Assembly (NCBI RefSeq): GCF_000876015.1
Contig: NZ_BBQM01000007.1
Location: 1-64,000 of the forward strand
Length of the DNA: 64,000 nt
DNA from: Cupriavidus basilensis
GTDB taxonomy: Bacteria; Pseudomonadota; Gammaproteobacteria; Burkholderiales; Burkholderiaceae
Direction of reading: 5' to 3'
Numbering within the stretch: the stretch's first letter is position 1; each line of letters opens with the position of its first letter. Made by a program: the position numbers and the translations under genes. Shown here piece by piece: positions 1 to 64,000 of the stretch. A model generated the notes under the pieces. It ran no database searches and was not told the DNA's origin. It saw only the letters and a program-made list of their open reading frames with translations.

Positions 1-66
1 GCGCGCGGCGCCCGCCGCGATGAGCAGCGCCAGCGCTGCGAAGATGGCTCGTGCGGTGGTGGTCAT
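1..66 (-). CDS. N-terminus of a secreted protein (cut by window edge)
   Basis: An ATG at 66 on the minus strand opens a frame running off the left edge. The 22 visible residues start MTTTARAIFAALALLI and continue into an Ala-rich stretch, which is the shape of a Sec signal peptide. A GGAG ribosome-binding site lies about 8 bases upstream. The gene follows dolP in the same direction after 148 bases. In related genomes a small c-type cytochrome often sits here, but no CXXCH motif is inside the window, so that identity is only a guess. Confidence 0.5.
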   Translation of the reverse strand, partial: MTTTARAIFAALALLIAAGAAR

Positions 67-214
67 GGGTGGGCTCCGGGGGGCGCCGCGAGGCGTGCCA
101 AACCCTATCACATCGCGCGCGCGGATGTGATGCGCAATACGCAGATCGATCTGCGCCGGCTGCGCGGCACGGAGGATGCCGGGGCCGGCGCTGCAATGGG
201 TACGCGCCGCTGCG
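67..214. promoter_or_regulatory. Intergenic region with two palindromes
   Basis: Between dolP and the secreted-protein start lie an interrupted palindrome, TCACATC-N9-GATGTGA (108-130), and a perfect 14-base palindrome GCAGATCGATCTGC (141-154). They sit where a promoter or operator for the minus-strand gene at 66 would be expected. No clear -35/-10 pair could be picked. The regulator is unknown. Confidence 0.3.
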
Positions 215-1063
215 TCAGGGCAGGTTGCGGCCCGGCGGCAAGGCCACCGGCGACGAGACCGGCGCGGTGACGGGGCTGGCCGTGGCGCCCGGCGCGGGGG
301 TGTCGGGCGGCGACAGCGGCGCCGGCTGTGCCGGCACGTTGCTGCCGCTTTCGCCCGGGGGCGGGTTCTGCGAGCTCGCGGCGGCGTCCAGCCGCGCGCG
401 CTCGGCCTCGCTGATGTAGTCGAAGGTCTTGACCACCTTGACCACGCCGCCGGCATTGCGCGCCACGTCGGTGGCGCGGTCGCCCTCGGCCAGCGTGACC
501 ACGCCCATCAGGTAGACCACGCCCTTCTCGGTGACGACCTTGATCGAGTTGGACGGAATGCCCTCGGTGGTGATCAGCAGGGTCTTGACCTTGCTGGTGA
601 TGTAGGTGTCCTGGCTCTGCGTGGCGAACGACGGCGACGACACGATCTCCAGCTCGTCGATCACCTCGCGCGCATTGGGCAGGCCGCGCACGTATTGCTC
701 CACCTGCTGCCTGACCTCGTTGTTCCTGGCCTCGCCGGTCAGCAGCACCTTGCGGTTGTAGACCGTGACGCTGACGCGCGCCTGGCCGTTGTAGCGCGAG
801 TTCAGGGTGTTCTCGGCCTCGAGCTGCAGGCCGCGGTCGATGGCCTGGGTGCCGGTGGGCCGGCGGTCGGTGGCCAGGGTCACGCCGCCGGCCATCGCGC
901 CGGCGAGCACCGGGAAGCAGCCGGCAAGCTGGGTGGCGGCCACGGTCAGCGCCGCCACCGTGGTGGCGGTGCGGGCCAGGCGGAAGAGACCTCCGAGGCG
1001 TCCGGAAAAGCGTCCGGCGGGACGGACGGTGCGGGATTCACGCGGGTTGGGCAGAGTCGTCAT
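215..1063 (-). CDS. dolP: Outer-membrane lipoprotein with two BON domains (DolP/YraP-like)
   Basis: The 282-residue product has a long basic N-terminus and a lipobox L46-A-G-C49, so it should be exported and lipidated at Cys49. Two BON domains follow, at about residues 70-135 and 145-210, and the tail is Pro/Ala/Ser-rich and probably disordered. E. coli DolP has the same dual-BON lipoprotein plan and helps maintain outer-membrane integrity. The order yraN-diaA-dolP beside rsmI is the same as in E. coli, which supports the assignment. The ATG at 1063 is preceded by AAGGA. The C-terminal Pro-rich extension is longer than in enterobacterial DolP. Confidence 0.88.
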   Translation of the reverse strand: MTTLPNPRESRTVRPAGRFSGRLGGLFRLARTATTVAALTVAATQLAGCFPVLAGAMAGGVTLATDRRPTGTQAIDRGLQLEAENTLNSRYNGQARVSVTVYNRKVLLTGEARNNEVRQQVEQYVRGLPNAREVIDELEIVSSPSFATQSQDTYITSKVKTLLITTEGIPSNSIKVVTEKGVVYLMGVVTLAEGDRATDVARNAGGVVKVVKTFDYISEAERARLDAAASSQNPPPGESGSNVPAQPAPLSPPDTPAPGATASPVTAPVSSPVALPPGRNLP

Positions 1064-1140
1064 GCGGTCCTTGCTGGAAGCGGTGGGGCGGAAATGCGCC
1101 ATGAAGCACGGTTGCGGAAAAGCGGCGGCGCCGGGCGGGC

Positions 1141-3158
<2,018 letters not shown>

Positions 3159-3270
3159 CGGCGGACCGCCGCGGGCGCCGGCCGGAGCAGGAATCGGGAT
3201 ACCGGCCACCGCGCGGGCGGCGAGGCTGACAGCGCGGGCGTGCCGGGTCCACATCACGCCGCCGGCGCCG

Positions 3271-4089
3271 TCAGCGCTGCTTGCGCCGCACGGCCGGCTT
3301 GCGCGCCTTGCGGGCCGCGCGCGGCGGCGGATCGGCGACGAGCGCGTCGGCAAGGTCGCCGCCACCGGCGTCGCCGCCATCGCCGCTGTCGTCGTCCGGC
3401 CCGGTGGTCTGCGGGCCCAGCGCGGCGACCTCGCTGCGCGACAGGCGGCGGATCTCGACCTGGGTCGAGCCGTGGCTGGTGAAGCCGAGGCGCCGGGCCG
3501 CGCCGTATGACACATCGAGCACGCGGTTGCTGTGGTACGGGCCGCGGTCGTTGATGCGCACCACCGCCACCTTGCCGTTGCGCAGGTTGCGCACCAGCAC
3601 CCAGCTATCGAGCGGCAGCGACGGATGGGCGGCGGTCATGGCGCGCATGTCGAAGCGCTCGCCGTTGGCGGTGCGGCGGCCGTGAAAACCCTTGCCGTAC
3701 CAGGAGGCCATGCCGCGCTGCTCGAACGAGCCGAGGTCGGGACGCAGGCCTTCGAACGAGCCCGGGCCGGTATCGGCCAGGCCTTCGTTGTTGCCCCAGC
3801 GGAACAGGCCCCAGCCGTTTGTGGCGTCCTTGCCGGCGTCCTTCGCGCCATCCTTGCCGGCCTCCTTCTGGACCGGCTCCTGCGCGCCCGGCTTCGCGCC
3901 GGCGGGCTTGACGGCCTTGGCCGGTTTGGCCGGTTTGGCCGGTTTGGGGGTGGTGGCGACCGGCGCGCTCTCCTGCTCGTCGCCCGCCGGAGGCAGGGCG
4001 CAGGCGGCAAGCGCCAGCGCGCATGTGGCGTGCACGCACAGACGGGCGATCCGCCCGGGGCGGGAAAGGTAGGGGGGGAACCGAAACAT
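3271..4089 (-). CDS. rlpA: Septal-ring lytic transglycosylase-like lipoprotein RlpA, without SPOR domain
   Basis: The 272-residue product has a lipoprotein signal (L27-A-A-C30), a PAK/KPA-rich linker (residues 47-70) and a double-psi beta-barrel at about 125-215 that starts GMASWYGKGFHGRRTANGE. H155 and D181 have the spacing of the catalytic His/Asp of RlpA lytic transglycosylases, which cleave denuded glycan strands at the septum. Many RlpAs end in a SPOR peptidoglycan-binding domain. This one ends in an acidic then basic low-complexity tail, so septal targeting by SPOR appears absent. The start is ATG at 4089. Confidence 0.9.
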   Translation of the reverse strand: MFRFPPYLSRPGRIARLCVHATCALALAACALPPAGDEQESAPVATTPKPAKPAKPAKAVKPAGAKPGAQEPVQKEAGKDGAKDAGKDATNGWGLFRWGNNEGLADTGPGSFEGLRPDLGSFEQRGMASWYGKGFHGRRTANGERFDMRAMTAAHPSLPLDSWVLVRNLRNGKVAVVRINDRGPYHSNRVLDVSYGAARRLGFTSHGSTQVEIRRLSRSEVAALGPQTTGPDDDSGDGGDAGGGDLADALVADPPPRAARKARKPAVRRKQR

Positions 4090-4449
4090 CGCGCGAGTCT
4101 AGCATCAGGCAGTTGGGCGTATGGTCTTGATTTTGTTACGAATTGTCTGTAACAAAGCTGAAAAACGGCGAAAACGCCGGCTACCGGCGCGTACCCGTGG
4201 CCGCGTGGCGCCGGCGCCAGCCCAGGCCTGGCAAGGCTTTGCGGTGTGACGCGGGCACGGCTTCGCGCGTGCCCGGCGCCGGCGCGCCGCGCATCCGGCC
4301 ACGCGCCAGACGCTACAATGCACGGCACCGCGCGTGCCGGCGGCGAAGGCCGGCAACGGAAGTTGGCAACGAAGCCGGCAACGAATGAATGCCGGCCACC
4401 GGGGCACGCGCCCGCAGAACCCACATTCCACGTCCCTCCCCGCCCGCCC
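4090..4449. promoter_or_regulatory. Divergent promoter region rlpA / metallo-hydrolase
   Basis: No gene is seen in these 360 bases. Near rlpA is an interrupted palindrome TTGTTAC-N9-GTAACAA (4133-4155), followed by a small hairpin CGGCG-AAAA-CGCCG (4166-4179). TACAAT at 4314-4319 is a possible -10 element for the rightward gene, but no convincing -35 is in place. The palindrome lies 44 bases from the rlpA start and could be an operator for it. Confidence 0.4.
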
Positions 4450-5100
4450 ATGCAAGTCCTCCTGATTCCCGTGACGCCCTTCCAGCAGAACTGCGCGCTG
4501 CTGATCGACGAGACCACCGGCCGGGCCGCGGTGACGGATCCCGGCGGCGACCTCGAGCGCATCCACGCGGCGGTCAAGGAGCGCGGCGTGACGCTGGAGA
4601 AGATCTTCCTCACCCACGGCCACCTCGACCACTGCGCGGGCGCGGCGGCGCTGGCGCGCGAGCTGGGCATCCCGATCGAGGGGCCGCACGAGGACGAGCG
4701 CTTCTGGATCGACCAGTTGCCGGAGCAGACCACCCGCTTCGGCTTCGGCCATGCCGAGGCGTTCGAGCCGCAGCGCTGGCTCGATACCGGCGACACCGTG
4801 CAGTTCGGCAGCGAGACGCTGGAGGTCTACCACTGCCCGGGCCACACGCCGGGCCACGTGGTGTTCTTCTCGCGCGCGCACCGGCTGGCCATCGTCGGCG
4901 ACGTGCTGTTCGCCGGCTCGATCGGCCGCACCGACTTCCCGCGCGGCAACCATGCCGACCTGATCCGCTCGATCCGCACGCACCTGTGGCCGCTGGGCGA
5001 GGACGTCACCTTCGTGCCGGGCCACGGCCCGGTCTCGACCTTCGGCGACGAGCGCAGGAACAATCCCTACGTGGCCGACCACCTGATCGACGTGGGCTGA
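4450..5100 (+). CDS. Metallo-beta-lactamase-fold hydrolase (YcbL/GloB-like)
   Basis: A 216-residue soluble hydrolase. The binuclear metal motif THGHLDH is at residues 54-60, with further ligands in CPGHTPGH and VGDVLF and a final PGHGP. It most resembles the YcbL class of small type II glyoxalase-like thioesterases, which lack the long C-terminal helical domain of GloB. Longer upstream frames exist, but homology begins at MQVLLIPVTPF, so ATG at 4450 is preferred. The exonuclease gene follows after 48 bases and may be cotranscribed. Confidence 0.88.
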   Translation: MQVLLIPVTPFQQNCALLIDETTGRAAVTDPGGDLERIHAAVKERGVTLEKIFLTHGHLDHCAGAAALARELGIPIEGPHEDERFWIDQLPEQTTRFGFGHAEAFEPQRWLDTGDTVQFGSETLEVYHCPGHTPGHVVFFSRAHRLAIVGDVLFAGSIGRTDFPRGNHADLIRSIRTHLWPLGEDVTFVPGHGPVSTFGDERRNNPYVADHLIDVG

Positions 5101-5148
5101 GCGCCGCCACGCCCCGCTCCCCGCGCCCCGCCCCCCGTTCTCCCAGTC

Positions 5149-5799
5149 ATGGCAAAGAAACAGGCACCCGACACCCGCCCCGAGATCTACGTGAGCACCG
5201 ACGTGGAGGCCGACGGCCCGATCCCCGGGCCGCACTCCATGCTGTCGTTCGCCTCGGCGGCGATGCTGGCCGACAAGACCGTGCTCGGCACGTTCTCGGC
5301 CAACCTGGAGACGCTGCCGGGCGCGGCCGGCCACCCGGCGCAGATGCAGTGGTGGCTGACCCAGCCCGAGGCCTGGGCGGCCTCCCGCCGCGACCTGGAG
5401 CCGCCGGCGCAGGCCATGACGCGCTACGTGGAGTGGGTGGAAAGCCTGCCCGGCAAGCCGGTCTTCGTGGCTTTCCCGGCCGGCTTCGATTTCACCTGGA
5501 TGTTCTGGTACATGATGCGCTTCGCCGGCCGCTCGCCGTTCGGCTGGGCCGCGCTCGACATCAAGACGCTGGGCTTCGCCATGACCGGCCTGCCCTACCG
5601 CAAGACGGTCAAGCCGGCGCTGCCGGACGCCTGGAAGGACCCGCTGCCGCATACCCACGTGGCGCTGGACGACGCGCTGGAGCAGGGCGCGCTGTTCTGC
5701 AACATGCTGGCCGAGTTGCGCGCGCGCGAGGCGACGGCGGCAACAGCGGCGGCGGCATCGACACCCGCGGAAGCGGCCCCGGGCGACACGGCGGCCTGA
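5149..5799 (+). CDS. DEDD-family 3'-5' exonuclease-like protein
   Basis: The 216-residue product looks like a DnaQ-fold exonuclease. Its first motif STDVEADGP (residues 16-24) carries the Asp/Glu pair, [10 protein letters not shown] (about 105-114) is the middle motif with an Asp, and [12 protein letters not shown] (about 167-178) supplies the His and Asp of the third motif. The substrate, RNA or DNA, cannot be told. The last 25 residues are an Ala/Thr-rich tail. It follows the metallo-hydrolase gene by 48 bases. Confidence 0.8.
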
Positions 5800-6041
5800 A
5801 GCGCCCGCCGGCGCGCGCCACATCGCCACATCGCCACATCGCCGCCGCGGGCCATGTCACGCGAAGCTCGCATCTTGCGCCGCGCGGCCTATAGTTAAGT
5901 CGTATATGGCCCGAACCCGCGAGTTCAGGGCTGCCGCGCCGCCAAGCCATATACGCATGCCGTCATGCACGCCATCGTGCACGCCCTCTCCGGCTTCCGG
6001 CATGCCCGGCCGGCGCGCGCCATGCCCAGGAGGTGTCGCCC
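5800..6041. promoter_or_regulatory. Intergenic: 8-bp tandem repeat and distant inverted repeat
   Basis: CCACATCG is repeated three times in tandem at 5818-5841. Further on, a perfect 10-base inverted repeat has arms CGTATATGGC (5901-5910) and GCCATATACG (5946-5955), 35 bases apart. The arms lie about 85-140 bases before the start of the small membrane protein. They could be paired operator half-sites or a long-loop hairpin. A strong AGGAGG ribosome-binding site is at 6028-6033. Confidence 0.45.
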
Positions 6042-6362
6042 ATGCGTTTCCATCCCGACCTGCACCTCAGGCAGATGGCCGGCCGGCTGCACTGGCCGCA
6101 CTGGCCGCACTGGCCGCATTCATCGCACTCGCCGCGCGCGCCGCATCCTCCGCGGGAAACGAGCGGAGCCCGCGAGGCAACCCGCGAGACATCCGCGCCG
6201 CGCGACACGCGCGGCGACGCCCACTGGCATTCCCTGCAGGAAGACGCCGAGGTCGCCAAGGCCACGCTCTACGTCAGCGCCGTGACGCTGGTGATCCTGC
6301 TGGTGGTGCTGGCGGCAATCGCTTTCGGTCAGGAGGCCATGCACTGGCTGGGTGTTCAATAG
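6042..6362 (+). CDS. Small His/Trp-repeat single-pass membrane protein
   Basis: I do not recognise a family. The 106 residues start with a His-rich region carrying WPH three times in a row (encoded by a 9-base tandem repeat), then a hydrophilic Arg/Glu stretch. One membrane helix follows at about residues 76-98 (TLYVSAVTLVILLVVLAAIA), with a short tail after it. The AGGAGG at 6028-6033 is correctly spaced for ATG at 6042 rather than the in-frame GTG at 6033. A strong terminator follows, so this is probably a single-gene transcript. The His/Trp cluster could bind metal, but nothing proves that. Confidence 0.68.
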   Translation: MRFHPDLHLRQMAGRLHWPHWPHWPHSSHSPRAPHPPRETSGAREATRETSAPRDTRGDAHWHSLQEDAEVAKATLYVSAVTLVILLVVLAAIAFGQEAMHWLGVQ

Positions 6363-6399
6363 ACGACCCGCCTGAAGCAGCCGCGTCTGTCTGACCGGG

Positions 6400-6432
6400 C
6401 CGGCCCCCGCCACGCGGGGGCCGGTTTTGTTT
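6400..6432 (+). terminator. Intrinsic terminator after the WPH membrane protein
   Basis: An 11-base perfect stem CCGGCCCCCGC / GCGGGGGCCGG with a CAC loop is followed by TTTTGTTT. It is well placed to end the rightward transcript, just before the oppositely oriented arsC-like gene stops. Confidence 0.9.
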
Positions 6433-6447
6433 GGGGCCGCGCCAGGC

Positions 6448-6807
6448 TCAGGCCAGCAGCGGCGCCACGTTCTCGGGCGGGCGCGCGATCACGGCGCGGC
6501 GGTTGCGCACCACCACCGGACGCTGCAGCAGGATCGGATTGTCGGCCACCGCGCCCAGCACCTCGGCATCGGTCAGGCCGGGATCGTCGAGGCCCAGCTC
6601 CTTGTAGGGCGCCTCGTTGGCGCGCACCATCTCGCGCACCGGCACGCCCAGCATGGTGTGAAGCTGCTTGAGGGTGGACAGCGTGGGCGGCGTCTTCAGG
6701 TATTCCACGATGTCGACCGGCTCGCCCAGCCGCGCCGCGGCGGTCTCCACCAGCGCCAGCGCTTCGCGCGACTTCGAGCAGCGGGGATTGTGATAGATGG
6801 TGATCAT
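6448..6807 (-). CDS. ArsC-family (glutaredoxin-coupled) arsenate reductase-like protein
   Basis: The 119-residue thioredoxin-fold protein starts MITIYHNPRCSKSRE, with the single N-terminal catalytic Cys10. It ends with the RPVVV segment and basic residues that bind oxyanion in plasmid-type ArsC. Such proteins reduce arsenate to arsenite with glutathione and glutaredoxin, or belong to the less understood YffB group. No arsenite pump or ArsR is adjacent, so a resistance role is not supported by context. On the coding strand TATAGT lies upstream (about 6852-6857) as a possible -10. Confidence 0.85.
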   Translation of the reverse strand: MITIYHNPRCSKSREALALVETAAARLGEPVDIVEYLKTPPTLSTLKQLHTMLGVPVREMVRANEAPYKELGLDDPGLTDAEVLGAVADNPILLQRPVVVRNRRAVIARPPENVAPLLA

Positions 6808-6926
6808 GGCGGTCCTCCTCGTCCGGACGCGCCCGCGGGCGCGCAAATCCGCACTATACAAGCGCGCCGGCGCCGGCGCAGCCGCTTCTGGCCACTTCTG
6901 GCCGCCGCAGGCGGCTTCAGGCGGCG

Positions 6927-7832
6927 TCAGGCCGCGCCGTCCGGCGCCGGCGCGAGCGCGCGCAGGGCTGCCACGGTGGCGCGCAGGCCGGCGCGCAGCG
7001 GCTTGTCGTGGCGCAGCACCAGCGCCAGCGTTCGCGCCAGCGGCGGCGCCAGCGGCCGCACCGCGATGCGCGCGCGCGGCTGGCCCGGCGGCAGGGCCAT
7101 GCCCGGCAGCACCGAATAGCCGAGCCCGGCGCCGACCAGCTCCTTGATGGCTTCCACGCTGTCGAGCTCCATCACCGGGCGCGCGCCGACGCCGGCGCGC
7201 AGGAACCACTCGTCCACCAGCCGGCGCGTGTTGCCGCCGGGCGAGAACAGCACCAGCGGCAGGCCGGCGAGGTCGGCCGGCGCCACCGTGGCCGGCAGCG
7301 GCGCACCGTCGGCCGGGCCGATGGCGACGAAGGCGTCCGGCAGCACCGGCGTGATGTCCAGCATGCGGCCCGCCGCCGGCAGCGTGACGAAGGCGAGGTC
7401 GAGCGCGTTGTCTTCCACCGCCTTGAGCGCTTCGCCGGTGTTGAGCGTGCTGACCACGATCTCCAGCGCCGGCATGGCGCGGCGCAGTTCGCGCAGCGCC
7501 GCCGGCAGCAGGTAGATGCAGGCGGTGGCGCCGGTGCCGAGCCGCACCCGCCCGACCGCGCCGCCGGCGTGGCGCGCCATGCTGTCGTCGGCCGCGGCCA
7601 GCGCGCCGGCCACGCCGCGCGCGTGGGCCAGCAGGTCTTCTCCCGCAGCGGTAGGTACGGCATGGCGGCCCACGCGCTCCAGCAGGCGCAGGCCGTAGCG
7701 CTGCTCGAGCTGGCGCACCTGGAGGCTGACCGCCGGCTGGCTCAGGCCGAGGCGCTGCGCCGCCGCCGAGAAGCTGCCGAGTTCGCAGACCAGCGCGAAG
7801 GCTTGCAGGAAGTCAGGATTGAGCTGGCGCAT
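6927..7832 (-). CDS. LysR-family transcriptional regulator
   Basis: The 301-residue regulator has an N-terminal winged helix-turn-helix (residues 4-63, with FSAAAQRLGLSQPAVSLQVRQ as recognition segment) and a periplasmic-binding-like effector domain (about 90-295). It is divergent from a GNAT acetyltransferase, with a T-N11-A palindrome between them at 7845-7861. It probably regulates that gene and itself. The ligand is unknown. Confidence 0.93.
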   Translation of the reverse strand: MRQLNPDFLQAFALVCELGSFSAAAQRLGLSQPAVSLQVRQLEQRYGLRLLERVGRHAVPTAAGEDLLAHARGVAGALAAADDSMARHAGGAVGRVRLGTGATACIYLLPAALRELRRAMPALEIVVSTLNTGEALKAVEDNALDLAFVTLPAAGRMLDITPVLPDAFVAIGPADGAPLPATVAPADLAGLPLVLFSPGGNTRRLVDEWFLRAGVGARPVMELDSVEAIKELVGAGLGYSVLPGMALPPGQPRARIAVRPLAPPLARTLALVLRHDKPLRAGLRATVAALRALAPAPDGAA

Positions 7833-7844
7833 GGCAAAGAAATG

Positions 7845-7861
7845 CTTATGCCGGGCATAAG
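7845..7861. promoter_or_regulatory. LysR-type operator between divergent genes
   Basis: CTTATGC-CGG-GCATAAG is a perfect 7-base inverted repeat with a 3-base spacer. It contains the T-N11-A core (T7847, A7859) of LysR binding sites. It lies 13 bases upstream of the LysR start, in the 149-base gap to the GNAT gene, so the LysR protein is the natural candidate to bind it. Confidence 0.7.
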
Positions 7862-7981
7862 TTGGCGAAGCTTCCTTTATAGCATCGCGGCGAGGTAAGG
7901 TAGCGCCATCGTCGATATGACAACCTCAACGCCGCCCGGCCCCGCCGGGTTCCGACTCCGCCCCGCAGACCAGCCCGCACC

Positions 7982-8611
7982 ATGAAGACCCCGCTCGCCA
8001 CGCTCTCCGCCGCCTCCGCCACCCCGCTGGCCGTGGCCAACGCCACCGCCGCCGTGCAGGGCAGCGCCGGCCTCGCCGTGCGCGACGCCGGCGCCGCCGA
8101 CATCCCCGCCATCCAGGCCATCTACGCGCACCACGTGCGCCACGGCCGCGCCTCGTTCGAGGAGGTGGAACCCGGCGTGGACGACATGCGCCTGCGCCAC
8201 GCGGAGGTCAGGCGCCAGGGCCTGCCCTACCTGGTGGCCGAGCGCGGCGGCGAGGTGCTCGGCTACGCCTATGCCTCGGCCTACCGCACGCGCAGCGCCT
8301 ACCGCTTCGCCATCGAGGATTCGGTCTATATCGACGACCGCCACCGCGGCCAGGGCCTCGGCCTGGCGCTGCTGGCGGCGCTGGTGTCGCGCTGCGAGAA
8401 CGGCCCGTGGCGGCAGATGATCGCGGTGGTGGCGTGCACCGCCAGTGGCGAGGGCGCCGGCTCGCTGGCGCTGCACGAACGCGTGGGCTTTCGCACCATC
8501 GGCCGGCTGCAGTCGGTCGGCTTCAAGCACGGCCAGTGGATCGACACCGTGCTGATGCAGCGCGCGCTCGGCGACGGCGACGAGCGCCTGCCCGGCGCGC
8601 CGGCGGCGTGA
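7982..8611 (+). CDS. GNAT N-acetyltransferase, phosphinothricin/methionine-sulfoximine type
   Basis: This 209-residue acetyltransferase carries the Pat/YncA signature: YAHHVRHGRASFEE near residue 50, the acetyl-CoA loop HRGQGLGLALL near 122, and ALHERVGF near 165. Members acetylate small amines such as phosphinothricin, methionine sulfoximine or other amino acids. The first 30 residues are an Ala/Thr-rich extension with no domain, so an internal start is possible. Divergence from the LysR gene suggests control by it. Confidence 0.85.
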   Translation: MKTPLATLSAASATPLAVANATAAVQGSAGLAVRDAGAADIPAIQAIYAHHVRHGRASFEEVEPGVDDMRLRHAEVRRQGLPYLVAERGGEVLGYAYASAYRTRSAYRFAIEDSVYIDDRHRGQGLGLALLAALVSRCENGPWRQMIAVVACTASGEGAGSLALHERVGFRTIGRLQSVGFKHGQWIDTVLMQRALGDGDERLPGAPAA

Positions 8612-8740
8612 TGGCGGCGTGAACGCCGCTCAGCGGCCGCGCAGCGCCTGAACCACGCTTGGCTTGCCCGGAAACCAGTGCCCGAGCGCGCAGCCGAGCC
8701 CGACGGCCAGCATGCACGCGACCCGCGCCGGCCGCCGTCC
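8612..8740. other. Short intergenic gap with a possible gene fragment
   Basis: On the minus strand, codons at about 8631-8714 encode MLAVGLGCALGHWFPGKPSV and a few more residues, in frame and ended by TGA. This resembles one membrane helix of a transporter but is too short to assign. It may be a relic of a lost gene. Nothing else is visible. Confidence 0.2.
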
Positions 8741-9220
8741 TCAGGCGGCCGCGCGCGGCTGCGCCGGCGCCGGCGGCGAGAAGCGCAGGCTCACGGCGAT
8801 GCGGTTCCATGCGTTGATGTTGGCGATGGCCGCGGTGAGATGGGCCAGCTCGGCGGGCGGGAACTGCGTACTCACCGCTGCGTAGACGGCGTCGGAGGCG
8901 CTGTCGTGGCCCAGCAGCGTCAGCGCCTCGGTCCACGCCAGCGCCGCCTGCTCGCGCTCGGTGTAGATGCCGGCGTCGCGCCAGGCGGCGAGCAGGTCCA
9001 GCTTGCGCGCGTCCACGCCGGCGGCGCGCGCGAGGTTGAGGTGGAACTGCAGGCAGAACGCGCAGCCGTTGATCTGCGAGGCGCGCAGCTTGAGCAGTTC
9101 GGTCAGCGGCTTTTCCAGTCCGGCGTCGTCGACGGCCTTGGTCAGCGCGCGCAGCGCGGCGGCCACGCCGGGCGCGATGCCGGTGAAATCGGTGAACTCC
9201 ATGCGGGAATGGTTCGACAT
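8741..9220 (-). CDS. AhpD-like carboxymuconolactone decarboxylase family protein
   Basis: The 159-residue helical protein carries the alkylhydroperoxidase signature C53-A-F-C56 with H60 four residues later, preceded by LLKLRASQING. This is the AhpD/CMD class, whose CxxC pair acts in peroxidase or disulfide chemistry. The longer frame to 9334 adds an unlikely N-terminus, so ATG at 9220 (MSNHSRMEF) with GGAGC nearby is preferred. An inverted repeat just upstream may regulate it. Confidence 0.87.
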   Translation of the reverse strand: MSNHSRMEFTDFTGIAPGVAAALRALTKAVDDAGLEKPLTELLKLRASQINGCAFCLQFHLNLARAAGVDARKLDLLAAWRDAGIYTEREQAALAWTEALTLLGHDSASDAVYAAVSTQFPPAELAHLTAAIANINAWNRIAVSLRFSPPAPAQPRAAA

Positions 9221-9578
9221 GCTGGCTTGCTCCTTTGCGGTCCGGTGGCCGGGATGGCGGTCGGCTATATCAGGGTTCGAACATAATATAAGAGCACTGA
9301 TATAAAGAGCAAGCGGCAGACGCCGCGGAGACATCGCTCCGGGCTGGAACTATATGCTGGAGAATTTGATGCTGCAATTTTATTGATGCCGATCATTCGT
9401 CCGGGGAATGATCCGCGTCATGCAGCAGGGAAAGGAAACCCGGCGGGAATGCCCGGGTCCCGGGCCGGCGCCATGCGGGCCCCGGCGCGCCGGCCCGGAA
9501 CGTGGGCAACCTTGCGGACCACTTCGCCGGCAGCGGGCGGCGCGCCGTGGCGCCACCCGCTGCGCGCCTGAAACGATT
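9221..9578. promoter_or_regulatory. AT-richer intergenic region with two inverted repeats
   Basis: No gene is seen. TATATCAG (9266-9273) and CTGATATA (9297-9304) form an inverted repeat spaced by 23 bases, 46-84 bases upstream of the AhpD-like start, a plausible operator. GATCATTC (9391-9398) and GAATGATC (9406-9413) form an 8-base inverted repeat with a 7-base loop. The stretch 9266-9390 is clearly poorer in GC than the rest of the window. Confidence 0.45.
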
Positions 9579-10847
9579 TCAGCCCAGCAGGTCCGACAGC
9601 GCCAGCGCCACCACCTTGGTGGCGCGGTTCAGGTCGTTCAGGCGCAGGTTCTCGTCCGAGTTGTGGCCGCGCGCTTCCATCAGCGTGCGCGGGCCGGCGC
9701 CGTACAGCACGGTCGGGATGCCGCGCGCGGTGTAGTGGCGCGCGTCGGTGTAGAGCGGCACGCCGTGCACGGGGATCTCCACGCCGAACACTTCCTCGGC
9801 GCGGCACTTGAGCGCGCCGATCAGCTTTTCCACGCCGGGCAGTTCCGACAGCGGCTCGGCCAGGATGATGCGCTCGACCTTGACCTCGATGCCCGGGCGC
9901 TCGGCCGCGGCCTTCTCCACCACGGCGCGGATCTCGCCCTCGGCGTCGAAGCCGATTTCCTCGGGGATCATGCGGCGGTCGACGCGGAACGTCACCAGGT
10001 CCGGCACCACGTTGGTGTTGATGCCGCCCTTGATCAGGCCGACGTTGAGCGTGGCGGTGTCGATGCCCGGCGTCTTCGACTTGCGCGTGGCCAGCTCGGC
10101 GCGCAGGCCGTAGATGGCCTGCAGGATGTGGGTGGCGGCCTCGATCGCGTCCACGCCGGTGTGCGGCATGGCGGCGTGGCCCTGCTTGCCCTTGACCGTG
10201 ACTTCCACGTGCAGGCAGCCGTTGTGGGCCGAGGTGATGCCGTAGGAGAAGCCCGCCGAGATGGCGTAGTCGGGCTTGCTCAGGCCCTGGTCGAGCAGGA
10301 ACTTCGGGCCGATGTCGCCGCCGGTTTCCTCGTCGTAGGTGAACTGCAGCTCGACCGTGCCGTTGAGCTGCGCGCCCTGCTGCTCGGCCGCCATCAGCGC
10401 CAGCAGGGCGTAGGTGTAGGTGGCGAAGTCGGACTTGGACACCGCCACGCCGCGGCCGTACATGACCGGGCCGTGCTCGCTGTCGCCGGTCTCGGCGCCG
10501 TAGGGGTCCCGGGTCCAGCCCAGGCCCGGCGGCACCACGTCGCCGTGCGCGTTCAGGGCGACGGTGGGGCCGCCGCTGCCGAAGCTCTTGCGCACCACCA
10601 GGTTGGTGGCGCTGATCATGCCGGCGGCCTTGACCAGCGCGTCGGGCACCTTGTGCGCCTCGACCTGGAAGCCCAGTCCCTTGAGCAGCGCCGCGGCGCG
10701 CCGGCTGTGCGCGTCGCAGTCGCCGGGCGGGTTGTCGGACGGCACCTTGACCAGTTCGGCCAGGAAGGCTTCCTGCGCGGGGCGCTGCGCGTCGATGTAG
10801 CTGGTCAGGGTGGTCTGCAGCGGGTTCACGTTGTCTCGTGCGGTCAT
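9579..10847 (-). CDS. M20-family zinc metallopeptidase / deacylase (ArgE/DapE-like)
   Basis: The 422-residue enzyme has the M20 plan: NAHGDVVPPG (about residues 96-105) with the first metal His/Asp, YGRGVAVSKSD near 127, the catalytic TYDEETGGD near 170, and a dimerisation insert containing GKQGHAAMPHTGVDA. Its substrate, an N-acyl amino acid or small peptide, is unknown. It lies 53 bases downstream of a second amidohydrolase. Both are divergent from dctA, suggesting use of one compound whose uptake involves DctA. The start is ATG at 10847. Confidence 0.9.
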   Translation of the reverse strand: MTARDNVNPLQTTLTSYIDAQRPAQEAFLAELVKVPSDNPPGDCDAHSRRAAALLKGLGFQVEAHKVPDALVKAAGMISATNLVVRKSFGSGGPTVALNAHGDVVPPGLGWTRDPYGAETGDSEHGPVMYGRGVAVSKSDFATYTYALLALMAAEQQGAQLNGTVELQFTYDEETGGDIGPKFLLDQGLSKPDYAISAGFSYGITSAHNGCLHVEVTVKGKQGHAAMPHTGVDAIEAATHILQAIYGLRAELATRKSKTPGIDTATLNVGLIKGGINTNVVPDLVTFRVDRRMIPEEIGFDAEGEIRAVVEKAAAERPGIEVKVERIILAEPLSELPGVEKLIGALKCRAEEVFGVEIPVHGVPLYTDARHYTARGIPTVLYGAGPRTLMEARGHNSDENLRLNDLNRATKVVALALSDLLG

Positions 10848-10900
10848 GTCTGGTCTCTGATCTTTGCGTGTCTGGGAAATGCGGGGGAATGCGGCGTGCC

Positions 10901-12163
10901 TTATCGCTGCGGCGCGAAGTGCTCGACGAAATCGCTGAACACCGCCGCCGCGCTGGCCGCGTCGGCGGCGGTCATGGTTTCGGTGGGATGGTGGCTGATG
11001 CCGCCGTTGCCGCAGCGCACGAACAGCATCGCCACGTCGGCGATGGCGGAGATCGCCATCGCGTCGTGGCCGGCGCCGGACGGCAGGTGGCGCACCGGCA
11101 GGCCCTGGCGCGCGATGGCGTCGGCCCACTGCGCCTGCAGCCACGGCGCGCACGGCACGCTCGCGGCCTCGTGCGTCTTGCGGATCTGCGCGCGCACGTT
11201 GCGGCGCGCGCACACGCGCTCGATCTCGGCCAGCACGTCGTCCACCGCGGCCCGTCGCACCGCGTCCTCGCCGGCACGGATGTCGATCGAGAACACCGCG
11301 CGGCCCGGCACCACGTTGGTGGCGCCGTTGGGCACGTCGAACTGGCCCACCGTGCCGACCAGCCCGGGCAGGCCGCCGCAGCGGCGCTCGATGAACAGGC
11401 CGATCTCGGCGCCGGCCATCGCCGCGTCGCGGCGCATGTCCATCGGTACCGTGCCGGCGTGGCCGGCGAGGCCTTCCAGCTCGACGATGAAACGGGTGGC
11501 GCCCGAGATCGCCGTCACCACGCCCAGCGGCAGCCCTTCGTTGAGCAGCACCGGACCCTGCTCGATATGCACTTCCACGAAGGCCAGCACCTGCGCGCGC
11601 GGATGCGCGGCGGCGGGCAGGCCGGCCGGGTCGAAGCCGGCCTCGCGCATCGCCTCGCGCATGGTCTTGCCGGCCTCGTCCACGTTGTCGAGCACGTTGG
11701 TGTCGAAGGTGCCGGCGATGGCGCGGCTGCCCAGCAGCGTGGCCTTGAAGCGCACGCCCTCTTCCTCGGCGAAGCCCACCACCTCGATGGCGAACGGGAA
11801 GCGCCTGCCCTGCCGGTGCCACCCGGCCACGCAGGCGATCGGCAGGATCACGCCGAGGTTGCCGTCGTAGCGGCCGGCGTCGCGCACGGTGTCGAAGTGC
11901 GAGCCGGTGAGCAGCGCCGGCGCGCCGGGCGTGGCGCCCTCGTAGCGGCCGATCACGTTGCCGGCGGCGTCGCGCCGCACCGTCATGCCGGCCTCGCGCA
12001 TCCACGCGGCCAGTTGCGCCGCGGCGCCGTGGTGGGCGCCGGTCAGGTAGGTGCGGGTGAGCAGACCGGGCTGCTCGGTGTGGACGGCGAGGTCGTCGGC
12101 CCAGGCCATGATGCGCGCGCCGGTCTCGGCGCTGCCGGGGGCGGGCGTGAGGGTTGCTGCCAT
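10901..12163 (-). CDS. Zn-dependent hydantoinase/carbamoylase-family amidase (AllC/HyuC-like)
   Basis: This 420-residue M20-related amidase shows LLTGSHFDTVRDAGRYDG (first metal site), FAEEEGVRF (catalytic Glu pair) and EVHIEQGPVL, the marks of N-carbamoyl-L-amino-acid hydrolases, allantoate amidohydrolases and beta-ureidopropionases. It releases ammonia and CO2 from a carbamoylated substrate that cannot be told from sequence. The ATG at 12163 follows CAGGAGA. The longer upstream frame is not supported. It probably forms an operon with the M20 peptidase gene. Confidence 0.9.
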   Translation of the reverse strand: MAATLTPAPGSAETGARIMAWADDLAVHTEQPGLLTRTYLTGAHHGAAAQLAAWMREAGMTVRRDAAGNVIGRYEGATPGAPALLTGSHFDTVRDAGRYDGNLGVILPIACVAGWHRQGRRFPFAIEVVGFAEEEGVRFKATLLGSRAIAGTFDTNVLDNVDEAGKTMREAMREAGFDPAGLPAAAHPRAQVLAFVEVHIEQGPVLLNEGLPLGVVTAISGATRFIVELEGLAGHAGTVPMDMRRDAAMAGAEIGLFIERRCGGLPGLVGTVGQFDVPNGATNVVPGRAVFSIDIRAGEDAVRRAAVDDVLAEIERVCARRNVRAQIRKTHEAASVPCAPWLQAQWADAIARQGLPVRHLPSGAGHDAMAISAIADVAMLFVRCGNGGISHHPTETMTAADAASAAAVFSDFVEHFAPQR

Positions 12164-12566
12164 GCGTGTCTCCTGCTGGAAGTGCGCGAATGCGGTGTGG
12201 CGCCGCCACATGCAAGCCCCGCGCCAGCGCCGCCGGGGGGCTGGCCGGGCCGGTCCCGACGGCGCCGCGGCTCTCGCGGCGAGAGCGCTATTCTGTGCGA
12301 TGCATGGTAGCACAGTGAATTCAAAAATTGCATACAAAAATGATATGCACTATATTGACTGGCACGTTCCGACAATGCGCCGCCGACAATCCCGTCCGGA
12401 CAACGCATTGCGCGGGTTCCGCTCCAACAGGAGGGCCTCCCGCGCACGCCGCCGCCCGCACCCGGCGCGGCGCACGGCACGCCAGGCCGGCGTCGCGCGC
12501 CGGCATTCCTGCTGCTTTCGACAGGTCGCGCCAGCCTTCGCATGGACGCGCCGCATGGAGACAACG
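12164..12566 (+). promoter_or_regulatory. dctA promoter with palindromic operator
   Basis: A good sigma70 promoter is present: TTGCAT (12328-12333), a 17-base spacer and TATATT (12351-12356). Inside the spacer lies the palindrome TGCATA-N9-TATGCA (12329-12349), and TTGCATACAA resembles GntR/FCD-family sites. A repressor bound there would block polymerase directly. The GntR protein encoded just after dctA is the obvious candidate. About 200 bases of untranslated leader follow, in which I see no structure worth naming. Confidence 0.65.
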
Positions 12567-13991
12567 ATGCACCCAGCAGTCCAGCCAGGGCAGGCTTCCG
12601 GCCGCCCGCAGTCCGCTCCGCAATCCCCGCTCGCGCGCTTCGCGCGCTCGCTGTTCGGCCAGGTCCTGATCGCCCTGCTGCTGGGCACGCTGCTCGGCCT
12701 GTTCTTCCCCGAGTTCGCCGCGCAGCTCAAGCCGCTCGGCGACGCCTTCATCAAGCTGATCAAGATGCTGATCGGCCCGATCGTGTTCTGCGTGGTGGTG
12801 GCCGGCATCTGCGGCGCGGGCGAACTGAAGAAAGTGGGCCGCGTCGGCATCAAGGCGGTGTTCTATTTCGAGGTGGTCACCACCATCGCGCTGGCGCTGG
12901 GCATCGCGCTGGCCTACCTGTTCCATCCCGGCACCGGCATGAACGTCAACCCGGCCTCGCTCGACGCCTCGGCGATGGCGGCCTACGTCGACAGCGCCGG
13001 CAAGATCAAGAGCGCGGGCACGGCGGACTTCCTGCTCAAGCTGATCCCCAACACGGTGATGGGCGCGTTCGCCAGCGGCGACGTGCTGCAGGTGCTGCTG
13101 GTGTCGATCCTGTTCGGCTGCGCGCTGTCGCTGGTGGGCGAGCGCGGCCGCCCGCTGGTGGGCATCATCGACACGTTCTCGCACACGCTGTTCAAGATGA
13201 TGGGCTTCATCATCAAGCTCGCGCCGCTGGGCGTGCTCGGCGCGGTGGCGTTCACGGTGGGCAAGTACGGCATCGGCTCGCTCAAGCAGCTCGGCTACCT
13301 GGTGGTGGTGTTCTACGGCGCGGTGGCGCTGTTCGTGCTGGTGGTGCTGGGCACGGTGATGCGCCTGTGCGGCTTCTCGGTGCTCAAGCTGATCCGCTAC
13401 CTGCGCGCCGAGCTGGTGGTGGTGCTGGGCACCGCGTCGTCCGACAGCGTGCTGCCGCAGGTGATGAAGAAGCTCGAATTCCTGGGCATCAAGAAGTCGG
13501 TGGTGGGGCTGGTGATCCCGACCGGCTACTCGTTCAACCTCGACGCGTTCTCGATCTACCTGACGCTGGCCGCGGTGTTCATCGCCCAGGCCACCAACAC
13601 GCCGCTGGCGCTGGGCGACCTGCTCGGCATCCTGGCGGTGGCGCTGGTCACGTCCAAGGGCGCGCATGGCATTCCCGGCTCGGCCATCGTGATCCTGGCG
13701 GCCACGCTGTCGGCGCATCCGGCGATTCCCGCCATCGGCCTGGTGCTGGTGCTGTCGGTGGACTGGTTCATCGGCATCGCGCGCGCGGTCGGCAACCTGA
13801 TCGGCAACTGCGTGGCGACCGTGGTGGTGGCCGCCTGGGAGAAGGACATCGACCGCGTGCGCGCGCACGACGTGCTCGACGGCCGCATCGACGCGGCCGA
13901 GCTCGACGCCGGCCTCGCTCCGGCCCCGCACGAAGCAGACCAGGCCACTCCCGGGACGGCCCCGCTGCCCGGCGCGGCCGCGGGGCGCTAG
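12567..13991 (+). CDS. dctA: C4-dicarboxylate/H+ or Na+ symporter DctA
   Basis: The 474-residue inner-membrane carrier belongs to the dicarboxylate/amino acid:cation symporter family. It shows LKPLGDAFIKLIKMLIGPIVF early, GTASSDSVLP (the serine-rich re-entrant loop) and PTGYSFNLD (cation/substrate site). It imports succinate, fumarate, malate or orotate-like acids. ATG at 12567 is preferred over 12555 because GGAG sits 6 bases before it. A charged cytoplasmic tail ends the protein. The gntR gene follows after 45 bases, so the two probably form one transcript. Confidence 0.93.
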   Translation: MHPAVQPGQASGRPQSAPQSPLARFARSLFGQVLIALLLGTLLGLFFPEFAAQLKPLGDAFIKLIKMLIGPIVFCVVVAGICGAGELKKVGRVGIKAVFYFEVVTTIALALGIALAYLFHPGTGMNVNPASLDASAMAAYVDSAGKIKSAGTADFLLKLIPNTVMGAFASGDVLQVLLVSILFGCALSLVGERGRPLVGIIDTFSHTLFKMMGFIIKLAPLGVLGAVAFTVGKYGIGSLKQLGYLVVVFYGAVALFVLVVLGTVMRLCGFSVLKLIRYLRAELVVVLGTASSDSVLPQVMKKLEFLGIKKSVVGLVIPTGYSFNLDAFSIYLTLAAVFIAQATNTPLALGDLLGILAVALVTSKGAHGIPGSAIVILAATLSAHPAIPAIGLVLVLSVDWFIGIARAVGNLIGNCVATVVVAAWEKDIDRVRAHDVLDGRIDAAELDAGLAPAPHEADQATPGTAPLPGAAAGR

Positions 13992-14036
13992 AATCTCGGC
14001 ATTCCTGATCACGAGAGGCCGCCCCGGCGCGCCACC

Positions 14037-14726
14037 ATGCCCGAGCACATCGACCCTGCCATGACCTCCGAAGCGATCGCCGACGACATCGTCGCGGCCA
14101 TCGTTTCGCACCGGCTGCCGCCCGGCACCAAGCTGCGCGAGGAGGCGCTGGCCAGCGTCTACCGCGTCAGCCGCACCAAGGTGCGCGCCGCGCTGCTGAT
14201 GCTGTCCAAGGACAAGGTCATCCAGATCGTGCCGGACAAGGGCGCCTTCGTGGCCAAGCCCAGCGCGGAGGAAGCGCGCGAGGTCTTCGCGGTGCGCCGC
14301 ATCCTGGAGGCGGCGCTGGCGCGCGAATTCGTGGCGCGCGCGGGCGCGGCCGACTACAAGCGCATCGACCGCCATCTGGCCGCCGAGAAAAAGGCGCTGG
14401 CCGGCAGCGACGCGCAGCTGCGCACGCGCCTGCTGGGCGACTTCCACATCCTGCTGGCCGAGGTGGTCGGCAACGGCGTGCTGACCGGCATGCTGCAGGA
14501 GCTGTCGATGCGCAGCGCCGTGATCACCATGCTCTACCAGTCGCGCCGCGATGCCGCCTGCTCGTCCGACGAGCACCGCGAGTTCATCGAGGCCGCGCGC
14601 GCCGGCGACGCCGAGCGCGCGGTGACGCTGATGGTGGCGCATCTGAACCACGTCGAGGCGGCCCTGCATTTCGAGGAGCTGCCCGCCGCGCGCGGCAAGG
14701 ACCTGGTCACGGCGCTGCTGGCCTGA
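14037..14726 (+). CDS. GntR-family regulator with FCD ligand domain
   Basis: The 229-residue repressor has an N-terminal winged helix (about residues 12-76, PPGTKLREEALASVYRVSRT) and a C-terminal all-helical FCD domain (about 85-210) with the metal-binding Asp/His pattern: D in LGDFH, H in VAHLNH and DEH. FCD regulators sense organic acids. Its position directly after dctA, and the palindrome over the dctA promoter, suggest it controls that promoter and thereby its own synthesis. Confidence 0.9.
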   Translation: MPEHIDPAMTSEAIADDIVAAIVSHRLPPGTKLREEALASVYRVSRTKVRAALLMLSKDKVIQIVPDKGAFVAKPSAEEAREVFAVRRILEAALAREFVARAGAADYKRIDRHLAAEKKALAGSDAQLRTRLLGDFHILLAEVVGNGVLTGMLQELSMRSAVITMLYQSRRDAACSSDEHREFIEAARAGDAERAVTLMVAHLNHVEAALHFEELPAARGKDLVTALLA

Positions 14727-14742
14727 GCGGCGCGCCGGCCTT

Positions 14743-14785
14743 TTGACCGAGGTCAATGCGCGCGGGGCCGGACTGCCCCAATATT
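14743..14785 (+). promoter_or_regulatory. FNR/Anr-type box and class II promoter
   Basis: TTGAC-CGAG-GTCAA (14743-14756) is a perfect palindrome of the FNR/Anr/Crp half-site type (TTGAY-N4-RTCAA). A -10-like AATATT lies at 14780-14785. With transcription starting near 14791 the box is centred at -41.5, the usual position for FNR-activated promoters. No protein gene follows for over 500 bases; a structured RNA candidate does. Confidence 0.6.
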
Positions 14786-14790
14786 CAAAC

Positions 14791-14881
14791 CGTCATGAAG
14801 CTGCGGGGGCGCGCTTCATGACACTGGGCGGTCCCCCTGTGGACCCCCGCCCGCACGCCGGCCTGGGTGCGGGCTTTTTCG
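14791..14881 (+). ncRNA. Candidate FNR-controlled small RNA (about 90 nt)
   Basis: Starting at the predicted +1 is a 10-base-pair hairpin, GTCATGAAGC (14792-14801) with GCTTCATGAC (14813-14822). A short hairpin GGTCC-CCCTGT-GGACC (14830-14845) follows, and then a terminator hairpin with a T-run. C-rich single-stranded segments, such as CCCCC next to the middle hairpin, could pair with Shine-Dalgarno sequences, as seen in many regulatory RNAs. No coding frame with a ribosome-binding site fits. Together with the FNR-type promoter this looks like an oxygen-responsive sRNA. No known family is recognised by eye. Confidence 0.55.
14849..14879 (+). terminator. Intrinsic terminator of the sRNA candidate
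   Basis: GCCCGCAC / GTGCGGGC forms a perfect 8-base stem with a 10-base loop, directly followed by five T. It can also stop read-through from gntR. Confidence 0.8.
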
Positions 14882-15331
14882 TTTACGCGGCCGGTTTTGC
14901 GCGGCGCGTCCCGCTCCGCTCCCTGTCCCGCTCCCTGCCCTGCTCTCCATTCTTTCCCCAGGTTTACCCCTGCCCGCTTGTTGCGCGCCATGCGCACCCC
15001 TGTTGCCTGAGATGCGCGTGATCGAATCGCGGCATCGGAGTAGCATGTCGGAGGCCCGGACCAGGCGCCGGCCGGCCCCGCCCGGCACCACAGAAAAAAG
15101 CAGAAGACAGGAGACAGACATGACCCGTTCAGCCTCGCCCGCCGCGCACCGCCGCGGCTGAAGCGGCGGCCCGCCCATCCGGCGCCGGGCCTCACCCGAT
15201 TTCCACCAGTCCGACCCGCGACGGCGGCCGCAAGCCCGGCGCCGCCCCGGCCGGCGCGCGGCATCCGTCCGCCGCGCCCGGCAGGCCGGCCCGACCCGTT
15301 TCTCTTCGTTCCAACCGACAAGGATGCCAGC
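14882..15331. other. Intergenic region with a 13-codon mini-ORF
   Basis: No full gene is visible. At 15120-15161 a very short frame (MTRSASPAAHRRG, stop) follows an unusually good ribosome-binding site ACAGGAGACAGAC, the best in this neighbourhood. It may be a leader peptide for the crotonase gene 170 bases downstream or the remnant of a lost gene start. The rest is GC-rich, with no T-run hairpin. Confidence 0.35.
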
Positions 15332-16108
15332 ATGACCTCTCCCGTGCTCTACCACGCCGCCGAAGGCGTCGCCACCATCACCCTGAACCGCCCCGACGTG
15401 CTCAACGCGCTCAACGCCGAACTGTTGGCCGAGCTGCGCGCCGCGGTGGAGCGCGCCGCGCAGGACGACGCCGTGCGCGCGCTGGTGCTCACCGGCAACG
15501 GCCGCGGCTTCTGCGCCGGCGCCGACCTGGCCGGGCGCCAGGGCGAGATGAAGGATTCCGGCACGCTGCTGCGCGAGCGCTACCACCCGATCATCCTGGC
15601 GCTGCGCAGCATGCCCAAGCCCGTCGTCACCTCGGTCAACGGCGTGGCCGCCGGCGCCGGCATGAGCCTGGCGCTGGCCGGCGACGTGGTGCTGGCCGGC
15701 CGCTCGGCCTCGTTCCTGCAGGCGTTCTCCAAGATCGGCCTGGTGCCCGACGCCGGCAGCACCTACTTCCTGCCGCGCTACGCCGGCGAGATGCGCGCCC
15801 GCGCGCTGGCCATCCTGGCCGAGAAGATCGACGCCGAGGAAGCGCACCGCATCGGCCTGGTGTGGAAGGTCCACGCGGACGACGCGCTGGCCGCCGAAAC
15901 CGCCAGGCTCGCCGCACACCTCGCGCAGATGCCCACGTTCGCCTACGGCCTCATCAAGGAAGCGCTCAACGCCAGCTTCGACAGCAACCTGCCCGACCAG
16001 CTCGAGCGCGAAGCCTCGCTGCAGACGCGCGCCTCGGGCAGCCAGGACTTCAAGGAGGGCGTGGCGGCGTTCCTGGAAAAGCGCAAGCCGCAGTTCAAGG
16101 GGCGTTGA
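15332..16108 (+). CDS. Enoyl-CoA hydratase/isomerase (PaaG-like)
   Basis: A 258-residue crotonase-fold enzyme. The oxyanion hole is formed by GRGFCAGADL (about residues 57-66) and NGVAAGAGMSLALAGD (about 102-117). At the catalytic loop, FLQAFSKIGLVPDAGST carries an Asp instead of the usual second Glu. The combination resembles PaaG, the ring-opening isomerase of phenylacetyl-CoA degradation, more than a standard hydratase. No other paa genes are in the window, so the pathway is open. AAGGA lies 8 bases before the ATG. Confidence 0.83.
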   Translation: MTSPVLYHAAEGVATITLNRPDVLNALNAELLAELRAAVERAAQDDAVRALVLTGNGRGFCAGADLAGRQGEMKDSGTLLRERYHPIILALRSMPKPVVTSVNGVAAGAGMSLALAGDVVLAGRSASFLQAFSKIGLVPDAGSTYFLPRYAGEMRARALAILAEKIDAEEAHRIGLVWKVHADDALAAETARLAAHLAQMPTFAYGLIKEALNASFDSNLPDQLEREASLQTRASGSQDFKEGVAAFLEKRKPQFKGR

Positions 16109-16156
16109 GCCGCCGCGCGGACACCCGCGTGGACGATGATGCGCCGGTGGTTTGCC

Positions 16157-16206
16157 CCCCCTCCCGCGAGCGGGAAAGGGGAGCAAGCAGGCGGCGGAGA
16201 GGGCAA
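16157..16206. repeat. Solitary REP-like palindromic element
   Basis: CCCTCCCGC-GAGC-GGGAAAGGGG followed by a GGCGGAGAGGG segment matches the repeat found twice in inverted order at 24502-24650. It sits in the 171-base gap between the two crotonase genes. Confidence 0.6.
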
Positions 16207-16279
16207 GTGCCGACGCTTGCCCGCGCGCGACGGTACGCACAGACCACACACCAGACACCAGACACGGAAGCCCACAACG

Positions 16280-17116
16280 ATGACCGACCCCGCACACGGC
16301 GCGCAGCGCATCGTCCTCACCATCGACCGCGGCGTGGCCGAGGTCCGGCTCAACCGCCCCGACAAGATGAACGCGCTCGACCCCGCCATGTTCGACGCGC
16401 TGATCGAGACCGGCCAGCGCCTCATGAACGAGCCGGACCTGCGCGCGGTGGTGCTGTCCGGCGAAGGCCGCGCGTTCTGCGCGGGGCTCGACATGCAGAG
16501 CATGGCCGGCATTGCCGATGGCGCCAGCGGCGGCATCGGCGCGGGCCGGCTGGCCGCGCGCACGCACGGCATCTCCAACCGGCCGCAGTACGCCTGCATG
16601 GTGTGGCGCGAGCTGCCGGTGCCGGTGATCGCCGCGGTGCACGGCGTGGCCTTCGGCGGCGGGCTGCAGGTGGCGCTCGGCGCCGACCTGCGCTACGTCG
16701 GCGCGGACACGCGCATGTCGGTGATGGAGATCAAGTGGGGACTGGTGCCGGACATGGCCGGCATGCTGCTGATGCGCGGCCTGGTGCGCCCGGACCGGCT
16801 GCGCGAGCTGGTCTACAGCGGCCGCATCGTCGGCGCCGAGGAAGCCTGCGCGCTCGGCCTGGCCACCGCGCTGGTGGACGACCCGCGCGCCGCCGCGCTG
16901 GCCGCCGCGCGCGAGATCGCCGGCCGCAGCCCCGACGCCATCCGCGCGGCCAAGCGGCTGCTGCGCGCCGGCGAGGACGGCGGGGGCCACGACGGCGCCG
17001 CCATCCTGCGGGCGGAATCGGTCGAGCAGGACCGCCTGATCGGCACCGCCAACCAGCGCGAGGCGGTGCTCGCCAACCTGGAAAAACGCGCGCCGGTGTT
17101 CAAGCCGGCCGCCTAG
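16280..17116 (+). CDS. Crotonase / enoyl-CoA hydratase family protein
   Basis: The 278-residue protein has the crotonase fold: RLNRPDKMNALD near residue 24, GRAFCAGLDM near 63, HGVAFGGGLQVALGAD near 118 and MEIKWGLVPDMAGM near 145 with one acidic residue in each catalytic position. It carries a 20-residue Gly/Ala insertion after the first loop. The substrate is unknown. ATG at 16280 is used because the upstream part of the frame runs through the REP-like element. It converges on the DUF2784 gene with only 3 bases between stops. Confidence 0.82.
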   Translation: MTDPAHGAQRIVLTIDRGVAEVRLNRPDKMNALDPAMFDALIETGQRLMNEPDLRAVVLSGEGRAFCAGLDMQSMAGIADGASGGIGAGRLAARTHGISNRPQYACMVWRELPVPVIAAVHGVAFGGGLQVALGADLRYVGADTRMSVMEIKWGLVPDMAGMLLMRGLVRPDRLRELVYSGRIVGAEEACALGLATALVDDPRAAALAAAREIAGRSPDAIRAAKRLLRAGEDGGGHDGAAILRAESVEQDRLIGTANQREAVLANLEKRAPVFKPAA

Positions 17117-17119
17117 CGC

Positions 17120-17491
17120 TCACGCGCGCCGGCCGCGCCGCCGGCGCCACAGCACCGCGTAGACCGCCGCGTTGAGCACCAGCACCAGCGCGCCCAGCAC
17201 GAACTGCGCGTGGCGCGTGAGGCCGTCCGGATAGATCAGCGGCATGACGTAGTGCTGCACGAAATCGCCGCCGTAGGCCTGCTGCCCGGCGCGCTCGCGC
17301 AGCGCATTCTCCAGCGGCGTGAGCGGGCAGATCCAGCCGCTCCACTCCACCGCCACGCCCCACGCCGCCGCCGGCAGGTGCAGCCACGCCAGCCGCGGCC
17401 AGCGCAGCACCAGCACGCCGCCGAACGTCACGAACAGGATGAAGGCCAGGTGCGCCAGCACCACCGCGCCGGCCAGCCACGCCGCCATCAT
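17120..17491 (-). CDS. DUF2784 small membrane protein
   Basis: The 123 residues form three to four membrane helices with the conserved elements of DUF2784: VLAHLAFILFVTFGG, WICPLTPLEN and the YPDGLTR region. No function is known for the family. Its start codon overlaps the stop of the preceding LysR gene (ATGA at 17488-17491), so translation is probably coupled and the two are one transcript. Confidence 0.85.
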   Translation of the reverse strand: MMAAWLAGAVVLAHLAFILFVTFGGVLVLRWPRLAWLHLPAAAWGVAVEWSGWICPLTPLENALRERAGQQAYGGDFVQHYVMPLIYPDGLTRHAQFVLGALVLVLNAAVYAVLWRRRRGRRA

Positions 17492-18405
17492 GGCGCGTGC
17501 CGTCCGGTCCAGTAGCCCGGCGCCGCGAAGGCGGCCTTGAGGTGCTCGATGAAGAAACGGATCTTGGCCGGCACCGGGCGCTGCTGCGGGTACACCGCGA
17601 GGATGTCGTAGTCCGGCAGCGCGTAGTCGTCCAGCACCGTGATCAGCTCGCCGCTCTCCAGCTGCGGCAGAATCTCCCAGGTGGAGCGCCAGCCCAGCCC
17701 CAGGCCCTCGCCGGTCCAGCGGTGCAGCAGCTCGCCGTCGTTGCAGTCCAGGTTGCCGTTCACGCGCACCGTCACCGTCCTGCCGTCCTGCCGGAAATAC
17801 CAGCCGCGCTGCTGGCCGCCCTGCAGGTTGAACGCCAGGCAGTTGTGCTGCGCGAGGTCGTCCAGCGTGTGCGGCACGCCGTGGCGCGCGAAGTAGGCCG
17901 GCGTGCCGCACACCACGCGCTTGTTGGTAGCCAGCCTGATGGCGACGAAGTTCGGGTCGATGGCGCCGCCGATGCGGATGCCCACGTCATACCCCTCGCG
18001 CACCAGATCCACCACGCGGTCGGTCAGGTTGAAGGAAATCTGCACCTCCGGGTTGGCCGCCAGGAACGCCGGCGCATGCGGCGCCACGTGCTTGCGCCCG
18101 AACGCCGCCGGCGCCGACACGATCAGGTGGCCGGTGGCCTTGTGCTTGCCCTCGGCGATCAGCATCTCGGCGCGGTCCAGGTCCGCCAGCGCCTTCTTGC
18201 ACTGCTCCATGAACGCCGCGCCCTGCTCCGTCACCACGATGCGGCGCGTCGAGCGGTGCAGCAGCTTCACGCCGATGCGCGCCTCCAGCGCATTGATGCG
18301 CCGCCCGATCATCACCGGCGTCACGCCCTGCGTGAGCGCCGCCGCGGCCATGCTGCCGTGTTCCACCACGGCGATGAACGCCTCGATCTGTTTGAGTTTG
18401 TCCAT
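17488..18405 (-). CDS. LysR-family transcriptional regulator
   Basis: The 305-residue protein has an N-terminal helix-turn-helix (residues 1-60) and an effector-binding domain. The type is the large group of proteobacterial LysRs beginning MDKLKQIEAFIAVVEHGSM, often repressors next to the gene they control. Here the next gene in the transcript is DUF2784. No divergent partner is present, since the gene upstream points the same way. The target and ligand are unknown. Confidence 0.92.
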   Translation of the reverse strand: MDKLKQIEAFIAVVEHGSMAAAALTQGVTPVMIGRRINALEARIGVKLLHRSTRRIVVTEQGAAFMEQCKKALADLDRAEMLIAEGKHKATGHLIVSAPAAFGRKHVAPHAPAFLAANPEVQISFNLTDRVVDLVREGYDVGIRIGGAIDPNFVAIRLATNKRVVCGTPAYFARHGVPHTLDDLAQHNCLAFNLQGGQQRGWYFRQDGRTVTVRVNGNLDCNDGELLHRWTGEGLGLGWRSTWEILPQLESGELITVLDDYALPDYDILAVYPQQRPVPAKIRFFIEHLKAAFAAPGYWTGRHAP

Positions 18406-18464
18406 GCTCGTCCGTCTCCTGCCCGCCATTGTGGCGCATTTGGCGCAGGCGGCGCGCGCAGGGG

Positions 18465-18968
18465 TCAGCGCGGCTTGGAGCGGAACGGCTTGATGACGTA
18501 TTTTTCGCCGTGCGCGGCGCAGTCGTCGGCGATGGAATGCCATCTCGCGTGCGTGACCAGATAGGTGCTGCCGTTGATGTCGTCCACCGTTTCCACGGTG
18601 TCCCGGCCGAGCTTGAGGTTGCGGCGCGCGGTGGTCAGTCCTGCCTCGCGCATGTCCCGGTATTCGCTTCCGTCCCAGAGGATGTTGGTCTTCTCCTCTT
18701 TCCAGTTCACCCACACCTGAAGATTGCCATCGGGCCATTCGTAACCGACGACGCAGAAGTGGTTGGCGACGCGGTTCTTTCCGTCAATGGCGACGCGGTT
18801 GCGCATCGCGCGCTCGGGCCCGAGAAAGTATGGGTTCCGCGAAACGACGAACCGGCCCCTGGGCGGGCTGCCGAACGTATCGGGCAGGTCCGCGCCGGCG
18901 CAGGCCGGCAGCGGCGCGGAAAGGACGACCGCCACCAGGCCGATGCAAGCGATGCGCGCGCCGGTCAT
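18465..18968 (-). CDS. Putative periplasmic immunity-like protein, copy 2
   Basis: No known family is recognised. The 167-residue product has a Sec signal peptide ending near ACAGA. The mature part shares roughly four fifths of its residues with the gene immediately upstream, including PERA-RNRVAIDGKNRV, NHFCVVGYEWP and QVWVNW. Two Cys per mature chain (FCVV and DDC) could form a disulfide in the periplasm. It starts one base after the upstream paralogue stops. Tandem duplicated secreted proteins behind a hydrolase-like gene suggest immunity, but this is inferred. Confidence 0.78.
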   Translation of the reverse strand: MTGARIACIGLVAVVLSAPLPACAGADLPDTFGSPPRGRFVVSRNPYFLGPERAMRNRVAIDGKNRVANHFCVVGYEWPDGNLQVWVNWKEEKTNILWDGSEYRDMREAGLTTARRNLKLGRDTVETVDDINGSTYLVTHARWHSIADDCAAHGEKYVIKPFRSKPR

Positions 18969-19475
18969 CTACCGGGTCCGCCTGAATGGCTTGATGGTGT
19001 ACTTCTCCCCATTCGCCATGCAGTCGTCGGCGATCGCGTGCCACCACGCGTGCGTCTCCAGATAGGTGCTGCCGTTGAGGTCGTCCTGCGTCGCCACCGT
19101 ATCCTTGCCCAGACGCAGGTTGCGGCGTGCCATCGTCAATTGCTTCTCGCGCGTGTCCTTGTAGATACTGCCGTCCCACAGGATGTTGGTCTTCTGCTCG
19201 CGCCAGTTGACCCAGACCTGCAGATTTCCGTTCGGCCATTCGTAACCGACGACGCAGAAGTGGTTGGTGACGCGATTCTTTCCGTCAATGGCGACGCGGT
19301 TGCGGATCGCGCGCTCGGGCTCGAGGAAGTACGGATTCTGCGAAACGACAAAACGCCCCTTGGGCGGGCTGCCGAATGCGTCGGGCAGCGCGTCGCCTGC
19401 CATCGACGGTGCGGAGGCAAGCAGCAGGGCCAGCAGCAAGCCGGATAGTCCCATCTTGGTTGCGATCGTCCTCAT
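18969..19475 (-). CDS. Putative periplasmic immunity-like protein, copy 1
   Basis: A 168-residue protein with a clear Sec signal (MGLSGLLLALLLASAPSMAG, cleavage near residue 27) and the same mature domain as the downstream copy. Its ATG overlaps the stop of the hydrolase-like gene by four bases, so the two proteins are probably made together. The region 18465-20311 is visibly lower in GC than its neighbours, a hint of horizontal acquisition. The function is inferred only from context; no database family could be named. Confidence 0.78.
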   Translation of the reverse strand: MRTIATKMGLSGLLLALLLASAPSMAGDALPDAFGSPPKGRFVVSQNPYFLEPERAIRNRVAIDGKNRVTNHFCVVGYEWPNGNLQVWVNWREQKTNILWDGSIYKDTREKQLTMARRNLRLGKDTVATQDDLNGSTYLETHAWWHAIADDCMANGEKYTIKPFRRTR

Positions 19476-20311
19476 TTCCGGTCCTTCATCAATGGGTCGC
19501 GGAGGAACTCTTGGGTGAGCGTGTAGAAATCATTGCCGCTCTCCGTCGCAAACTTCACGAAGTTCCGGCCGGGAGATTTCGCTTCGGCGGTCTTCCAGGC
19601 GTACAAGCCTGTGGGACACGGATCGCTACCTGGCTTGGTGCCTTTGGCTACCTCGATCGCATCCTTCACGAATTCCCGGGTGGCGATGTGGCGTGAATCG
19701 GTTGCGTCGTTGGCAATCCTCGCCAGGTCCTGCAAATTCCTGTTCAGGTTGCCCGCAAGGGTCGGATATTGCTCAAACCCCTCCACCTGCTTCGGCGCCA
19801 CGATCAGCGCGGCCAGCGTGCCCGCGTTGCCGGCGCCGAAGAACCTGGGCCCGAACTTGAGCCGGTTGAGCAGCACATGCCGCATCCATTGCATCGACAG
19901 CAGCGTGCGCGACTGGGAAACGAAGCCCGGCTGGCCGGGGCCTTTGGCCTCGGCCAGCAGCAGGCGCGCCAGCATGCCGGTTTCGTCGCCGGCGGGCGGC
20001 AGGGCCAGCGCCGGTTCGAGCTGGATCTCGACGCCCTGCGTGGCGTGATCCGGCGCCCCGCCCTGCGTATGCGCGGTCAATGTCGCGCGCGTTGCGATGC
20101 GGACGTCGCCGATGTCGAGCTTGAGCTTTTGCTCGACGTTGCTGTCGCGCGCCGACACCACCGACACGCGCGCCGCCAGCGACGAGCTGGCGATGCGCAG
20201 GTGCTTGCGGTCGGGTCCGAGTCCCGACACCTTGAACCACAGGGTATTGCCGCCGATCAGGGTCATCCGGGCGGGCAGGCTGCTGCCGTCCATCCTGAGA
20301 AAACGTGCCAT
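19472..20311 (-). CDS. Putative cell-wall-hydrolase-like effector, two domains
   Basis: The 279-residue protein has no signal peptide. Residues 1-100 look like a beta-rich N-terminal domain. Residues 108-185 (ARLLLAEAKGPG, MRHVLLNRL, TLAALIVAPKQVEGFEQYP) resemble the core of SleB/CwlJ-type peptidoglycan hydrolases, in which Glu (here E121) is catalytic and the QF region follows. The C-terminus adds GLYAWKTAEAKSPGRNF. Genes for two secreted paralogues follow with a 4-base overlap, which is the layout of type VI effectors acting on the wall with periplasmic immunity proteins. No VgrG, Hcp or PAAR gene is in the window. The ATG at 20311 has AGGAG 5-9 bases upstream. Confidence 0.68.
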   Translation of the reverse strand: MARFLRMDGSSLPARMTLIGGNTLWFKVSGLGPDRKHLRIASSSLAARVSVVSARDSNVEQKLKLDIGDVRIATRATLTAHTQGGAPDHATQGVEIQLEPALALPPAGDETGMLARLLLAEAKGPGQPGFVSQSRTLLSMQWMRHVLLNRLKFGPRFFGAGNAGTLAALIVAPKQVEGFEQYPTLAGNLNRNLQDLARIANDATDSRHIATREFVKDAIEVAKGTKPGSDPCPTGLYAWKTAEAKSPGRNFVKFATESGNDFYTLTQEFLRDPLMKDRK

Positions 20312-20565
20312 TCATTCTCCTGAAGTGCCGTGAAGTCGACACCGCGGATCAGGCTAGCGCGCACCGCGCGCCCGCTTGCTCAGGCCTTTCCCAACGCTGT
20401 TGCGGATATTTCCGTAATGCGCGCCATCTTGCGCGTCGTCTCGCCTCTTATCGCTTCTGCTCGCGTGCCGGCAACGGCGAAGGCGAGTCCGGCGGCTGCA
20501 TGGCGCGCAGCTCCGGTTACGACTTCAACGATCAGGGGCCGCTGCCGGATGCGGTTGGCGCGGAC
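20312..20565. other. Intergenic region upstream of the effector-like gene
   Basis: No gene is seen in 254 bases. It must hold the promoter of the minus-strand module at 20311, but no confident -35/-10 pair or palindrome stands out. Confidence 0.3.
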
Positions 20566-21501
20566 CTATCTGGTGGCCTGATCGTCGACCTGCCCGGTGG
20601 CTTGATCGATGGCCGGTCCGTCGACGTGATCGATGGCCTGGCTGGCGGCCTGATCCGGCGACGCCGGGCCTTCCTCCTGGCGGTCCAGACTGTCCAGACC
20701 GTCCACGCTGTCCGGCGGCACCGGCGCCGGCGACGGCACGGCGGTCCGGACCGCTGCAACGGGTACGCCGCGCGCCGTCGCGGCCCCCGCTGGCACCGCG
20801 GCGCGGCCGAGCTGGGCGCTGATCTCCGCGGCTTCCGCCAGCACGTAGGCCAGCCGCCGCAGCGGCCGCGCCACCTGCAACTGCAGGAACACCACCAGCG
20901 CGGCGCCGGCCACGAAGGCCACGCCGTACAGCGACAGCAGCGGCACCAGGCTCGCGCCCTTGCGCGGCAGCTCCAGCAGGCCGGTGACGAGCATCAGCGC
21001 CAGCGGACTCACCGCCACCAGCAGCGCCGCGATCTTCGCCATGCCTTCCCACATGCGCAGATGCAGCTCGACGCGGCGGCCGCGCGCGCGCAGCGCCTGC
21101 GCCGGGATGCGCGCGAGCGCGCGCAGCAGCGCGCTTTCCGCGTCGTCGGGGCGGTCGATCTGCTCGGCCAGCGGCCCGAGCGGGTCGCGCAGCCGGCGCG
21201 CCAGCGCGGGCGCGTGGCTGAGCAGCACGCCGCCGAGCCCGGCCACGCTGCCGGCCAGCAGGCAGTAGAGCAGGCGCAGCAGCCACGGCGCGGGCGCCTG
21301 GTGCCGCGCGCGGGCGTAGAGCACCGCGCCGGCCACCAGCAGCGCCGCCAGCGAGCAGCCCCAGAACAGGCCGAACAGGCCGCGCTGCAGCCGCGCCGGA
21401 TCGAGGCCGGCGTGGCGCGGGGCGGGAGTGTCGGACGGGGATGAAGGCTTGCGCTTGAGCGCGTCGAGCAGCTCGCGGGTGGTGGGGAGCCTGGTCAGCA
21501 T
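20566..21501 (-). CDS. Unknown membrane protein with Asp/Gln-rich repeat tail
   Basis: The 311-residue protein has two membrane segments near residues 42-62 and 72-95, an amphipathic middle with Arg-rich helices, two more segments near 155-180 and 188-210, then a helical stretch VARPLRRLAYVLAEAAEISAQLG reminiscent of a cytoplasmic linker. The last 60 residues repeat AIDxVDG, AIDQATG and VDDQAT units. No catalytic or binding motif is seen and I do not recognise a family. It is oriented like the effector-like gene but 254 bases away. Confidence 0.7.
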   Translation of the reverse strand: MLTRLPTTRELLDALKRKPSSPSDTPAPRHAGLDPARLQRGLFGLFWGCSLAALLVAGAVLYARARHQAPAPWLLRLLYCLLAGSVAGLGGVLLSHAPALARRLRDPLGPLAEQIDRPDDAESALLRALARIPAQALRARGRRVELHLRMWEGMAKIAALLVAVSPLALMLVTGLLELPRKGASLVPLLSLYGVAFVAGAALVVFLQLQVARPLRRLAYVLAEAAEISAQLGRAAVPAGAATARGVPVAAVRTAVPSPAPVPPDSVDGLDSLDRQEEGPASPDQAASQAIDHVDGPAIDQATGQVDDQATR

Positions 21502-21856
21502 GGCAATTCGGTTTGCGGTGAGTCATTTCCGCGCGCGGCGCCGGTGGCGCGCGCGCGTGCGCACATTGTCGCCATTTGGCGCGCGCGCAGGGATGCGCGG
21601 TGGCGCGGCGCGGGGCTTTTCCCGCAAATTCGGACGTATCGTTGCCGTCACACAACGTGCGGTAATCCCCCGTTGCGCGGCAGCGCAAATCACGTCCCGC
21701 GGCGCGATTCCATACTCGGAGTATCGAATCAACTGATCCCGCTTCCCTTTATCCCGCCCCGCCCGCGGGCATAGCATGGCCTCCAACAGTGAATCACCGC
21801 CATTCCCAGCATCCCGGCATTGCCCGGAACACATTGCAGGCACATTGGAGACAGAC
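21502..21856 (+). promoter_or_regulatory. gcl upstream region with a 25-base palindrome
   Basis: At 21706-21730 lies GATTC-C-ATACTC-G-GAGTAT-C-GAATC, a palindrome with 12-base arms and one mismatch. It is about 130-150 bases before gcl and is probably the operator for the glyoxylate genes. The regulator is not encoded in the window. GGAGACAGAC precedes the gcl ATG. Nothing else is visible in this 355-base gap. Confidence 0.55.
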
Positions 21857-23632
<1,776 letters not shown>

Positions 23633-23699
23633 CCCGCAACGCAAGCACACGGCGCGCGCTTGCGGGCGCGCGCGGATGCCATTTTTCCGGAGAGAAGAC

Positions 23700-24482
23700 A
23701 TGCCAAGACTGGCCGCCAACCTGACCATGCTGTTTACCGAAACGGGCTTCCTCGACCGCTTCGAAGCCGCCGCGCGCGCGGGCTTCCGCGGCGTGGAGTT
23801 CCTGTTTCCCTACGCCTTCCACGCCGACCAGATCGCGGACCGGCTCAACCGCTTCCAGCTCGACCTCGTGCTGCACAACCTGCCGGCCGGCAAGTGGGAC
23901 GCGGGCGAGCGCGGCATTGCCTGCCACCCCGACCGCGTCGGCGAGTTCCAGGACGGCGTGGGCGAGGCGCTCCGGTACGCCAGGGTGCTGGGCGTGCGCC
24001 AGTTGAATTGCCTGGTCGGCATCCAGCCGCAGAACGTGAAGCAGGAACAGGCGCAGGAAACGCTGGTGGAAAACCTGCGCTTCGCCGCGCAGGCGCTCGC
24101 CGCCGAGCAGATCGACCTGCTGGTCGAGCCGATCAACACCTTCGACATTCCCGGCTTCTTCCTGTCGGGCACGCGCCAGGCGCTGGACCTGATCGCGCAG
24201 GTCAACGCGCCCAACCTCTACGTGCAGTACGACATCTATCACATGCAGCGCATGGAGGGCGAGATCGCCGCCACGCTCAAGGCCAACCTGCCGAAGATCA
24301 GGCACGTGCAGCTGGCCGACAACCCGGGCCGCAACGAGCCGGGCACCGGCGAGCTGAACTACCGCTTCCTGTTCCAGTGGCTCGACCAGATCGGCTACGA
24401 CGGCTGGGTCGGCTGCGAGTACAAGCCGAAGACGACCACGGTCGACGGGCTGGGGTGGCGCGCGGAGCTTGGCGTGCAGTAA
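23700..24482 (+). CDS. hyi: Hydroxypyruvate isomerase
   Basis: The 260-residue TIM-barrel enzyme interconverts hydroxypyruvate and tartronate semialdehyde. Metal ligands of the family are visible as Glu in LLVEPINTFD (about residue 143), Asp in VQYDIYHMQ, His in IRHVQLADNPGRNEPGTGE, and Glu in VGCEYKP near the end. ATG at 23700 follows GGAGAGAAGAC. It lies 67 bases after gcl and is likely cotranscribed with it. Confidence 0.95.
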   Translation: MPRLAANLTMLFTETGFLDRFEAAARAGFRGVEFLFPYAFHADQIADRLNRFQLDLVLHNLPAGKWDAGERGIACHPDRVGEFQDGVGEALRYARVLGVRQLNCLVGIQPQNVKQEQAQETLVENLRFAAQALAAEQIDLLVEPINTFDIPGFFLSGTRQALDLIAQVNAPNLYVQYDIYHMQRMEGEIAATLKANLPKIRHVQLADNPGRNEPGTGELNYRFLFQWLDQIGYDGWVGCEYKPKTTTVDGLGWRAELGVQ

Positions 24483-24501
24483 AGACCGCCGCTTGTTTGC
24501 T

Positions 24502-24650
24502 CCCCTCTCCCGCGAGCGGGAGAGGGGCCGGGGGAGAGGGCTGGCGCCTGCGAATGCCGCCGTGCGGGAAACAGCCGCTGGCCCCGCTTGATGTGGCTCC
24601 TGGTCAAACCGCCCCTCTCCCCGGCCTTCTCCCCGTGAGGGGAGAGGGCG
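24502..24650. repeat. REPIN-like pair of inverted REP elements
   Basis: The left element starts with a perfect 12-base-arm hairpin CCCCTCTCCCGC / GCGGGAGAGGGG (24502-24527) and a trailing GGGGGAGAGGG. The right one (about 24610-24650) is the reverse complement of the same pattern, with its own GGGGAGAGGG. About 85 bases separate them. Paired inverted copies are the form of mobile REPINs. It occupies most of the hyi-glxR gap; a related solitary copy is at 16157. Confidence 0.7.
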
Positions 24651-24742
24651 AACACCTTGCCTGGGCTGGCTCTGGCGGCTTGGGCCCACTCAAAAAAAAA
24701 CCGCTGGCTTCATTTCATTTTTTCGCTCCAAGGAGACAACAC

Positions 24743-25666
24743 ATGGCAAACCAACGCAACGTCGGCTTCATCGGCCTGGGCATCATGGGCGCGCCGATGG
24801 CGGGCCACCTGCGCGCGGCCGGGCACACGCTGTTCGTGCATGACGTCAATCCCGCGCCGCAGGCGCTCGTCGAGGCCGGCGTCACGGTCTGCACCAGCGC
24901 CGAGGAAGTGGCCAAGCGCGCCGACATCATCGTCATCATGGTGCCGGACACCCCGCACGTCGAAGCGGTGCTGTTCGCCGACAAGGGCGTGGCCGCCGCG
25001 CTCAAGGCCGCGGGCAAGGAAGCCGCGCACGGCAAGATCGTGGTGGACATGAGCTCGATCTCGCCGATCGCCACCAAGGTCTTCGCCGCGCGCATCAACA
25101 AGCTGGGCGCGGCCTACCTGGACGCGCCGGTGTCGGGCGGCGAAGTGGGCGCCAAGGCGGCCTCGCTGACCATCATGGTGGGCGGCCCGCAGGAAGCGTT
25201 CGACGAGGTGCGCCCGCTGTTCGAGCTGATGGGCAAGAACATCACGCTGGTGGGCGGCAACGGCGACGGCCAGACCACCAAGGTGGCCAACCAGATCATC
25301 GTGGCGCTGAACATCCAGGCGGTGTCGGAGGCGCTGCTGTTCGCGTCGAAGGCCGGCGCCGATCCGGCGCGCGTGCGCCAGGCGCTGATGGGCGGCTTCG
25401 CCAGCTCGCGCATCCTGGAAGTGCATGGCGAGCGCATGGTCAAGCGCACCTTCGAGCCGGGCTTCCGCATCGAGCTGCACCAGAAGGACCTGAACCTCGC
25501 GCTGCAGGGCGCCAGGACGCTCGGCGTGGCGCTGCCCAACACCGCCACCGCGCAGGAGCTGTTCAACACCTGCGCGGCCAACGGGCTGGGCAAGCAGGAT
25601 CACTCGGCGCTGTGCCGCGCGATCGAGATCATGTCGAACCACGAGATCGCCAAGGGCGGCAAGTAA
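24743..25666 (+). CDS. glxR: Tartronate semialdehyde reductase (2-hydroxy-3-oxopropionate reductase)
   Basis: This NAD(P)H enzyme of the beta-hydroxyacid dehydrogenase family reduces tartronate semialdehyde to D-glycerate. The 307 residues show the Rossmann start VGFIGLGIMGAPMAGHL, the substrate loop DAPVSGGEVGAKAASLTIMVGG near residue 125 and the catalytic Lys in GQTTKVANQ near residue 176. The ATG at 24743 follows AAGGAGACAACAC. A REPIN-like repeat separates it from hyi. Confidence 0.96.
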   Translation: MANQRNVGFIGLGIMGAPMAGHLRAAGHTLFVHDVNPAPQALVEAGVTVCTSAEEVAKRADIIVIMVPDTPHVEAVLFADKGVAAALKAAGKEAAHGKIVVDMSSISPIATKVFAARINKLGAAYLDAPVSGGEVGAKAASLTIMVGGPQEAFDEVRPLFELMGKNITLVGGNGDGQTTKVANQIIVALNIQAVSEALLFASKAGADPARVRQALMGGFASSRILEVHGERMVKRTFEPGFRIELHQKDLNLALQGARTLGVALPNTATAQELFNTCAANGLGKQDHSALCRAIEIMSNHEIAKGGK

Positions 25667-25679
25667 GCACGCCAGCGCG

Positions 25680-25727
25680 GCCTGCCGCGCCGGCAGGCCA
25701 GTACCGCTCCCCGGCGGCGCCGGGGAG
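25680..25727 (+). other. Two adjacent perfect hairpins between glxR and glycerate kinase
   Basis: GCCTGCCG-CGC-CGGCAGGC (25680-25698) and CTCCCCGGC-GGC-GCCGGGGAG (25707-25727) have perfect 8- and 9-base stems but no T-run. They are more likely RNA-stabilising or processing hairpins inside the glycerate operon mRNA than terminators. Confidence 0.5.
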
Positions 25728-25748
25728 ACCGCATTTCCGGACCCATCC

Positions 25749-27059
25749 ATGTACGCCACCGATTCCTACTCCGCCCTGCCGGCGCCGCGCCCGGCCGGCC
25801 TCGGCGATCCCCGCGCGCTGCTGCGCGACCTGTTCGACACGGCCGTGGCGTCCGTCAGCGCCAGCCACTGCCTGCCGCCGCAGCTGCCGGCGCCGCCCAG
25901 GGGGCGCACCGTGGTGATCGGCGCGGGCAAGGCCGCCGCCGCGATGGCGCAGGCGGTGGAGCGGCACTGGCAGGGCGAGCTGTCCGGGCTGGTGGTCACG
26001 CGCTACGGCCACGGCGCGCCGTGCGGCAGGATCGAGGTCGTCGAAGCCGCGCACCCGGTGCCCGACGAAGCCGGCCAGCAGGCGGCCCGGCGCATGGTCG
26101 AGCTGGTCGGCGGCCTGGGCGCCGACGACCTCGTGCTGTGCCTGATCTCGGGCGGCGGCTCGGCGCTGCTGGCCGCGCCCGCGCCCGGCATCACGCTGGC
26201 CGACAAGCAGGCGGTGAACCGCGCGCTGCTCAGGAGCGGCGCCGACATCGGCGAGATCAACTGCGTGCGCAAGCACCTGTCGGCGCTCAAGGGCGGCCGG
26301 CTGGCGCTGCACTGCGCGCCAGCGCGCGTGGAGACGCTGCTGATCTCCGACATCCCCGGCGACGACCCCACGCTGATCGCCAGCGGCCCGACCCTGCCCG
26401 ACGCCACCACCTGCGCCGACGCGCTGGCGGTGATCGCCAGGTACGGCATCGACTTGCCGGCCCGCGTGAGCGCGCACCTGGAAAGCGGCGCCGGCGAGAC
26501 CCCCAAGCCCGGCGACGCCCGCTTCGCCGGCCACCGCGCCGTCACGCTGGCCACCGCGCAGCAGGCGCTGGAAGCGGCCGCGGCGCGCGCGCGCGCGCTT
26601 GGCGTGGAGGCCCACATCCTGTCCGACAGCGTCGAGGGCGAGGCGCGCGAGGTGGCGCTGGTGCACGCGGCGATCGCCCGGCAGATCGCGCAGCACGGCC
26701 AGCCGTTGCGCAAACCGTGCGTGCTGCTGTCCGGCGGCGAGACCACCGTGACCGTGCGCGGCCGCGGCCGCGGCGGGCGCAATGCCGAATTCCTGCTGGC
26801 GCTGGCGGCGGCGCTCGACGGCCAGCCCGGCGTGCACGCGATCGCCTGCGACACCGACGGCATCGACGGCTCCGAGGACAACGCCGGCGCGCTGCTGTCG
26901 CCGGACACGCTGGCGCGCGCCGGGGCGCGCGGCCTGTCGGCGCTCGCGCACCTGGCCGACAACGACGGCTACGGTTTCTTCGACGGCCTCGGCGACCTGA
27001 TCGTGACCGGCCCGACCCGCACCAACGTGAACGATTTCCGCGCGATCCTGATCGTGTAG
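25749..27059 (+). CDS. ttuD: Glycerate 2-kinase (TtuD/MOFRL family)
   Basis: The 436-residue kinase phosphorylates D-glycerate to 2-phosphoglycerate with ATP. It has the two domains of the class: an N-terminal DUF4147 domain with VIGAGKAAAAMAQAVE (about residue 57) and LISGGGSALLAAP (about 133), and a C-terminal MOFRL domain with LSGGETTVTVRGRGRGGRNAE (about 328) and DTDGIDG. Older annotations call this hydroxypyruvate reductase (TtuD), but kinase activity is established for several relatives. It lies between glxR and pyk, where a glycerate kinase is required. Confidence 0.92.
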   Translation: MYATDSYSALPAPRPAGLGDPRALLRDLFDTAVASVSASHCLPPQLPAPPRGRTVVIGAGKAAAAMAQAVERHWQGELSGLVVTRYGHGAPCGRIEVVEAAHPVPDEAGQQAARRMVELVGGLGADDLVLCLISGGGSALLAAPAPGITLADKQAVNRALLRSGADIGEINCVRKHLSALKGGRLALHCAPARVETLLISDIPGDDPTLIASGPTLPDATTCADALAVIARYGIDLPARVSAHLESGAGETPKPGDARFAGHRAVTLATAQQALEAAAARARALGVEAHILSDSVEGEAREVALVHAAIARQIAQHGQPLRKPCVLLSGGETTVTVRGRGRGGRNAEFLLALAAALDGQPGVHAIACDTDGIDGSEDNAGALLSPDTLARAGARGLSALAHLADNDGYGFFDGLGDLIVTGPTRTNVNDFRAILIV

Positions 27060-27124
27060 GCAACGCGCATGAACCCAGGCGCGCCCGCCGCGGCGCGCCG
27101 CCCGAGAATGGAAGAGGAGACCAC

Positions 27125-28591
27125 ATGAGACGCCAGCGCAAAGCCAAGATCGTTGCCACGCTCGGCCCGGCCAGCACCGACATCGAGGTGATCCGGCAAT
27201 TGTTCGAGGCCGGGGCCGACGTGTTCCGCCTGAACTTCAGCCACGGCTCGCACGAGGACCACCGCCGCCGCTACGACGCGGTGCGCCAGGTGGAGGCCGA
27301 GACCGGCCGGCCCATCGCCGTGCTGGCGGACCTGCAGGGTCCGAAGCTGCGCATCGGCACCTTCGCCGCCGGCAAGGTGGCGGTGCGGGCCGGCGACGTG
27401 TTCGTGCTCGACAGCGACCCCGGCCCCGGCGACGCCACCCGCGTGCACCTGCCGCACCCGGAGCTGTTCCGCGCGGCCGCGCCGGGGCAGTCGCTGCTGA
27501 TCGACGACGGCAAGGTGCAGCTGAAGATCGAGTCGGTGGCCAGCGGCAGCATCGTCACGCGCGTGGTCAACCACGGCACGCTGTCCGACCGCAAGGGCGT
27601 CAACGTGCCCGACGCGGTGATCCCGATCCCGGCGCTGACCGAGAAGGACCGCAAGGACCTCGACTTCGCGCTGGCGCTGGGCGCGGACTGGATCGCGCTG
27701 TCGTTCGTGCAGCGCCCGGCCGACATCGTCGAGGCGCGCGAGATCATCGGCACGCGCGCCGGCGTGCTGTCCAAGATCGAGAAGCCGGCCGCGCTGCAGC
27801 AGTTGGAGGAGATCGTGCGCGTGTCCGACGCGGTGATGGTGGCGCGCGGCGACCTCGGCGTGGAGCTGCCGCCCGAGCGCGTGCCGGGCGTGCAGAAGCG
27901 CATCCTGCGCGTGTGCCGCCAGCACGGCAAACCCATCGTCATCGCCACGCAGATGCTGGAATCGATGATCGACTCGCCGGTGCCCACGCGCGCCGAAGCC
28001 TCCGACGTGGCCAGCGCGATCTACGACGGCGCCGACGCGGTGATGCTGTCGGCCGAGTCGGCCAACGGCCGCCACCCGGTGGCGGCGGTGGCCATCATGG
28101 ACCGCATCATCGCCGAGGTGGAGCGCGACCCGCTCTACCGCAACCTGCTCGACGCGCAGCACGAGGCGCCGCTGTCCACGCGCCAGGACGCGATCTGCGC
28201 GGCGCTGCGCGAGGTCACGCAGATCATCGGCGCGGTGGCCACCGTCACCTATACGTCGTCCGGCGCCACCGCGCTGCGCGCCGCGCGCGAGCGGCCGTGC
28301 GCGCCGATCGTCAGCATCACGCCGAACCTGGAGATCGCGCGCCGGCTGGCCATCGCGTGGGGCGTGCATTCCACCGTGAGCCCGGACGTGCAGAGCGTGG
28401 ACGAGATGGTGAACGCCGCCACCGGCGCGGCGCTGGCCGAGGGCTACGCGCAGGCCGGCGACCAGATCACCATCGCGGCGGGCATGCCGTTCGGCCAGGG
28501 CGGCACCACCAACCTGCTGCGCGTGGCCGAAGTCACGGGCGCCGCGCCGGCGCGCGCGCCGCTGGCGGCCGCGGCGGCGGTTACGGCCTGA
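27125..28591 (+). CDS. pyk: Pyruvate kinase
   Basis: The enzyme transfers phosphate from phosphoenolpyruvate to ADP. The 488 residues show KIVATLGPAS at the start, NFSHGSHEDH (about residues 38-47), LADLQGPKLR, the active-site LSKIEKPAAL with Lys near 219, and MVARGDLGVELP (about 239). It is transcribed with the glycerate genes, 65 bases after ttuD. Enolase is not in the window, so this copy appears dedicated to carbon leaving the glycerate pathway. The C-terminus has an Ala-rich extension. Confidence 0.96.
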   Translation: MRRQRKAKIVATLGPASTDIEVIRQLFEAGADVFRLNFSHGSHEDHRRRYDAVRQVEAETGRPIAVLADLQGPKLRIGTFAAGKVAVRAGDVFVLDSDPGPGDATRVHLPHPELFRAAAPGQSLLIDDGKVQLKIESVASGSIVTRVVNHGTLSDRKGVNVPDAVIPIPALTEKDRKDLDFALALGADWIALSFVQRPADIVEAREIIGTRAGVLSKIEKPAALQQLEEIVRVSDAVMVARGDLGVELPPERVPGVQKRILRVCRQHGKPIVIATQMLESMIDSPVPTRAEASDVASAIYDGADAVMLSAESANGRHPVAAVAIMDRIIAEVERDPLYRNLLDAQHEAPLSTRQDAICAALREVTQIIGAVATVTYTSSGATALRAARERPCAPIVSITPNLEIARRLAIAWGVHSTVSPDVQSVDEMVNAATGAALAEGYAQAGDQITIAAGMPFGQGGTTNLLRVAEVTGAAPARAPLAAAAAVTA

Positions 28592-28604
28592 TACATCACT
28601 CCCG

Positions 28605-28633
28605 TTCGCTGGCTGCACCGCCGTTGCTATACT
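28605..28633 (+). promoter_or_regulatory. Promoter for the zinc metallopeptidase gene
   Basis: TTCGCT (28605-28610) and TATACT (28628-28633) are spaced by 17 bases, about 78 bases before the start codon at 28711. Confidence 0.55.
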
Positions 28634-28710
28634 GACCGGCACGCCGTGGCGCACTGCGCGCCGCAGCCACCGGACAGCCAGACAAGCCACACCAGCAACG
28701 CGGAGCCACC

Positions 28711-29595
28711 ATGCGTCTCGATGACGAAGCCGAAAGCCAGAACGTAGAAGACCGCCGCGGAGGCGGAGGCGGATTCGGGGGCTTCGGCGCGGGGCCGAGG
28801 ACGATCGGCATCGGCACCATCATCGTGGCGCTGGCGGCCTCCTATTTCTTCGGCATCGACCCCACCGTGATCATGCAGGGCGCCTCGGTGCTGCAGGGGC
28901 AGCAGCCGCAGACCCAGCAGCACGTGCCCAGCCATGCGCCCGCCAACGACCAGATGACGGTGTTCGTGCGCAAGGTGCTCGGCAACACCGAGCGCACCTG
29001 GTCGCACATCTTCGAGACCGACCTCAACCGCCGCTACGCGCCGCCCACGCTGGTGCTGTTTACCGGCGCCACGCCCACCGCGTGCGGCACCGGGCAGTCG
29101 GCGATGGGGCCGTTCTACTGCCCCGGCGACCAGAAGGTCTACATCGACCTGGCGTTCTACGACGAACTGCGCAAGCGCTTCGGCGCCGGCGGCGACTTCG
29201 CCCAGGCCTACGTGATCGCGCACGAAGTGGGCCACCACGTGCAGAACCTGCTGGGCGTGTCCGGCAAGGTGGACGCGGCGCGCCGCCGCATGGGCGAGGC
29301 GCAGGCCAACCAGCTCTCGGTGCGCGTGGAGCTGCAGGCCGACTGCCTGGCCGGCGTGTGGGCGGCCACCGCCGAGCGCATGAACCAGCAACTGCTCGAA
29401 CCCGGCGACATCGAGGAAGGCCTGAAAGCCGCCGCCGCCATCGGCGACGACCGCCTGCAGCGCCAGGCGCAGGGCTACGTGGTGCCGGAAGCGTTCACCC
29501 ACGGCACCAGCGACCAGCGCGTGCGCTGGCTGCGCCAGGGCCTCGACAGCGGCGACATCCGCAAGTGCGACACCTTCGCCGCCAAGCAGCTCTGA
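28711..29595 (+). CDS. Neutral zinc metallopeptidase, YpfJ family
   Basis: The 294-residue protein has a Gly-rich cytoplasmic start, one membrane anchor at about residues 31-50, a Gln-rich linker, and a metallopeptidase domain with the zincin motif H171-E-V-G-H175-H and a downstream Glu in VELQADCLAG. Cys residues in ACGTGQS and FYCPGD probably pair in the periplasm. The substrate is unknown. It is common in proteobacteria as a single gene, as here. Confidence 0.9.
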   Translation: MRLDDEAESQNVEDRRGGGGGFGGFGAGPRTIGIGTIIVALAASYFFGIDPTVIMQGASVLQGQQPQTQQHVPSHAPANDQMTVFVRKVLGNTERTWSHIFETDLNRRYAPPTLVLFTGATPTACGTGQSAMGPFYCPGDQKVYIDLAFYDELRKRFGAGGDFAQAYVIAHEVGHHVQNLLGVSGKVDAARRRMGEAQANQLSVRVELQADCLAGVWAATAERMNQQLLEPGDIEEGLKAAAAIGDDRLQRQAQGYVVPEAFTHGTSDQRVRWLRQGLDSGDIRKCDTFAAKQL

Positions 29596-29739
29596 TGGCG
29601 CGCGCGCGAATGCGCGCACGAACGGCATCGACCGCGTTCAGGCGGGACGGGACAAGGCTGCGGGGAGATGAAACCGGGAACGGCGCGGAGGACGGCGGGA
29701 CAGCAGGACAGCGGAACGGCGGAACGGCGGAGGAAAAAT

Positions 29740-29788
29740 CACCCGCCCGGCGGGAGAGAGAAGGAGGAGGAGGTCAGCCGGGCGGGTG
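29740..29788 (-). terminator. Intrinsic terminator for the secreted repeat protein
   Basis: On the minus strand CACCCGCCCGGC and GCCGGGCGGGTG form a perfect 12-base stem with a 25-base loop, directly followed by ATTTTTCC. A second small hairpin with a CGAA tetraloop lies between it and the gene (29833-29850). Confidence 0.7.
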
Positions 29789-29872
29789 GGAGATAAAACG
29801 GTAGGACGGGGCGGCGGGCCCCTGACGCGAGACGGTCACCGAAGTGACCGCCAGGCGACACGGCGCATCGGG

Positions 29873-30217
29873 TCAGACCCGGTAGCCGTAGAGCGAGCCG
29901 TCGCCGGAACGCGCGTTGTCGAGCGAGGACGCCGCGATTTCGCCACCGGCCGCGCGCGCGCCTTCACTGAACGAATCGAACTTGCCCTGGCGGGCGCCGT
30001 CGGTGAACGGATCGAACTTGCCTTGGCGCAGGCCGTCGGTGAACGGGTCGAACTTGTCTTTCTTGGCGCCTTCCGTGTACACGTCGAACTTGCGCAGCGC
30101 GTCCGCATAGACTTCGAACTTGCCGACCTTGCTGCCGGCGGGAGCGGCCAGCGCCGCGGCCGACGAGGCCAGGATCAATACGCCTAAGGCGCTGCCAAGG
30201 ATACGTTTGGCATTCAT
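29873..30217 (-). CDS. Small secreted protein with KFDPFTDG repeats
   Basis: The 114-residue protein has a Sec signal peptide (cleavage near ALAAP, residues 23-26). It then has five consecutive 10-12-residue units of the form K-F-(D/E)-(P/V/S)-(F/Y)-(T/A/S)-(D/E)-(G/A): KFEVYADALR, KFDVYTEGAKKD, KFDPFTDGLRQG, KFDPFTDGARQG and KFDSFSEGARAA. A short tail with NARSGDG follows. The evenly spaced acidic/aromatic pattern might bind cations or form a repeat structure. I know of no assigned function. AGGAG precedes ATG 30217 and a terminator follows, so it is a monocistronic gene that may be well expressed. Confidence 0.8.
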   Translation of the reverse strand: MNAKRILGSALGVLILASSAAALAAPAGSKVGKFEVYADALRKFDVYTEGAKKDKFDPFTDGLRQGKFDPFTDGARQGKFDSFSEGARAAGGEIAASSLDNARSGDGSLYGYRV

Positions 30218-30648
30218 TTGGGACTCCTTCAACTGATCTATGTATTTTTTTGTCTGCCTTGCCATCGGCCGCGGCAATCTATGTTGCGCTGCGAGCACGA
30301 ACTGAAGATTAGTGGTTCGGCCTGCAACGAGAAATACCGCTGCGACGAATGGTGCGTTGCGAGTCGTGAAACGCTGGAAGTCCGGACGAACGGCGCCTTT
30401 GCAGCGCGAACGGCGTGCGCGAGAAGCGAACGGCGGCGGCGAGCGGGTGGCGCAAGGGCCTCCCGGAAATGGCGCGCGATGGTGGCCGGCCGAGGCCGGA
30501 GGCGGGCTGGCGGGGATCGGGGGAAGCGCGCGAAGGGACCTCCGCGCCGCCGGCGCGACGCGGGCGGCGCGGGCCGGGAACCCCTGCCGGGGGCGTTCCC
30601 GTATCTGCGGAATGGCTCTGGAATGCGGCTGTTGCGCCGCCCGCGGGA
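30218..30648. other. Intergenic region, no gene recognised
   Basis: The part next to the repeat-protein gene is AT-richer (TATTTTTTTG at about 30243) and should contain its promoter; TTGCC-N8-GGCAA (30268-30285 region) is a weak palindrome. The remainder to 30648 is GC-rich. Open frames there have no ribosome-binding site or family resemblance. Confidence 0.35.
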
Positions 30649-31068
30649 CTACAGCGTGAACTGGCCGTTGGCCTCGGGCTGGAACGACAGTTCGATGACC
30701 GTCACGCTCTGCTCGCGCCCGTCCGGCAGGCGATAGCTCACGGTCTGGCCGGCGCGCGCGCCCAGCAGCGCCTGCCCCACCGGCGACAGCACCGAGAGCC
30801 GGCCGGCGTCGAAATCGGCGGTGTCCGGATAGGCCAGCGTCCAGCGGCGCGGCGCCGCCTCGCCTTCCAGCGCGCACATCAGGCTGGAGTTCATCGTCAC
30901 CACGTCCTTCGGAATGGCCTCGGCCGGCACGATGGCGGCGCGCGCGAGGATGCTGTCGAGCATCTCGGCCAGCGGCGCCGCGCCGGCGCGGCTGGCGATG
31001 CGCTCGAGGCGGGTGACGTCGAGCTCGGTCAGGTAAAGGGTCGGTTGCTGCTTGGATGAAGCCGTCAT
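30649..31068 (-). CDS. rnk: Regulator of nucleoside diphosphate kinase (Rnk), GreA/GreB C-domain
   Basis: The 139-residue protein has a short N-terminal coiled region and a C-terminal FKBP-like domain of the GreA/GreB family (about residues 50-135: VTMNSS, LAYPDTADFDAGRLSVLSPVG and ALLGARAGQTVSYRLPDG). Rnk binds RNA polymerase near the secondary channel but, lacking the long acidic coiled coil, does not stimulate cleavage. The start is ATG 31068. It appears monocistronic. Confidence 0.92.
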   Translation of the reverse strand: MTASSKQQPTLYLTELDVTRLERIASRAGAAPLAEMLDSILARAAIVPAEAIPKDVVTMNSSLMCALEGEAAPRRWTLAYPDTADFDAGRLSVLSPVGQALLGARAGQTVSYRLPDGREQSVTVIELSFQPEANGQFTL

Positions 31069-31690
31069 GGTGGATCCTCGCTAGGTGTCGGTGCGTGGAC
31101 CCGGCCCGCGGGCGCGATCCGCGCGGGATCGGCCCGGCGCTGCCAGGTCAGGGAACAAGTCGGGCCGTCGGATGCGACGGAAAAACCGCGAACAGGGTGT
31201 GGCTCGGCCCGGTTCGGCGCTTACCTGCGTGCTGGGGAGACGTCAGGCGGTGAACCGGGCGGGATCAGGCGGTGCGCTGACCCGGCGGCAGGCGGTGGCC
31301 TGTTTGGCTTGCGCGCGCCGTGCCGGCGCCGCCCACGCGCGCGCGCCGGCCTGCCCGGTACGGGCAGGCGTGGCGGCGGTCGGGACAAGGCGGCAGGGCA
31401 TCATGCGTGCGGCAAAAGTGGGTGGGCAGTCCGGAGCGAGAGCGGCGAAACAACGGCGAAACAACGACGAAACGGCGGGGGGAAACAGCGGCAAGAACAA
31501 CCGCGAAACAGCGTGCTTCCCCGAACCGGCGTGGCGCGCGGCGAGAGCGATGGCTCACTCGGCCGCCGCGGACCGGCTCGCCGGCACGCCGCATTCGCCG
31601 CTTTTCACCAGCGTGGTGCGCGGCGGACAAAGGGGATCGTAGCACAGGCGCCGCCGTCTCTTAAGAAGGCGCCGGAGACGCCGGCAGGCG
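31069..31690. other. Long intergenic gap, no gene recognised
   Basis: Overlapping frames exist here but none shows a family motif or a proper ribosome-binding site. Visible structure: direct copies of ATCAGGCGGTG-like words around 31243-31300, a perfect hairpin GCCTGCCC-GGTAC-GGGCAGGC (31349-31369), and an imperfect CGGCGAAACAA tandem at about 31446-31505. The region probably carries the rnk promoter and nothing else evident. Confidence 0.35.
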
Positions 31691-32134
31691 TCAATGATGG
31701 CCCTGGGGATGCGGATGGCATTCGCAGGCGGCGCCGGCCGCGGCCTGCTGGAGGTTCTGCAGGATGCCGCATTCGCTGGCGGGATGCTGCTGACCGCCGC
31801 AGGTATGGCGCAGCGCCCGCAACTGGCCTTCCAGCGCCTCGAGCGCCACGCGCTGGGCGTGGATCTGCTCGATCTGGCGGTCCAGCAGCGCGTTGATGTC
31901 GTCGCAGGCGAGCGTGGGATCGCGCTCGAAGTCGCGCAGCCGCCGCACGTCCGACAGGCTCATGCCCAGCGAGCGGCAGTGCCGCACGAAATTGAGCTGC
32001 AGCAGATGGCCGTCGCCATAGCGGCGGTAGCCGTTGTCTTCGCGCTGGGGCGCGTCGAGCAGGCCCTCGCGCTCGTAGTAGCGGATGGTTTCCACGTCGC
32101 AGCCGCTGTGGCGGGACAGTTCACCGATTCTCAT
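31691..32134 (-). CDS. cadR: MerR-family cadmium/lead-responsive regulator (CadR/PbrR type)
   Basis: The 147-residue regulator begins MRIGELSRHSGCDVETIRYY, with a MerR helix-turn-helix. It has the three metal-binding cysteines of the Cd/Pb branch, C77, C112 and C122, and a His-rich end CECHPHPQGHH as in CadR. Such proteins bend operator DNA when metal is bound. A matching operator lies directly upstream (32169-32189), so it is probably autoregulated. No cadA-type ATPase or other efflux gene is adjacent; targets must be elsewhere. Confidence 0.9.
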   Translation of the reverse strand: MRIGELSRHSGCDVETIRYYEREGLLDAPQREDNGYRRYGDGHLLQLNFVRHCRSLGMSLSDVRRLRDFERDPTLACDDINALLDRQIEQIHAQRVALEALEGQLRALRHTCGGQQHPASECGILQNLQQAAAGAACECHPHPQGHH

Positions 32135-32168
32135 GCCGACTCCGGGTGATGCCTGCATCAGGCAAAAG

Positions 32169-32189
32169 ACCCTGTAGTCGTTACAGGGT
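32169..32189. promoter_or_regulatory. CadR/PbrR-type operator
   Basis: ACCCTGTA-GTCGT-TACAGGGT is a perfect 8-base inverted repeat with a 5-base centre. It matches the MerR-type operators of cad/pbr genes (ACCCTATAG...CTACAGGGT). It lies 35 bases before the cadR start. Confidence 0.8.
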
Positions 32190-32232
32190 TGCCTTGAGTC
32201 TAGTCCATCGCGCCCGGTCCCGCCAGCGCGGC

Positions 32233-32610
32233 TCACGCCACGGCGGGGCCGCGCGCCTCGTCGCGCACGTGCAGCGCGCGCGGCGCGAAGGCCGCGCGCA
32301 GCACCTCCACCGCCAGCGCCGGCCGGGCCGCGCCGCACATGAACACGTCCACCGCGGCGAAGCCGTATTCCGGCCAGGTGTGGATGCTGATGTGCGACTC
32401 GCGCAGCAGCAGCACGCCGGTCACGCCCAGGCCCGGCCCGAAATGGCGGAAGCGCGCGTCCACCACGGTGGCGCCGGCGGCCTGCGCGGCCTGGTACAGC
32501 ACGCGCTCGACCAGCGCGGCGTCGGCCAGCAGTTCGGCCGCCACGCCTTGCAGGTCGGCCAGCAGGTGGTGGCCGAGCACGGCCGGGCACGGCAGGGCCG
32601 GGGCGTTCAT
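32233..32610 (-). CDS. speD: S-adenosylmethionine decarboxylase proenzyme (short bacterial type)
   Basis: The 125-residue proenzyme self-cleaves between E71 and S72 (LLLRESHISIHTWPE) to make the pyruvoyl cofactor. The motif HISIHTWPE and Cys92 in DVFMCG complete the active site. It makes decarboxylated SAM, the aminopropyl donor for spermidine synthesis. It ends a five-gene minus-strand run whose divergent partner is an aminopropyltransferase, so donor and transferase are encoded together. The C-terminus is Ala/Arg-rich. Confidence 0.93.
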   Translation of the reverse strand: MNAPALPCPAVLGHHLLADLQGVAAELLADAALVERVLYQAAQAAGATVVDARFRHFGPGLGVTGVLLLRESHISIHTWPEYGFAAVDVFMCGAARPALAVEVLRAAFAPRALHVRDEARGPAVA

Positions 32611-32629
32611 GGCTGCGCGCTCCGCCGGC

Positions 32630-32812
32630 TCATTTGTGGCCGCCGCCGGAGGACCAGCCGCTCGAGCCGGACGAGCCGCCGCCCCAGCCGCGCCCGCCCG
32701 AGTAGCCGGACGAGCCCGAGGAGCCGGAGCCCGCGCGGCCGGTGTCGCCGAGGTTGAAGAAGGTCGTGCCGAACAGCACGATGATGCCGTAGACGAGGTA
32801 AAGCAGACGCAC
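32630..32812 (-). CDS. Tiny one-TM protein with Gly/Ser-rich tail
   Basis: The 60-residue product has one N-terminal membrane helix (RLLYLVYGIIVLFGTTFF) and a Gly/Ser/Trp-rich tail ending GGGHK. It begins with GTG, 6 bases after the DUF4178 gene stops. Codon position bias and tight packing between DUF4178 and speD support it as real. Comparable short Gly/Ser-rich proteins occur in related clusters; the function is unknown. Confidence 0.65.
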   Translation of the reverse strand: MRLLYLVYGIIVLFGTTFFNLGDTGRAGSGSSGSSGYSGGRGWGGGSSGSSGWSSGGGHK

Positions 32813-32818
32813 GCTGAC

Positions 32819-34354
32819 TCAGTCCTTTCCGGCCCAGCGCCGGACCAGCCAGATCGGCGCCCACAGCAGCAGCAAGCCGATCACGAGGGTGAACCAGCCC
32901 CGGCCCGTGACCAGGGCCACGGGCACGTTGAGGATGGCGAGAAGAATGGCGTAGACCTTGGCGCTCTTGCGGCAGAAGGCCAGGTCCGCGCCGCTGTCCG
33001 CGGGCCGCGCCGCCGGCAGCGCGCGCGCGGCCTGCGCCAGCCCGGGGCTGGACTTGAACCACTGCGCCACCTGCGCGCGCGCCACGGTGGTCGACAGGGT
33101 CCAGACGATCTCGGTGGCCGAGGTCTCGCGCGTGAGGCGCCGCGCCCGCTTGCCGTACTCGGTCAGGCGCGTGGTGTCGCCGACCTGCACGCGCCAGTTG
33201 AAGGTGCCGGCCGCGTACAGCACCTCGCTCTGGTAGTCGTAGCCCTGCCGAAAGGTCTGGCCCTGGTAGCTCACGGCATCGCCGGACACCGTGCGCGGCC
33301 ACGTGTCCAGCACCTCGACGCGGTCCCAGCCGTCCGCCTGCTCGACCAGCCACAGCAGGCCGCGCTGCTCGCTGAACAGCAGGTACTCGACCCAGGTGGA
33401 GGCTTCGTCCTCGTCGCGGTCGGTGCACTGCATCAGGCCCAGCACGATGTACGGCGTGCCGTCGATGGTGCCGGTGTCGCCGGGCGCGAGGCTGGTCTGG
33501 AGCGCGTCGAGTTCGCGCTGCTTTTCCAGCACCAGCGCGGTCGAGGTGGTGCAGTCGATCTGGCTGTGGCAGCTCGGGCAGACCACGAAGCTGGCCACGC
33601 CGGCGCGGTAGGCGATCGGGCCGCCGCAGCCCGGGCAGGCCAGCGGCACGGCCTTGCCGCGGTAGCGGTCGGCGCTGCCGGCGATCTGCTCCTTGTCGCG
33701 CAGCAACTGGCACTTGAGCTGGTCCAGCGTGACCGCCGCGCCGGTGTAGACCGCGGGCGGGTAGCCGTCGGCGTAGTCGAGCGTGACGAAGCGGCCCTCG
33801 TCGCGGAAGTCCGCCACCTGCGCGGTCCAGCCCGCGCCGACCGCGAACGGCAGCTCGCCCTGGCCGCCGGTGCAGCGCGCGCTGCGCACGTCGCTGGCGA
33901 GGTAGCGGTGCTTGTCGAAGAACAGGCTCGCGCCCGGCGCGAGATGCTCGTACCGCGGCAGCGGCGCGCCGTCGAGCTGGGCTGCATCGAGCGGTGCTGC
34001 GCCGGCCTGCGCGCCGGCGGCATGGCGCCGCGTCAGCATGTACTGCCCGGAGGCGTCGGCCAGCCAGCCGTCGCTGCCGTCGTCGAACAGCAGGTACCAC
34101 TCGTTCCACAGCCCGGCGTCGTAGCGCAACTGGATGCGCCCGACCAGCGTGAAGCCCTGGCCGTCCCACTGCCCGCCGGTGCCGAGCTGCAGCGGCGTGT
34201 AGTCCTCCAGCACGGCGGACATCTTGCCGATGTCCCTGACCGTGTCCGCATCCTTGAGCAGCGTGCTGTGGCAGTACTCGCACACCACCATCACGGCGGC
34301 CGACGAGCGGAACGCCGCCGGCGCGCCGCAGCTTGGGCAGTTGATCTCTTGCAT
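32819..34354 (-). CDS. DUF4178 protein with two zinc ribbons and C-terminal membrane anchor
   Basis: The 511-residue protein begins with a zinc ribbon (CPSCG ... CEYC, residues 6-30). It continues with two DUF4178 beta-rich domains (about 48-200 and 285-420) separated by a second ribbon (CPGCG ... CPSCH, about 243-263), and ends with two membrane helices (about 455-495). DUF4178 proteins such as E. coli YjfK occur with PspA-, SPFH- and DUF350-type membrane-stress genes. The exact role is unknown. ATG 34354 (MQEINCPSCG) is chosen over an upstream TTG that overlaps the SPFH gene. Confidence 0.87.
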   Translation of the reverse strand: MQEINCPSCGAPAAFRSSAAVMVVCEYCHSTLLKDADTVRDIGKMSAVLEDYTPLQLGTGGQWDGQGFTLVGRIQLRYDAGLWNEWYLLFDDGSDGWLADASGQYMLTRRHAAGAQAGAAPLDAAQLDGAPLPRYEHLAPGASLFFDKHRYLASDVRSARCTGGQGELPFAVGAGWTAQVADFRDEGRFVTLDYADGYPPAVYTGAAVTLDQLKCQLLRDKEQIAGSADRYRGKAVPLACPGCGGPIAYRAGVASFVVCPSCHSQIDCTTSTALVLEKQRELDALQTSLAPGDTGTIDGTPYIVLGLMQCTDRDEDEASTWVEYLLFSEQRGLLWLVEQADGWDRVEVLDTWPRTVSGDAVSYQGQTFRQGYDYQSEVLYAAGTFNWRVQVGDTTRLTEYGKRARRLTRETSATEIVWTLSTTVARAQVAQWFKSSPGLAQAARALPAARPADSGADLAFCRKSAKVYAILLAILNVPVALVTGRGWFTLVIGLLLLWAPIWLVRRWAGKD

Positions 34355-34364
34355 GCGCCGCGCG

Positions 34365-35408
34365 TCAGCCAACCAGTTTCTTCAGGATCTCGGCCTTGGC
34401 GTTGTCGAAGTCGGCCTGCGAGATCAGGCCCTTGTCGAGCAGGTCCTTGAGCTTCTGCAGGCGCGCGGCGGGGTCGTCGGCCGCCGGCGCAGCAGCCGCA
34501 GCAGCCGCAGCAGCAGCCGGCGCGGCGGGAGGCACGGCCGGCGCGGGCGCGGCGGCGCCGAGCCCGCCCGCCATCGCCTGGCCCATCACGGCGCCGGCCG
34601 CGAGACTCGCGCCCAGGCCCGCCACGCCGCCCTCGTTCTGCGCGGCCAGCGGGATCGAGCTGGCCACCTGGTACTGCGTGTACTTGGCCATATCGCCCAT
34701 CATGCCCATCGAGATGCGCGTGTCGATGGCCTTCTGCAGTTCTTCCGGCAGCGACACGTTCGTCACCGCGAAATTGTCCAGCGCCACGCCGTAGCGCTCG
34801 AACTCCGGCGCGAGCCGCTCGCGGATGGTCTGCGACATCAGCGCCTGGTTGGCGGCCATGTCGAGGAACGGCACCGCGGCGCCGCCGAGCGTGGCGGTCA
34901 TGGTGGCGACCAGCAGGTTGCGCAGCTGTTCCTCCACCTCGTCGCGCGTGTACTCGGCGCGCGTGCCGCTGATCTCGGTGTAGAACTTCGCCACGTCGGC
35001 GATCTTGTACGAGTACAGGCCGAACGCGCGCAGCCGCACCATGCCGAAATCGGCGTCGCGGATGGTGACGGGCTGCGCCGTGCCCCACTTGCGGCCGATC
35101 TGCAGGCGCGTGCTGAAGAAATACACGTCCGACTTGAAGGGCGACTCGAACAGCTTGTCCCAGTTCTTCAGGTAGGTCAGCACCGGCAGCGTCTGCGTGG
35201 TGAGCTTGTACATGCCGGGCCCGAACACGTCGGCGATCTTGCCTTCGTTGACGAACACCGCCATCTGCGACTCGCGCACGGTCAGGCTGCCGCCGTACTG
35301 GATTTCCATGTCCTCCATCGGGTGGCGCCAGGCCAGCACGCCATCGCTGTCCTCGGTCCACTGGATGATGTCGATGAACTGCTTCTTGATGAACGATCCG
35401 ATGCTCAT
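34365..35408 (-). CDS. SPFH-domain protein with C-terminal SHOCT segment (YdjI-like)
   Basis: The 347-residue protein carries an SPFH/band-7-like domain (about residues 20-235) of the bacterial virion-core/YdjI type. A Gly/Ala-rich hydrophobic linker, a long poly-Ala stretch (about 280-308) and a SHOCT motif at the end (LQKLKDLLDKGLISQADFD) follow. SPFH proteins scaffold membrane microdomains, and SHOCT segments often mediate oligomerisation. It lies between DUF350 and DUF4178 genes, with 10-25 base gaps, so all are one operon. Confidence 0.9.
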   Translation of the reverse strand: MSIGSFIKKQFIDIIQWTEDSDGVLAWRHPMEDMEIQYGGSLTVRESQMAVFVNEGKIADVFGPGMYKLTTQTLPVLTYLKNWDKLFESPFKSDVYFFSTRLQIGRKWGTAQPVTIRDADFGMVRLRAFGLYSYKIADVAKFYTEISGTRAEYTRDEVEEQLRNLLVATMTATLGGAAVPFLDMAANQALMSQTIRERLAPEFERYGVALDNFAVTNVSLPEELQKAIDTRISMGMMGDMAKYTQYQVASSIPLAAQNEGGVAGLGASLAAGAVMGQAMAGGLGAAAPAPAVPPAAPAAAAAAAAAAPAADDPAARLQKLKDLLDKGLISQADFDNAKAEILKKLVG

Positions 35409-35433
35409 GGCAATCCCCAGGTTGCGCGATGTT

Positions 35434-35823
35434 TCAGGACAGGCAGGCGGCGTTGATGGCGCCGACCGTGACCGAGATGGCGCCCATCAGCCCGCCCATG
35501 CCGACGTTGTTCGATTCGATGGCCGCGTCCATGTCGGGCAGCGCGCGCGCCAGCCCGGCATAGGCCAGCGCCTGCACCAGCATGGCCCCGACCGCCCACA
35601 GCACGAACATCAGGAAGGTGTCGTTGTGCTGGATGCTGGACGACAGCGTGAAGCAGAAGCCGATCATCGCGCCCGACAGCGACAGCGCCGCCGCGAGGTT
35701 GCCCTGGCGGATCAGCGCGAACTCGCGGAACGGCGTGATCCTGGTGTAGACTCCGACGAACACGGCCAGCAGCGCCAGGCCGGCCAGCAGGTGCAGCACG
35801 TAAGCGTAGATGCCTTGCATCAT
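35434..35823 (-). CDS. DUF350 (YjfL-like) membrane protein
   Basis: The 129-residue protein has four membrane helices arranged as two DUF350 halves, with ITPFREFALIRQGNLAAALSLSGAMIGF typical of the family. DUF350 proteins recur with polyamine enzymes and SPFH/PspA genes. No activity is known. It is the first gene of the minus-strand operon, divergent from the membrane aminopropyltransferase. ATG at 35823 is chosen, with a second in-frame ATG directly after. Confidence 0.88.
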   Translation of the reverse strand: MMQGIYAYVLHLLAGLALLAVFVGVYTRITPFREFALIRQGNLAAALSLSGAMIGFCFTLSSSIQHNDTFLMFVLWAVGAMLVQALAYAGLARALPDMDAAIESNNVGMGGLMGAISVTVGAINAACLS

Positions 35824-36088
35824 CGATGTTCTCCGGCGGGTTCCGTGGCGCCGCGGCAAGCCGTCCGTTCAGCACGCATGATCCGTACAGGATGATGGGG
35901 ACGGCCGCGCGGCGGCATGTAGCGCTCAGGTATGTGGCGCTCAAGTATATCGTCGTCCATTTGCGTACATCGCAACAATTTGCAATCCGGCGGGCGCCAT
36001 GCCGCCGGCCCGCGCCGACCCTCCCGTCCCTTCCCGTCCCTCTTCTCGCCTCTTGCCCGCTTCCCGCCCCCGCAACGCACCCGAACCG
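35824..36088. promoter_or_regulatory. Divergent promoter of the polyamine/SPFH cluster with tandem repeat
   Basis: Two adjacent 15-base direct repeats lie here: GTAGCGCTCAGGTAT (35919-35933) and GTGGCGCTCAAGTAT (35934-35948). A small inverted repeat TTGCG-N5-CGCAA (35961-35975) follows. Both are near the middle of the 265-base gap and could bind a regulator of both operons. Confidence 0.5.
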
Positions 36089-37600
36089 ATGCGCGACCGT
36101 ACCCTTGTTCTTTCGGTGTTGATCGTGGCGTCCTGCGGGCTCGGCTACGAGCTGATCGCCGGCGCCCTGTCCAGCTACCTGCTGGGCGACTCCATCCTCC
36201 AGTTCTCCTCGATCATCGGCTGCTACCTGTTCGCGATGGGCGTGGGCTCGTGGCTGTCGCGCTACGTGAAGGACGAGGACGTGCTGGCGCGCTTCATCGA
36301 CATCGAGATCCTGATCGGCCTGCTCGGCGGCGTCTCGGCGGCGCTGCTGTTCGTGGTGTTCGCGTGGCTGTCGGCGCCGTTCCGCACCGCGCTCTACGCG
36401 CTGGTGTTCGTGCTCGGCGTGCTGGTCGGCATGGAGATCCCGCTGGTGATGCGCGTGCTCAACGCGCGCCGCAACGCCTTCAGCGAGCTGGTCAGCCGCG
36501 TGCTGACGTTCGACTACCTCGGCGCGCTGGCGGTGTCGCTGGTGTTCCCGCTGGTGCTGGCGCCGCGCCTGGGGCTGTCGCGCACGGGCTTCCTGTTCGG
36601 CATGCTCAACGCCGGCGTGGCGCTGGTCACGATCCACATCTTCCGCGCCGAGCTCAAGGCGGTGGTGCCGCGCCTGCTGCGCGCCTCGCTGGTGCTCGCG
36701 CTGCTGGCCGGCGGCTTCCTCGGCTCGGGGCAACTGACGCACTGGGCCGAGCGCGGCATGTTCGGCGACGAGATCATCCACAGCCAAAGCACGCCGTACC
36801 AGCGGCTGGTGATCACGCGCTGGAAGGACGACCTGCGCCTGTACATCAACGGCAACCTGCAGTTCTCCTCGCGCGACGAGCACCGCTACCACGAGGCGCT
36901 GGTGCACCCGCTGCTGCAGGCGCTGCCGTGGGCGCGCCGCGTGCTGGTGATCGGCGGCGGCGACGGCCTGGCCGCGCGCGAGATCCTCAAGCACCGCAAC
37001 ATCGAGCACGTCACGCTGGTGGACCTCGACCCCGCCATGACCACGCTGTTCTCGCGCAGCGCGCCGCTGGTGGCGCTGAACCGGGGCTCGCTCACCGACG
37101 CGCGCGTGCGCGTGGTCAACGCCGACGCCGCGCAATGGCTGGAGCAGCACGACGACATGTTCGACGCCATCGTGGTCGACCTGCCCGACCCGTCCAACTT
37201 CGGCCTCGGCAAGCTGTACTCGGTGCCGATGTACAGGCTGCTCGCGCACCATCTGGCCGAGAAGGGCTACGCGGTGGTGCAGTCCACCTCGCCGTACTTC
37301 GCGCCGCGCTCGTTCTGGGACATCGACGCCACGCTGCGCGAGGCCGGCCTGCATACCTGGCCCTATCACGCCTACGTGCCGTCGTTCGGCGAATGGGGCT
37401 TCATCCTGGCCGGCAAGCGCGCCGACTACACGCCGCCCACGCACTATGACGTGCCGATGAAATTCCTCGACGCCGACAGCACCGCGCTGATGTTCCGCTT
37501 CCCGGCCGACATGGCGCCGCGCGAGGCGCGCGCGAACCGGCTCAACGAGCAGACGCTGGTGCATGACTTCGAGCAGGACTGGCGCAATGTCATTCGCTAG
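36089..37600 (+). CDS. Membrane-embedded polyamine aminopropyltransferase (spermidine synthase family)
   Basis: Of 503 residues, the first 210 form about seven membrane helices. The rest is a spermidine-synthase domain with the dcSAM/MTA site VLVIGGGDGLAAREIL (about residue 290), LVDLDP (about 312) and the catalytic VVDLPDPSN (about 368) with its Asp pair. It should transfer an aminopropyl group from decarboxylated SAM to an amine, at the membrane. SpeD is encoded at the far end of the opposite operon. The ATG at 36089 begins the first helix; an ATG at 35999 would add a Pro/Arg-rich leader. Confidence 0.88.
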   Translation: MRDRTLVLSVLIVASCGLGYELIAGALSSYLLGDSILQFSSIIGCYLFAMGVGSWLSRYVKDEDVLARFIDIEILIGLLGGVSAALLFVVFAWLSAPFRTALYALVFVLGVLVGMEIPLVMRVLNARRNAFSELVSRVLTFDYLGALAVSLVFPLVLAPRLGLSRTGFLFGMLNAGVALVTIHIFRAELKAVVPRLLRASLVLALLAGGFLGSGQLTHWAERGMFGDEIIHSQSTPYQRLVITRWKDDLRLYINGNLQFSSRDEHRYHEALVHPLLQALPWARRVLVIGGGDGLAAREILKHRNIEHVTLVDLDPAMTTLFSRSAPLVALNRGSLTDARVRVVNADAAQWLEQHDDMFDAIVVDLPDPSNFGLGKLYSVPMYRLLAHHLAEKGYAVVQSTSPYFAPRSFWDIDATLREAGLHTWPYHAYVPSFGEWGFILAGKRADYTPPTHYDVPMKFLDADSTALMFRFPADMAPREARANRLNEQTLVHDFEQDWRNVIR

Positions 37601-37642
37601 CGCCGCGGCATCGACCGGCAGGAACACGGGCACGGAGCCGGC

Positions 37643-39376
37643 ATGGACCGCCGCCGCTTCCTGATCGCGGCGGCGGGTACGGCGGGCACCGGCCTGCTGG
37701 CCGGCTGCGACCGGCTCGGCGACGAGGCGCGCCGCTTCCTGGCCGGCGTCGGCCTGCGCGAGCCGTGGCCCGCGGTGCTGCGCCCGGGCATGGCCGAAGG
37801 CCACGCGCTGCGCGACGCCGCGTCGTGGCCGGCGCCGCAGGACGAAATCGTGACCGAGGTCGCCATCCTCGGCGGCGGCGTGGCCGGCCTCAGCGCGGCC
37901 TGGCAACTGGCGCGCGCCGGCCTGCGCGACTTCCTGCTGGTCGAAGGCCCCGAGTTCGGCGGCAACGCGGCGGCGGGCCGCTTCGGCGAACTCGGCTTTC
38001 CGCGCGGCGCGCACTACCTGCCGCTGCCCTCGCTCGAATCCGCCCACATCCACGAGATGCTGGCCGACACCGGCGTGATCGCGCGCGACCCGTTCGGCGC
38101 GCGGCCCGAGTTCGACGAGCGCGCGCTGGTGCACGCGCCCGACGAGCGCCTGCTGTTCGACGGCAAGTGGCACGACGGCCTGCTGCCCAGCGAGGCGGTG
38201 GCCGGCGCGGAAGCGGCCCAGCACGCGCGTTTCCTCGCGCGCATGGCGCAGCTCAAGGACGCGCGCGGCGGCGACGGCCGCAAGGCGTTCGCGATTCCGC
38301 TGGCGCTGGCGTCGCAGGACCCGGCCTGGACCGCGCTGGACCGGCAGAGCATGCGCCAGTGGATGGCCGCCGAGGGCTTCACCTCGCCCACGCTGCACGC
38401 CTATGTCGACTACTGCTGCCGCGACGACTACGGCGCCGGCCACGACGCGATCTCGGCCTGGGCCGGCGTGTATTACTTCGCCAGCCGCGCCGGCCACGCG
38501 GCCAACGCCGCCGACGGCGCGGTGCTGACGTGGCCCGACGGCCTGCACACGCTGGTCGCGCGGCTGGCCGCGCGCATCGACGCGCGCCGCGCCGGCGGCA
38601 CACCGACCGGCAAGACCGGCACGCGGCCGTGGCGCCAGCCCGGCATGGCCGTGCAGGTGCGCGAGCACGGCCGCGAGGTCCGCGTGCTGTGCGCGCAATG
38701 GCCCGGCGGCACGGCCGCCGGCGCGCCGCGCCTGTTCCGCATCCGCGCGCGCCGCGTGATCTGCGCCATGCCGCTGCACGTGGCCGCCCACGTGGCGCCG
38801 CTCGCCGCGTTCGGCTTCGACCCGGCGCGGCACCTGCCGCCGAGCGCGCCGTGGCTGGTGTCCAGCTTCCGCCTGCGCGGCTTCCCGGACGAGCGGCCCG
38901 GCGTGCCGCTGGCGTGGGACAACGTGGTGCACGGCGGGCGCGGCCTCGGCTACGTGGTCAGCACGCACCAGCTGATCCGGCAGGCCATGCCGGCCGACAC
39001 GGTGTTTACCGCCTACTGCCCGCTCGATGCCGCCGCGGCGCCGGACATGGCGGCGGGCACCGCGCCGCGCGCGCCGGCCGACACGCGCCGCTGGCTCGCC
39101 GCCGCCACCCCGGCCGAGCTGATGGACTACGCCACCACCGACCTGCGCGCCGCCTACGGGCGCGCGTTCTGGCGCCATGCCGACGCGGCGGAGATCACCG
39201 TGCGCGGCCACGCGATGGCCTCGCCGCGCCCCGGCTTCCTCGCCAATGCCGGCGCCGCCGCGCTGCGCGACGCCGACGGGCGCATCCTGTTCGCGCATGC
39301 CGACCTGTCCGGCCTGTCCGTGTTCGAGGAAGCCGCGTGGTGGGGCACGCGCGCGGCGCGGCGCATCACCGGATGA
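37643..39376 (+). CDS. Exported FAD-dependent (amine) oxidoreductase, Tat lipoprotein
   Basis: The 577-residue protein starts MDRRRFLIAAAGTAGTGLLA, a twin-arginine signal, and then a lipobox ending at Cys22, so it should be folded before export and lipid-anchored. The FAD-binding motif VAILGGGVAGLSAAWQLARAG is at about residues 72-92, with the flavin-amine-oxidase GG motif nearby (FGGNAAAG). It is 42 bases downstream of the aminopropyltransferase gene, so oxidation of a polyamine or related amine outside the membrane is a reasonable inference. The substrate is unproven. Confidence 0.85.
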   Translation: MDRRRFLIAAAGTAGTGLLAGCDRLGDEARRFLAGVGLREPWPAVLRPGMAEGHALRDAASWPAPQDEIVTEVAILGGGVAGLSAAWQLARAGLRDFLLVEGPEFGGNAAAGRFGELGFPRGAHYLPLPSLESAHIHEMLADTGVIARDPFGARPEFDERALVHAPDERLLFDGKWHDGLLPSEAVAGAEAAQHARFLARMAQLKDARGGDGRKAFAIPLALASQDPAWTALDRQSMRQWMAAEGFTSPTLHAYVDYCCRDDYGAGHDAISAWAGVYYFASRAGHAANAADGAVLTWPDGLHTLVARLAARIDARRAGGTPTGKTGTRPWRQPGMAVQVREHGREVRVLCAQWPGGTAAGAPRLFRIRARRVICAMPLHVAAHVAPLAAFGFDPARHLPPSAPWLVSSFRLRGFPDERPGVPLAWDNVVHGGRGLGYVVSTHQLIRQAMPADTVFTAYCPLDAAAAPDMAAGTAPRAPADTRRWLAAATPAELMDYATTDLRAAYGRAFWRHADAAEITVRGHAMASPRPGFLANAGAAALRDADGRILFAHADLSGLSVFEEAAWWGTRAARRITG

Positions 39377-39506
39377 GCCCGGCCGGGTGACGCCCGCCCC
39401 ACCCCGGCGCGCGGCCGCATGCGTATTGCGGCATCCTGTAGAATTCCCGGCACGGTTTCGTGTCGAACCCTTCGATCCCGCGAACCCGAACCCGACGTCA
39501 TCCTTC

Positions 39507-39902
39507 GTGCGCCCCATCCGCCTGTTGCTGCTGCTCCTGATGCTCGCCGTCATGCCCTTCCAGAGCTGGGCAGGCGCGGCCACGTGCGCGGGCGGCAACA
39601 TCGGCGCGCCGCACGAACAGGCGTTCGCCGCCGCGGCCGATGAACGCGGCGGCGAAGGCGCCGCCCAGGCTGCCGCGATGCTTTCGGCATTCGATGCCGA
39701 TACCAACGCCGATCCCGCCGGCCAGGACACCGGCGACGCGAAGGACCCGGCCCAGGGCGGCGCCGACCTCGCCGAATCCCTGCTGCCCGCCGCGCCGCTG
39801 CGTTTCGCCGCCAGCCTCGCGCGCGGCAGCGCGCCCGCGCACCGCGCGGGCCTGCTGCCCGATCCCGACCTCCCCCTCCAGCAGCGCCCTCCCAGCGCCT
39901 GA
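39507..39902 (+). CDS. Small secreted Ala-rich protein
   Basis: A GTG start gives 131 residues with a textbook signal peptide ([20 protein letters not shown], cleavage near AGA) and an Ala/Asp-rich, probably disordered mature part. One Cys follows the signal. The start of the mature chain faintly resembles CzcI-type metal-resistance proteins, but their His/Cys pattern is absent and I make no claim. Third-position GC supports coding. TAGAAT at 39439-39444 may be its -10. htpX follows after 175 bases. Confidence 0.6.
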
Positions 39903-40077
39903 TTCCCCGCGCGCCGGCCCGGCGCGCACCTCGCTTCCTGCACCTTGCCGCCGGCACCCGTGCGCCGTCCGCGGCGCCGCGTGCGCGCAGTCCGCGCGGC
40001 GCGCACGCGCGCGCAAGGTGCCAGCGCCGCTTTGCCGTTGTTCCCTTGACCAGACTGACCTTCCTCACAGACAAGAA

Positions 40078-40956
40078 ATGAAACGCGTCCTGCTCTTCCT
40101 GGCGACCAACCTCGCCGTCATGCTCGTGCTCAGCTTCACCGCCAGCCTGCTCGGCGTGAACCGCTTCCTCACCGCCAACGGGCTCAACCTCGGCATGCTG
40201 CTGGCGTTCGCCGCGCTGATGGGTTTCGGCGGCTCCTTCATCTCGCTGCTGATGTCCAAAATGATCGCCAAGTGGTCCACCGGCGCCCAGGTCATCACGC
40301 ACCCGGGCAACAGCACCGAACTGTGGCTGGTGCAGACCGTGCAGAAACTGACCCAGCGCGCCGGCCTGCCGATGCCCGAGGTCGCCATCTACGAAGGCGA
40401 GCCCAACGCCTTCGCCACCGGCGCCAGCAAGAACAGCTCGCTGGTGGCGGTCTCCACCGGCCTGCTGCAAAGCATGTCGCACGACGAGGTGGAAGCCGTG
40501 CTGGCGCACGAGGTGGCCCACATCGCCAACGGCGACATGGTCACGCTCACGCTGATCCAGGGCGTGGTCAACACCTTCGTGATCTTCCTCGCGCGCGTGG
40601 TCGGCTACTTCGTGGACTCGATGCTGCGCAAGAACGACGAAGAGTCGAGCGGCCCCGGCATCGGCTACATGATCACCGTGGTGGTGTGCGAGATCGTGTT
40701 CGGCATCCTGGCCAGCATCATCGTGGCCGCCTTCTCGCGCCACCGCGAGTTCCGCGCCGACGCCGGCGCGGCCAGGCTGATGGGCACGCCCTCGCCGATG
40801 GTCGCCGCGCTGCGCCGCCTCGGCGGCCTGGAGCCTGACGGCCTGCCGCAGAACATGCAGGCGATGGGCATCGCCGGCGGCAAGTCGTGGCTGTCGCTGT
40901 TCTCCAGCCACCCGCCGATCGAGCAGCGCATCGCCGCGCTGCAGGGGCAGCGCTGA
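40078..40956 (+). CDS. htpX: Membrane metalloprotease HtpX (M48B)
   Basis: The 292-residue inner-membrane protease degrades damaged membrane proteins together with FtsH. It has two N-terminal helices (about residues 4-25 and 36-57), the zinc site H144-E-V-A-H148, two further helices and the third ligand region [16 protein letters not shown] (about 222-237). It ends [10 protein letters not shown], as in HtpX. The ATG at 40078 ends a short leader with ACAAGAA before it. Confidence 0.96.
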
Positions 40957-41004
40957 GCGGGTTTCCGCTCCCGCTCCCGCACCCGCTGCCGTGGGCTTGC
41001 CCGT

Positions 41005-42012
41005 TCAGGCGCGGAATGCCGCCCGGTAGCGCTCGGGCGTGGTCTGCATGTGCCGCTGGAACGCTTGCCGCATCACGTCGGCGTTGGTGAAGCCGGTGGC
41101 GCGGGCGATGCCTTCCAGGCGGCGGCCATCCTTCTCCAGCAGGCGCCGCGCCGCTTCCACGCGCAGGCGCTCCACGTAGCGCGCGGGCGTCTCGCCGACC
41201 TGGCGCGCGAACACGCGCGCGAAGTTGCGCGGGCTCATGGCCACGCGCTCGGCCAGCACCGGCACCGACAGGTCGCGCGCCAGGTGCTGCGCCATCCATC
41301 CCTGCAATTCCCGCAGCTCCGGGTTCTGCGCGCTCTGCGCCTGCAGCAGCGTGGAGAACTGCGCCTGGTTGCCGGGGCGCTGCAGGAACAGCACCAGCTC
41401 GCGCGCCACCGCCAGCGAGGCGGCGTGGCCGAGGTCTTCCTGCACCAGCGACAGCGCCAGGTCCATGCCGGCGGTGACGCCGGCCGAGGTGTAGAGCTCG
41501 CCGGCGCGGATCCAGATCGGGTCGGGGTCGACCTCCACCTGCGGATGCTGCGCGGCCAGCCGCGCGGCGTGGCGCCAGTGCGTGGTGGCGCGGCGCGCGT
41601 CGAGCAGGCCCGTGCGCGCCAGCACGAAGGCGCCGGTGCACACCGCGCCGAGCCGGCGCACGCGCGGCGCCTGCGCGCGGATCCAGTCGACCAGGCGGGC
41701 GTCCTCGGCCGCCGCGCGGTGGCCCGCGCCGCCGGCGATCAGCAGGGTGTCGATCGGGCCGGGCAGCATCTCGCCGATGCGATGGTACGGCGCGTCGGCC
41801 AGCAGCCGGATGCCGCTCTCGGTGCGCACCACGGCGTCGTCGCGCGCGCTGGCGACGCGGATGTCGTAGGCCGGCGCGGTGCGGCCTTCGAGGCGGTTGG
41901 CGTGGCCGAACACCGCGCTCGGCCCGGTCACGTCGAGTTCCTGCGCCGGGTCCGGCGCGACGATCACGACGATGCGCGGCGGATCGTCCGGCAGGGGAAG
42001 GCTGGCTGGCAT
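41005..42012 (-). CDS. GlxA-type AraC regulator (DJ-1/PfpI + AraC domains)
   Basis: The 335-residue regulator has an N-terminal DJ-1/PfpI-like domain (about residues 10-180) with the nucleophile-elbow Cys in GAVCTGAFVLARTG, and a C-terminal double helix-turn-helix AraC domain (about 225-330: MSPRNFARVFARQVGETPARY). The N-domain binds an unknown ligand. It lies 58 bases downstream of an MFS transporter gene in the same direction, suggesting it controls that transporter. Confidence 0.92.
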   Translation of the reverse strand: MPASLPLPDDPPRIVVIVAPDPAQELDVTGPSAVFGHANRLEGRTAPAYDIRVASARDDAVVRTESGIRLLADAPYHRIGEMLPGPIDTLLIAGGAGHRAAAEDARLVDWIRAQAPRVRRLGAVCTGAFVLARTGLLDARRATTHWRHAARLAAQHPQVEVDPDPIWIRAGELYTSAGVTAGMDLALSLVQEDLGHAASLAVARELVLFLQRPGNQAQFSTLLQAQSAQNPELRELQGWMAQHLARDLSVPVLAERVAMSPRNFARVFARQVGETPARYVERLRVEAARRLLEKDGRRLEGIARATGFTNADVMRQAFQRHMQTTPERYRAAFRA

Positions 42013-42070
42013 GGCGTGTGTGGGAAACCTGTGGAGAGGGACGGCCCGCCGATCATACCGGCGCGCGCCG

Positions 42071-43276
42071 TCATCCGGCCAGCACCGCGCGGCGCGCCAC
42101 GCCGCGCTGCCATCCGAGCGTGACCAGCAGCGCCACCGCCAGCGCCGGCAGCACGGCGAGGTTGACCGCCTGCCAGCCGTAGCGGTACAGCACCTGCCCG
42201 GCCGCCAGCGTGGCCAGCGCGGTCAGCGCCGCGGCGGCGAACTCGGCCAGCGCCTGGGTGCGCGCGCGCTCGGCCGGGCGGTAGCTTTCCGCCAGCAAGG
42301 TGGTGCCGCCGACGAACATGAAATTCCAGCCCACGCCCAGGCACAGCAGCGCCACGTAGAACGCCGGCACCGCGGTGGACGCCAGCGCCACCAGCGAACC
42401 CACTGCGGCGAGCGCGATGCCGCACATCAGCATCGGCCCGCGGCCAAAGCGCTGCAACAGCCAGCCCGAGAAGAACGACGGCGCGTACATGCCGACCAGG
42501 TGCCACTCGATGATCTGCGCGCCCTGGCCGATGGTGTGGCCGCACGCCACCGCGGCGATCGGCGTGGCGGTCATGACGAACATCATCACCGCGTTGCCGA
42601 TGCCGTTGTTGGCGAACGCGGCCAGGAACACCGGCTGGCGCGCGATCTGCGCGAGCGGGCGCGCGGGCAGCGCGGCGCCATGCTCCCGCGCCGCGGCGTG
42701 GGCGGGCGCGTCGCGGTAGCCGAACGCCAGCAGCAGGACGGTGGCCAGCCCGAACACCGCCACCACCGCGTAGGAGCCGGCGAACGGCTGCGCCACCAGC
42801 AGGTCGCTGCTCCACGCGGCGATGGCCGGGCCGCACACCGCGGCCACCACGCCGCCGGTCAGCACCGTGGAAATCGCGCGCGGCTTGTCGGCGGCCGGCG
42901 CGGCATCGGCGGCGGCCAGCCGGTAGAAGCGCGCGAAGGCCTGGAACACGCCGACCAGCGCGGTGCCCACGCAGAACGCGGCGAAATCATGGTGCGCGAT
43001 GGCCCACACCGACACCAGCCCGCCTGCGCAGCAGGCCAGCCCGCCCAGGCAGAACGCGGCGCGGCGGCCGAGGCGCTCGATCAGGAACGCCGCCGCGATG
43101 GCGGTGACGGCGGACGCCACCGTGATCAGCGCGAACGGCAGCGTGGCCAGCGCCTTGTCCGGCGCCAGCGTGTAGCCGACCAGCCCGGTCAGCGTGAGGT
43201 CGACCGACAGGGCCGAGGTGAAGAGAGCCTGGCAGACCGCCAGCAGGCGGGCTTGCGGGATCGCGGGACGTGCCAT
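42071..43276 (-). CDS. MFS transporter (12 TM)
   Basis: The 401 residues form about twelve membrane helices with the loop motif ERLGRRAAF between helices 2 and 3 and RFGRGP in the second half, as in drug/sugar-type MFS pumps. Substrate and direction cannot be deduced. The ATG at 43276 has GGAG about 9 bases upstream; an earlier ATG at 43372 would add an unlikely leader. It shares a transcript with the GlxA-type regulator. Confidence 0.88.
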   Translation of the reverse strand: MARPAIPQARLLAVCQALFTSALSVDLTLTGLVGYTLAPDKALATLPFALITVASAVTAIAAAFLIERLGRRAAFCLGGLACCAGGLVSVWAIAHHDFAAFCVGTALVGVFQAFARFYRLAAADAAPAADKPRAISTVLTGGVVAAVCGPAIAAWSSDLLVAQPFAGSYAVVAVFGLATVLLLAFGYRDAPAHAAAREHGAALPARPLAQIARQPVFLAAFANNGIGNAVMMFVMTATPIAAVACGHTIGQGAQIIEWHLVGMYAPSFFSGWLLQRFGRGPMLMCGIALAAVGSLVALASTAVPAFYVALLCLGVGWNFMFVGGTTLLAESYRPAERARTQALAEFAAAALTALATLAAGQVLYRYGWQAVNLAVLPALAVALLVTLGWQRGVARRAVLAG

Positions 43277-43421
43277 CGGGGGCGCTCCGGTAAGGACGGG
43301 CGTTGGGGATGACACCGAGCGTAAGGAAAGCGCCGCCGCGCCGGCTGACAATGATCCGTGGAATCCTGCCATGTGGATGCGGCGGGCGGCGGGCGGCGGC
43401 GGGCCGCGAACAATCAGTCAG

Positions 43422-46400
43422 TCAGTTGAACACGTCCTGCCGGTAGCGGCCCTGCGCGACCATGCCGGCCAGCCAGTCGGACGCCGCCGCCTCGGGCATG
43501 CCGCCCTGCTGCGCGGCGATCTCGATCAGCGTGCGGCGCACCGCGGGCGCCATCTGCCGCCCGTCGCCGCACACGTAGAGGGTGGCGCCGTCGCGCAGCA
43601 GCGCCCACACCGCGGCGCGGTCGCGCCACAGCAGGTGCTGCACGAAGCGCTGGTCCGGCGCGCCGGTGGCCGAGTACGCGGCGTGCGCCTGCACCACGCC
43701 CGCGTCCTGCCAGCGCGCGATGTCGTCGCGGTACAGCCAGTCGTGCGCGGGATGGCGGCAGCCGTAATAAAGCTGGCTGGCGGCGACGCGCATGCCGGCG
43801 GCCCGCTGCGCCGCGCGCTCCTCCAGGAAGCCGCGGAACGGCGCGATGCCGGTGCCGGGGCCGACCAGGATCATCGGCCGGGCGGGATCGGCGTCGGGCA
43901 CGAACGGCGGGTTCGGCGTGCGGATGCCGGCGGCCACCACCGCGCCGGGCGCCAGTCCCTGCAGCCAGGTCGAGGCCACGCCGCGGAACATGCCGCGCCC
44001 GGACAGCGCGGGCGCCCACACCGTGCCGACCGTGATCGCGGCCACGTCCGGCGACACCGCCGGCGACGAGGCGATCGAATAGAGGCGCGGGCGCATCGCC
44101 ACGGTGCAGGCCAGCAGGCCGGCCAGCGTCAGCTCGATGGCGGGATGGCGCGCCAGCACGTCGGCCAGCGCGAGGCGCGGCGCCGCCACCCGCGCGGCGT
44201 AGCCGGCGGCGGGATCGTCCGAGCCGAGCTGCTCCAGCGCGGCGCGCGTGCGCGGGCAGCGCGTGTATTGCAGCAGCGTGCGCAGGGTCTGGCGCGACAC
44301 CACGTCCTGCAGCTCGATGAAGTGCGTGAGCAGCTCGCGCACCGGCAGCGCCTCTTCCAGCGGCAGGCCGCGCGCGGCGCCGGCGTGCGCGGCCGACAGC
44401 GTCGCCATCGCGTCGGGATCGAGGTCGAGCCGCGCGCACAGGTCGTCCACCACGGCCGGCTGGTTCTGCGGGTACACCGCGAGGTGGTCGCCGGTGGCGT
44501 AGCGCACGCCTTCGGGCAGGCGCAGGCGGATGTCGCGCGTGGAGGTCCGAGGCGCCTCGCGCGCGAAGTCCCACAGGCCGGCGGGATCGCTGACCAGCTC
44601 GGTGTTGGCCAGCACCGTGAACGCCTGCGTGGACGGCGGCAGCGTGCCGGCGCGGATGGCGGCGATGCCGCGCAGCCGCACCGCGATCGCGCCGGCCGCG
44701 GCGGCGGGCGCCTCCGGCCCGGCGCCCTGCGCCTCGCGCAGCGCTTGCAGCGCCTGCCACAGCGCGGCCAGCCATTGCCCGGCGGCGTGGTCGAAGTCGC
44801 CGTTGCCGTCGGCCTCGCCGCGCGCCAGCAGCGGGGTGGCGCCGGCCGCGTCGAAGAACGCCTGCACGCGCTTGGGAAACGCCTGGTAGGTGGCCCATTG
44901 CGAGTTGCCGCAGCCGAGCACGGCGAAGCGCAGGCCGGGCGCGCGGTAGCCGGCAGGCGCCTGCGCCTGCGCGTCGAGCATGGCCTCGAAGCGGCGCGCC
45001 GAATCGGGCGCGCGGCCGTTGTAGGTGGCCGCCACGATCACCGCCAGCCCATCGGTCGGCAGCGTGTCCACGGCGGCGTCGAGATCGCGCAGCGTGGCGG
45101 CGAAGCCGGCCTGCAGCGCGCCCGCGTGGATCTGCTCGGCGAGCTCGCGCGCGGTGCCCAGGCTGGAGCCGCACAGCACCGCCAGCGGCAGGCCGCCGCC
45201 GTGCACCGCCGGGCGCGCGGGCTGCGCCGCGGCCGCGCCGGCCTGCGCCGCGGCGATGCGCTCGTGCGGGCGGCGCCGGCGCGCGCGCAGCGTGAAGCCG
45301 TCGGGCTTGAGCGTGAGCGTTTCCTTGATGCGGAACTGGTAGTCGTGCGGATCGCTGAACTGGAAATTGCGCAGCATCAGCGCCAGCGCCAGCTTGGCCT
45401 CGGTCAGCGCGAACTGCCGGCCGATGCAGGCGCGCTCGCCGTTGCCGAACGGCTTGTAGGCATGCGGATGGATGCGCGCCTCGTTCTCGGGCAGGAAGCG
45501 GTCGATGTCGAAGCGCTCGGGGTCGGCCCACACCTTGGGGTCGCGGTGCAGCCCGGTGAGCACCACCGACAGGCGGCGGTCCTTCCGGATAAGGTAGCGC
45601 CCGCCCAGCAGCGTGTCCTCGAACGGCGCCACCGAGAAGCCCGGCGCGGTCGGCCACAGCCGCAGCGTTTCCTTGAGCACGCGGTCGATCACCTGCAGGC
45701 GCGCGAGGTCGGCGTAGGCCGGCGGCGCGTCGCCGGGCAGCACGGCGTCCACCTCGGCGTAGGCCTGCGCCAGCACGCCCGGATGGCGCATCAGCTCGTA
45801 CAGCGCGAAGGTCAGCATCCCGCTGGTGGTCTCGTGCCCGGCGATCAGGAAGGTGATGACCTGGTTGCGGATGTTCACGTCGTCCAGGCGCTCGCCGCTG
45901 TCGGGGTCGCGCGCGTCGAGCATCAGGTTGAGCAGGTCGGGCTCGGGCGCCTGGCCGCGCGCGGCCGCCGCGCGGCGCTGCCTGACCACGTCGTCGACCA
46001 GCTCGCGCATGAAGCCGACGTCGGCGGCGAACTTGCGGTGCGCCGCGTGCATGAACTTGTCCTTGATGGCCAGGCGCGTGAGCTTGCCCATCGCTTCCTC
46101 GAGCGCGCCGACCATCGCGCCGATGAACGGATGCAGCTGCGCGCTGGCGAACGAGTCGAAGTCGTAGCCGAAGCCCGACAGCGCGATGGTGTCGAGCGTG
46201 AGGCGCGTCATGTCGTCGGCCACCGCGATGTCGGCGTCGGGCCCCTGGCGCTCCCACTTGCCGACCAGCCGGTTGGCCACGCGCAGCATCACGTCGAAGT
46301 AGCCCTTCATGGCGCGCTGGCTGAACGCGGGCATCAGGATGCGGTGCGCGCGGCCCCAGTTCTCCTCGCCGTGGTCGGCGGTAAACAGGCCGTCGCCGCC

Positions 46401-46745
46401 GACGTCGCGCAGGTAGGACAGCGGCGGGCCGATCAGCTTGCGGAAACGGCGCCCGTCGGCCAGCTCGGCCACCAGCCCGGCATCGCTGACGAAAGCCACG
46501 TGCCGGCCGGCGAAGTTCAGCTCGAAGATGCCGTCGAACTCGCGGCTGCGCGCCAGCAGATGCTGGGCGACCATGCCCGGCGTGACCTGCAGCAGGTTGC
46601 CGACCACGGGCCAGCCGGGCGCCTGCGGGATGGGTTCGGGCTGGCGCGCGGCCGGCGCATCGGGCTGGCGGTCGGGCGCACGGTCGGGCACGCGGTCGGG
46701 CACGCGGTCGGCGGCGGCGGATGCCGGGTTGGGCACTGGCTGCAT
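43422..46745 (-). CDS. Self-sufficient cytochrome P450 / P450 reductase fusion (CYP102 family)
   Basis: The 1107-residue enzyme joins a P450 domain (about 40-500: AGHETTSG I-helix at 302-309, ExxR at E359-R362, heme Cys440 in FGNGERACIG) to a flavodoxin domain (from about 535: LAVLCGSSLGTARELAEQ) and an FAD/NADPH reductase domain (RLYSIASSP, VGPGTGIAPFRGF). This is the P450BM3 plan, which hydroxylates fatty acids near the omega end. The N-terminus is about 40 residues longer than BM3 and contains four near-repeats of DRxPDR. ATG 46745 is the first start without the upstream stop-prone leader. It is divergent from a TetR regulator. Confidence 0.95.
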   Translation of the reverse strand: MQPVPNPASAAADRVPDRVPDRAPDRQPDAPAARQPEPIPQAPGWPVVGNLLQVTPGMVAQHLLARSREFDGIFELNFAGRHVAFVSDAGLVAELADGRRFRKLIGPPLSYLRDVGGDGLFTADHGEENWGRAHRILMPAFSQRAMKGYFDVMLRVANRLVGKWERQGPDADIAVADDMTRLTLDTIALSGFGYDFDSFASAQLHPFIGAMVGALEEAMGKLTRLAIKDKFMHAAHRKFAADVGFMRELVDDVVRQRRAAAARGQAPEPDLLNLMLDARDPDSGERLDDVNIRNQVITFLIAGHETTSGMLTFALYELMRHPGVLAQAYAEVDAVLPGDAPPAYADLARLQVIDRVLKETLRLWPTAPGFSVAPFEDTLLGGRYLIRKDRRLSVVLTGLHRDPKVWADPERFDIDRFLPENEARIHPHAYKPFGNGERACIGRQFALTEAKLALALMLRNFQFSDPHDYQFRIKETLTLKPDGFTLRARRRRPHERIAAAQAGAAAAQPARPAVHGGGLPLAVLCGSSLGTARELAEQIHAGALQAGFAATLRDLDAAVDTLPTDGLAVIVAATYNGRAPDSARRFEAMLDAQAQAPAGYRAPGLRFAVLGCGNSQWATYQAFPKRVQAFFDAAGATPLLARGEADGNGDFDHAAGQWLAALWQALQALREAQGAGPEAPAAAAGAIAVRLRGIAAIRAGTLPPSTQAFTVLANTELVSDPAGLWDFAREAPRTSTRDIRLRLPEGVRYATGDHLAVYPQNQPAVVDDLCARLDLDPDAMATLSAAHAGAARGLPLEEALPVRELLTHFIELQDVVSRQTLRTLLQYTRCPRTRAALEQLGSDDPAAGYAARVAAPRLALADVLARHPAIELTLAGLLACTVAMRPRLYSIASSPAVSPDVAAITVGTVWAPALSGRGMFRGVASTWLQGLAPGAVVAAGIRTPNPPFVPDADPARPMILVGPGTGIAPFRGFLEERAAQRAAGMRVAASQLYYGCRHPAHDWLYRDDIARWQDAGVVQAHAAYSATGAPDQRFVQHLLWRDRAAVWALLRDGATLYVCGDGRQMAPAVRRTLIEIAAQQGGMPEAAASDWLAGMVAQGRYRQDVFN
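46669..46711. repeat. 12-base tandem repeat in the P450 5' coding region
   Basis: CGGTCGGGCACG (plus-strand reading) occurs about three and a half times in a row and encodes the repeated VPDR/APDR residues at the protein's N-terminus. Copy number could vary between strains without shifting the frame. Confidence 0.75.
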
Positions 46746-46813
46746 GTTCAGGTCACCGTTCGAAGGCGGCGCGCGGGCGCCGGGGTTGTCTCGCGTTCGT
46801 TGTTCTTGTGGGC

Positions 46814-46847
46814 GTAGACAAATGTCTACTTTTGCAGCAAAGTAGAC
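46814..46847. promoter_or_regulatory. Nested palindromic operator between P450 and TetR genes
   Basis: Three GTAGAC-type half-sites are arranged as GTAGACA-AA-TGTCTAC (46814-46829) and GTCTACTTT-N6-AAAGTAGAC (46824-46847), sharing the middle half-site. This is the kind of site a TetR dimer, or two dimers, would bind. It lies in the 197-base divergent gap, 69 bases before the P450 ATG. Confidence 0.75.
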
Positions 46848-46942
46848 GAACGCAGACCGAGTGTCAATTCCAAACCGGCATTTCACGGCGGGTGCGCACG
46901 AAGCGGCTTATCCGGCCAGACAATTCAGACAGACGGAAACCA

Positions 46943-47623
46943 ATGGACGACGTTGCCGCCGGCAAACGCAAACTGATCGACGCCGCGCTGCGCCTGGCCG
47001 CCGCGCGGCGCAGCTTCGCCGGCCTGGGCCTGCGCGAGCTCGCGCGCGAGGCGGGGCTCAACCCCAACACCTTCTACCGCCATTTCCGCGACATGGAGGA
47101 CCTCGCGCTGACCGCCGTGGCCGAGGTCGGCGCCGAGCTGCGCCCGATGCTGCGCGCGGTGCGCTGGGCGGCCGCGCGCGACAACCCGGACGAGGTGGCC
47201 ACGCGCGCGTGCGCGGCGTTCTTCGCCTACGCCGAGGCGCACCGGGATGCCTTTTTCGTCGGCGTGTGCGGCAGCACCGGGCCGCAGCCGGCGCTGCGCG
47301 ACGCGGTGCGCCAGCTGCTGGCCGACATCGCCGCCGAGATGGCGGAGGACATCGAGCGGCTGGGGCTGTGCCCGGGCCTGCCGCGCGCGGCGCTCGACGA
47401 TCTCTCGGGCTACGTGGTGTCCTACCTGTTCCACCTGTCGACCGATTATCTCGAAGCCGACGCGGCGGGCCGCCGCCGGCGCATCGAGCAGTCGCGGCAA
47501 CTGGTGTGCTGGCTGCTGCGCGGCGCCGCCGCGCAGCAAGGCGGGCGGGCGCAAGCGGCAGCACCAGCACCATCGGCAGCCGCGGCGCGCAAGCGCAAGC
47601 CGCGGCAGGCGCAGCCGCACTGA
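46943..47623 (+). CDS. TetR-family regulator (FabR-like) of the CYP102 gene
   Basis: The 226-residue repressor has an N-terminal helix-turn-helix (about residues 5-55: LGLRELAREAGLNPNTFYRHFRD, very like FabR/fatty-acid-responsive TetRs) and a helical ligand domain. It is divergent from the P450 gene with a nested palindrome between them. Repression relieved by a fatty acyl ligand is a likely model, by analogy with other CYP102 loci. The last 35 residues are a basic Ala-rich tail. Confidence 0.9.
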   Translation: MDDVAAGKRKLIDAALRLAAARRSFAGLGLRELAREAGLNPNTFYRHFRDMEDLALTAVAEVGAELRPMLRAVRWAAARDNPDEVATRACAAFFAYAEAHRDAFFVGVCGSTGPQPALRDAVRQLLADIAAEMAEDIERLGLCPGLPRAALDDLSGYVVSYLFHLSTDYLEADAAGRRRRIEQSRQLVCWLLRGAAAQQGGRAQAAAPAPSAAAARKRKPRQAQPH

Positions 47624-47642
47624 ACGCGGCGGGCGCCGGCGC

Positions 47643-48467
47643 TCAGGCCAGCCGCGCGTAGCCGGCGGCCACCGCGGCGCGCGCCATGTGCGCCACCGGC
47701 GCGTAGTGCGCGAGGCCGGTGCGGGCGATGCCGCGCAGCCGCAGCCGCCGCGCCAGCGCGGGCTCGGCCTCGATCACGCGCGCCAGCACGTCGCCCACGC
47801 GCGCGCTCTGCGCCGGGCTGGCATGGCGCGAGCACACCAGCGGCAGGCCGGGCGCCGACGCGGTGCCGGCGATCTGGCGCAGCGCCGCCAGCCGTCCGGG
47901 CAGGTGGTCGCGCGCGAAGGCCAGCGTGACGCAGTCGATGGCCGCCACGTCGGCGTCGCCGCGCGCCACGGCGTCGAGCGAGGCCAGGTGCGAGCCGGTG
48001 CACAGCGCCGCGGCGAAGAAGCGCCCGCCGCGCGCCAGCGGCGCCACCGCGTGGCGCAGCGCGTTCATGCCGCTGTGCGAGGCCTCGTCGTTGTACGCCA
48101 CGCGCAGCCCGCGGCAATCGGCCAGGCTGTCGGGGCCGTCGGCGCGCGCCACGATCGCGCTGCGATAACGCTCGCCGTCGCAGCCCGGCGCGTCGAACAG
48201 CGGCGTGCCGATCACGCGCACGTGGCGCTGCAGGCCTTGCACCAGCGGGTAGCCGCAGGTCTGCGACAGCAGCAGGTCCGGGCGGCGCCAGAATTCGTGC
48301 AGTTGCGCATGCGTGGCGCCGGGCTCGACGGCGCGCAGGAACAGCGGATCGCGCCCGCGCGCGAGCACCGCCGCCACGCGCGCAATCAGGGCCAGCCAGT
48401 CTTCGCGCAGCGCGGGCGATACGTTGTACATGGGCAGCGCGGCCACCCAGTGCCGGCGGTCATCCAT
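47643..48467 (-). CDS. PhnD/SsuA-like substrate-binding protein without signal peptide
   Basis: The 274-residue protein matches the phosphonate/transferrin-type periplasmic-binding fold (PLVQGLQRHVRVIGTPLFD, RSAIVARADG, VAYNDEASHSGMNALR and a GSHLASLDAVARGDADVAAIDC middle). It begins MDDRRHWVAALPMYNVSP, with no export signal and no ABC transporter gene nearby. It may therefore be a cytoplasmic sensor-like or enzyme-associated protein, not an uptake receptor. It follows a desaturase gene by 6 bases in the same operon. Confidence 0.8.
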   Translation of the reverse strand: MDDRRHWVAALPMYNVSPALREDWLALIARVAAVLARGRDPLFLRAVEPGATHAQLHEFWRRPDLLLSQTCGYPLVQGLQRHVRVIGTPLFDAPGCDGERYRSAIVARADGPDSLADCRGLRVAYNDEASHSGMNALRHAVAPLARGGRFFAAALCTGSHLASLDAVARGDADVAAIDCVTLAFARDHLPGRLAALRQIAGTASAPGLPLVCSRHASPAQSARVGDVLARVIEAEPALARRLRLRGIARTGLAHYAPVAHMARAAVAAGYARLA

Positions 48468-48473
48468 GCGCGC

Positions 48474-49508
48474 TCACCCGGTCAGGCGCGCGCGCGCGTC
48501 GTTGCCGGCCCGCCGGTCTGCCGTGGCGGGTGTGGCCGGCATGGCCGGCGTGGCCACGGCGGCGCCGCGGAACAGCGGATGCACCACCGGCGCGGCCGGC
48601 CGCAGCGCGAAGCGCGCCAGCCATTCGCCGTACCCGTTCACCACGAAGCCGCCGCTGCGCCGCCGGTAGCCCGCCGCGCGCGCGCGATAGACGCGCCCGA
48701 GGGCAAACCACGGCAGCGCCGGCAAGTCGTGGTGGACCAGGTGGAAGTTGTTGTTGAGAAACAGCAGCCGCCACGGCCACGCCGCCTCGTTGAGCACGCT
48801 GCGCCGCGCCGGCAGCGCGTGCGGGCGGTGCTCCTGGAACGAGCGCACCGACGACAGCGCCAGCGCGGGATAGGCCACGCCCGCCAGCATCAGCCACGGC
48901 GCGATGCCGCACGCGCGGTCGAGCCACAGCAGCAGCGCGGCCAGCGCGAGCAGGTGCGCGGCCCACATCGGCAGGTCGCGCAGGTCGCCGGCGCGCAACC
49001 GGCGCGCGGCGTCGGCCGCGCTGCGCGCGATGGCGAAGGCCGGGCCCAGCAGCAGGCGCCCCGCCATCGTGTTGCGCCAGCGCAGCAGCGTGCGCCGCAG
49101 GGGGCCGGCGGCCTGCCAGTCGCCCGGCAGCAGGAAGTAGCTCTCCGGATCGGCGCCGGGATGGGTCAGGTCGTCGTGCGCGTGATGCCGCAGGTGCTCG
49201 CGGCGATAGAGCCCGTACGGAAACCACACCGCCAGCGGCGCCATGCCGAACAGCGCGTTGAGCCACGGCAGGCGCGTGGGATGGCCGTGCAGCAGCTCGT
49301 GCTGCAGCGACATGTACCAGGTGGAGGCGAGTACCAGCAGCGCCAGCGCGAGCGGCAGGCCCAGGCGGGCCGCGTTGAGCGCCGCGCCGAACCACAGCGC
49401 GTAGACCGCCGCGATCAGCAGCCAGGTGGGCAGTTCGGTGCGCCAGAGCCAGGCGCGGCTGGCGCGCGCGATGTCCGCGCGCTGGAGGTCGTCCAGGTAG
49501 ATTGCCAT
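48474..49508 (-). CDS. Membrane fatty acid desaturase-like protein
   Basis: The 344-residue integral-membrane di-iron protein shows the three His boxes of the desaturase family: H70-ELLHGH76, H105-LRHH109 and HLVHH (about 257-261), plus H in SFQEHRPH. Five or so membrane helices surround them. It may introduce a double bond into a lipid acyl chain or act on a carotenoid/sterol-like substrate. It shares an operon with the PhnD-like gene and lies beyond the TetR gene, so a shared lipid theme with the P450 is possible. ATG 49508 is preferred over longer frames. Confidence 0.87.
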   Translation of the reverse strand: MAIYLDDLQRADIARASRAWLWRTELPTWLLIAAVYALWFGAALNAARLGLPLALALLVLASTWYMSLQHELLHGHPTRLPWLNALFGMAPLAVWFPYGLYRREHLRHHAHDDLTHPGADPESYFLLPGDWQAAGPLRRTLLRWRNTMAGRLLLGPAFAIARSAADAARRLRAGDLRDLPMWAAHLLALAALLLWLDRACGIAPWLMLAGVAYPALALSSVRSFQEHRPHALPARRSVLNEAAWPWRLLFLNNNFHLVHHDLPALPWFALGRVYRARAAGYRRRSGGFVVNGYGEWLARFALRPAAPVVHPLFRGAAVATPAMPATPATADRRAGNDARARLTG

Positions 49509-49726
49509 TGCGTCATCGTGGAACGGTGGCGGGCTGTACGGCAATCGAGGCGATGCGGACACCCAGGGCGTCGCGGCCGGCGGCGCCGGCACGAAACGTC
49601 AGTCCAGCTTACGCGCCGTGGCGCAAAACGGAACGAAGGAAAGCCGATATGGATATGCATGCCCGCAAGCGGCCTGCGCATGCGGCGCAGGTGGCGCAGG
49701 TGGCGCACGGAGGGCGCGCCACGGGC
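49509..49726. other. Intergenic gap, nothing recognised
   Basis: These 218 bases lie between two minus-strand genes. They must hold the desaturase promoter and the end of the arfB transcript, but no terminator or palindrome stands out. GGTGGCGCAG-like copies near 49688-49710 form a short direct repeat. Confidence 0.3.
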
Positions 49727-50134
49727 TCAGTCGAGCACCTTGCCGCGCATGGCCTTGACCTGGCTGCGCTGGCTCTTGCCTTCGAGCCGCCGCATGCGCG
49801 AGCCGAAGGTGGGCCGCGTGGGGCGCCGCGCGCGCGGCGGCGTGGCCACGCTGCGCACCAGTTCGTGCAGGCGCCGCACGGCTTCCTCGCGGTTCATCTC
49901 CAGGCTGCGGTGCTGCTGCGCCTTGATCACCACCACGCCGTCGCGCGTGATGCGATGGTCATGCAATTGCAACAGGCGCGCCTTGTGGTCCTCGTCCAGC
50001 GACGCCGACGCGCGCACGTCGAAGCGCAGGTGGACCGCGTTGGAGACCTTGTTGATGTTCTGCCCGCCCGCGCCCTGCGCGCGGATCGCGGTGATCTCGT
50101 ACTCGGTGTGGGGGATGACGGTTTCGCTCGACAT
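49727..50134 (-). CDS. arfB: Alternative ribosome-rescue factor B (peptidyl-tRNA hydrolase ArfB)
   Basis: The 135-residue protein frees ribosomes stalled without a stop codon by hydrolysing peptidyl-tRNA. The catalytic loop G23-G24-Q25 lies in AQGAGGQNINKVSNAV. The C-terminus is a basic tail (RRPTRPTFGSRMRRLEGKSQ) that enters the mRNA channel. Length and both features match E. coli ArfB (140 residues). A small monooxygenase gene is 57 bases away in the same orientation. Confidence 0.95.
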   Translation of the reverse strand: MSSETVIPHTEYEITAIRAQGAGGQNINKVSNAVHLRFDVRASASLDEDHKARLLQLHDHRITRDGVVVIKAQQHRSLEMNREEAVRRLHELVRSVATPPRARRPTRPTFGSRMRRLEGKSQRSQVKAMRGKVLD

Positions 50135-50191
50135 CGGGCAATGATAGCAAGCGCGCCGGCCCGCCGTGGCGGGCGGCGCTGCCGGGGCCGG

Positions 50192-50494
50192 TCAGGCGAC
50201 CGCCGCGAGCTTGACGATGTGCAGGCTGGCGCGGCCCTGGAGCACCTTGCCCAGCGCGGCGAGGGCCGCGCCGCGGCCGTGCTGCGCGAGCGCGTCCTCG
50301 TCGCGCCAGCGCTCCAGCATCACGAAGCGGCCGGCGTCGTCGAGGTCGCGGTGCAGCTCGTAGTATTCGCAGCCGGGCTCCAGCCGCACCTGCGCGACGG
50401 CTTCGCGCAGCGCCGCTTCGACCAGCTGCAGGTGGGCCGGCTCCGGCACGATGGTGGCGACCACCGCCACGGGCGGCTTGCGGGATTCGGTCAT
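50192..50494 (-). CDS. Antibiotic-biosynthesis-monooxygenase-domain protein (YgiN-like)
   Basis: A 100-residue single ABM domain: VVATIVPEPAHLQLVEAALRE, EPGCEYYELHRDLDDAGRFVMLERW and a terminal VKLAAVA. These form dimeric ferredoxin-like barrels. Members act on quinols without cofactors or are of unknown role. It could share a transcript with arfB downstream. Confidence 0.9.
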   Translation of the reverse strand: MTESRKPPVAVVATIVPEPAHLQLVEAALREAVAQVRLEPGCEYYELHRDLDDAGRFVMLERWRDEDALAQHGRGAALAALGKVLQGRASLHIVKLAAVA

Positions 50495-50620
50495 GCTGGC
50501 TCCTGTCGGTTAGGCAAAACCCCGATCATCCCCCAATCCGCGCCGGCCGGGAATGCGCCGGCGCGCAAAAGAGTTTCCCCGATCCGGCGCAAATGGCGCC
50601 GCCACCGATTGCCCGGCCGG

Positions 50621-51610
50621 CTAGTCGACCTGCGCGTTGGAGCGCTTCACCACCGCGGTCCATTTCTGGATCTCGCCGTTGACGAAGCGCGGCAGCTGCG
50701 CGGTGTCGAGCCTGGCGATCTCCAGCCCCTGCTCCGCCAGCTTCTTCTGCACGCCCGGTTCCTGCATCACCGCTTGCATCGCGCCGGCCAGCCGCTTGCG
50801 CACCTCGTCGTCCAGCCCGGCCGGGCCGGCGAGCATGAACCACGCGGTCAGGTCGAAGCCGGGATAGCCCGATTCCGCCACGGTCGGCACCTCGGGCGCG
50901 CTCACCGAGCGCTGCTGGCTGCTGACCGCCAGCGCGCGCAGCTTGTGGGCCTTGAGGTAAGGCAGCACCGCGACCGGGTGGTAGAACATGAAGTCGACCT
51001 GTCCGCCCAGCACCGCGGTCAGCGCCTGCCCGCCTTCCTTGAACGGCACGTGCGTCATGCTGATGCCGGCCATCGACTTGAGCAGCTCGCCGGCGAGATG
51101 GCCCGAGGTGCCGCTGCCGGCCGAGCCGAACGACAGCTTGTCCGGATTGGCGCGCGCGTAGGCCACCAGCTCGGCCAGCGTCTTGTACGGCGCGTCGGCG
51201 CGCACCACCAGCAGCGTGGGCGTGTAGCCGGGCATGGCCAGGTACGCGAAGTCCTTGCCCGGGTCGTACGGCAGGTTGCGGTAGAGCGCCTTGTTGATGG
51301 CCAGCGTGCCGACCGTGCCGAAGGTCAGCGTGTAGCCGTCGCCTCTGGACTTGGCCACGTAGTCGGTGCCGATGGCGCCGCCGGCGCCGGCCTTGTTCTC
51401 CACCACGAAGGGCTGGCCGAGCTTCTTCGCCATCGCCTCGCCGAGGATGCGCGCGGTGATGTCGGTCGAGGTGCCGCCGCCGAACGGCACCACCAGCCGC
51501 ACCGGCCGCGACGGATAGTCCTGCGCCTGTGCTTGTGCCGGCGCTTGCACCAGCATGAAGCCGGCGGCGCAGCTCATGGCCAGCATCGCGGCCATCATGG
51601 TCTTTTTCAT
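50621..51610 (-). CDS. Bug-family (tripartite tricarboxylate type) periplasmic receptor
   Basis: The 329-residue protein has a signal peptide (cleavage near AQAQ, about residue 28) and the Bug fold opening YPSRPVRLVVPFGGGTSTDI, with THVPFKEGGQAL in the middle. Bug receptors bind organic acids in the periplasm. The membrane partners TctA/TctB are not encoded here, as is usual for the expanded Bug family of this group. It is the last gene of the LysR-controlled set CCL-CaiB-Bug. Confidence 0.92.
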   Translation of the reverse strand: MKKTMMAAMLAMSCAAGFMLVQAPAQAQAQDYPSRPVRLVVPFGGGTSTDITARILGEAMAKKLGQPFVVENKAGAGGAIGTDYVAKSRGDGYTLTFGTVGTLAINKALYRNLPYDPGKDFAYLAMPGYTPTLLVVRADAPYKTLAELVAYARANPDKLSFGSAGSGTSGHLAGELLKSMAGISMTHVPFKEGGQALTAVLGGQVDFMFYHPVAVLPYLKAHKLRALAVSSQQRSVSAPEVPTVAESGYPGFDLTAWFMLAGPAGLDDEVRKRLAGAMQAVMQEPGVQKKLAEQGLEIARLDTAQLPRFVNGEIQKWTAVVKRSNAQVD

Positions 51611-51632
51611 GTCTCCTCCTGTTTTTTTTGGC

Positions 51633-52796
51633 TTACCTGGAACCGGTCTGCGCCGCGCCGCGCGTTCGCGCCAGCGCGGCGCGCACTTCCTCGTTGTGCT
51701 CGCCCAGCAGCGGCGGCGCCATGACGTCGAGCGCGCGCTCGCCGTCGAACGACACCGGGCTGCGCACGGTCCTGAACTCGCCCAGCGTGGGATGGGTGCC
51801 CGTGACCAGCAATTGCAGGTGCCTGGCCTGCGGGTCTTCCAGCGCCTCGCTGGTGTCGTACATCGGCGCGTGCGGCACGTCCTCGGCCTGCAGCCGCTCG
51901 CACCATTGCGCGCGCGTGCGCTGGCGGAACAACTCGCCGAGCAGGTCGATCAGCGCCTGCTGGTTGGCGATGCGCTGCTCGCGCGTGGCGAAGCGCGCGT
52001 CGGTAAACAGCGCGGGCCGCTCGATCGCGTTGGCCAGCCCCTGCCAGAATTTCTCGGGCGAGGACATATGCAGCGCGATCCATTTGCCGTCCGCGCATGC
52101 CAGCACGTAGGACTGCGACACGCTGGGCCGGCTGTACGGCCCCATCACCTCGCCCGCCGCATAGTAGTGCGTGAAGGCGTCGAGGTTGAAGTGGCTCATC
52201 GCCTCCAGCATCGACACCTCGACCTTGCGGCCAACGCCGGTGCGGTTGCGCTCGTGCAGCGCGCCGAGGATGCCGTAGGCGGCGTAGAAGCCGGTCATCG
52301 CGTCGGCGATGGCGGGGCCGACCACGCGCGGGTTCTCCGGGTTGATGAGCAGGTTGAGGAAGCCGCTGGCCGCCTGCGCCACGGTGTCGTAGCTCGGTCG
52401 CGCGGCGGCCGGGCCGGTCGCGCCGAAGCCGCTGATGGCGCAGTAGATCAGGCGCGGGTTGAGCGCGCGCAGCCGTTCCTCGCCGGCGCCCAGGCGCTCG
52501 GCCGCGCCGGGGCGGAAGTTCTGGATGTAGACGTCGGCCTCGCGCACGAGGTCGTCGAACACGGCCAGGTCCTCGGCGTTCTTGGTGTTGAGCGTGATGC
52601 TGCGCTTGTTGCGGTTGTAGGTCTGGAAATGCGGGCTGTACAGGCCGCCCTTGAACGCGCGGAACGGGTCGCCCGTGTCCGGCTGCTCCAGCTTGATGAC
52701 GTCGGCGCCGAGGTCGCCCAGCAGCATGCCGGCGGCGGGCCCGGTGATGAACGTGCCTTGCTCCAGGACTTTCACGCCCTGCAGAACCTTGATCAT
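51633..52796 (-). CDS. CaiB/BaiF family CoA-transferase
   Basis: The 387-residue type III CoA-transferase shows LEQGTFITGPAAGMLLGDLGADVIKLE at the start, YNRNKRSITLN and VYIQNFRPGAAERLG. The catalytic Asp165 lies in AIADAMTG. It moves CoA between two acids. With the neighbouring lyase-like gene it could activate and split a citrate-like acid. The start at 52796 follows AAGGAGC. It is 22 bases from the Bug receptor gene, so they are cotranscribed. Confidence 0.93.
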   Translation of the reverse strand: MIKVLQGVKVLEQGTFITGPAAGMLLGDLGADVIKLEQPDTGDPFRAFKGGLYSPHFQTYNRNKRSITLNTKNAEDLAVFDDLVREADVYIQNFRPGAAERLGAGEERLRALNPRLIYCAISGFGATGPAAARPSYDTVAQAASGFLNLLINPENPRVVGPAIADAMTGFYAAYGILGALHERNRTGVGRKVEVSMLEAMSHFNLDAFTHYYAAGEVMGPYSRPSVSQSYVLACADGKWIALHMSSPEKFWQGLANAIERPALFTDARFATREQRIANQQALIDLLGELFRQRTRAQWCERLQAEDVPHAPMYDTSEALEDPQARHLQLLVTGTHPTLGEFRTVRSPVSFDGERALDVMAPPLLGEHNEEVRAALARTRGAAQTGSR

Positions 52797-52839
52797 GGAT
52801 GCTCCTTGCTCACGCTGATGTGCCGCTGCATGTGCGCGT

Positions 52840-53646
52840 TCACGCGCGCGGATCGAAACCCGCCGGCGCGGCGCCCGTGTAGACCACCTCGCGCGTGGCC
52901 TGGTACGACAGCGCGAAGCCGATCGACTGACGCAGCTCCTCGCTGAGATGGGCGATCAGCCCGCCGGTGCGCGCCAGGATCGGCACACCCTTGAGCGCGT
53001 TGAGCGGGAAGCCCACGCCGAGCAGCACGGCGGGAATCGCCGCCGAGACGTTGAGGCTCAGGTCCTTGCCGACGATGCCCGGAATCGCCGCCTCGACCGC
53101 CTCGGCGATGTCGATGTAGGTCAGGTCCGCGCCGGCCTCGCGCGCCACCGCGAACAGCGCCGCCACGCGCGGATCGCGCGCCTTGTGCAGCGGATGGCCG
53201 TAGCCGGGAATCGCGCGGCGGGCTTCGCGCCAGGCGGACACCACCGCGGCGGCGGCCTGTTCCCGCGTATCGCCGCCGGCGATGCGCGCGCGCACTTCCT
53301 CGAGCAGGTAGCCGGCGCTCTCGGACGCGCCGAGGATGACCGAGCCGCAACCGAGGATGCCCGCCGCCACCGCGCCCTGCAGCGCGTCGGGCGCGGCCGC
53401 CAGCGTCATGCGGCTGGCCTGCACGCTCGGCACCAGGCCATGCTCGGCGATGGCCACCAGCGTGGCGTCGACCACCTTGAGCGCGGCCGCGCCGGGCCGG
53501 TGGCCGGTGACGAGGAAGTAGAAGTATTCGGTGAAGCTGAGCTTGCCGATCAGGTCCTGGCACAGGTCCGCGCCGCGCACCACGATGGTCTCGGTGTTGG
53601 ACGTGCTGATGCCGGTCTGCGGGATGGTTTCCTTGCCGATCTTCAT
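52840..53646 (-). CDS. Citryl-CoA lyase-like / citrate-synthase-fold protein
   Basis: The 268-residue protein is the short citrate-synthase-fold class often named citryl-CoA lyase. H151 in GYGHPLHKARDPR matches the citrate-synthase active-site His. The family's first His position is replaced in LQGAVAAGILGCGS, and the NVD motif reads NVS (S201), so citrate-synthase chemistry is unlikely and CoA-ester cleavage is the better guess. It is first in the operon with CaiB and Bug genes, and divergent from a LysR regulator. The ATG is at 53646. Confidence 0.85.
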   Translation of the reverse strand: MKIGKETIPQTGISTSNTETIVVRGADLCQDLIGKLSFTEYFYFLVTGHRPGAAALKVVDATLVAIAEHGLVPSVQASRMTLAAAPDALQGAVAAGILGCGSVILGASESAGYLLEEVRARIAGGDTREQAAAAVVSAWREARRAIPGYGHPLHKARDPRVAALFAVAREAGADLTYIDIAEAVEAAIPGIVGKDLSLNVSAAIPAVLLGVGFPLNALKGVPILARTGGLIAHLSEELRQSIGFALSYQATREVVYTGAAPAGFDPRA

Positions 53647-53749
53647 GGTTGCGCTGTCTCCGTAGCTGGAATGGGCCGGGCGCGTGGCCGGGCCTCGTGT
53701 CGTGTATGGGCAGTCTATGGGCGGCGCGTCACAGATGGAAATGATGAAT

Positions 53750-53768
53750 ATCGATCCAAATGATCGAT
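53750..53768. promoter_or_regulatory. LysR-type operator between CCL-like and LysR genes
   Basis: ATCGATC-CAAAT-GATCGAT is a perfect 7-base inverted repeat and contains T-N11-A (T53751, A53763). It lies in the 171-base gap shared by the two divergent genes. Confidence 0.7.
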
Positions 53769-53817
53769 GGCATCTATGTAGAATGCGGCGCATGTCCCGC
53801 ACTGATGGTGGAATGCC

Positions 53818-54714
53818 GTGGAACTCCGACACCTGCGCTACTTCGAGGCGCTCGCCGAGACGCTCAATTTCACGCGCGCGGCCGAGCGCATGCACGTCAC
53901 GCAGTCGACGCTGTCGCACCAGATCCGGCAGCTGGAAGAAGAAGTGGGCCAGCCGCTGTTCGACCGCGCCGGCAAGCGCGTGTCGATCACCGAGGCCGGC
54001 GAGACGCTGCTGCTCCACATCGGCCCGGCGCTGCGGCAGGTGGACCACGCCATCCACGCCGTGCGCGGCGGCGAGGAGCCGCTGGTGGGCGAGGTCCGCA
54101 TCGGCGCCACGCACAGCTTCAACATCCAGCTCATCCCGCAGTGCGTGGCGTCGTTTCTGAACCGCTATCCGGCCGTGCGCGTCATCGTGGAGGAGCTCAG
54201 CGCCGCCGACATCACGCGGCGCATCGTCGCCGGCGAGCTGGACCTGGGCGTGTCGTACCGGCCCGAGCAGAGCGAGGCGCTATGGTTCGAGCCGCTGTAC
54301 AACGAGGAACTGAAGCTGGTGGTCGGCGAGCGCCACCCGCTGGCGGGCCGCCGGCGCGCGCGCATGGTGGAGCTGCACGGCATGCGCATGGTGCTGCTGC
54401 CGGCGTATTTCGCCACGCGGCAGCTGCTCGACGAGTGCTTTCGCGCGGCCGGGGCCGAGCCGCTGGTCATCGCCGAGCTCAACTCGATCGCGCCGATGCT
54501 GGAACTGGTGCGGCAGACCGACCTCGCCGCCGTGATCGGCGAAAGCGCCGACTCCGGCAACGAGCGCCTGCGCTTCATCCCGCTGGAAAGCCCCACGCCG
54601 CACCGCACGCCGGGCCTGCTGTGGAAGCGCGGCGCGCAGCGCGCCACGCCGGTGCGGTTCTTCGCCACCGCGGTGCGGCGCGCGGTGGCGCGGCTGGAGG
54701 GCGAGCGGGGCTGA
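53818..54714 (+). CDS. LysR-family regulator (CynR-like) of the CCL-CaiB-Bug operon
   Basis: The 298-residue regulator starts with GTG and MELRHLRYFEALAETLNFTRAA, a typical LysR helix-turn-helix. The effector domain follows from about residue 88. Its start is 171 bases from the divergent operon, with a T-N11-A palindrome in between, so it is probably the operon's activator. The inducer is unknown but presumably an organic acid. Confidence 0.94.
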   Translation: MELRHLRYFEALAETLNFTRAAERMHVTQSTLSHQIRQLEEEVGQPLFDRAGKRVSITEAGETLLLHIGPALRQVDHAIHAVRGGEEPLVGEVRIGATHSFNIQLIPQCVASFLNRYPAVRVIVEELSAADITRRIVAGELDLGVSYRPEQSEALWFEPLYNEELKLVVGERHPLAGRRRARMVELHGMRMVLLPAYFATRQLLDECFRAAGAEPLVIAELNSIAPMLELVRQTDLAAVIGESADSGNERLRFIPLESPTPHRTPGLLWKRGAQRATPVRFFATAVRRAVARLEGERG

Positions 54715-54741
54715 CGGCGCAGCCCCGGCCCGCACCCGGTC

Positions 54742-55722
54742 TCAGTCGATCTTCGCCCCACTCTGCGCGATCAGCTCGACGTCGAGCTTGCCTTCGTGCG
54801 CGGCGAACGCCTTGAACTCGGCCGGGGAGCGCGAGGGCGCGGCTTCCTCGCCGCGGCCGGCCAGCTGCTTTTGCAGCGCGGGCTCGATCAGCACCCTGGC
54901 CGAGGCGGCGAACAGGCGGTCCACGACGGCCTGCGGCGTGCCGGCCGGCGCGAACAGGCCGTACCAGTTGGAGAGGCTGTAGCCGGGCACGCCGGCTTCG
55001 GCGATGGTCGGGTAGCTCGGCATCACGGCCGAGCGCTTCGCCGAGGTGACGGCGAGCGGCACCACCTTGCCGGCATCGATCATCGGCTGCACCGAGGCCG
55101 GCGTGGCGAAGCTGACCTGCGCGTCGCCGGCGGCCACCGCCTGCGCGGACTGCGCGCCGCCCTTGTACGGGACGTGGGTCATGGTGACGCCGGCGAGCCG
55201 GGTGAAGTGCACGCCGGCGAGGTGCGTGATGACGCCGTTGCCGGACGACGAGTAGTTCAGCGAGCCCGGCTGCTGCTTCGCCTTCTGCACGAGCTCGGCG
55301 ACGTTGCGGATGCCCGCGGTCTTGCCCGCCACCAGCAGCAGCGGCGCGGTGGTCAGCTGCGTGACCGGGATGAAGTCCGCCGGCGTGTAGCGCAGCTTCT
55401 TGTACAGCGCGTTGTCGCCGCCCATCAGGCTGGCGCCGCCGATGTACAGCGTGTAGCCGTCGGGCGGCGACTTGGCGGCGAAGTCGGCGGCGATGGTGGT
55501 GCCGGCGCCCGGGCGGTTGTCGATCAGCACGGGCTGCTTCAGCTCCTTGGCGAGCGCGTCGCCGTAGATGCGCGCGATGGTGTCGGCCGCGCCGCCGGGC
55601 GGAAAGCCGATGACGATGCGCAGCGGCCGGGACGGATAGGCGTCCTGGGCCGCCGCGGTGCCGGCGACGCCGGCGATGCTGAATGCGGCGGCGGCAAGCA
55701 GCCGGCTTGTGTGGCAAAGCAT
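54742..55722 (-). CDS. Bug-family periplasmic receptor
   Basis: The 326-residue binding protein has a Sec signal (cleavage near AAAQ, about residue 26), the Bug start YPSRPLRIVIGFPPGGAADTI and the middle motif MTHVPYKGGAQSAQ. It is the last gene of the second catabolic set, convergent with the LysR gene at 53818. Its likely ligand is the acid handled by the adjacent CoA-transferase and crotonase. Confidence 0.92.
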   Translation of the reverse strand: MLCHTSRLLAAAAFSIAGVAGTAAAQDAYPSRPLRIVIGFPPGGAADTIARIYGDALAKELKQPVLIDNRPGAGTTIAADFAAKSPPDGYTLYIGGASLMGGDNALYKKLRYTPADFIPVTQLTTAPLLLVAGKTAGIRNVAELVQKAKQQPGSLNYSSSGNGVITHLAGVHFTRLAGVTMTHVPYKGGAQSAQAVAAGDAQVSFATPASVQPMIDAGKVVPLAVTSAKRSAVMPSYPTIAEAGVPGYSLSNWYGLFAPAGTPQAVVDRLFAASARVLIEPALQKQLAGRGEEAAPSRSPAEFKAFAAHEGKLDVELIAQSGAKID

Positions 55723-55863
55723 GATGTCTCCTCTTGGTTTTTTATGTCTTGCGATGCGCCGCCTCGGGCAGCGCGTACCGCGAACGCGCGGGCGGCTCGT
55801 GCCCGCGCGCGTCACCGCATGTCACCGCGCGCCGCCACGCGGGCGAACGCGCGGGCGGCACGT

Positions 55864-56697
55864 CTAGCGCCCGCGGAACGCGGGCCGCCGCTTCTCGGCA
55901 AAGGCCTGCCGCCCTTGCGCGTAGTCCTCGCTCGCCGCGGCGCCGTCGACCAGCGCCTGCACGGCGGCGTCCGTCATCGGGCCGTCGCCCGAGGCCAGGC
56001 TGTTGAGGATCGCCTTGGCGCCGCTGATCGACAGCGGCGCGTTGTCGGCCAGCACCGCGGCGGCCTGCCGGGTGCTGGCGAGGGCGTCTCCGGCGATGGC
56101 GTCGACGAGGCCGATGCGGTAGGCGTCGGCGGCGTCGAGCCGCTCGCCCGAGAACAGGATGTGCTTGGCGTTGGCCAGCCCGACCAGATGGAACAGGCGG
56201 CGCGTGCCCTTGATGCCGTAGACGATGGACAGGCGCGCCGCGGGAATCGCGAACTGCGCGGCGGGCACCGCGTGGCGGAAATCGCACGCCATCGCCACGT
56301 TGACCGCGCCGCCCATGCAGAAGCCGTTGATGGCGGCGATGGTCGGCTTCGATACCGCCTCGATGGCGTCGCAGCAGCCGTCCACGGCCTGCTCGTAGTC
56401 GGCCACCTGATGCTCGTTGGCGCGCACGGTGGCGAACTCGGCGATGTCGGCGCCGGCGCAGAAGCTGGCGCCGGTGCCGGTCAGCGCGATCACGCGCACG
56501 TCGTCGCGCGCGTCGAGTCCGGTCATGGCGCGGCCGAGCGCGCGCCACATCGCCAGCGTGAGCGAGTTGCGCTTCTCGGCGCGGTCGATGGCGACGATGG
56601 CGAGGCCGTCCTCGATCGTCAGCCGGAGGTGCGGATGGGGCCGCGGCAGCTCGGCGGCGCGCGGCGCGGCAGTTGCGGTTGCGGTTGCGGTGTGCAT
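55864..56697 (-). CDS. Enoyl-CoA hydratase-family protein lacking both catalytic Glu
   Basis: The 277-residue crotonase has a good oxyanion hole (TGTGASFCAGADI; NGFCMGGAVNVAMACD). The positions that hold catalytic glutamates in hydratases read FAIPAAR and VYGIKGT, so neither Glu is present. It may act as an isomerase, lyase or hydrolase. The first 12 residues are a Thr/Ala repeat coded by a GGTTGC tandem. It lies 17 bases after the CaiB gene in the same operon. Confidence 0.84.
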   Translation of the reverse strand: MHTATATATAAPRAAELPRPHPHLRLTIEDGLAIVAIDRAEKRNSLTLAMWRALGRAMTGLDARDDVRVIALTGTGASFCAGADIAEFATVRANEHQVADYEQAVDGCCDAIEAVSKPTIAAINGFCMGGAVNVAMACDFRHAVPAAQFAIPAARLSIVYGIKGTRRLFHLVGLANAKHILFSGERLDAADAYRIGLVDAIAGDALASTRQAAAVLADNAPLSISGAKAILNSLASGDGPMTDAAVQALVDGAAASEDYAQGRQAFAEKRRPAFRGR

Positions 56698-56714
56698 GCT
56701 GGTCTCCGTCGTCG

Positions 56715-58010
56715 TCAAAGGGCTGCCGCCTCGGCCGGCGAGGGCGCGCCGGCGGGAGCGGGCTCGCTTGCCTGGAACACCGCGCCGCTGGCCACCAGCC
56801 GCGCGATCTCCGCGTCGGAGAAATGGAAGTCGCGCAGCACCGCCGCGGTGTCCTGGCCCACGCGCGGCGGCGCGCCGGCGGCGATGTTCGTAGTGCCGTT
56901 GAACAGGATCGGCAGGCCGAGCGCGCGCGTGGTGCCGCCATCGGGCGCGTCCACGTCCACCACCATGCGCACCGCGCGCGACTGCTCGTGCTCGAGCGCC
57001 TGCCCGACGTCCTGCACCGGGCCGGCGGGAATGGCGGCGGCGTCGAAGCGCTCGAGCCAGGTGGCGAGCGTCCCGGTGGCGAGCACGGCCTCGATCAGCG
57101 TGGCGAGCGTCTTGCGGTTGGCCAGGCGCAGGTCGGGCGTGTCGAAGCGCGCGTCGTCCTTCCATTCGGGGTGGCCGAGGATGTCGGCGATGCGCTCCCA
57201 GTTGGCCTGGTTGGCGCCGCCGATGGCCACGCGCCCGTCCTGGCAGCGGTAGACCTGGTACGGCGCGATCAGCGGATGCGCGGTGCCCGACGGCTTGGGG
57301 ACGATGCCGCGCGAGAAATAGCCGGCGGCGTACCAGTAGAGCTGCTGCATCGACGCCTGCAGCAGCGAGGTGTCCACGCGCTGGCCCTTGCCGGTGCGCA
57401 GGCGGTGGATGTAGGCGGCGAGGATGCCGACCGCCGCCAGCACGCCGGCGTTGACGTCGGCGATGGAGACGCCGGGCTTGACCGGCTCGCCGCCGTCCTC
57501 GCCGGTGACGCTGATGAGGCCGCTGAACGCCTGCAGGATCAGGTCGAAGCCGCCCTTCTTGGCGAGCGGGCCCTCGCGGCCGTATCCGGTGATGGAGCAG
57601 TAGATCAGCGCCGGATTCACTTCGCGCAGCACCTCGTAGCCGAGCCCGAGGCGCTCCATCACGCCCAGCCGGAAGTTCTCGGTGAGCACGTCGGCCTGCG
57701 CCACCATGCGCAGCAGCGCGGCCTTGCCTTGCTCGGACTTGACGTTGATGCCGATCGAGCGCTTGCCGCGGTTGAGCATCATGAACGAGGGCGGCAGGCC
57801 GCTGTCGCCTTCGCGGCGGTAGTTGCGCGCGTCGTCGCCGCCCGGGAATTTCTCGACCTTGTAGACCTCGGCGCCCATGTCCGCCAGCATCAGCCCGCAG
57901 GTCGGCCCCGCCATGATCTGGGACAGCTCAAGGACCTTGACGCCCCGCAGCGGCTGCTCGAATGCCTCGCCGGCGTGGTCCGCCGCGTGCGCGTGGTTCG
58001 CTTCGTTCAT
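56715..58010 (-). CDS. CaiB/BaiF family CoA-transferase (second copy)
   Basis: The 431-residue type III CoA-transferase has VLELSQIMAGPTCGLMLADMGAEVYKVE, LNRGKRSIGINV and catalytic Asp185 in VSIADVNAG. It is distinct from the copy at 51633, only moderately similar and with a longer C-terminal region. ATG 58010 with AGGA about 10 bases upstream is preferred; an in-frame GTG lies 6 bases earlier. The order LysR-CaiB-crotonase-Bug is collinear on the minus strand. Confidence 0.92.
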   Translation of the reverse strand: MNEANHAHAADHAGEAFEQPLRGVKVLELSQIMAGPTCGLMLADMGAEVYKVEKFPGGDDARNYRREGDSGLPPSFMMLNRGKRSIGINVKSEQGKAALLRMVAQADVLTENFRLGVMERLGLGYEVLREVNPALIYCSITGYGREGPLAKKGGFDLILQAFSGLISVTGEDGGEPVKPGVSIADVNAGVLAAVGILAAYIHRLRTGKGQRVDTSLLQASMQQLYWYAAGYFSRGIVPKPSGTAHPLIAPYQVYRCQDGRVAIGGANQANWERIADILGHPEWKDDARFDTPDLRLANRKTLATLIEAVLATGTLATWLERFDAAAIPAGPVQDVGQALEHEQSRAVRMVVDVDAPDGGTTRALGLPILFNGTTNIAAGAPPRVGQDTAAVLRDFHFSDAEIARLVASGAVFQASEPAPAGAPSPAEAAAL

Positions 58011-58136
58011 CTCCACCTTCCTCGTTCATTTGCGATGGCCGGCTCGGGCACGGATGCCGGCGGCCTCTGGTACGCACCAGTATAAGAACGCCGTCGCTCG
58101 CAAAAAAATATGGAATGTGGATGGGTCAATAGGAAA

Positions 58137-59150
58137 TTACGATGGATGCGCCGACGGCGAATCCGCTGCCGGCGCATCCGCCGCCGATGAGCGCGGTGCC
58201 GGCGGACGCGCCGTCAGCGGCGAGCCCGGCAGCGCCTGCGTGCCCTTCCACGCGCCCGAGGCCAGCAGCCGGCCCACGATGGCGATCACGGTGGCGCGCA
58301 CCACCTCGGCCGCGCGGCTCAGCGGCAGCACGTCCGACACGCACAGCGAGATCTCGCGGTCCAGCCGGTAGCCGGAGATCGGCAGCGTGGCGATGCGCGT
58401 CTGGCGCGACACCTCGTCCGACAGCGCCGACCACGGCAGCACGGTCCAGCCCAGGTCCGCCGCGACCAGGCGGATCAGCATGTCGGTGGCGCTGATCTCG
58501 CTGACCAGGCGGTACTTCAGGCGCTTCTGCAGCAGCGCGGCGTCCACGCGCTGGCGGATCGTGCTCGGCGCGCTCGGCAGGATCAGCGGGCTGTCGGCGA
58601 GCTCCCGGAGCTTGAGCGCCTGCCGCTCGCCGGCGGCGGCCTGCGGCAGCACGGCGTAGAGCGCCTCGGTGAACAGCGGCGTGATCTGCGCGCCGCGCCG
58701 GGGCTGGGCGTCCACGGTGACGGCGATGTCCAGCTTGCCGGCGGCGACGAGGTCGACCAGCTCCGCGCTGGGCCGCTCCACGATCTCCAGCAGGATCGCG
58801 CCGTTGGCGAGGATCTCGCGCAGCAGCGGCTCGGCCAGCATCTTGCCGGTGCTGCCGGGAATGCCGATGGCGGTGCGGCCGGTCGGATGCAGCGCCTCCT
58901 GCGACACCGCCTGGCGCACGTCTTCCTGCTGCCGCAGCAGCGACTTGGCGTAGCCGTACAGCACTTCGCCGGGGCTGGTCAGGCGCGCGCCGTAGACGCC
59001 GCGGTCGAGCAGCCGCGTGCCGAACTCCGCCTCCAGGTTGGCGATCTGCTGGCTCAGCGCGGGCTGGGCGATGCACAGCACCTCGGAGGCGCGCGTCATG
59101 TTGCCCAGCTCGGCGATCTTGACGAAGTATTTCAACTGCTTGAATTCCAT
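58137..59150 (-). CDS. LysR-family regulator (nitrogen-assimilation-control-like)
   Basis: The 337-residue protein starts MEFKQLKYFVKIAELGNMTRA, a LysR helix-turn-helix of the Nac/CysB-like subgroup, with a standard effector domain (about 90-300) and an Ala/Ser/Pro tail of about 35 residues. It is divergent from the MHS transporter at 59352 and collinear with the CoA-transferase operon, so it may control both. An ideal TTCAAT-N11-ATTGAA site lies in the gap. Confidence 0.93.
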   Translation of the reverse strand: MEFKQLKYFVKIAELGNMTRASEVLCIAQPALSQQIANLEAEFGTRLLDRGVYGARLTSPGEVLYGYAKSLLRQQEDVRQAVSQEALHPTGRTAIGIPGSTGKMLAEPLLREILANGAILLEIVERPSAELVDLVAAGKLDIAVTVDAQPRRGAQITPLFTEALYAVLPQAAAGERQALKLRELADSPLILPSAPSTIRQRVDAALLQKRLKYRLVSEISATDMLIRLVAADLGWTVLPWSALSDEVSRQTRIATLPISGYRLDREISLCVSDVLPLSRAAEVVRATVIAIVGRLLASGAWKGTQALPGSPLTARPPAPRSSAADAPAADSPSAHPS

Positions 59151-59231
59151 CCCGCGCTTGCCCTCCCGATCCGCCGCCGCGCCCGCCGGCGGCGGGGCAT
59201 TCGATAAGAATAAGCGATGGAGCAATACCGA

Positions 59232-59268
59232 TTCAATATTTTTACTCGATTGAAGTCCTCCCTATACT
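59232..59268 (+). promoter_or_regulatory. LysR box and promoter for the MHS transporter operon
   Basis: TTCAAT-N11-ATTGAA (59232-59254) is a perfect interrupted palindrome with T-N11-A at its core. TATACT (59263-59268) follows as the -10 of the rightward operon. The LysR protein encoded 80 bases to the left is the expected ligand-dependent activator. Confidence 0.72.
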
Positions 59269-59351
59269 TGATGCCACAAAAAGGGAGCCTTGCCAAAGAG
59301 GCGACGCCCGGCGCGAGCGCGCGGCCGGCCGATATTCGACGGAGACAAACG

Positions 59352-61046
59352 ATGACTGCAAGACTGGATAGCGCCCTCGCCGCGGCGCCGCCCCTGCTCG
59401 CCCCGGGAGGCTCGCAGCGGCGCGTGATCCTGGCCTCGTCCCTCGGGACCATGTTCGAGTGGTACGACTTCTTCCTGGCCGGCTCCCTCGCGGTGCAGAT
59501 CTCTGCCAACATCTTTTCCGGCGTCAACCCGACCGCGGCGTTCATCTTCACGCTGCTGAGCTTCGCCGCGGGCTTCGCGGTGCGCCCGTTCGGCGCGCTG
59601 GTGTTCGGGCGCGTCGGCGACCTCGTCGGGCGCAAGTACACCTTCATGATGACCATCGCGCTGATGGGCGTGGCCACCTTCGCCATCGGGCTGCTGCCGG
59701 GCTACGGCAGCATCGGCATCGCCGCGCCGATCCTGTTCGTCGCCATGCGCATGCTGCAGGGCCTGGCGCTCGGCGGCGAGTACGGCGGCGCCGTGGTGTA
59801 CGTGGCCGAGCACGCGGGCAACCACGAGCGCGGCGGCAAGACCGCGTGGATCCAGGCCACCGCCGCGCTGGGCCTGCTGCTGTCGCTGGCCGTCATCCTG
59901 CCCACGCGCTATTTCCTCGGCGAGGAAAGCTTCACGGCGTGGGGCTGGCGCGTGCCGTTCCTGGTCTCGCTGCTGCTGTTGCTGGTGTCGCTGCGCATCC
60001 GCATGAAGCTGCACGAGTCGCCGGAGTTCGAGCACATGAAGCGCGAAGGCACCACCTCCAAGGCGCCGATCTCCGAGGCGTTCGGGCAGTGGCGCAACCT
60101 GCGACTGGTGCTGCTGGCGCTGTTCGGCATCGTCATGGGGCAGGCGGTGGTCTGGTACGCCAGCCAGTTCTACACCATGTTCTTCCTCACCCAGACGCTG
60201 AAGGTGGACGGCGGCACCGCCAACCTGCTCATCATCGTCGCCACCATCGTGACCACGCCGTTCTACGTGATCTTCGGCAAGCTGTCGGACCACATCGGGC
60301 GCAAGCCGGTGTTCCTGGCCGGCTGCCTGCTGGCGGCGCTGTTCTTCTTCCCGCTGTTCAAGGCGCTGACCCACTACGCCAACCCGGCGCTGGAGCGCTC
60401 GCAGCAGTCGGCGCCGATCGCGGTGCAGGCCGACCCGGCGCAATGCAGCTTCCAGTTCAACCCGGCCGGCACCTCGGAGTTCAAGAGCTCGTGCGACATC
60501 GCCCGCGCCGCCATCGCCAAGGCCGGGCTCAACTACATGTCCGAGACGCTGCCGGCCGGGCAGCCCGCGCGCATCGTGGTGGGCCGCACCACCATCGAGA
60601 GCTTCGAGGGCGGCGGCCCGGACGCCGCGGCCCGCACCAAGGCGCTCAACGCCGCGGTCGGCGCGGCGCTCAGCGCGAACGGCTACCACGTCGGCCCGGC
60701 CGACCCGGCCCAGATCAACAAGCCGATGACGGTGCTGGTGCTGATCACGCTGATGCTGTTCGGCACCATGACCTACGGGCCGATCGCGGCGATGCTGGTG
60801 GAGCTGTTCCCGTCGCGCATCCGCTACACCGCGATGTCGCTGCCGTACCACATCGGCATCGGCTGGTTCGGCGGCTTCCTGCCGGCCACCACCTTCGCGA
60901 TTTCCGCCGCGGTCGGCGACATCTACGCGGGCCTCTGGTACCCGGTTGCGCTGGCCGTGGCATGCTTCGTCATCTGCGCGGTGTTCGTGCGGGAAAGCAA
61001 GGGTGTCAACATCTATTCGGCGGGCGAGCAGCGCGCGGCGCGCTGA
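59352..61046 (+). CDS. MHS-family MFS permease with a large extracytoplasmic insertion
   Basis: The 564-residue carrier has the metabolite:H+ symporter signature (SLGTMFEWYDFFLAGSLA, GRVGDLVGRKYTF and LQGLALGGEYGGA). About 120 hydrophilic residues (337-455) are inserted between two helices of the second half. The insert has two Cys in QCSFQFNPAG and SSCDIA and so probably lies in the periplasm. It heads an operon with a hydrolase, a dehydrogenase pair and a thioesterase, and likely imports their substrate. GGAGACAAACG precedes the ATG. Confidence 0.91.
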   Translation: MTARLDSALAAAPPLLAPGGSQRRVILASSLGTMFEWYDFFLAGSLAVQISANIFSGVNPTAAFIFTLLSFAAGFAVRPFGALVFGRVGDLVGRKYTFMMTIALMGVATFAIGLLPGYGSIGIAAPILFVAMRMLQGLALGGEYGGAVVYVAEHAGNHERGGKTAWIQATAALGLLLSLAVILPTRYFLGEESFTAWGWRVPFLVSLLLLLVSLRIRMKLHESPEFEHMKREGTTSKAPISEAFGQWRNLRLVLLALFGIVMGQAVVWYASQFYTMFFLTQTLKVDGGTANLLIIVATIVTTPFYVIFGKLSDHIGRKPVFLAGCLLAALFFFPLFKALTHYANPALERSQQSAPIAVQADPAQCSFQFNPAGTSEFKSSCDIARAAIAKAGLNYMSETLPAGQPARIVVGRTTIESFEGGGPDAAARTKALNAAVGAALSANGYHVGPADPAQINKPMTVLVLITLMLFGTMTYGPIAAMLVELFPSRIRYTAMSLPYHIGIGWFGGFLPATTFAISAAVGDIYAGLWYPVALAVACFVICAVFVRESKGVNIYSAGEQRAAR

Positions 61047-61071
61047 CGCCGGCCCTTACATCGAGGCCATC

Positions 61072-61905
61072 ATGCAGTTTGCACAATCCAGCGGCGCCAG
61101 GCTCTACGTCGAGTCCACCGGCACCGGCACGCCGATCGTGTTCGTCCACGAATTCGCCGGCGACTACCGCAACTGGGACGACCAGGTCCGCTTCTTCGGC
61201 CGGCACTTCCGCTGCGTCACGTTCAACGCGCGCGGCTATCCGCCGTCCGAGGTGCCCGGTGACGTGGCGCAATACAGCCAGGCGCTCGCGGTCGAGGACA
61301 TCGCCAGCGTGCTGCGCTGGGCCGGCGTGGAGAACGCGCACATCGTCGGCGTGTCGATGGGCGGCTACGCGACGCTCAATTTCGGCCTGACCCATCCCGG
61401 CATGGCGCGCTCGCTCACCATCGTCGGCGCCGGCCACGGCTCCGATCCCGAGCGCCACGCGCAGTTCCTGCGCGACAGCGGCGAGCTGGCCGAGCGGCTG
61501 GTCGGCCTGGGCATGGAAGAAGGCATCGTGCACTACGCCAACAGCACCATCCGGCGCCGCTTCAAGGAGAAGGACCCGCGCGGCTTCGCCAGCTTCAACC
61601 GCCAGTTCGCCGAGCATTCGGCGCTGGGCTCGTCGCTGACCACGCGCGGCTGCCAGATGCGCCGGCCCACCATCTACGAGCTCGGCGAGCGCATGGCGCA
61701 GCTCGACGTCCCCACGCTGATCGTCACCGGCGACGACGACGAGCCGTGCATCGCGCCGTCCCTGTTCATGAAGCGCACGATTCCCGACGCGCGCCTGTGG
61801 ATCGTGCCGCGCACCACGCACGCGGTCAATCTCGAGGAGCCCGAGGCCTTCAACCGGGTGGTGTTCGACTTCATCGCGGCGGTCGACCGCGAGCGCCAGG
61901 AGTAA
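61072..61905 (+). CDS. Alpha/beta-hydrolase (enol-lactonase/esterase-like)
   Basis: The 277-residue enzyme has the nucleophile elbow GVSMGGY with Ser95, an oxyanion-hole segment IVFVHEFAGD near residue 23, a catalytic Asp in TGDDDEPC and His in RTTHAVNLEEP. It is closest to lactonases and C-C hydrolases of aromatic acid catabolism. It is 25 bases after the permease gene and 5 bases before the SDR gene, so it is part of the operon. The substrate is unknown. Confidence 0.9.
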   Translation: MQFAQSSGARLYVESTGTGTPIVFVHEFAGDYRNWDDQVRFFGRHFRCVTFNARGYPPSEVPGDVAQYSQALAVEDIASVLRWAGVENAHIVGVSMGGYATLNFGLTHPGMARSLTIVGAGHGSDPERHAQFLRDSGELAERLVGLGMEEGIVHYANSTIRRRFKEKDPRGFASFNRQFAEHSALGSSLTTRGCQMRRPTIYELGERMAQLDVPTLIVTGDDDEPCIAPSLFMKRTIPDARLWIVPRTTHAVNLEEPEAFNRVVFDFIAAVDRERQE

Positions 61906-61910
61906 CGGAA

Positions 61911-62684
61911 ATGGACCTGCATCTCAACGGAAAATCGGTGCTCGTCACCGGCGGCACGCGCGGCATCGGGCTGGCCTGCGCCAGGGCCTTCGCCGGCGAA
62001 GGCGCGCACGTCACCATCGCGGGCAGCACGCAGGCCTCCGCCGACAAGGCGCAGCGCTTGCTGCGCGGCGAGGGCATCGAAGTGCAGGCGGTGTGCGCCG
62101 ACCTGTCGCGCGCGCACGAGCGCCAGGCGCTGGCCGAACGGCTGCGCGGCCTGGACATCCTCGTCAACAACGCCGGCGCCATTCCCGGCGGCGGGCTGAC
62201 CGCGCTGAGCGACGAGCAGTGGCGCAGCGCGTGGGACCTCAAGGTGCACGGCTACATCGACACCACGCGCCTGGCGCTGCCGGAAATGATGGCGCGCGGC
62301 GCGGGCGTCATCGTCAACGTGATCGGCATCGCGGCGGAAATGCCGCGCTACGACTACCTGTGCGGCGCGGCCGGCAATGCCGCGCTGTCCACCTTCACGC
62401 GCGCGGTCGGCGCGCACGCCACCACGCGCGGCGTGCGCGTGCTCGGCGTCAACCCGGGGCCCACCGAGACCGACCGGCTGGTCAAGCTCTACAAGGCGCG
62501 CGCGCTGCAGAAGTTCGGCGACGAATCGCGCTGGGAGGAAATGCTGGGGCACCTGCCGTTCGGGCGCGCCGCGCGGCCCGAGGAGATCGCCGACCTGGTG
62601 ATCTACCTGGCCTCGGACCGCGCCTCCTACCTGAGCGGCGTCGTCATCGATGCCGACGGCGGCGCGCAGTACATGAGCGCCTGA
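61911..62684 (+). CDS. Short-chain dehydrogenase-fold protein with unusual active site
   Basis: The 257-residue SDR has the cofactor motif TGGTRGIGLA (residues 13-22) and NNAG (86-89). In the catalytic region the sequence reads YDYLCGAAGNAAL (147-159). The usual Tyr-x-x-x-Lys is absent: the Lys position is Asn156 or Ala153, and the Ser region reads NVIGIAAE. The same kind of YxxGxxGN variant occurs in a subset of SDRs linked to catabolic operons, whose reaction is unclear. ATG 61911 has GGAGTAACGGAA before it. Confidence 0.88.
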   Translation: MDLHLNGKSVLVTGGTRGIGLACARAFAGEGAHVTIAGSTQASADKAQRLLRGEGIEVQAVCADLSRAHERQALAERLRGLDILVNNAGAIPGGGLTALSDEQWRSAWDLKVHGYIDTTRLALPEMMARGAGVIVNVIGIAAEMPRYDYLCGAAGNAALSTFTRAVGAHATTRGVRVLGVNPGPTETDRLVKLYKARALQKFGDESRWEEMLGHLPFGRAARPEEIADLVIYLASDRASYLSGVVIDADGGAQYMSA

Positions 62685-62734
62685 ACGGGCAGCCGAGCCG
62701 CCACGCCACGCAATCCCGCATCCGGAGTCGACCC

Positions 62735-63889
62735 ATGAGCAGTTTTGTCTTCCAGACCGCGCCGCAGATCGTCTGCGCGCAGGGCGCGGCCCTGCGCCTG
62801 CACGAGCTCGCGCAATCGTTCGGCGCGCAGCACGTCTTCTTCGTCACCGACCGCGGCGTGCTCGACGCCGGCATCGCAACCGGGCCGCTCGCCGCGTTGC
62901 GGCGCGCCGACATCCAGGCCACGGTCTTCTCCGACGTGCAGGCCGACCCGCCCGAGGCCGTCGTGCTGCAGGCGGCCGAGGCCGCGCGCGCCGCCGGCGC
63001 CGACATGGTGATCGGCTTCGGCGGCGGCAGCTCGATGGACACCGCCAAGCTGGTGGCGCTGCTGGCGCGCACGCCGCAGCAGCTCGGCGCGATCTACGGC
63101 ATCGGCCTCGCCGCCGGGCCGCGCCTGCCGCTGATCCAGGTGCCGACCACGGCCGGCACCGGCTCCGAAGTCACGCCGATCTCGATCGTCACCACGCCCA
63201 CCTCGGAAAAGAAAGGCGTGGTCACGCCGCTGCTGCTGCCCGACGCCGCGGTGCTCGACAGCCTGCTCACGCTCGGCGTGCCGCCTGCGGTCACGGCCAT
63301 GACCGGCGTCGACGCGATGGTGCACGCGATCGAAGCGTTCACCAGCCGCCACAAGAAGAACGCCATCTCCGACGCGCTCGCGGTCAAGGCGCTGCAGCTG
63401 CTGTACGGCAACCTGCGCGAGGTGGCAGGCGAGGCCGCCGGCGCGGACGCGCGCGAACGCATGCTGCTGGGCTCCATGCTCGCCGGCATGGCCTTCGCCA
63501 ACGCGCCGGTGGCCGCCGTGCACGCGCTGGCCTATCCGCTCGGCGGCCACTATCACCTGCCGCACGGCCTGAGCAATTCGCTGATGCTCACCGCCGTCCT
63601 GCGCTTCAACCTCTCCCACGCCACCGCCGAGTACGCCGCGCTGGGCCGCGCCATCCTGCCGGCGCTGGCCACCGCGCCCGACGCCGAAGCCGCCGAACGC
63701 TTCGTGCAGGCCATCACCGACATCACCGCCGGGATGCCCTACGCGCAGTCGCTGCGCGCCGCCGGCATCCCCCGGGACGCCCTGCCCCGACTCGCCGGCG
63801 ACGCGATGAAGCAGCAGCGCCTGCTGGTCAACAACCCGCGCGACGTCACGCACGACGACGCGCTGCGCCTGTACGAAGCCGCCTTCTGA
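62735..63889 (+). CDS. Iron-containing alcohol dehydrogenase / maleylacetate-reductase-like
   Basis: The 384-residue enzyme has the group III Fe-ADH pattern: [12 protein letters not shown] (about residue 90) for NAD(P), [11 protein letters not shown] (about 138) and metal ligands in [12 protein letters not shown] (about 191) and [16 protein letters not shown]. It oxidises a short alcohol or reduces a keto acid. In the operon it would act next to the hydrolase and the SDR. It lies 50 bases after the SDR gene and is followed 10 bases later by a thioesterase. Confidence 0.92.
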
Positions 63890-63899
63890 AGAGACCGCC

Positions 63900-64000
63900 A
63901 TGCGCGACGAAGTCCGGGAGAATTTCCCGCGCCTCACCCCCGTCACCACCCGCTGGATGGACAACGACGCCTACGGCCACGTCAACAACGTGACCTACTA
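63900..64000 (+). CDS. Acyl-CoA thioesterase (hotdog, 4HBT type), 5' end only
   Basis: The visible 33 residues contain [18 protein letters not shown], the Asp/Asn-rich signature of 4-hydroxybenzoyl-CoA-type thioesterases, and the frame runs off the right edge. It starts 10 bases after the Fe-ADH stop, so it belongs to the same operon. It would release an acid from a CoA ester made in the pathway. Confidence 0.85.

Follow-up and report, generated by a model that had tools for sequence, protein, structure and literature searches.

What is encoded at positions 14743-14881 of the 64,000-nucleotide stretch of Cupriavidus basilensis DNA analysed here (the window), where a preliminary description made from the letters alone had seen a candidate small RNA under oxygen control? 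Our analysis supports the FNR-linked small RNA interpretation, and we consider it probable (about 0.82) that the interval contains the promoter and the gene of a trans-acting small RNA of 88-91 nt that is activated by FNR. Promoter layout, conservation, structure and the presence of Fnr genes are read from sequence, and from them we infer expression, the oxygen response, chaperone binding, base pairing and targets.

All elements lie on the forward strand. The interval opens with an FNR/CRP-type box, TTGACCGAGGTCAA (14743-14756), whose centre is 42.5 nt before hairpin 1 and 29.5 nt before the -10 element, the class II position. Transcription would start at 14791/14792, as predicted from the spacing to the box and to the -10 element, and hairpin 1 begins at 14792. 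This first hairpin (14792-14822), recognised by folding and by comparison of copies, pairs the arms GTCATGAAGC and GCTTCATGAC in a 10-bp stem, followed by one bulged base, a 3-bp GCG/CGC helix and a GGGG loop; its tip, GCGGGGGCGC (14803-14812), is near-invariant across the three types of copy described below. Next come hairpin 2 (14826-14848), which is C-rich in the window copy, and an intrinsic terminator (14849-14879) with a GC-rich stem (14849-14874) and a run of five T (14875-14879). The segment 14791-14881 has a minimum free energy of -55.5 kcal/mol (z = -4.84), a stability that none of 200 shuffles reached, and 14792-14879 one of -55.7 kcal/mol (z = -4.32). The TTGAC-N4-GTCAA box of the preliminary description is indeed present, and so are its 10-bp hairpin at the predicted +1, its second, C-rich hairpin and its terminator, all of them folded. 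That no coding frame interrupts them is true of real genes but not of mechanical open reading frames, which cross the site and include an 8-codon ATG...TGA inside hairpin 1.

The box is the sole match to TTGAYN4RTCAA in the window, where 0.05 would be expected from shuffled sequence (5 of 100 shuffles had one). A consensus scan of 14000-15500 returned no sigma-70 promoter, and the -10 element, CAATAT at 14779-14784, is a weak hexamer with a poor match (3 of 6 positions). We place it from its spacing and from the promoters of type B copies, in which A at hairpin -12 and T at hairpin -8 are invariant (29 of 29 distinct promoters). A -10 element at a suitable distance had been proposed before and is retained at its conserved spacing; the hexamer had been read as AATATT and is corrected here. 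Chance does not account for the arrangement of box, hairpin and terminator, since relatives have it too, including the box.

When a 156-bp stretch was compared by BLAST with 60 relatives, 32 matched, mostly through the -10 element and hairpin 1 only, and a second copy was found in the same genome, on the minus strand of contig C46. A covariance model built from 25 copies detected the family in 59 of 60 Cupriavidus genomes and in all 54 good assemblies, the single miss being a genome that is 54% complete. Seven genomes have one match, 23 have two, 25 have three, three have four and one has five, so that 48 of the 60 carry two or three. These copies fall into three paralogous types, A, B (which includes the window copy) and C, with the three-hairpin layout and the tip in common. 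Type A follows the order GTCATGGAGATGCGGGGGCGCTCTTCATGAC-TTGTCTACCCGTTTCC-loop-GGAAAC-terminator; across 19 rows only its loop and terminator vary much. Type B keeps hairpin 1, which is common to A and B, and has a diverged middle, and type C has a shortened variant of hairpin 1. The genome under study has one type A and one type B copy and no type C copy at the model threshold. In multi-replicon assemblies (G008, G034, G014), type C lies on contig C2 and the main A and B copies on C1. Further copies resembling type A are carried by G008, on a replicon of 361 kb, and by C. necator UYPR2.512, on its pSym plasmid. The linker has diverged in L089 and L090 (G008, contig C3) and in L115 (pSym), and an FNR box is present in L089 and L090. 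On G008 contig C3, about 2.5 kb separate one type A-like copy from a phasin-family match.

Covariance across the Burkholderiaceae at large had been suggested as a check, and at that breadth the idea did not hold, as the family appears to be restricted to Cupriavidus (20 of the 62 weakly matching genomes outside it were inspected). These 62 other genomes of the family Burkholderiaceae had R1 matches at E <= 0.001 with a best score of 38.6 bits, and in the 20 inspected, through one locus per genome (L068-L087), neither hairpin 1 nor a TTGAN6TCAA within 75 nt upstream was present. Searched across 369 genomes of the class, the exact pattern was found in the C. basilensis genome only (1 of 369). 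Among named genomes, 58 of 79 stretches came from Cupriavidus or from names that we take as misnamed members ('Ralstonia sp. 25mfcol4.1', 'Burkholderiaceae bacterium 16'), and the other 21 belonged to scattered taxa with unrelated downstream sequence. In another genus of the family, weak model matches (L071-L073, L076, L078, L079, L081-L083) mark a different conserved hairpin, GGCGCATCTCCTGTCGCCATGCGTTCCCCGT...CGCATGGGAC, with a terminator and without an FNR box, possibly an unrelated small RNA.

Conservation of the box had been named beforehand as a point on which the proposal would stand or fall. Copies were collected by hairpin and covariance model, and the box played no part in their selection. 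In all 30 of the first loci, a set from which the hairpin expression used there left out L017, the centre of a TTGAN6TCAA falls 41.5-43.5 nt before hairpin 1. In an enlarged, filtered set the box occupies the class II position, relative to the predicted start, in every copy of type A (54 of 54) and of type B (30 of 30). The filter dropped L138 (a false type B candidate inside a gene), copies near a locus end, and copies that lacked GCGGGGGCG followed by C or T or had fewer than seven consecutive stem pairs; among those dropped for stem pairs, L090 and L100 have the box and L017 has it with one mismatch. The TTGA and TCAA positions are 100% identical, and the flanks are mostly 27-77% identical, with single exceptions up to 96%. 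Type C carries a one-base variant of the box, TTAAYN4RTCAA, at the same place (9 of 9 copies, with TTGA in none of the 9), which suggests a different activator or a weaker dependence on Fnr. The -10 element of type C is better, TAGAAT (L091, L094, L097-L099, L101, L104, L106, L107).

Conservation extends to the RNA itself. The same three hairpins were obtained in 15 of 15 folded copies, chosen to represent all three types, and the sequence of hairpin 2 varies both between and within types with its stem retained (in this comparison the window row was cropped, and its hairpin 2 was taken from the fold). In an alignment of hairpin 1 with 16 distinct rows, 93% of cells are paired and nine cells, distributed over four pairs, have changes on both sides. 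No shuffle out of 500 attained the covariation score, which also exceeded that of every slid version; at least as many pairs with changes on both sides were seen in 39 of the 500 shuffles, and at least as many pair types in 250. Pairing is lost at two outer pairs in 4 of 16 rows, and at one inner pair in 6 of 16. Since the shuffle control keeps the relatedness among rows, and type C rows are imperfectly registered, we regard the covariation of hairpin 1 as moderate. The terminator stems covary more, although less so within type B. The compensatory changes in the stems that the preliminary description had asked for are thus most evident in the terminator, with hairpin 1 giving a moderate signal. 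The tip GCGGGGGCGC was found in 31 of 31 loci recovered by BLAST and in 16 of 17 copies recovered by the model, both sets being unselected for the motif; the exception, L089, ends in GCGT.

The conserved symmetry at the start site could also be read at the level of DNA, the inverted repeat GTCATGAAGC/GCTTCATGAC serving as an operator and forming no RNA hairpin, and it is indeed perfect over 10 bp of DNA (about +1 to +31), in agreement with such a reading. However, the commonest type A stem contains a G-U wobble (GU in 16 of 19 rows), by which the DNA symmetry is broken, the G-rich spacer is conserved as much as the arms or more, and hairpin 2, diverged with its stem kept, and the terminator follow in the folded copies. 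We find an operator extremely unlikely. A coding peptide within hairpin 1 (14795-14821; MKLRGRAS in the window, MEMRGRSS in type A) was considered and rejected: type C shifts the frame, and the third positions of CGG-GGG-CGC are changed in only 1 of 48 unselected copies (the list of 84 copies, filtered on the hairpin core, was excluded from this count).

A short structured RNA between two genes may also belong to either of them. In the window, the next gene downstream, an enoyl-CoA hydratase/isomerase (15332-16108, forward strand), begins about 450 nt after the terminator and is one of two enoyl-CoA hydratase genes that lie downstream of the RNA. Across the family, neighbours were taken from a simple coding-bias gene caller, which makes strand counts approximate. 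By these calls, the RNA and its downstream neighbour lie on opposite strands in 10 of 54 type A loci, 11 of 30 type B loci and all 9 type C loci; 10 type A, two type B and no type C loci have no downstream gene within the locus. Called frames that overlap the RNA itself (4 of 54, 1 of 30 and 0 of 9 for types A, B and C) we attribute to the gene caller. Pfam checks covered six opposite-strand calls, of which four are real and two, L176 and L119, are without support. Of the five that lie downstream, L117, L120, L127 and L137 were confirmed and L176 was not, the domains being LysR in the first three and peptidase M20 in L137. That the opposite-strand downstream genes are real in 4 of 5 checked cases argues against a leader. 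In the type B loci L117, L120 and L127, the RNA is followed by this opposite-strand LysR-family gene and not by enoyl-CoA hydratase genes.

The upstream side deserves separate attention. The GntR-family regulator gene with an FCD domain (14037-14726, forward strand), which adjoins a dicarboxylate-symporter gene, is on the same strand as the RNA, and the box starts 17 nt past its stop codon, so that a read-through RNA would share the terminator. The element could then be the conserved terminator or 3' untranslated region of the GntR gene, and the small RNA would arise by processing of the GntR mRNA. Gene calls place the closest upstream neighbour in the orientation of the RNA at 42 of 54 type A loci, 20 of 30 type B loci and 8 of 9 type C loci, and the type B share may be higher, as the opposite-strand call in L119, without Pfam support, is perhaps an antisense miscall. 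Yet a dedicated conserved promoter lies between gene and RNA, and type A copies with the same architecture are found elsewhere, next to clpB, a gene for a solute-binding protein or a ferritin-like gene in the loci checked. We therefore consider an origin in the GntR mRNA very unlikely, and a stand-alone small RNA gene with its own promoter remains our preferred reading.

Which protein would act at this promoter? The C. basilensis genome encodes a clear Fnr on contig C43 (257 bits against a cut-off of 228), with the CX2CX5C motif and an E..SR recognition helix, and a second Fnr-like protein on C44. In the genus, Fnr was found in 59 of 60 genomes at E <= 1e-40, and in 57 of 60 above the cut-off. 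Only G031 (91% complete, 5% contaminated) gave no match at 1e-40, and this genome also carries L017, the only type A or B box with a mismatch among the copies read. We take this as a hint of joint decay; it is one case and possibly reflects assembly quality. L017 also has a broken hairpin pair. DNR/NNR-type regulators can use FNR-type boxes, nearly the same site, and the main driver of the same small RNA gene might be another activator of the CRP/FNR family, for example a DNR/NNR protein that responds to NO, in which case the RNA would report denitrification and not oxygen. The genome encodes several further CRP/FNR helix-turn-helix proteins, and the TTAAYN4RTCAA of type C (9 of 9) suggests that at least one paralogue has a different or weaker activator. 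Against this, TTGA/TCAA is retained in the half-sites of types A and B, almost every genome of the genus has Fnr, and the genome without an Fnr match is the one with the sole mismatched A/B box, with the reservation just given. Another activator is in our view unlikely as the main driver, and Fnr is the favoured one.

The genome contains 27 TTGAYN4RTCAA sites in 7.8 Mb, two of them at its two copies of the RNA, compared with 10 for the reversed pattern, so part of the 27 may be chance. Fifteen of the sites were inspected and ten downstream frames scanned, of which eight have Pfam domains and two have none: a COX1-type oxidase subunit, a heavy-metal ATPase, a di-haem cytochrome c peroxidase and two universal stress proteins, which together we take to be genes expected of an Fnr regulon, and further a cytochrome b561, a haem-oxygenase-like protein and a fatty-acid desaturase. 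An FNR-type site on contig C44 (210.1-210.6 kb; L218/L256) precedes a weak phasin-family match (30 bits) by about 265 bp, a hint that oxygen may be linked to PHB granules.

With Fnr as activator, the following sequence of events can be proposed. As oxygen becomes scarce, Fnr carrying an intact iron-sulphur cluster would bind 14743-14756 and, from its class II position, would contact RNA polymerase and so offset the poor -10 element, allowing transcription from about 14791/14792 to the terminator. The GGGG-tipped 5' hairpin could be a module shared by the paralogues for stability, docking or common pairing, the diverged middle segment would pair with mRNAs specific to each paralogue, and the U-tailed terminator could bind an RNA chaperone such as Hfq.

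An RNA of this description would be FnrS-like in function and of a known functional kind; by Rfam and literature searches, the family appears to be new in sequence. The preliminary description had not recognised the sequence, and Rfam has no family at gathering threshold anywhere in the window and none at E <= 1 over the window copy. FnrS and PhrS, the two RNAs to which the organisation had been likened, are absent among the Rfam matches at E <= 1 in sets of 8 and 6 loci. PhrS contains a small ORF, whereas the Cupriavidus RNA has no conserved small ORF and no Rfam match to PhrS. The likeness to FnrS is that both are FNR-linked small RNAs, the oxygen response being a prediction here; they differ in that no sequence kinship was detected and the Cupriavidus RNA forms a multi-copy family in one genus only. 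NgncR_162/163 of Neisseria are closely alike. They are likewise paralogous small RNAs acting on metabolism in a betaproteobacterium, a parallel drawn by description only; the Cupriavidus types, unlike them, share mainly hairpin 1 and the terminator layout. FnrS of Escherichia coli is described as an FNR-controlled small RNA that is expressed anaerobically (PMC8139620, PMC5703892), and PhrS of Pseudomonas aeruginosa as a small RNA that acts by base pairing and requires the FNR-type regulator ANR for its expression (PMC5703892). No Fnr-linked small RNA of Cupriavidus is among the matches listed in PMC titles and abstract starts, a collection outside which subscription journals mostly lie, and this absence is weak evidence of novelty. 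A map of start sites in C. metallidurans CH34, from shaken cells exposed to copper, reports 35 orphan transcripts taken as non-coding, and 'Fnr' is absent from its main text (PMC7563307); members of the family described here may be among the 35.

One partial likeness to a known RNA concerns type A. Its 3' part matches the suhB/MmgR family (RF00519) at 33.6 bits in L064, 30.1 in L009 and 23.8 in L006, below the gathering threshold of 41, with CGUUUCC...ACUU and the terminator in common. No such match was found in the other type A copies tested (L005, L010, L015, L031, L118) or in the window copy. In comparison with suhB/MmgR of alphaproteobacteria, the matched part excludes hairpin 1 and the promoter logic differs, and we treat the resemblance of some type A copies to MmgR as a lead only. 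According to a 2021 review, MmgR restrains PHB accumulation in Sinorhizobium meliloti (PMC8401924).

For the question of targets, the preliminary description had suggested that C-rich loops could mask ribosome-binding sites, and for the window copy shuffling lends this no support. Nine RNA segments were paired with 268 start regions, taken from the retrieved loci, and duplex energies compared with 60 shuffles each. The window loop was equalled by 15 of 60 shuffles and the window hairpin-2 arm plus loop by 40, three other type B loops by 29, 52 and 28, the hairpin 1 tip by 28, and the type A linker, no better than shuffled, by 42 (44 with the hairpin-2 arm); the type C loop, which contains UCUUCC, paired weakly better than shuffled (3 of 60 as good). 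Generic anti-Shine-Dalgarno pairing was thus rejected, mean energies matching those of the shuffles, with type C a weak exception. The start regions had been chosen by a ribosome-site core, which biases 6-mer enrichments, and these were not used. The exact complement of the type A linker, GGGTAGACAA, occurs at four places in the genome, one of which is the RNA gene itself, and none of the other three is a convincing initiation region: L224 is inside a reading frame, L225 has no frame starting nearby, and at L227 the frames look, by reading, antisense to a gene start. Because of the sub-threshold resemblance to MmgR, phasin mRNAs were also tried, and nine phaP1-like start regions (L228-L236) gave duplexes of -12.5 to -18.4 kcal/mol, values that, lacking a background, we do not count as evidence.

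Cupriavidus is a model for the bioplastic PHB, for hydrogen oxidation and for metal resistance, and it often meets low oxygen. In a more ambitious reading, which we judge improbable, the siblings would be small RNAs jointly switched by Fnr, each combining the invariant GGGG-tipped 5' hairpin, as a module for docking or pairing common to all, with a target module of its own, and type A, whose 3' half would descend from, or have converged on, an RNA like MmgR, would tie oxygen limitation to PHB. The 2021 review regards the part played by riboregulation in C. necator PHB synthesis as undeciphered (PMC8401924). If the coupling were true, type A would link low oxygen to polyhydroxybutyrate storage in the model genus for this polymer. 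The near-invariant GCGGGGGCGC tip is an unexplained constraint in its own right, and a genus-wide, Fnr-linked RNA family, with short genes and defined promoters, would offer a concrete starting point for the riboregulation of these organisms.
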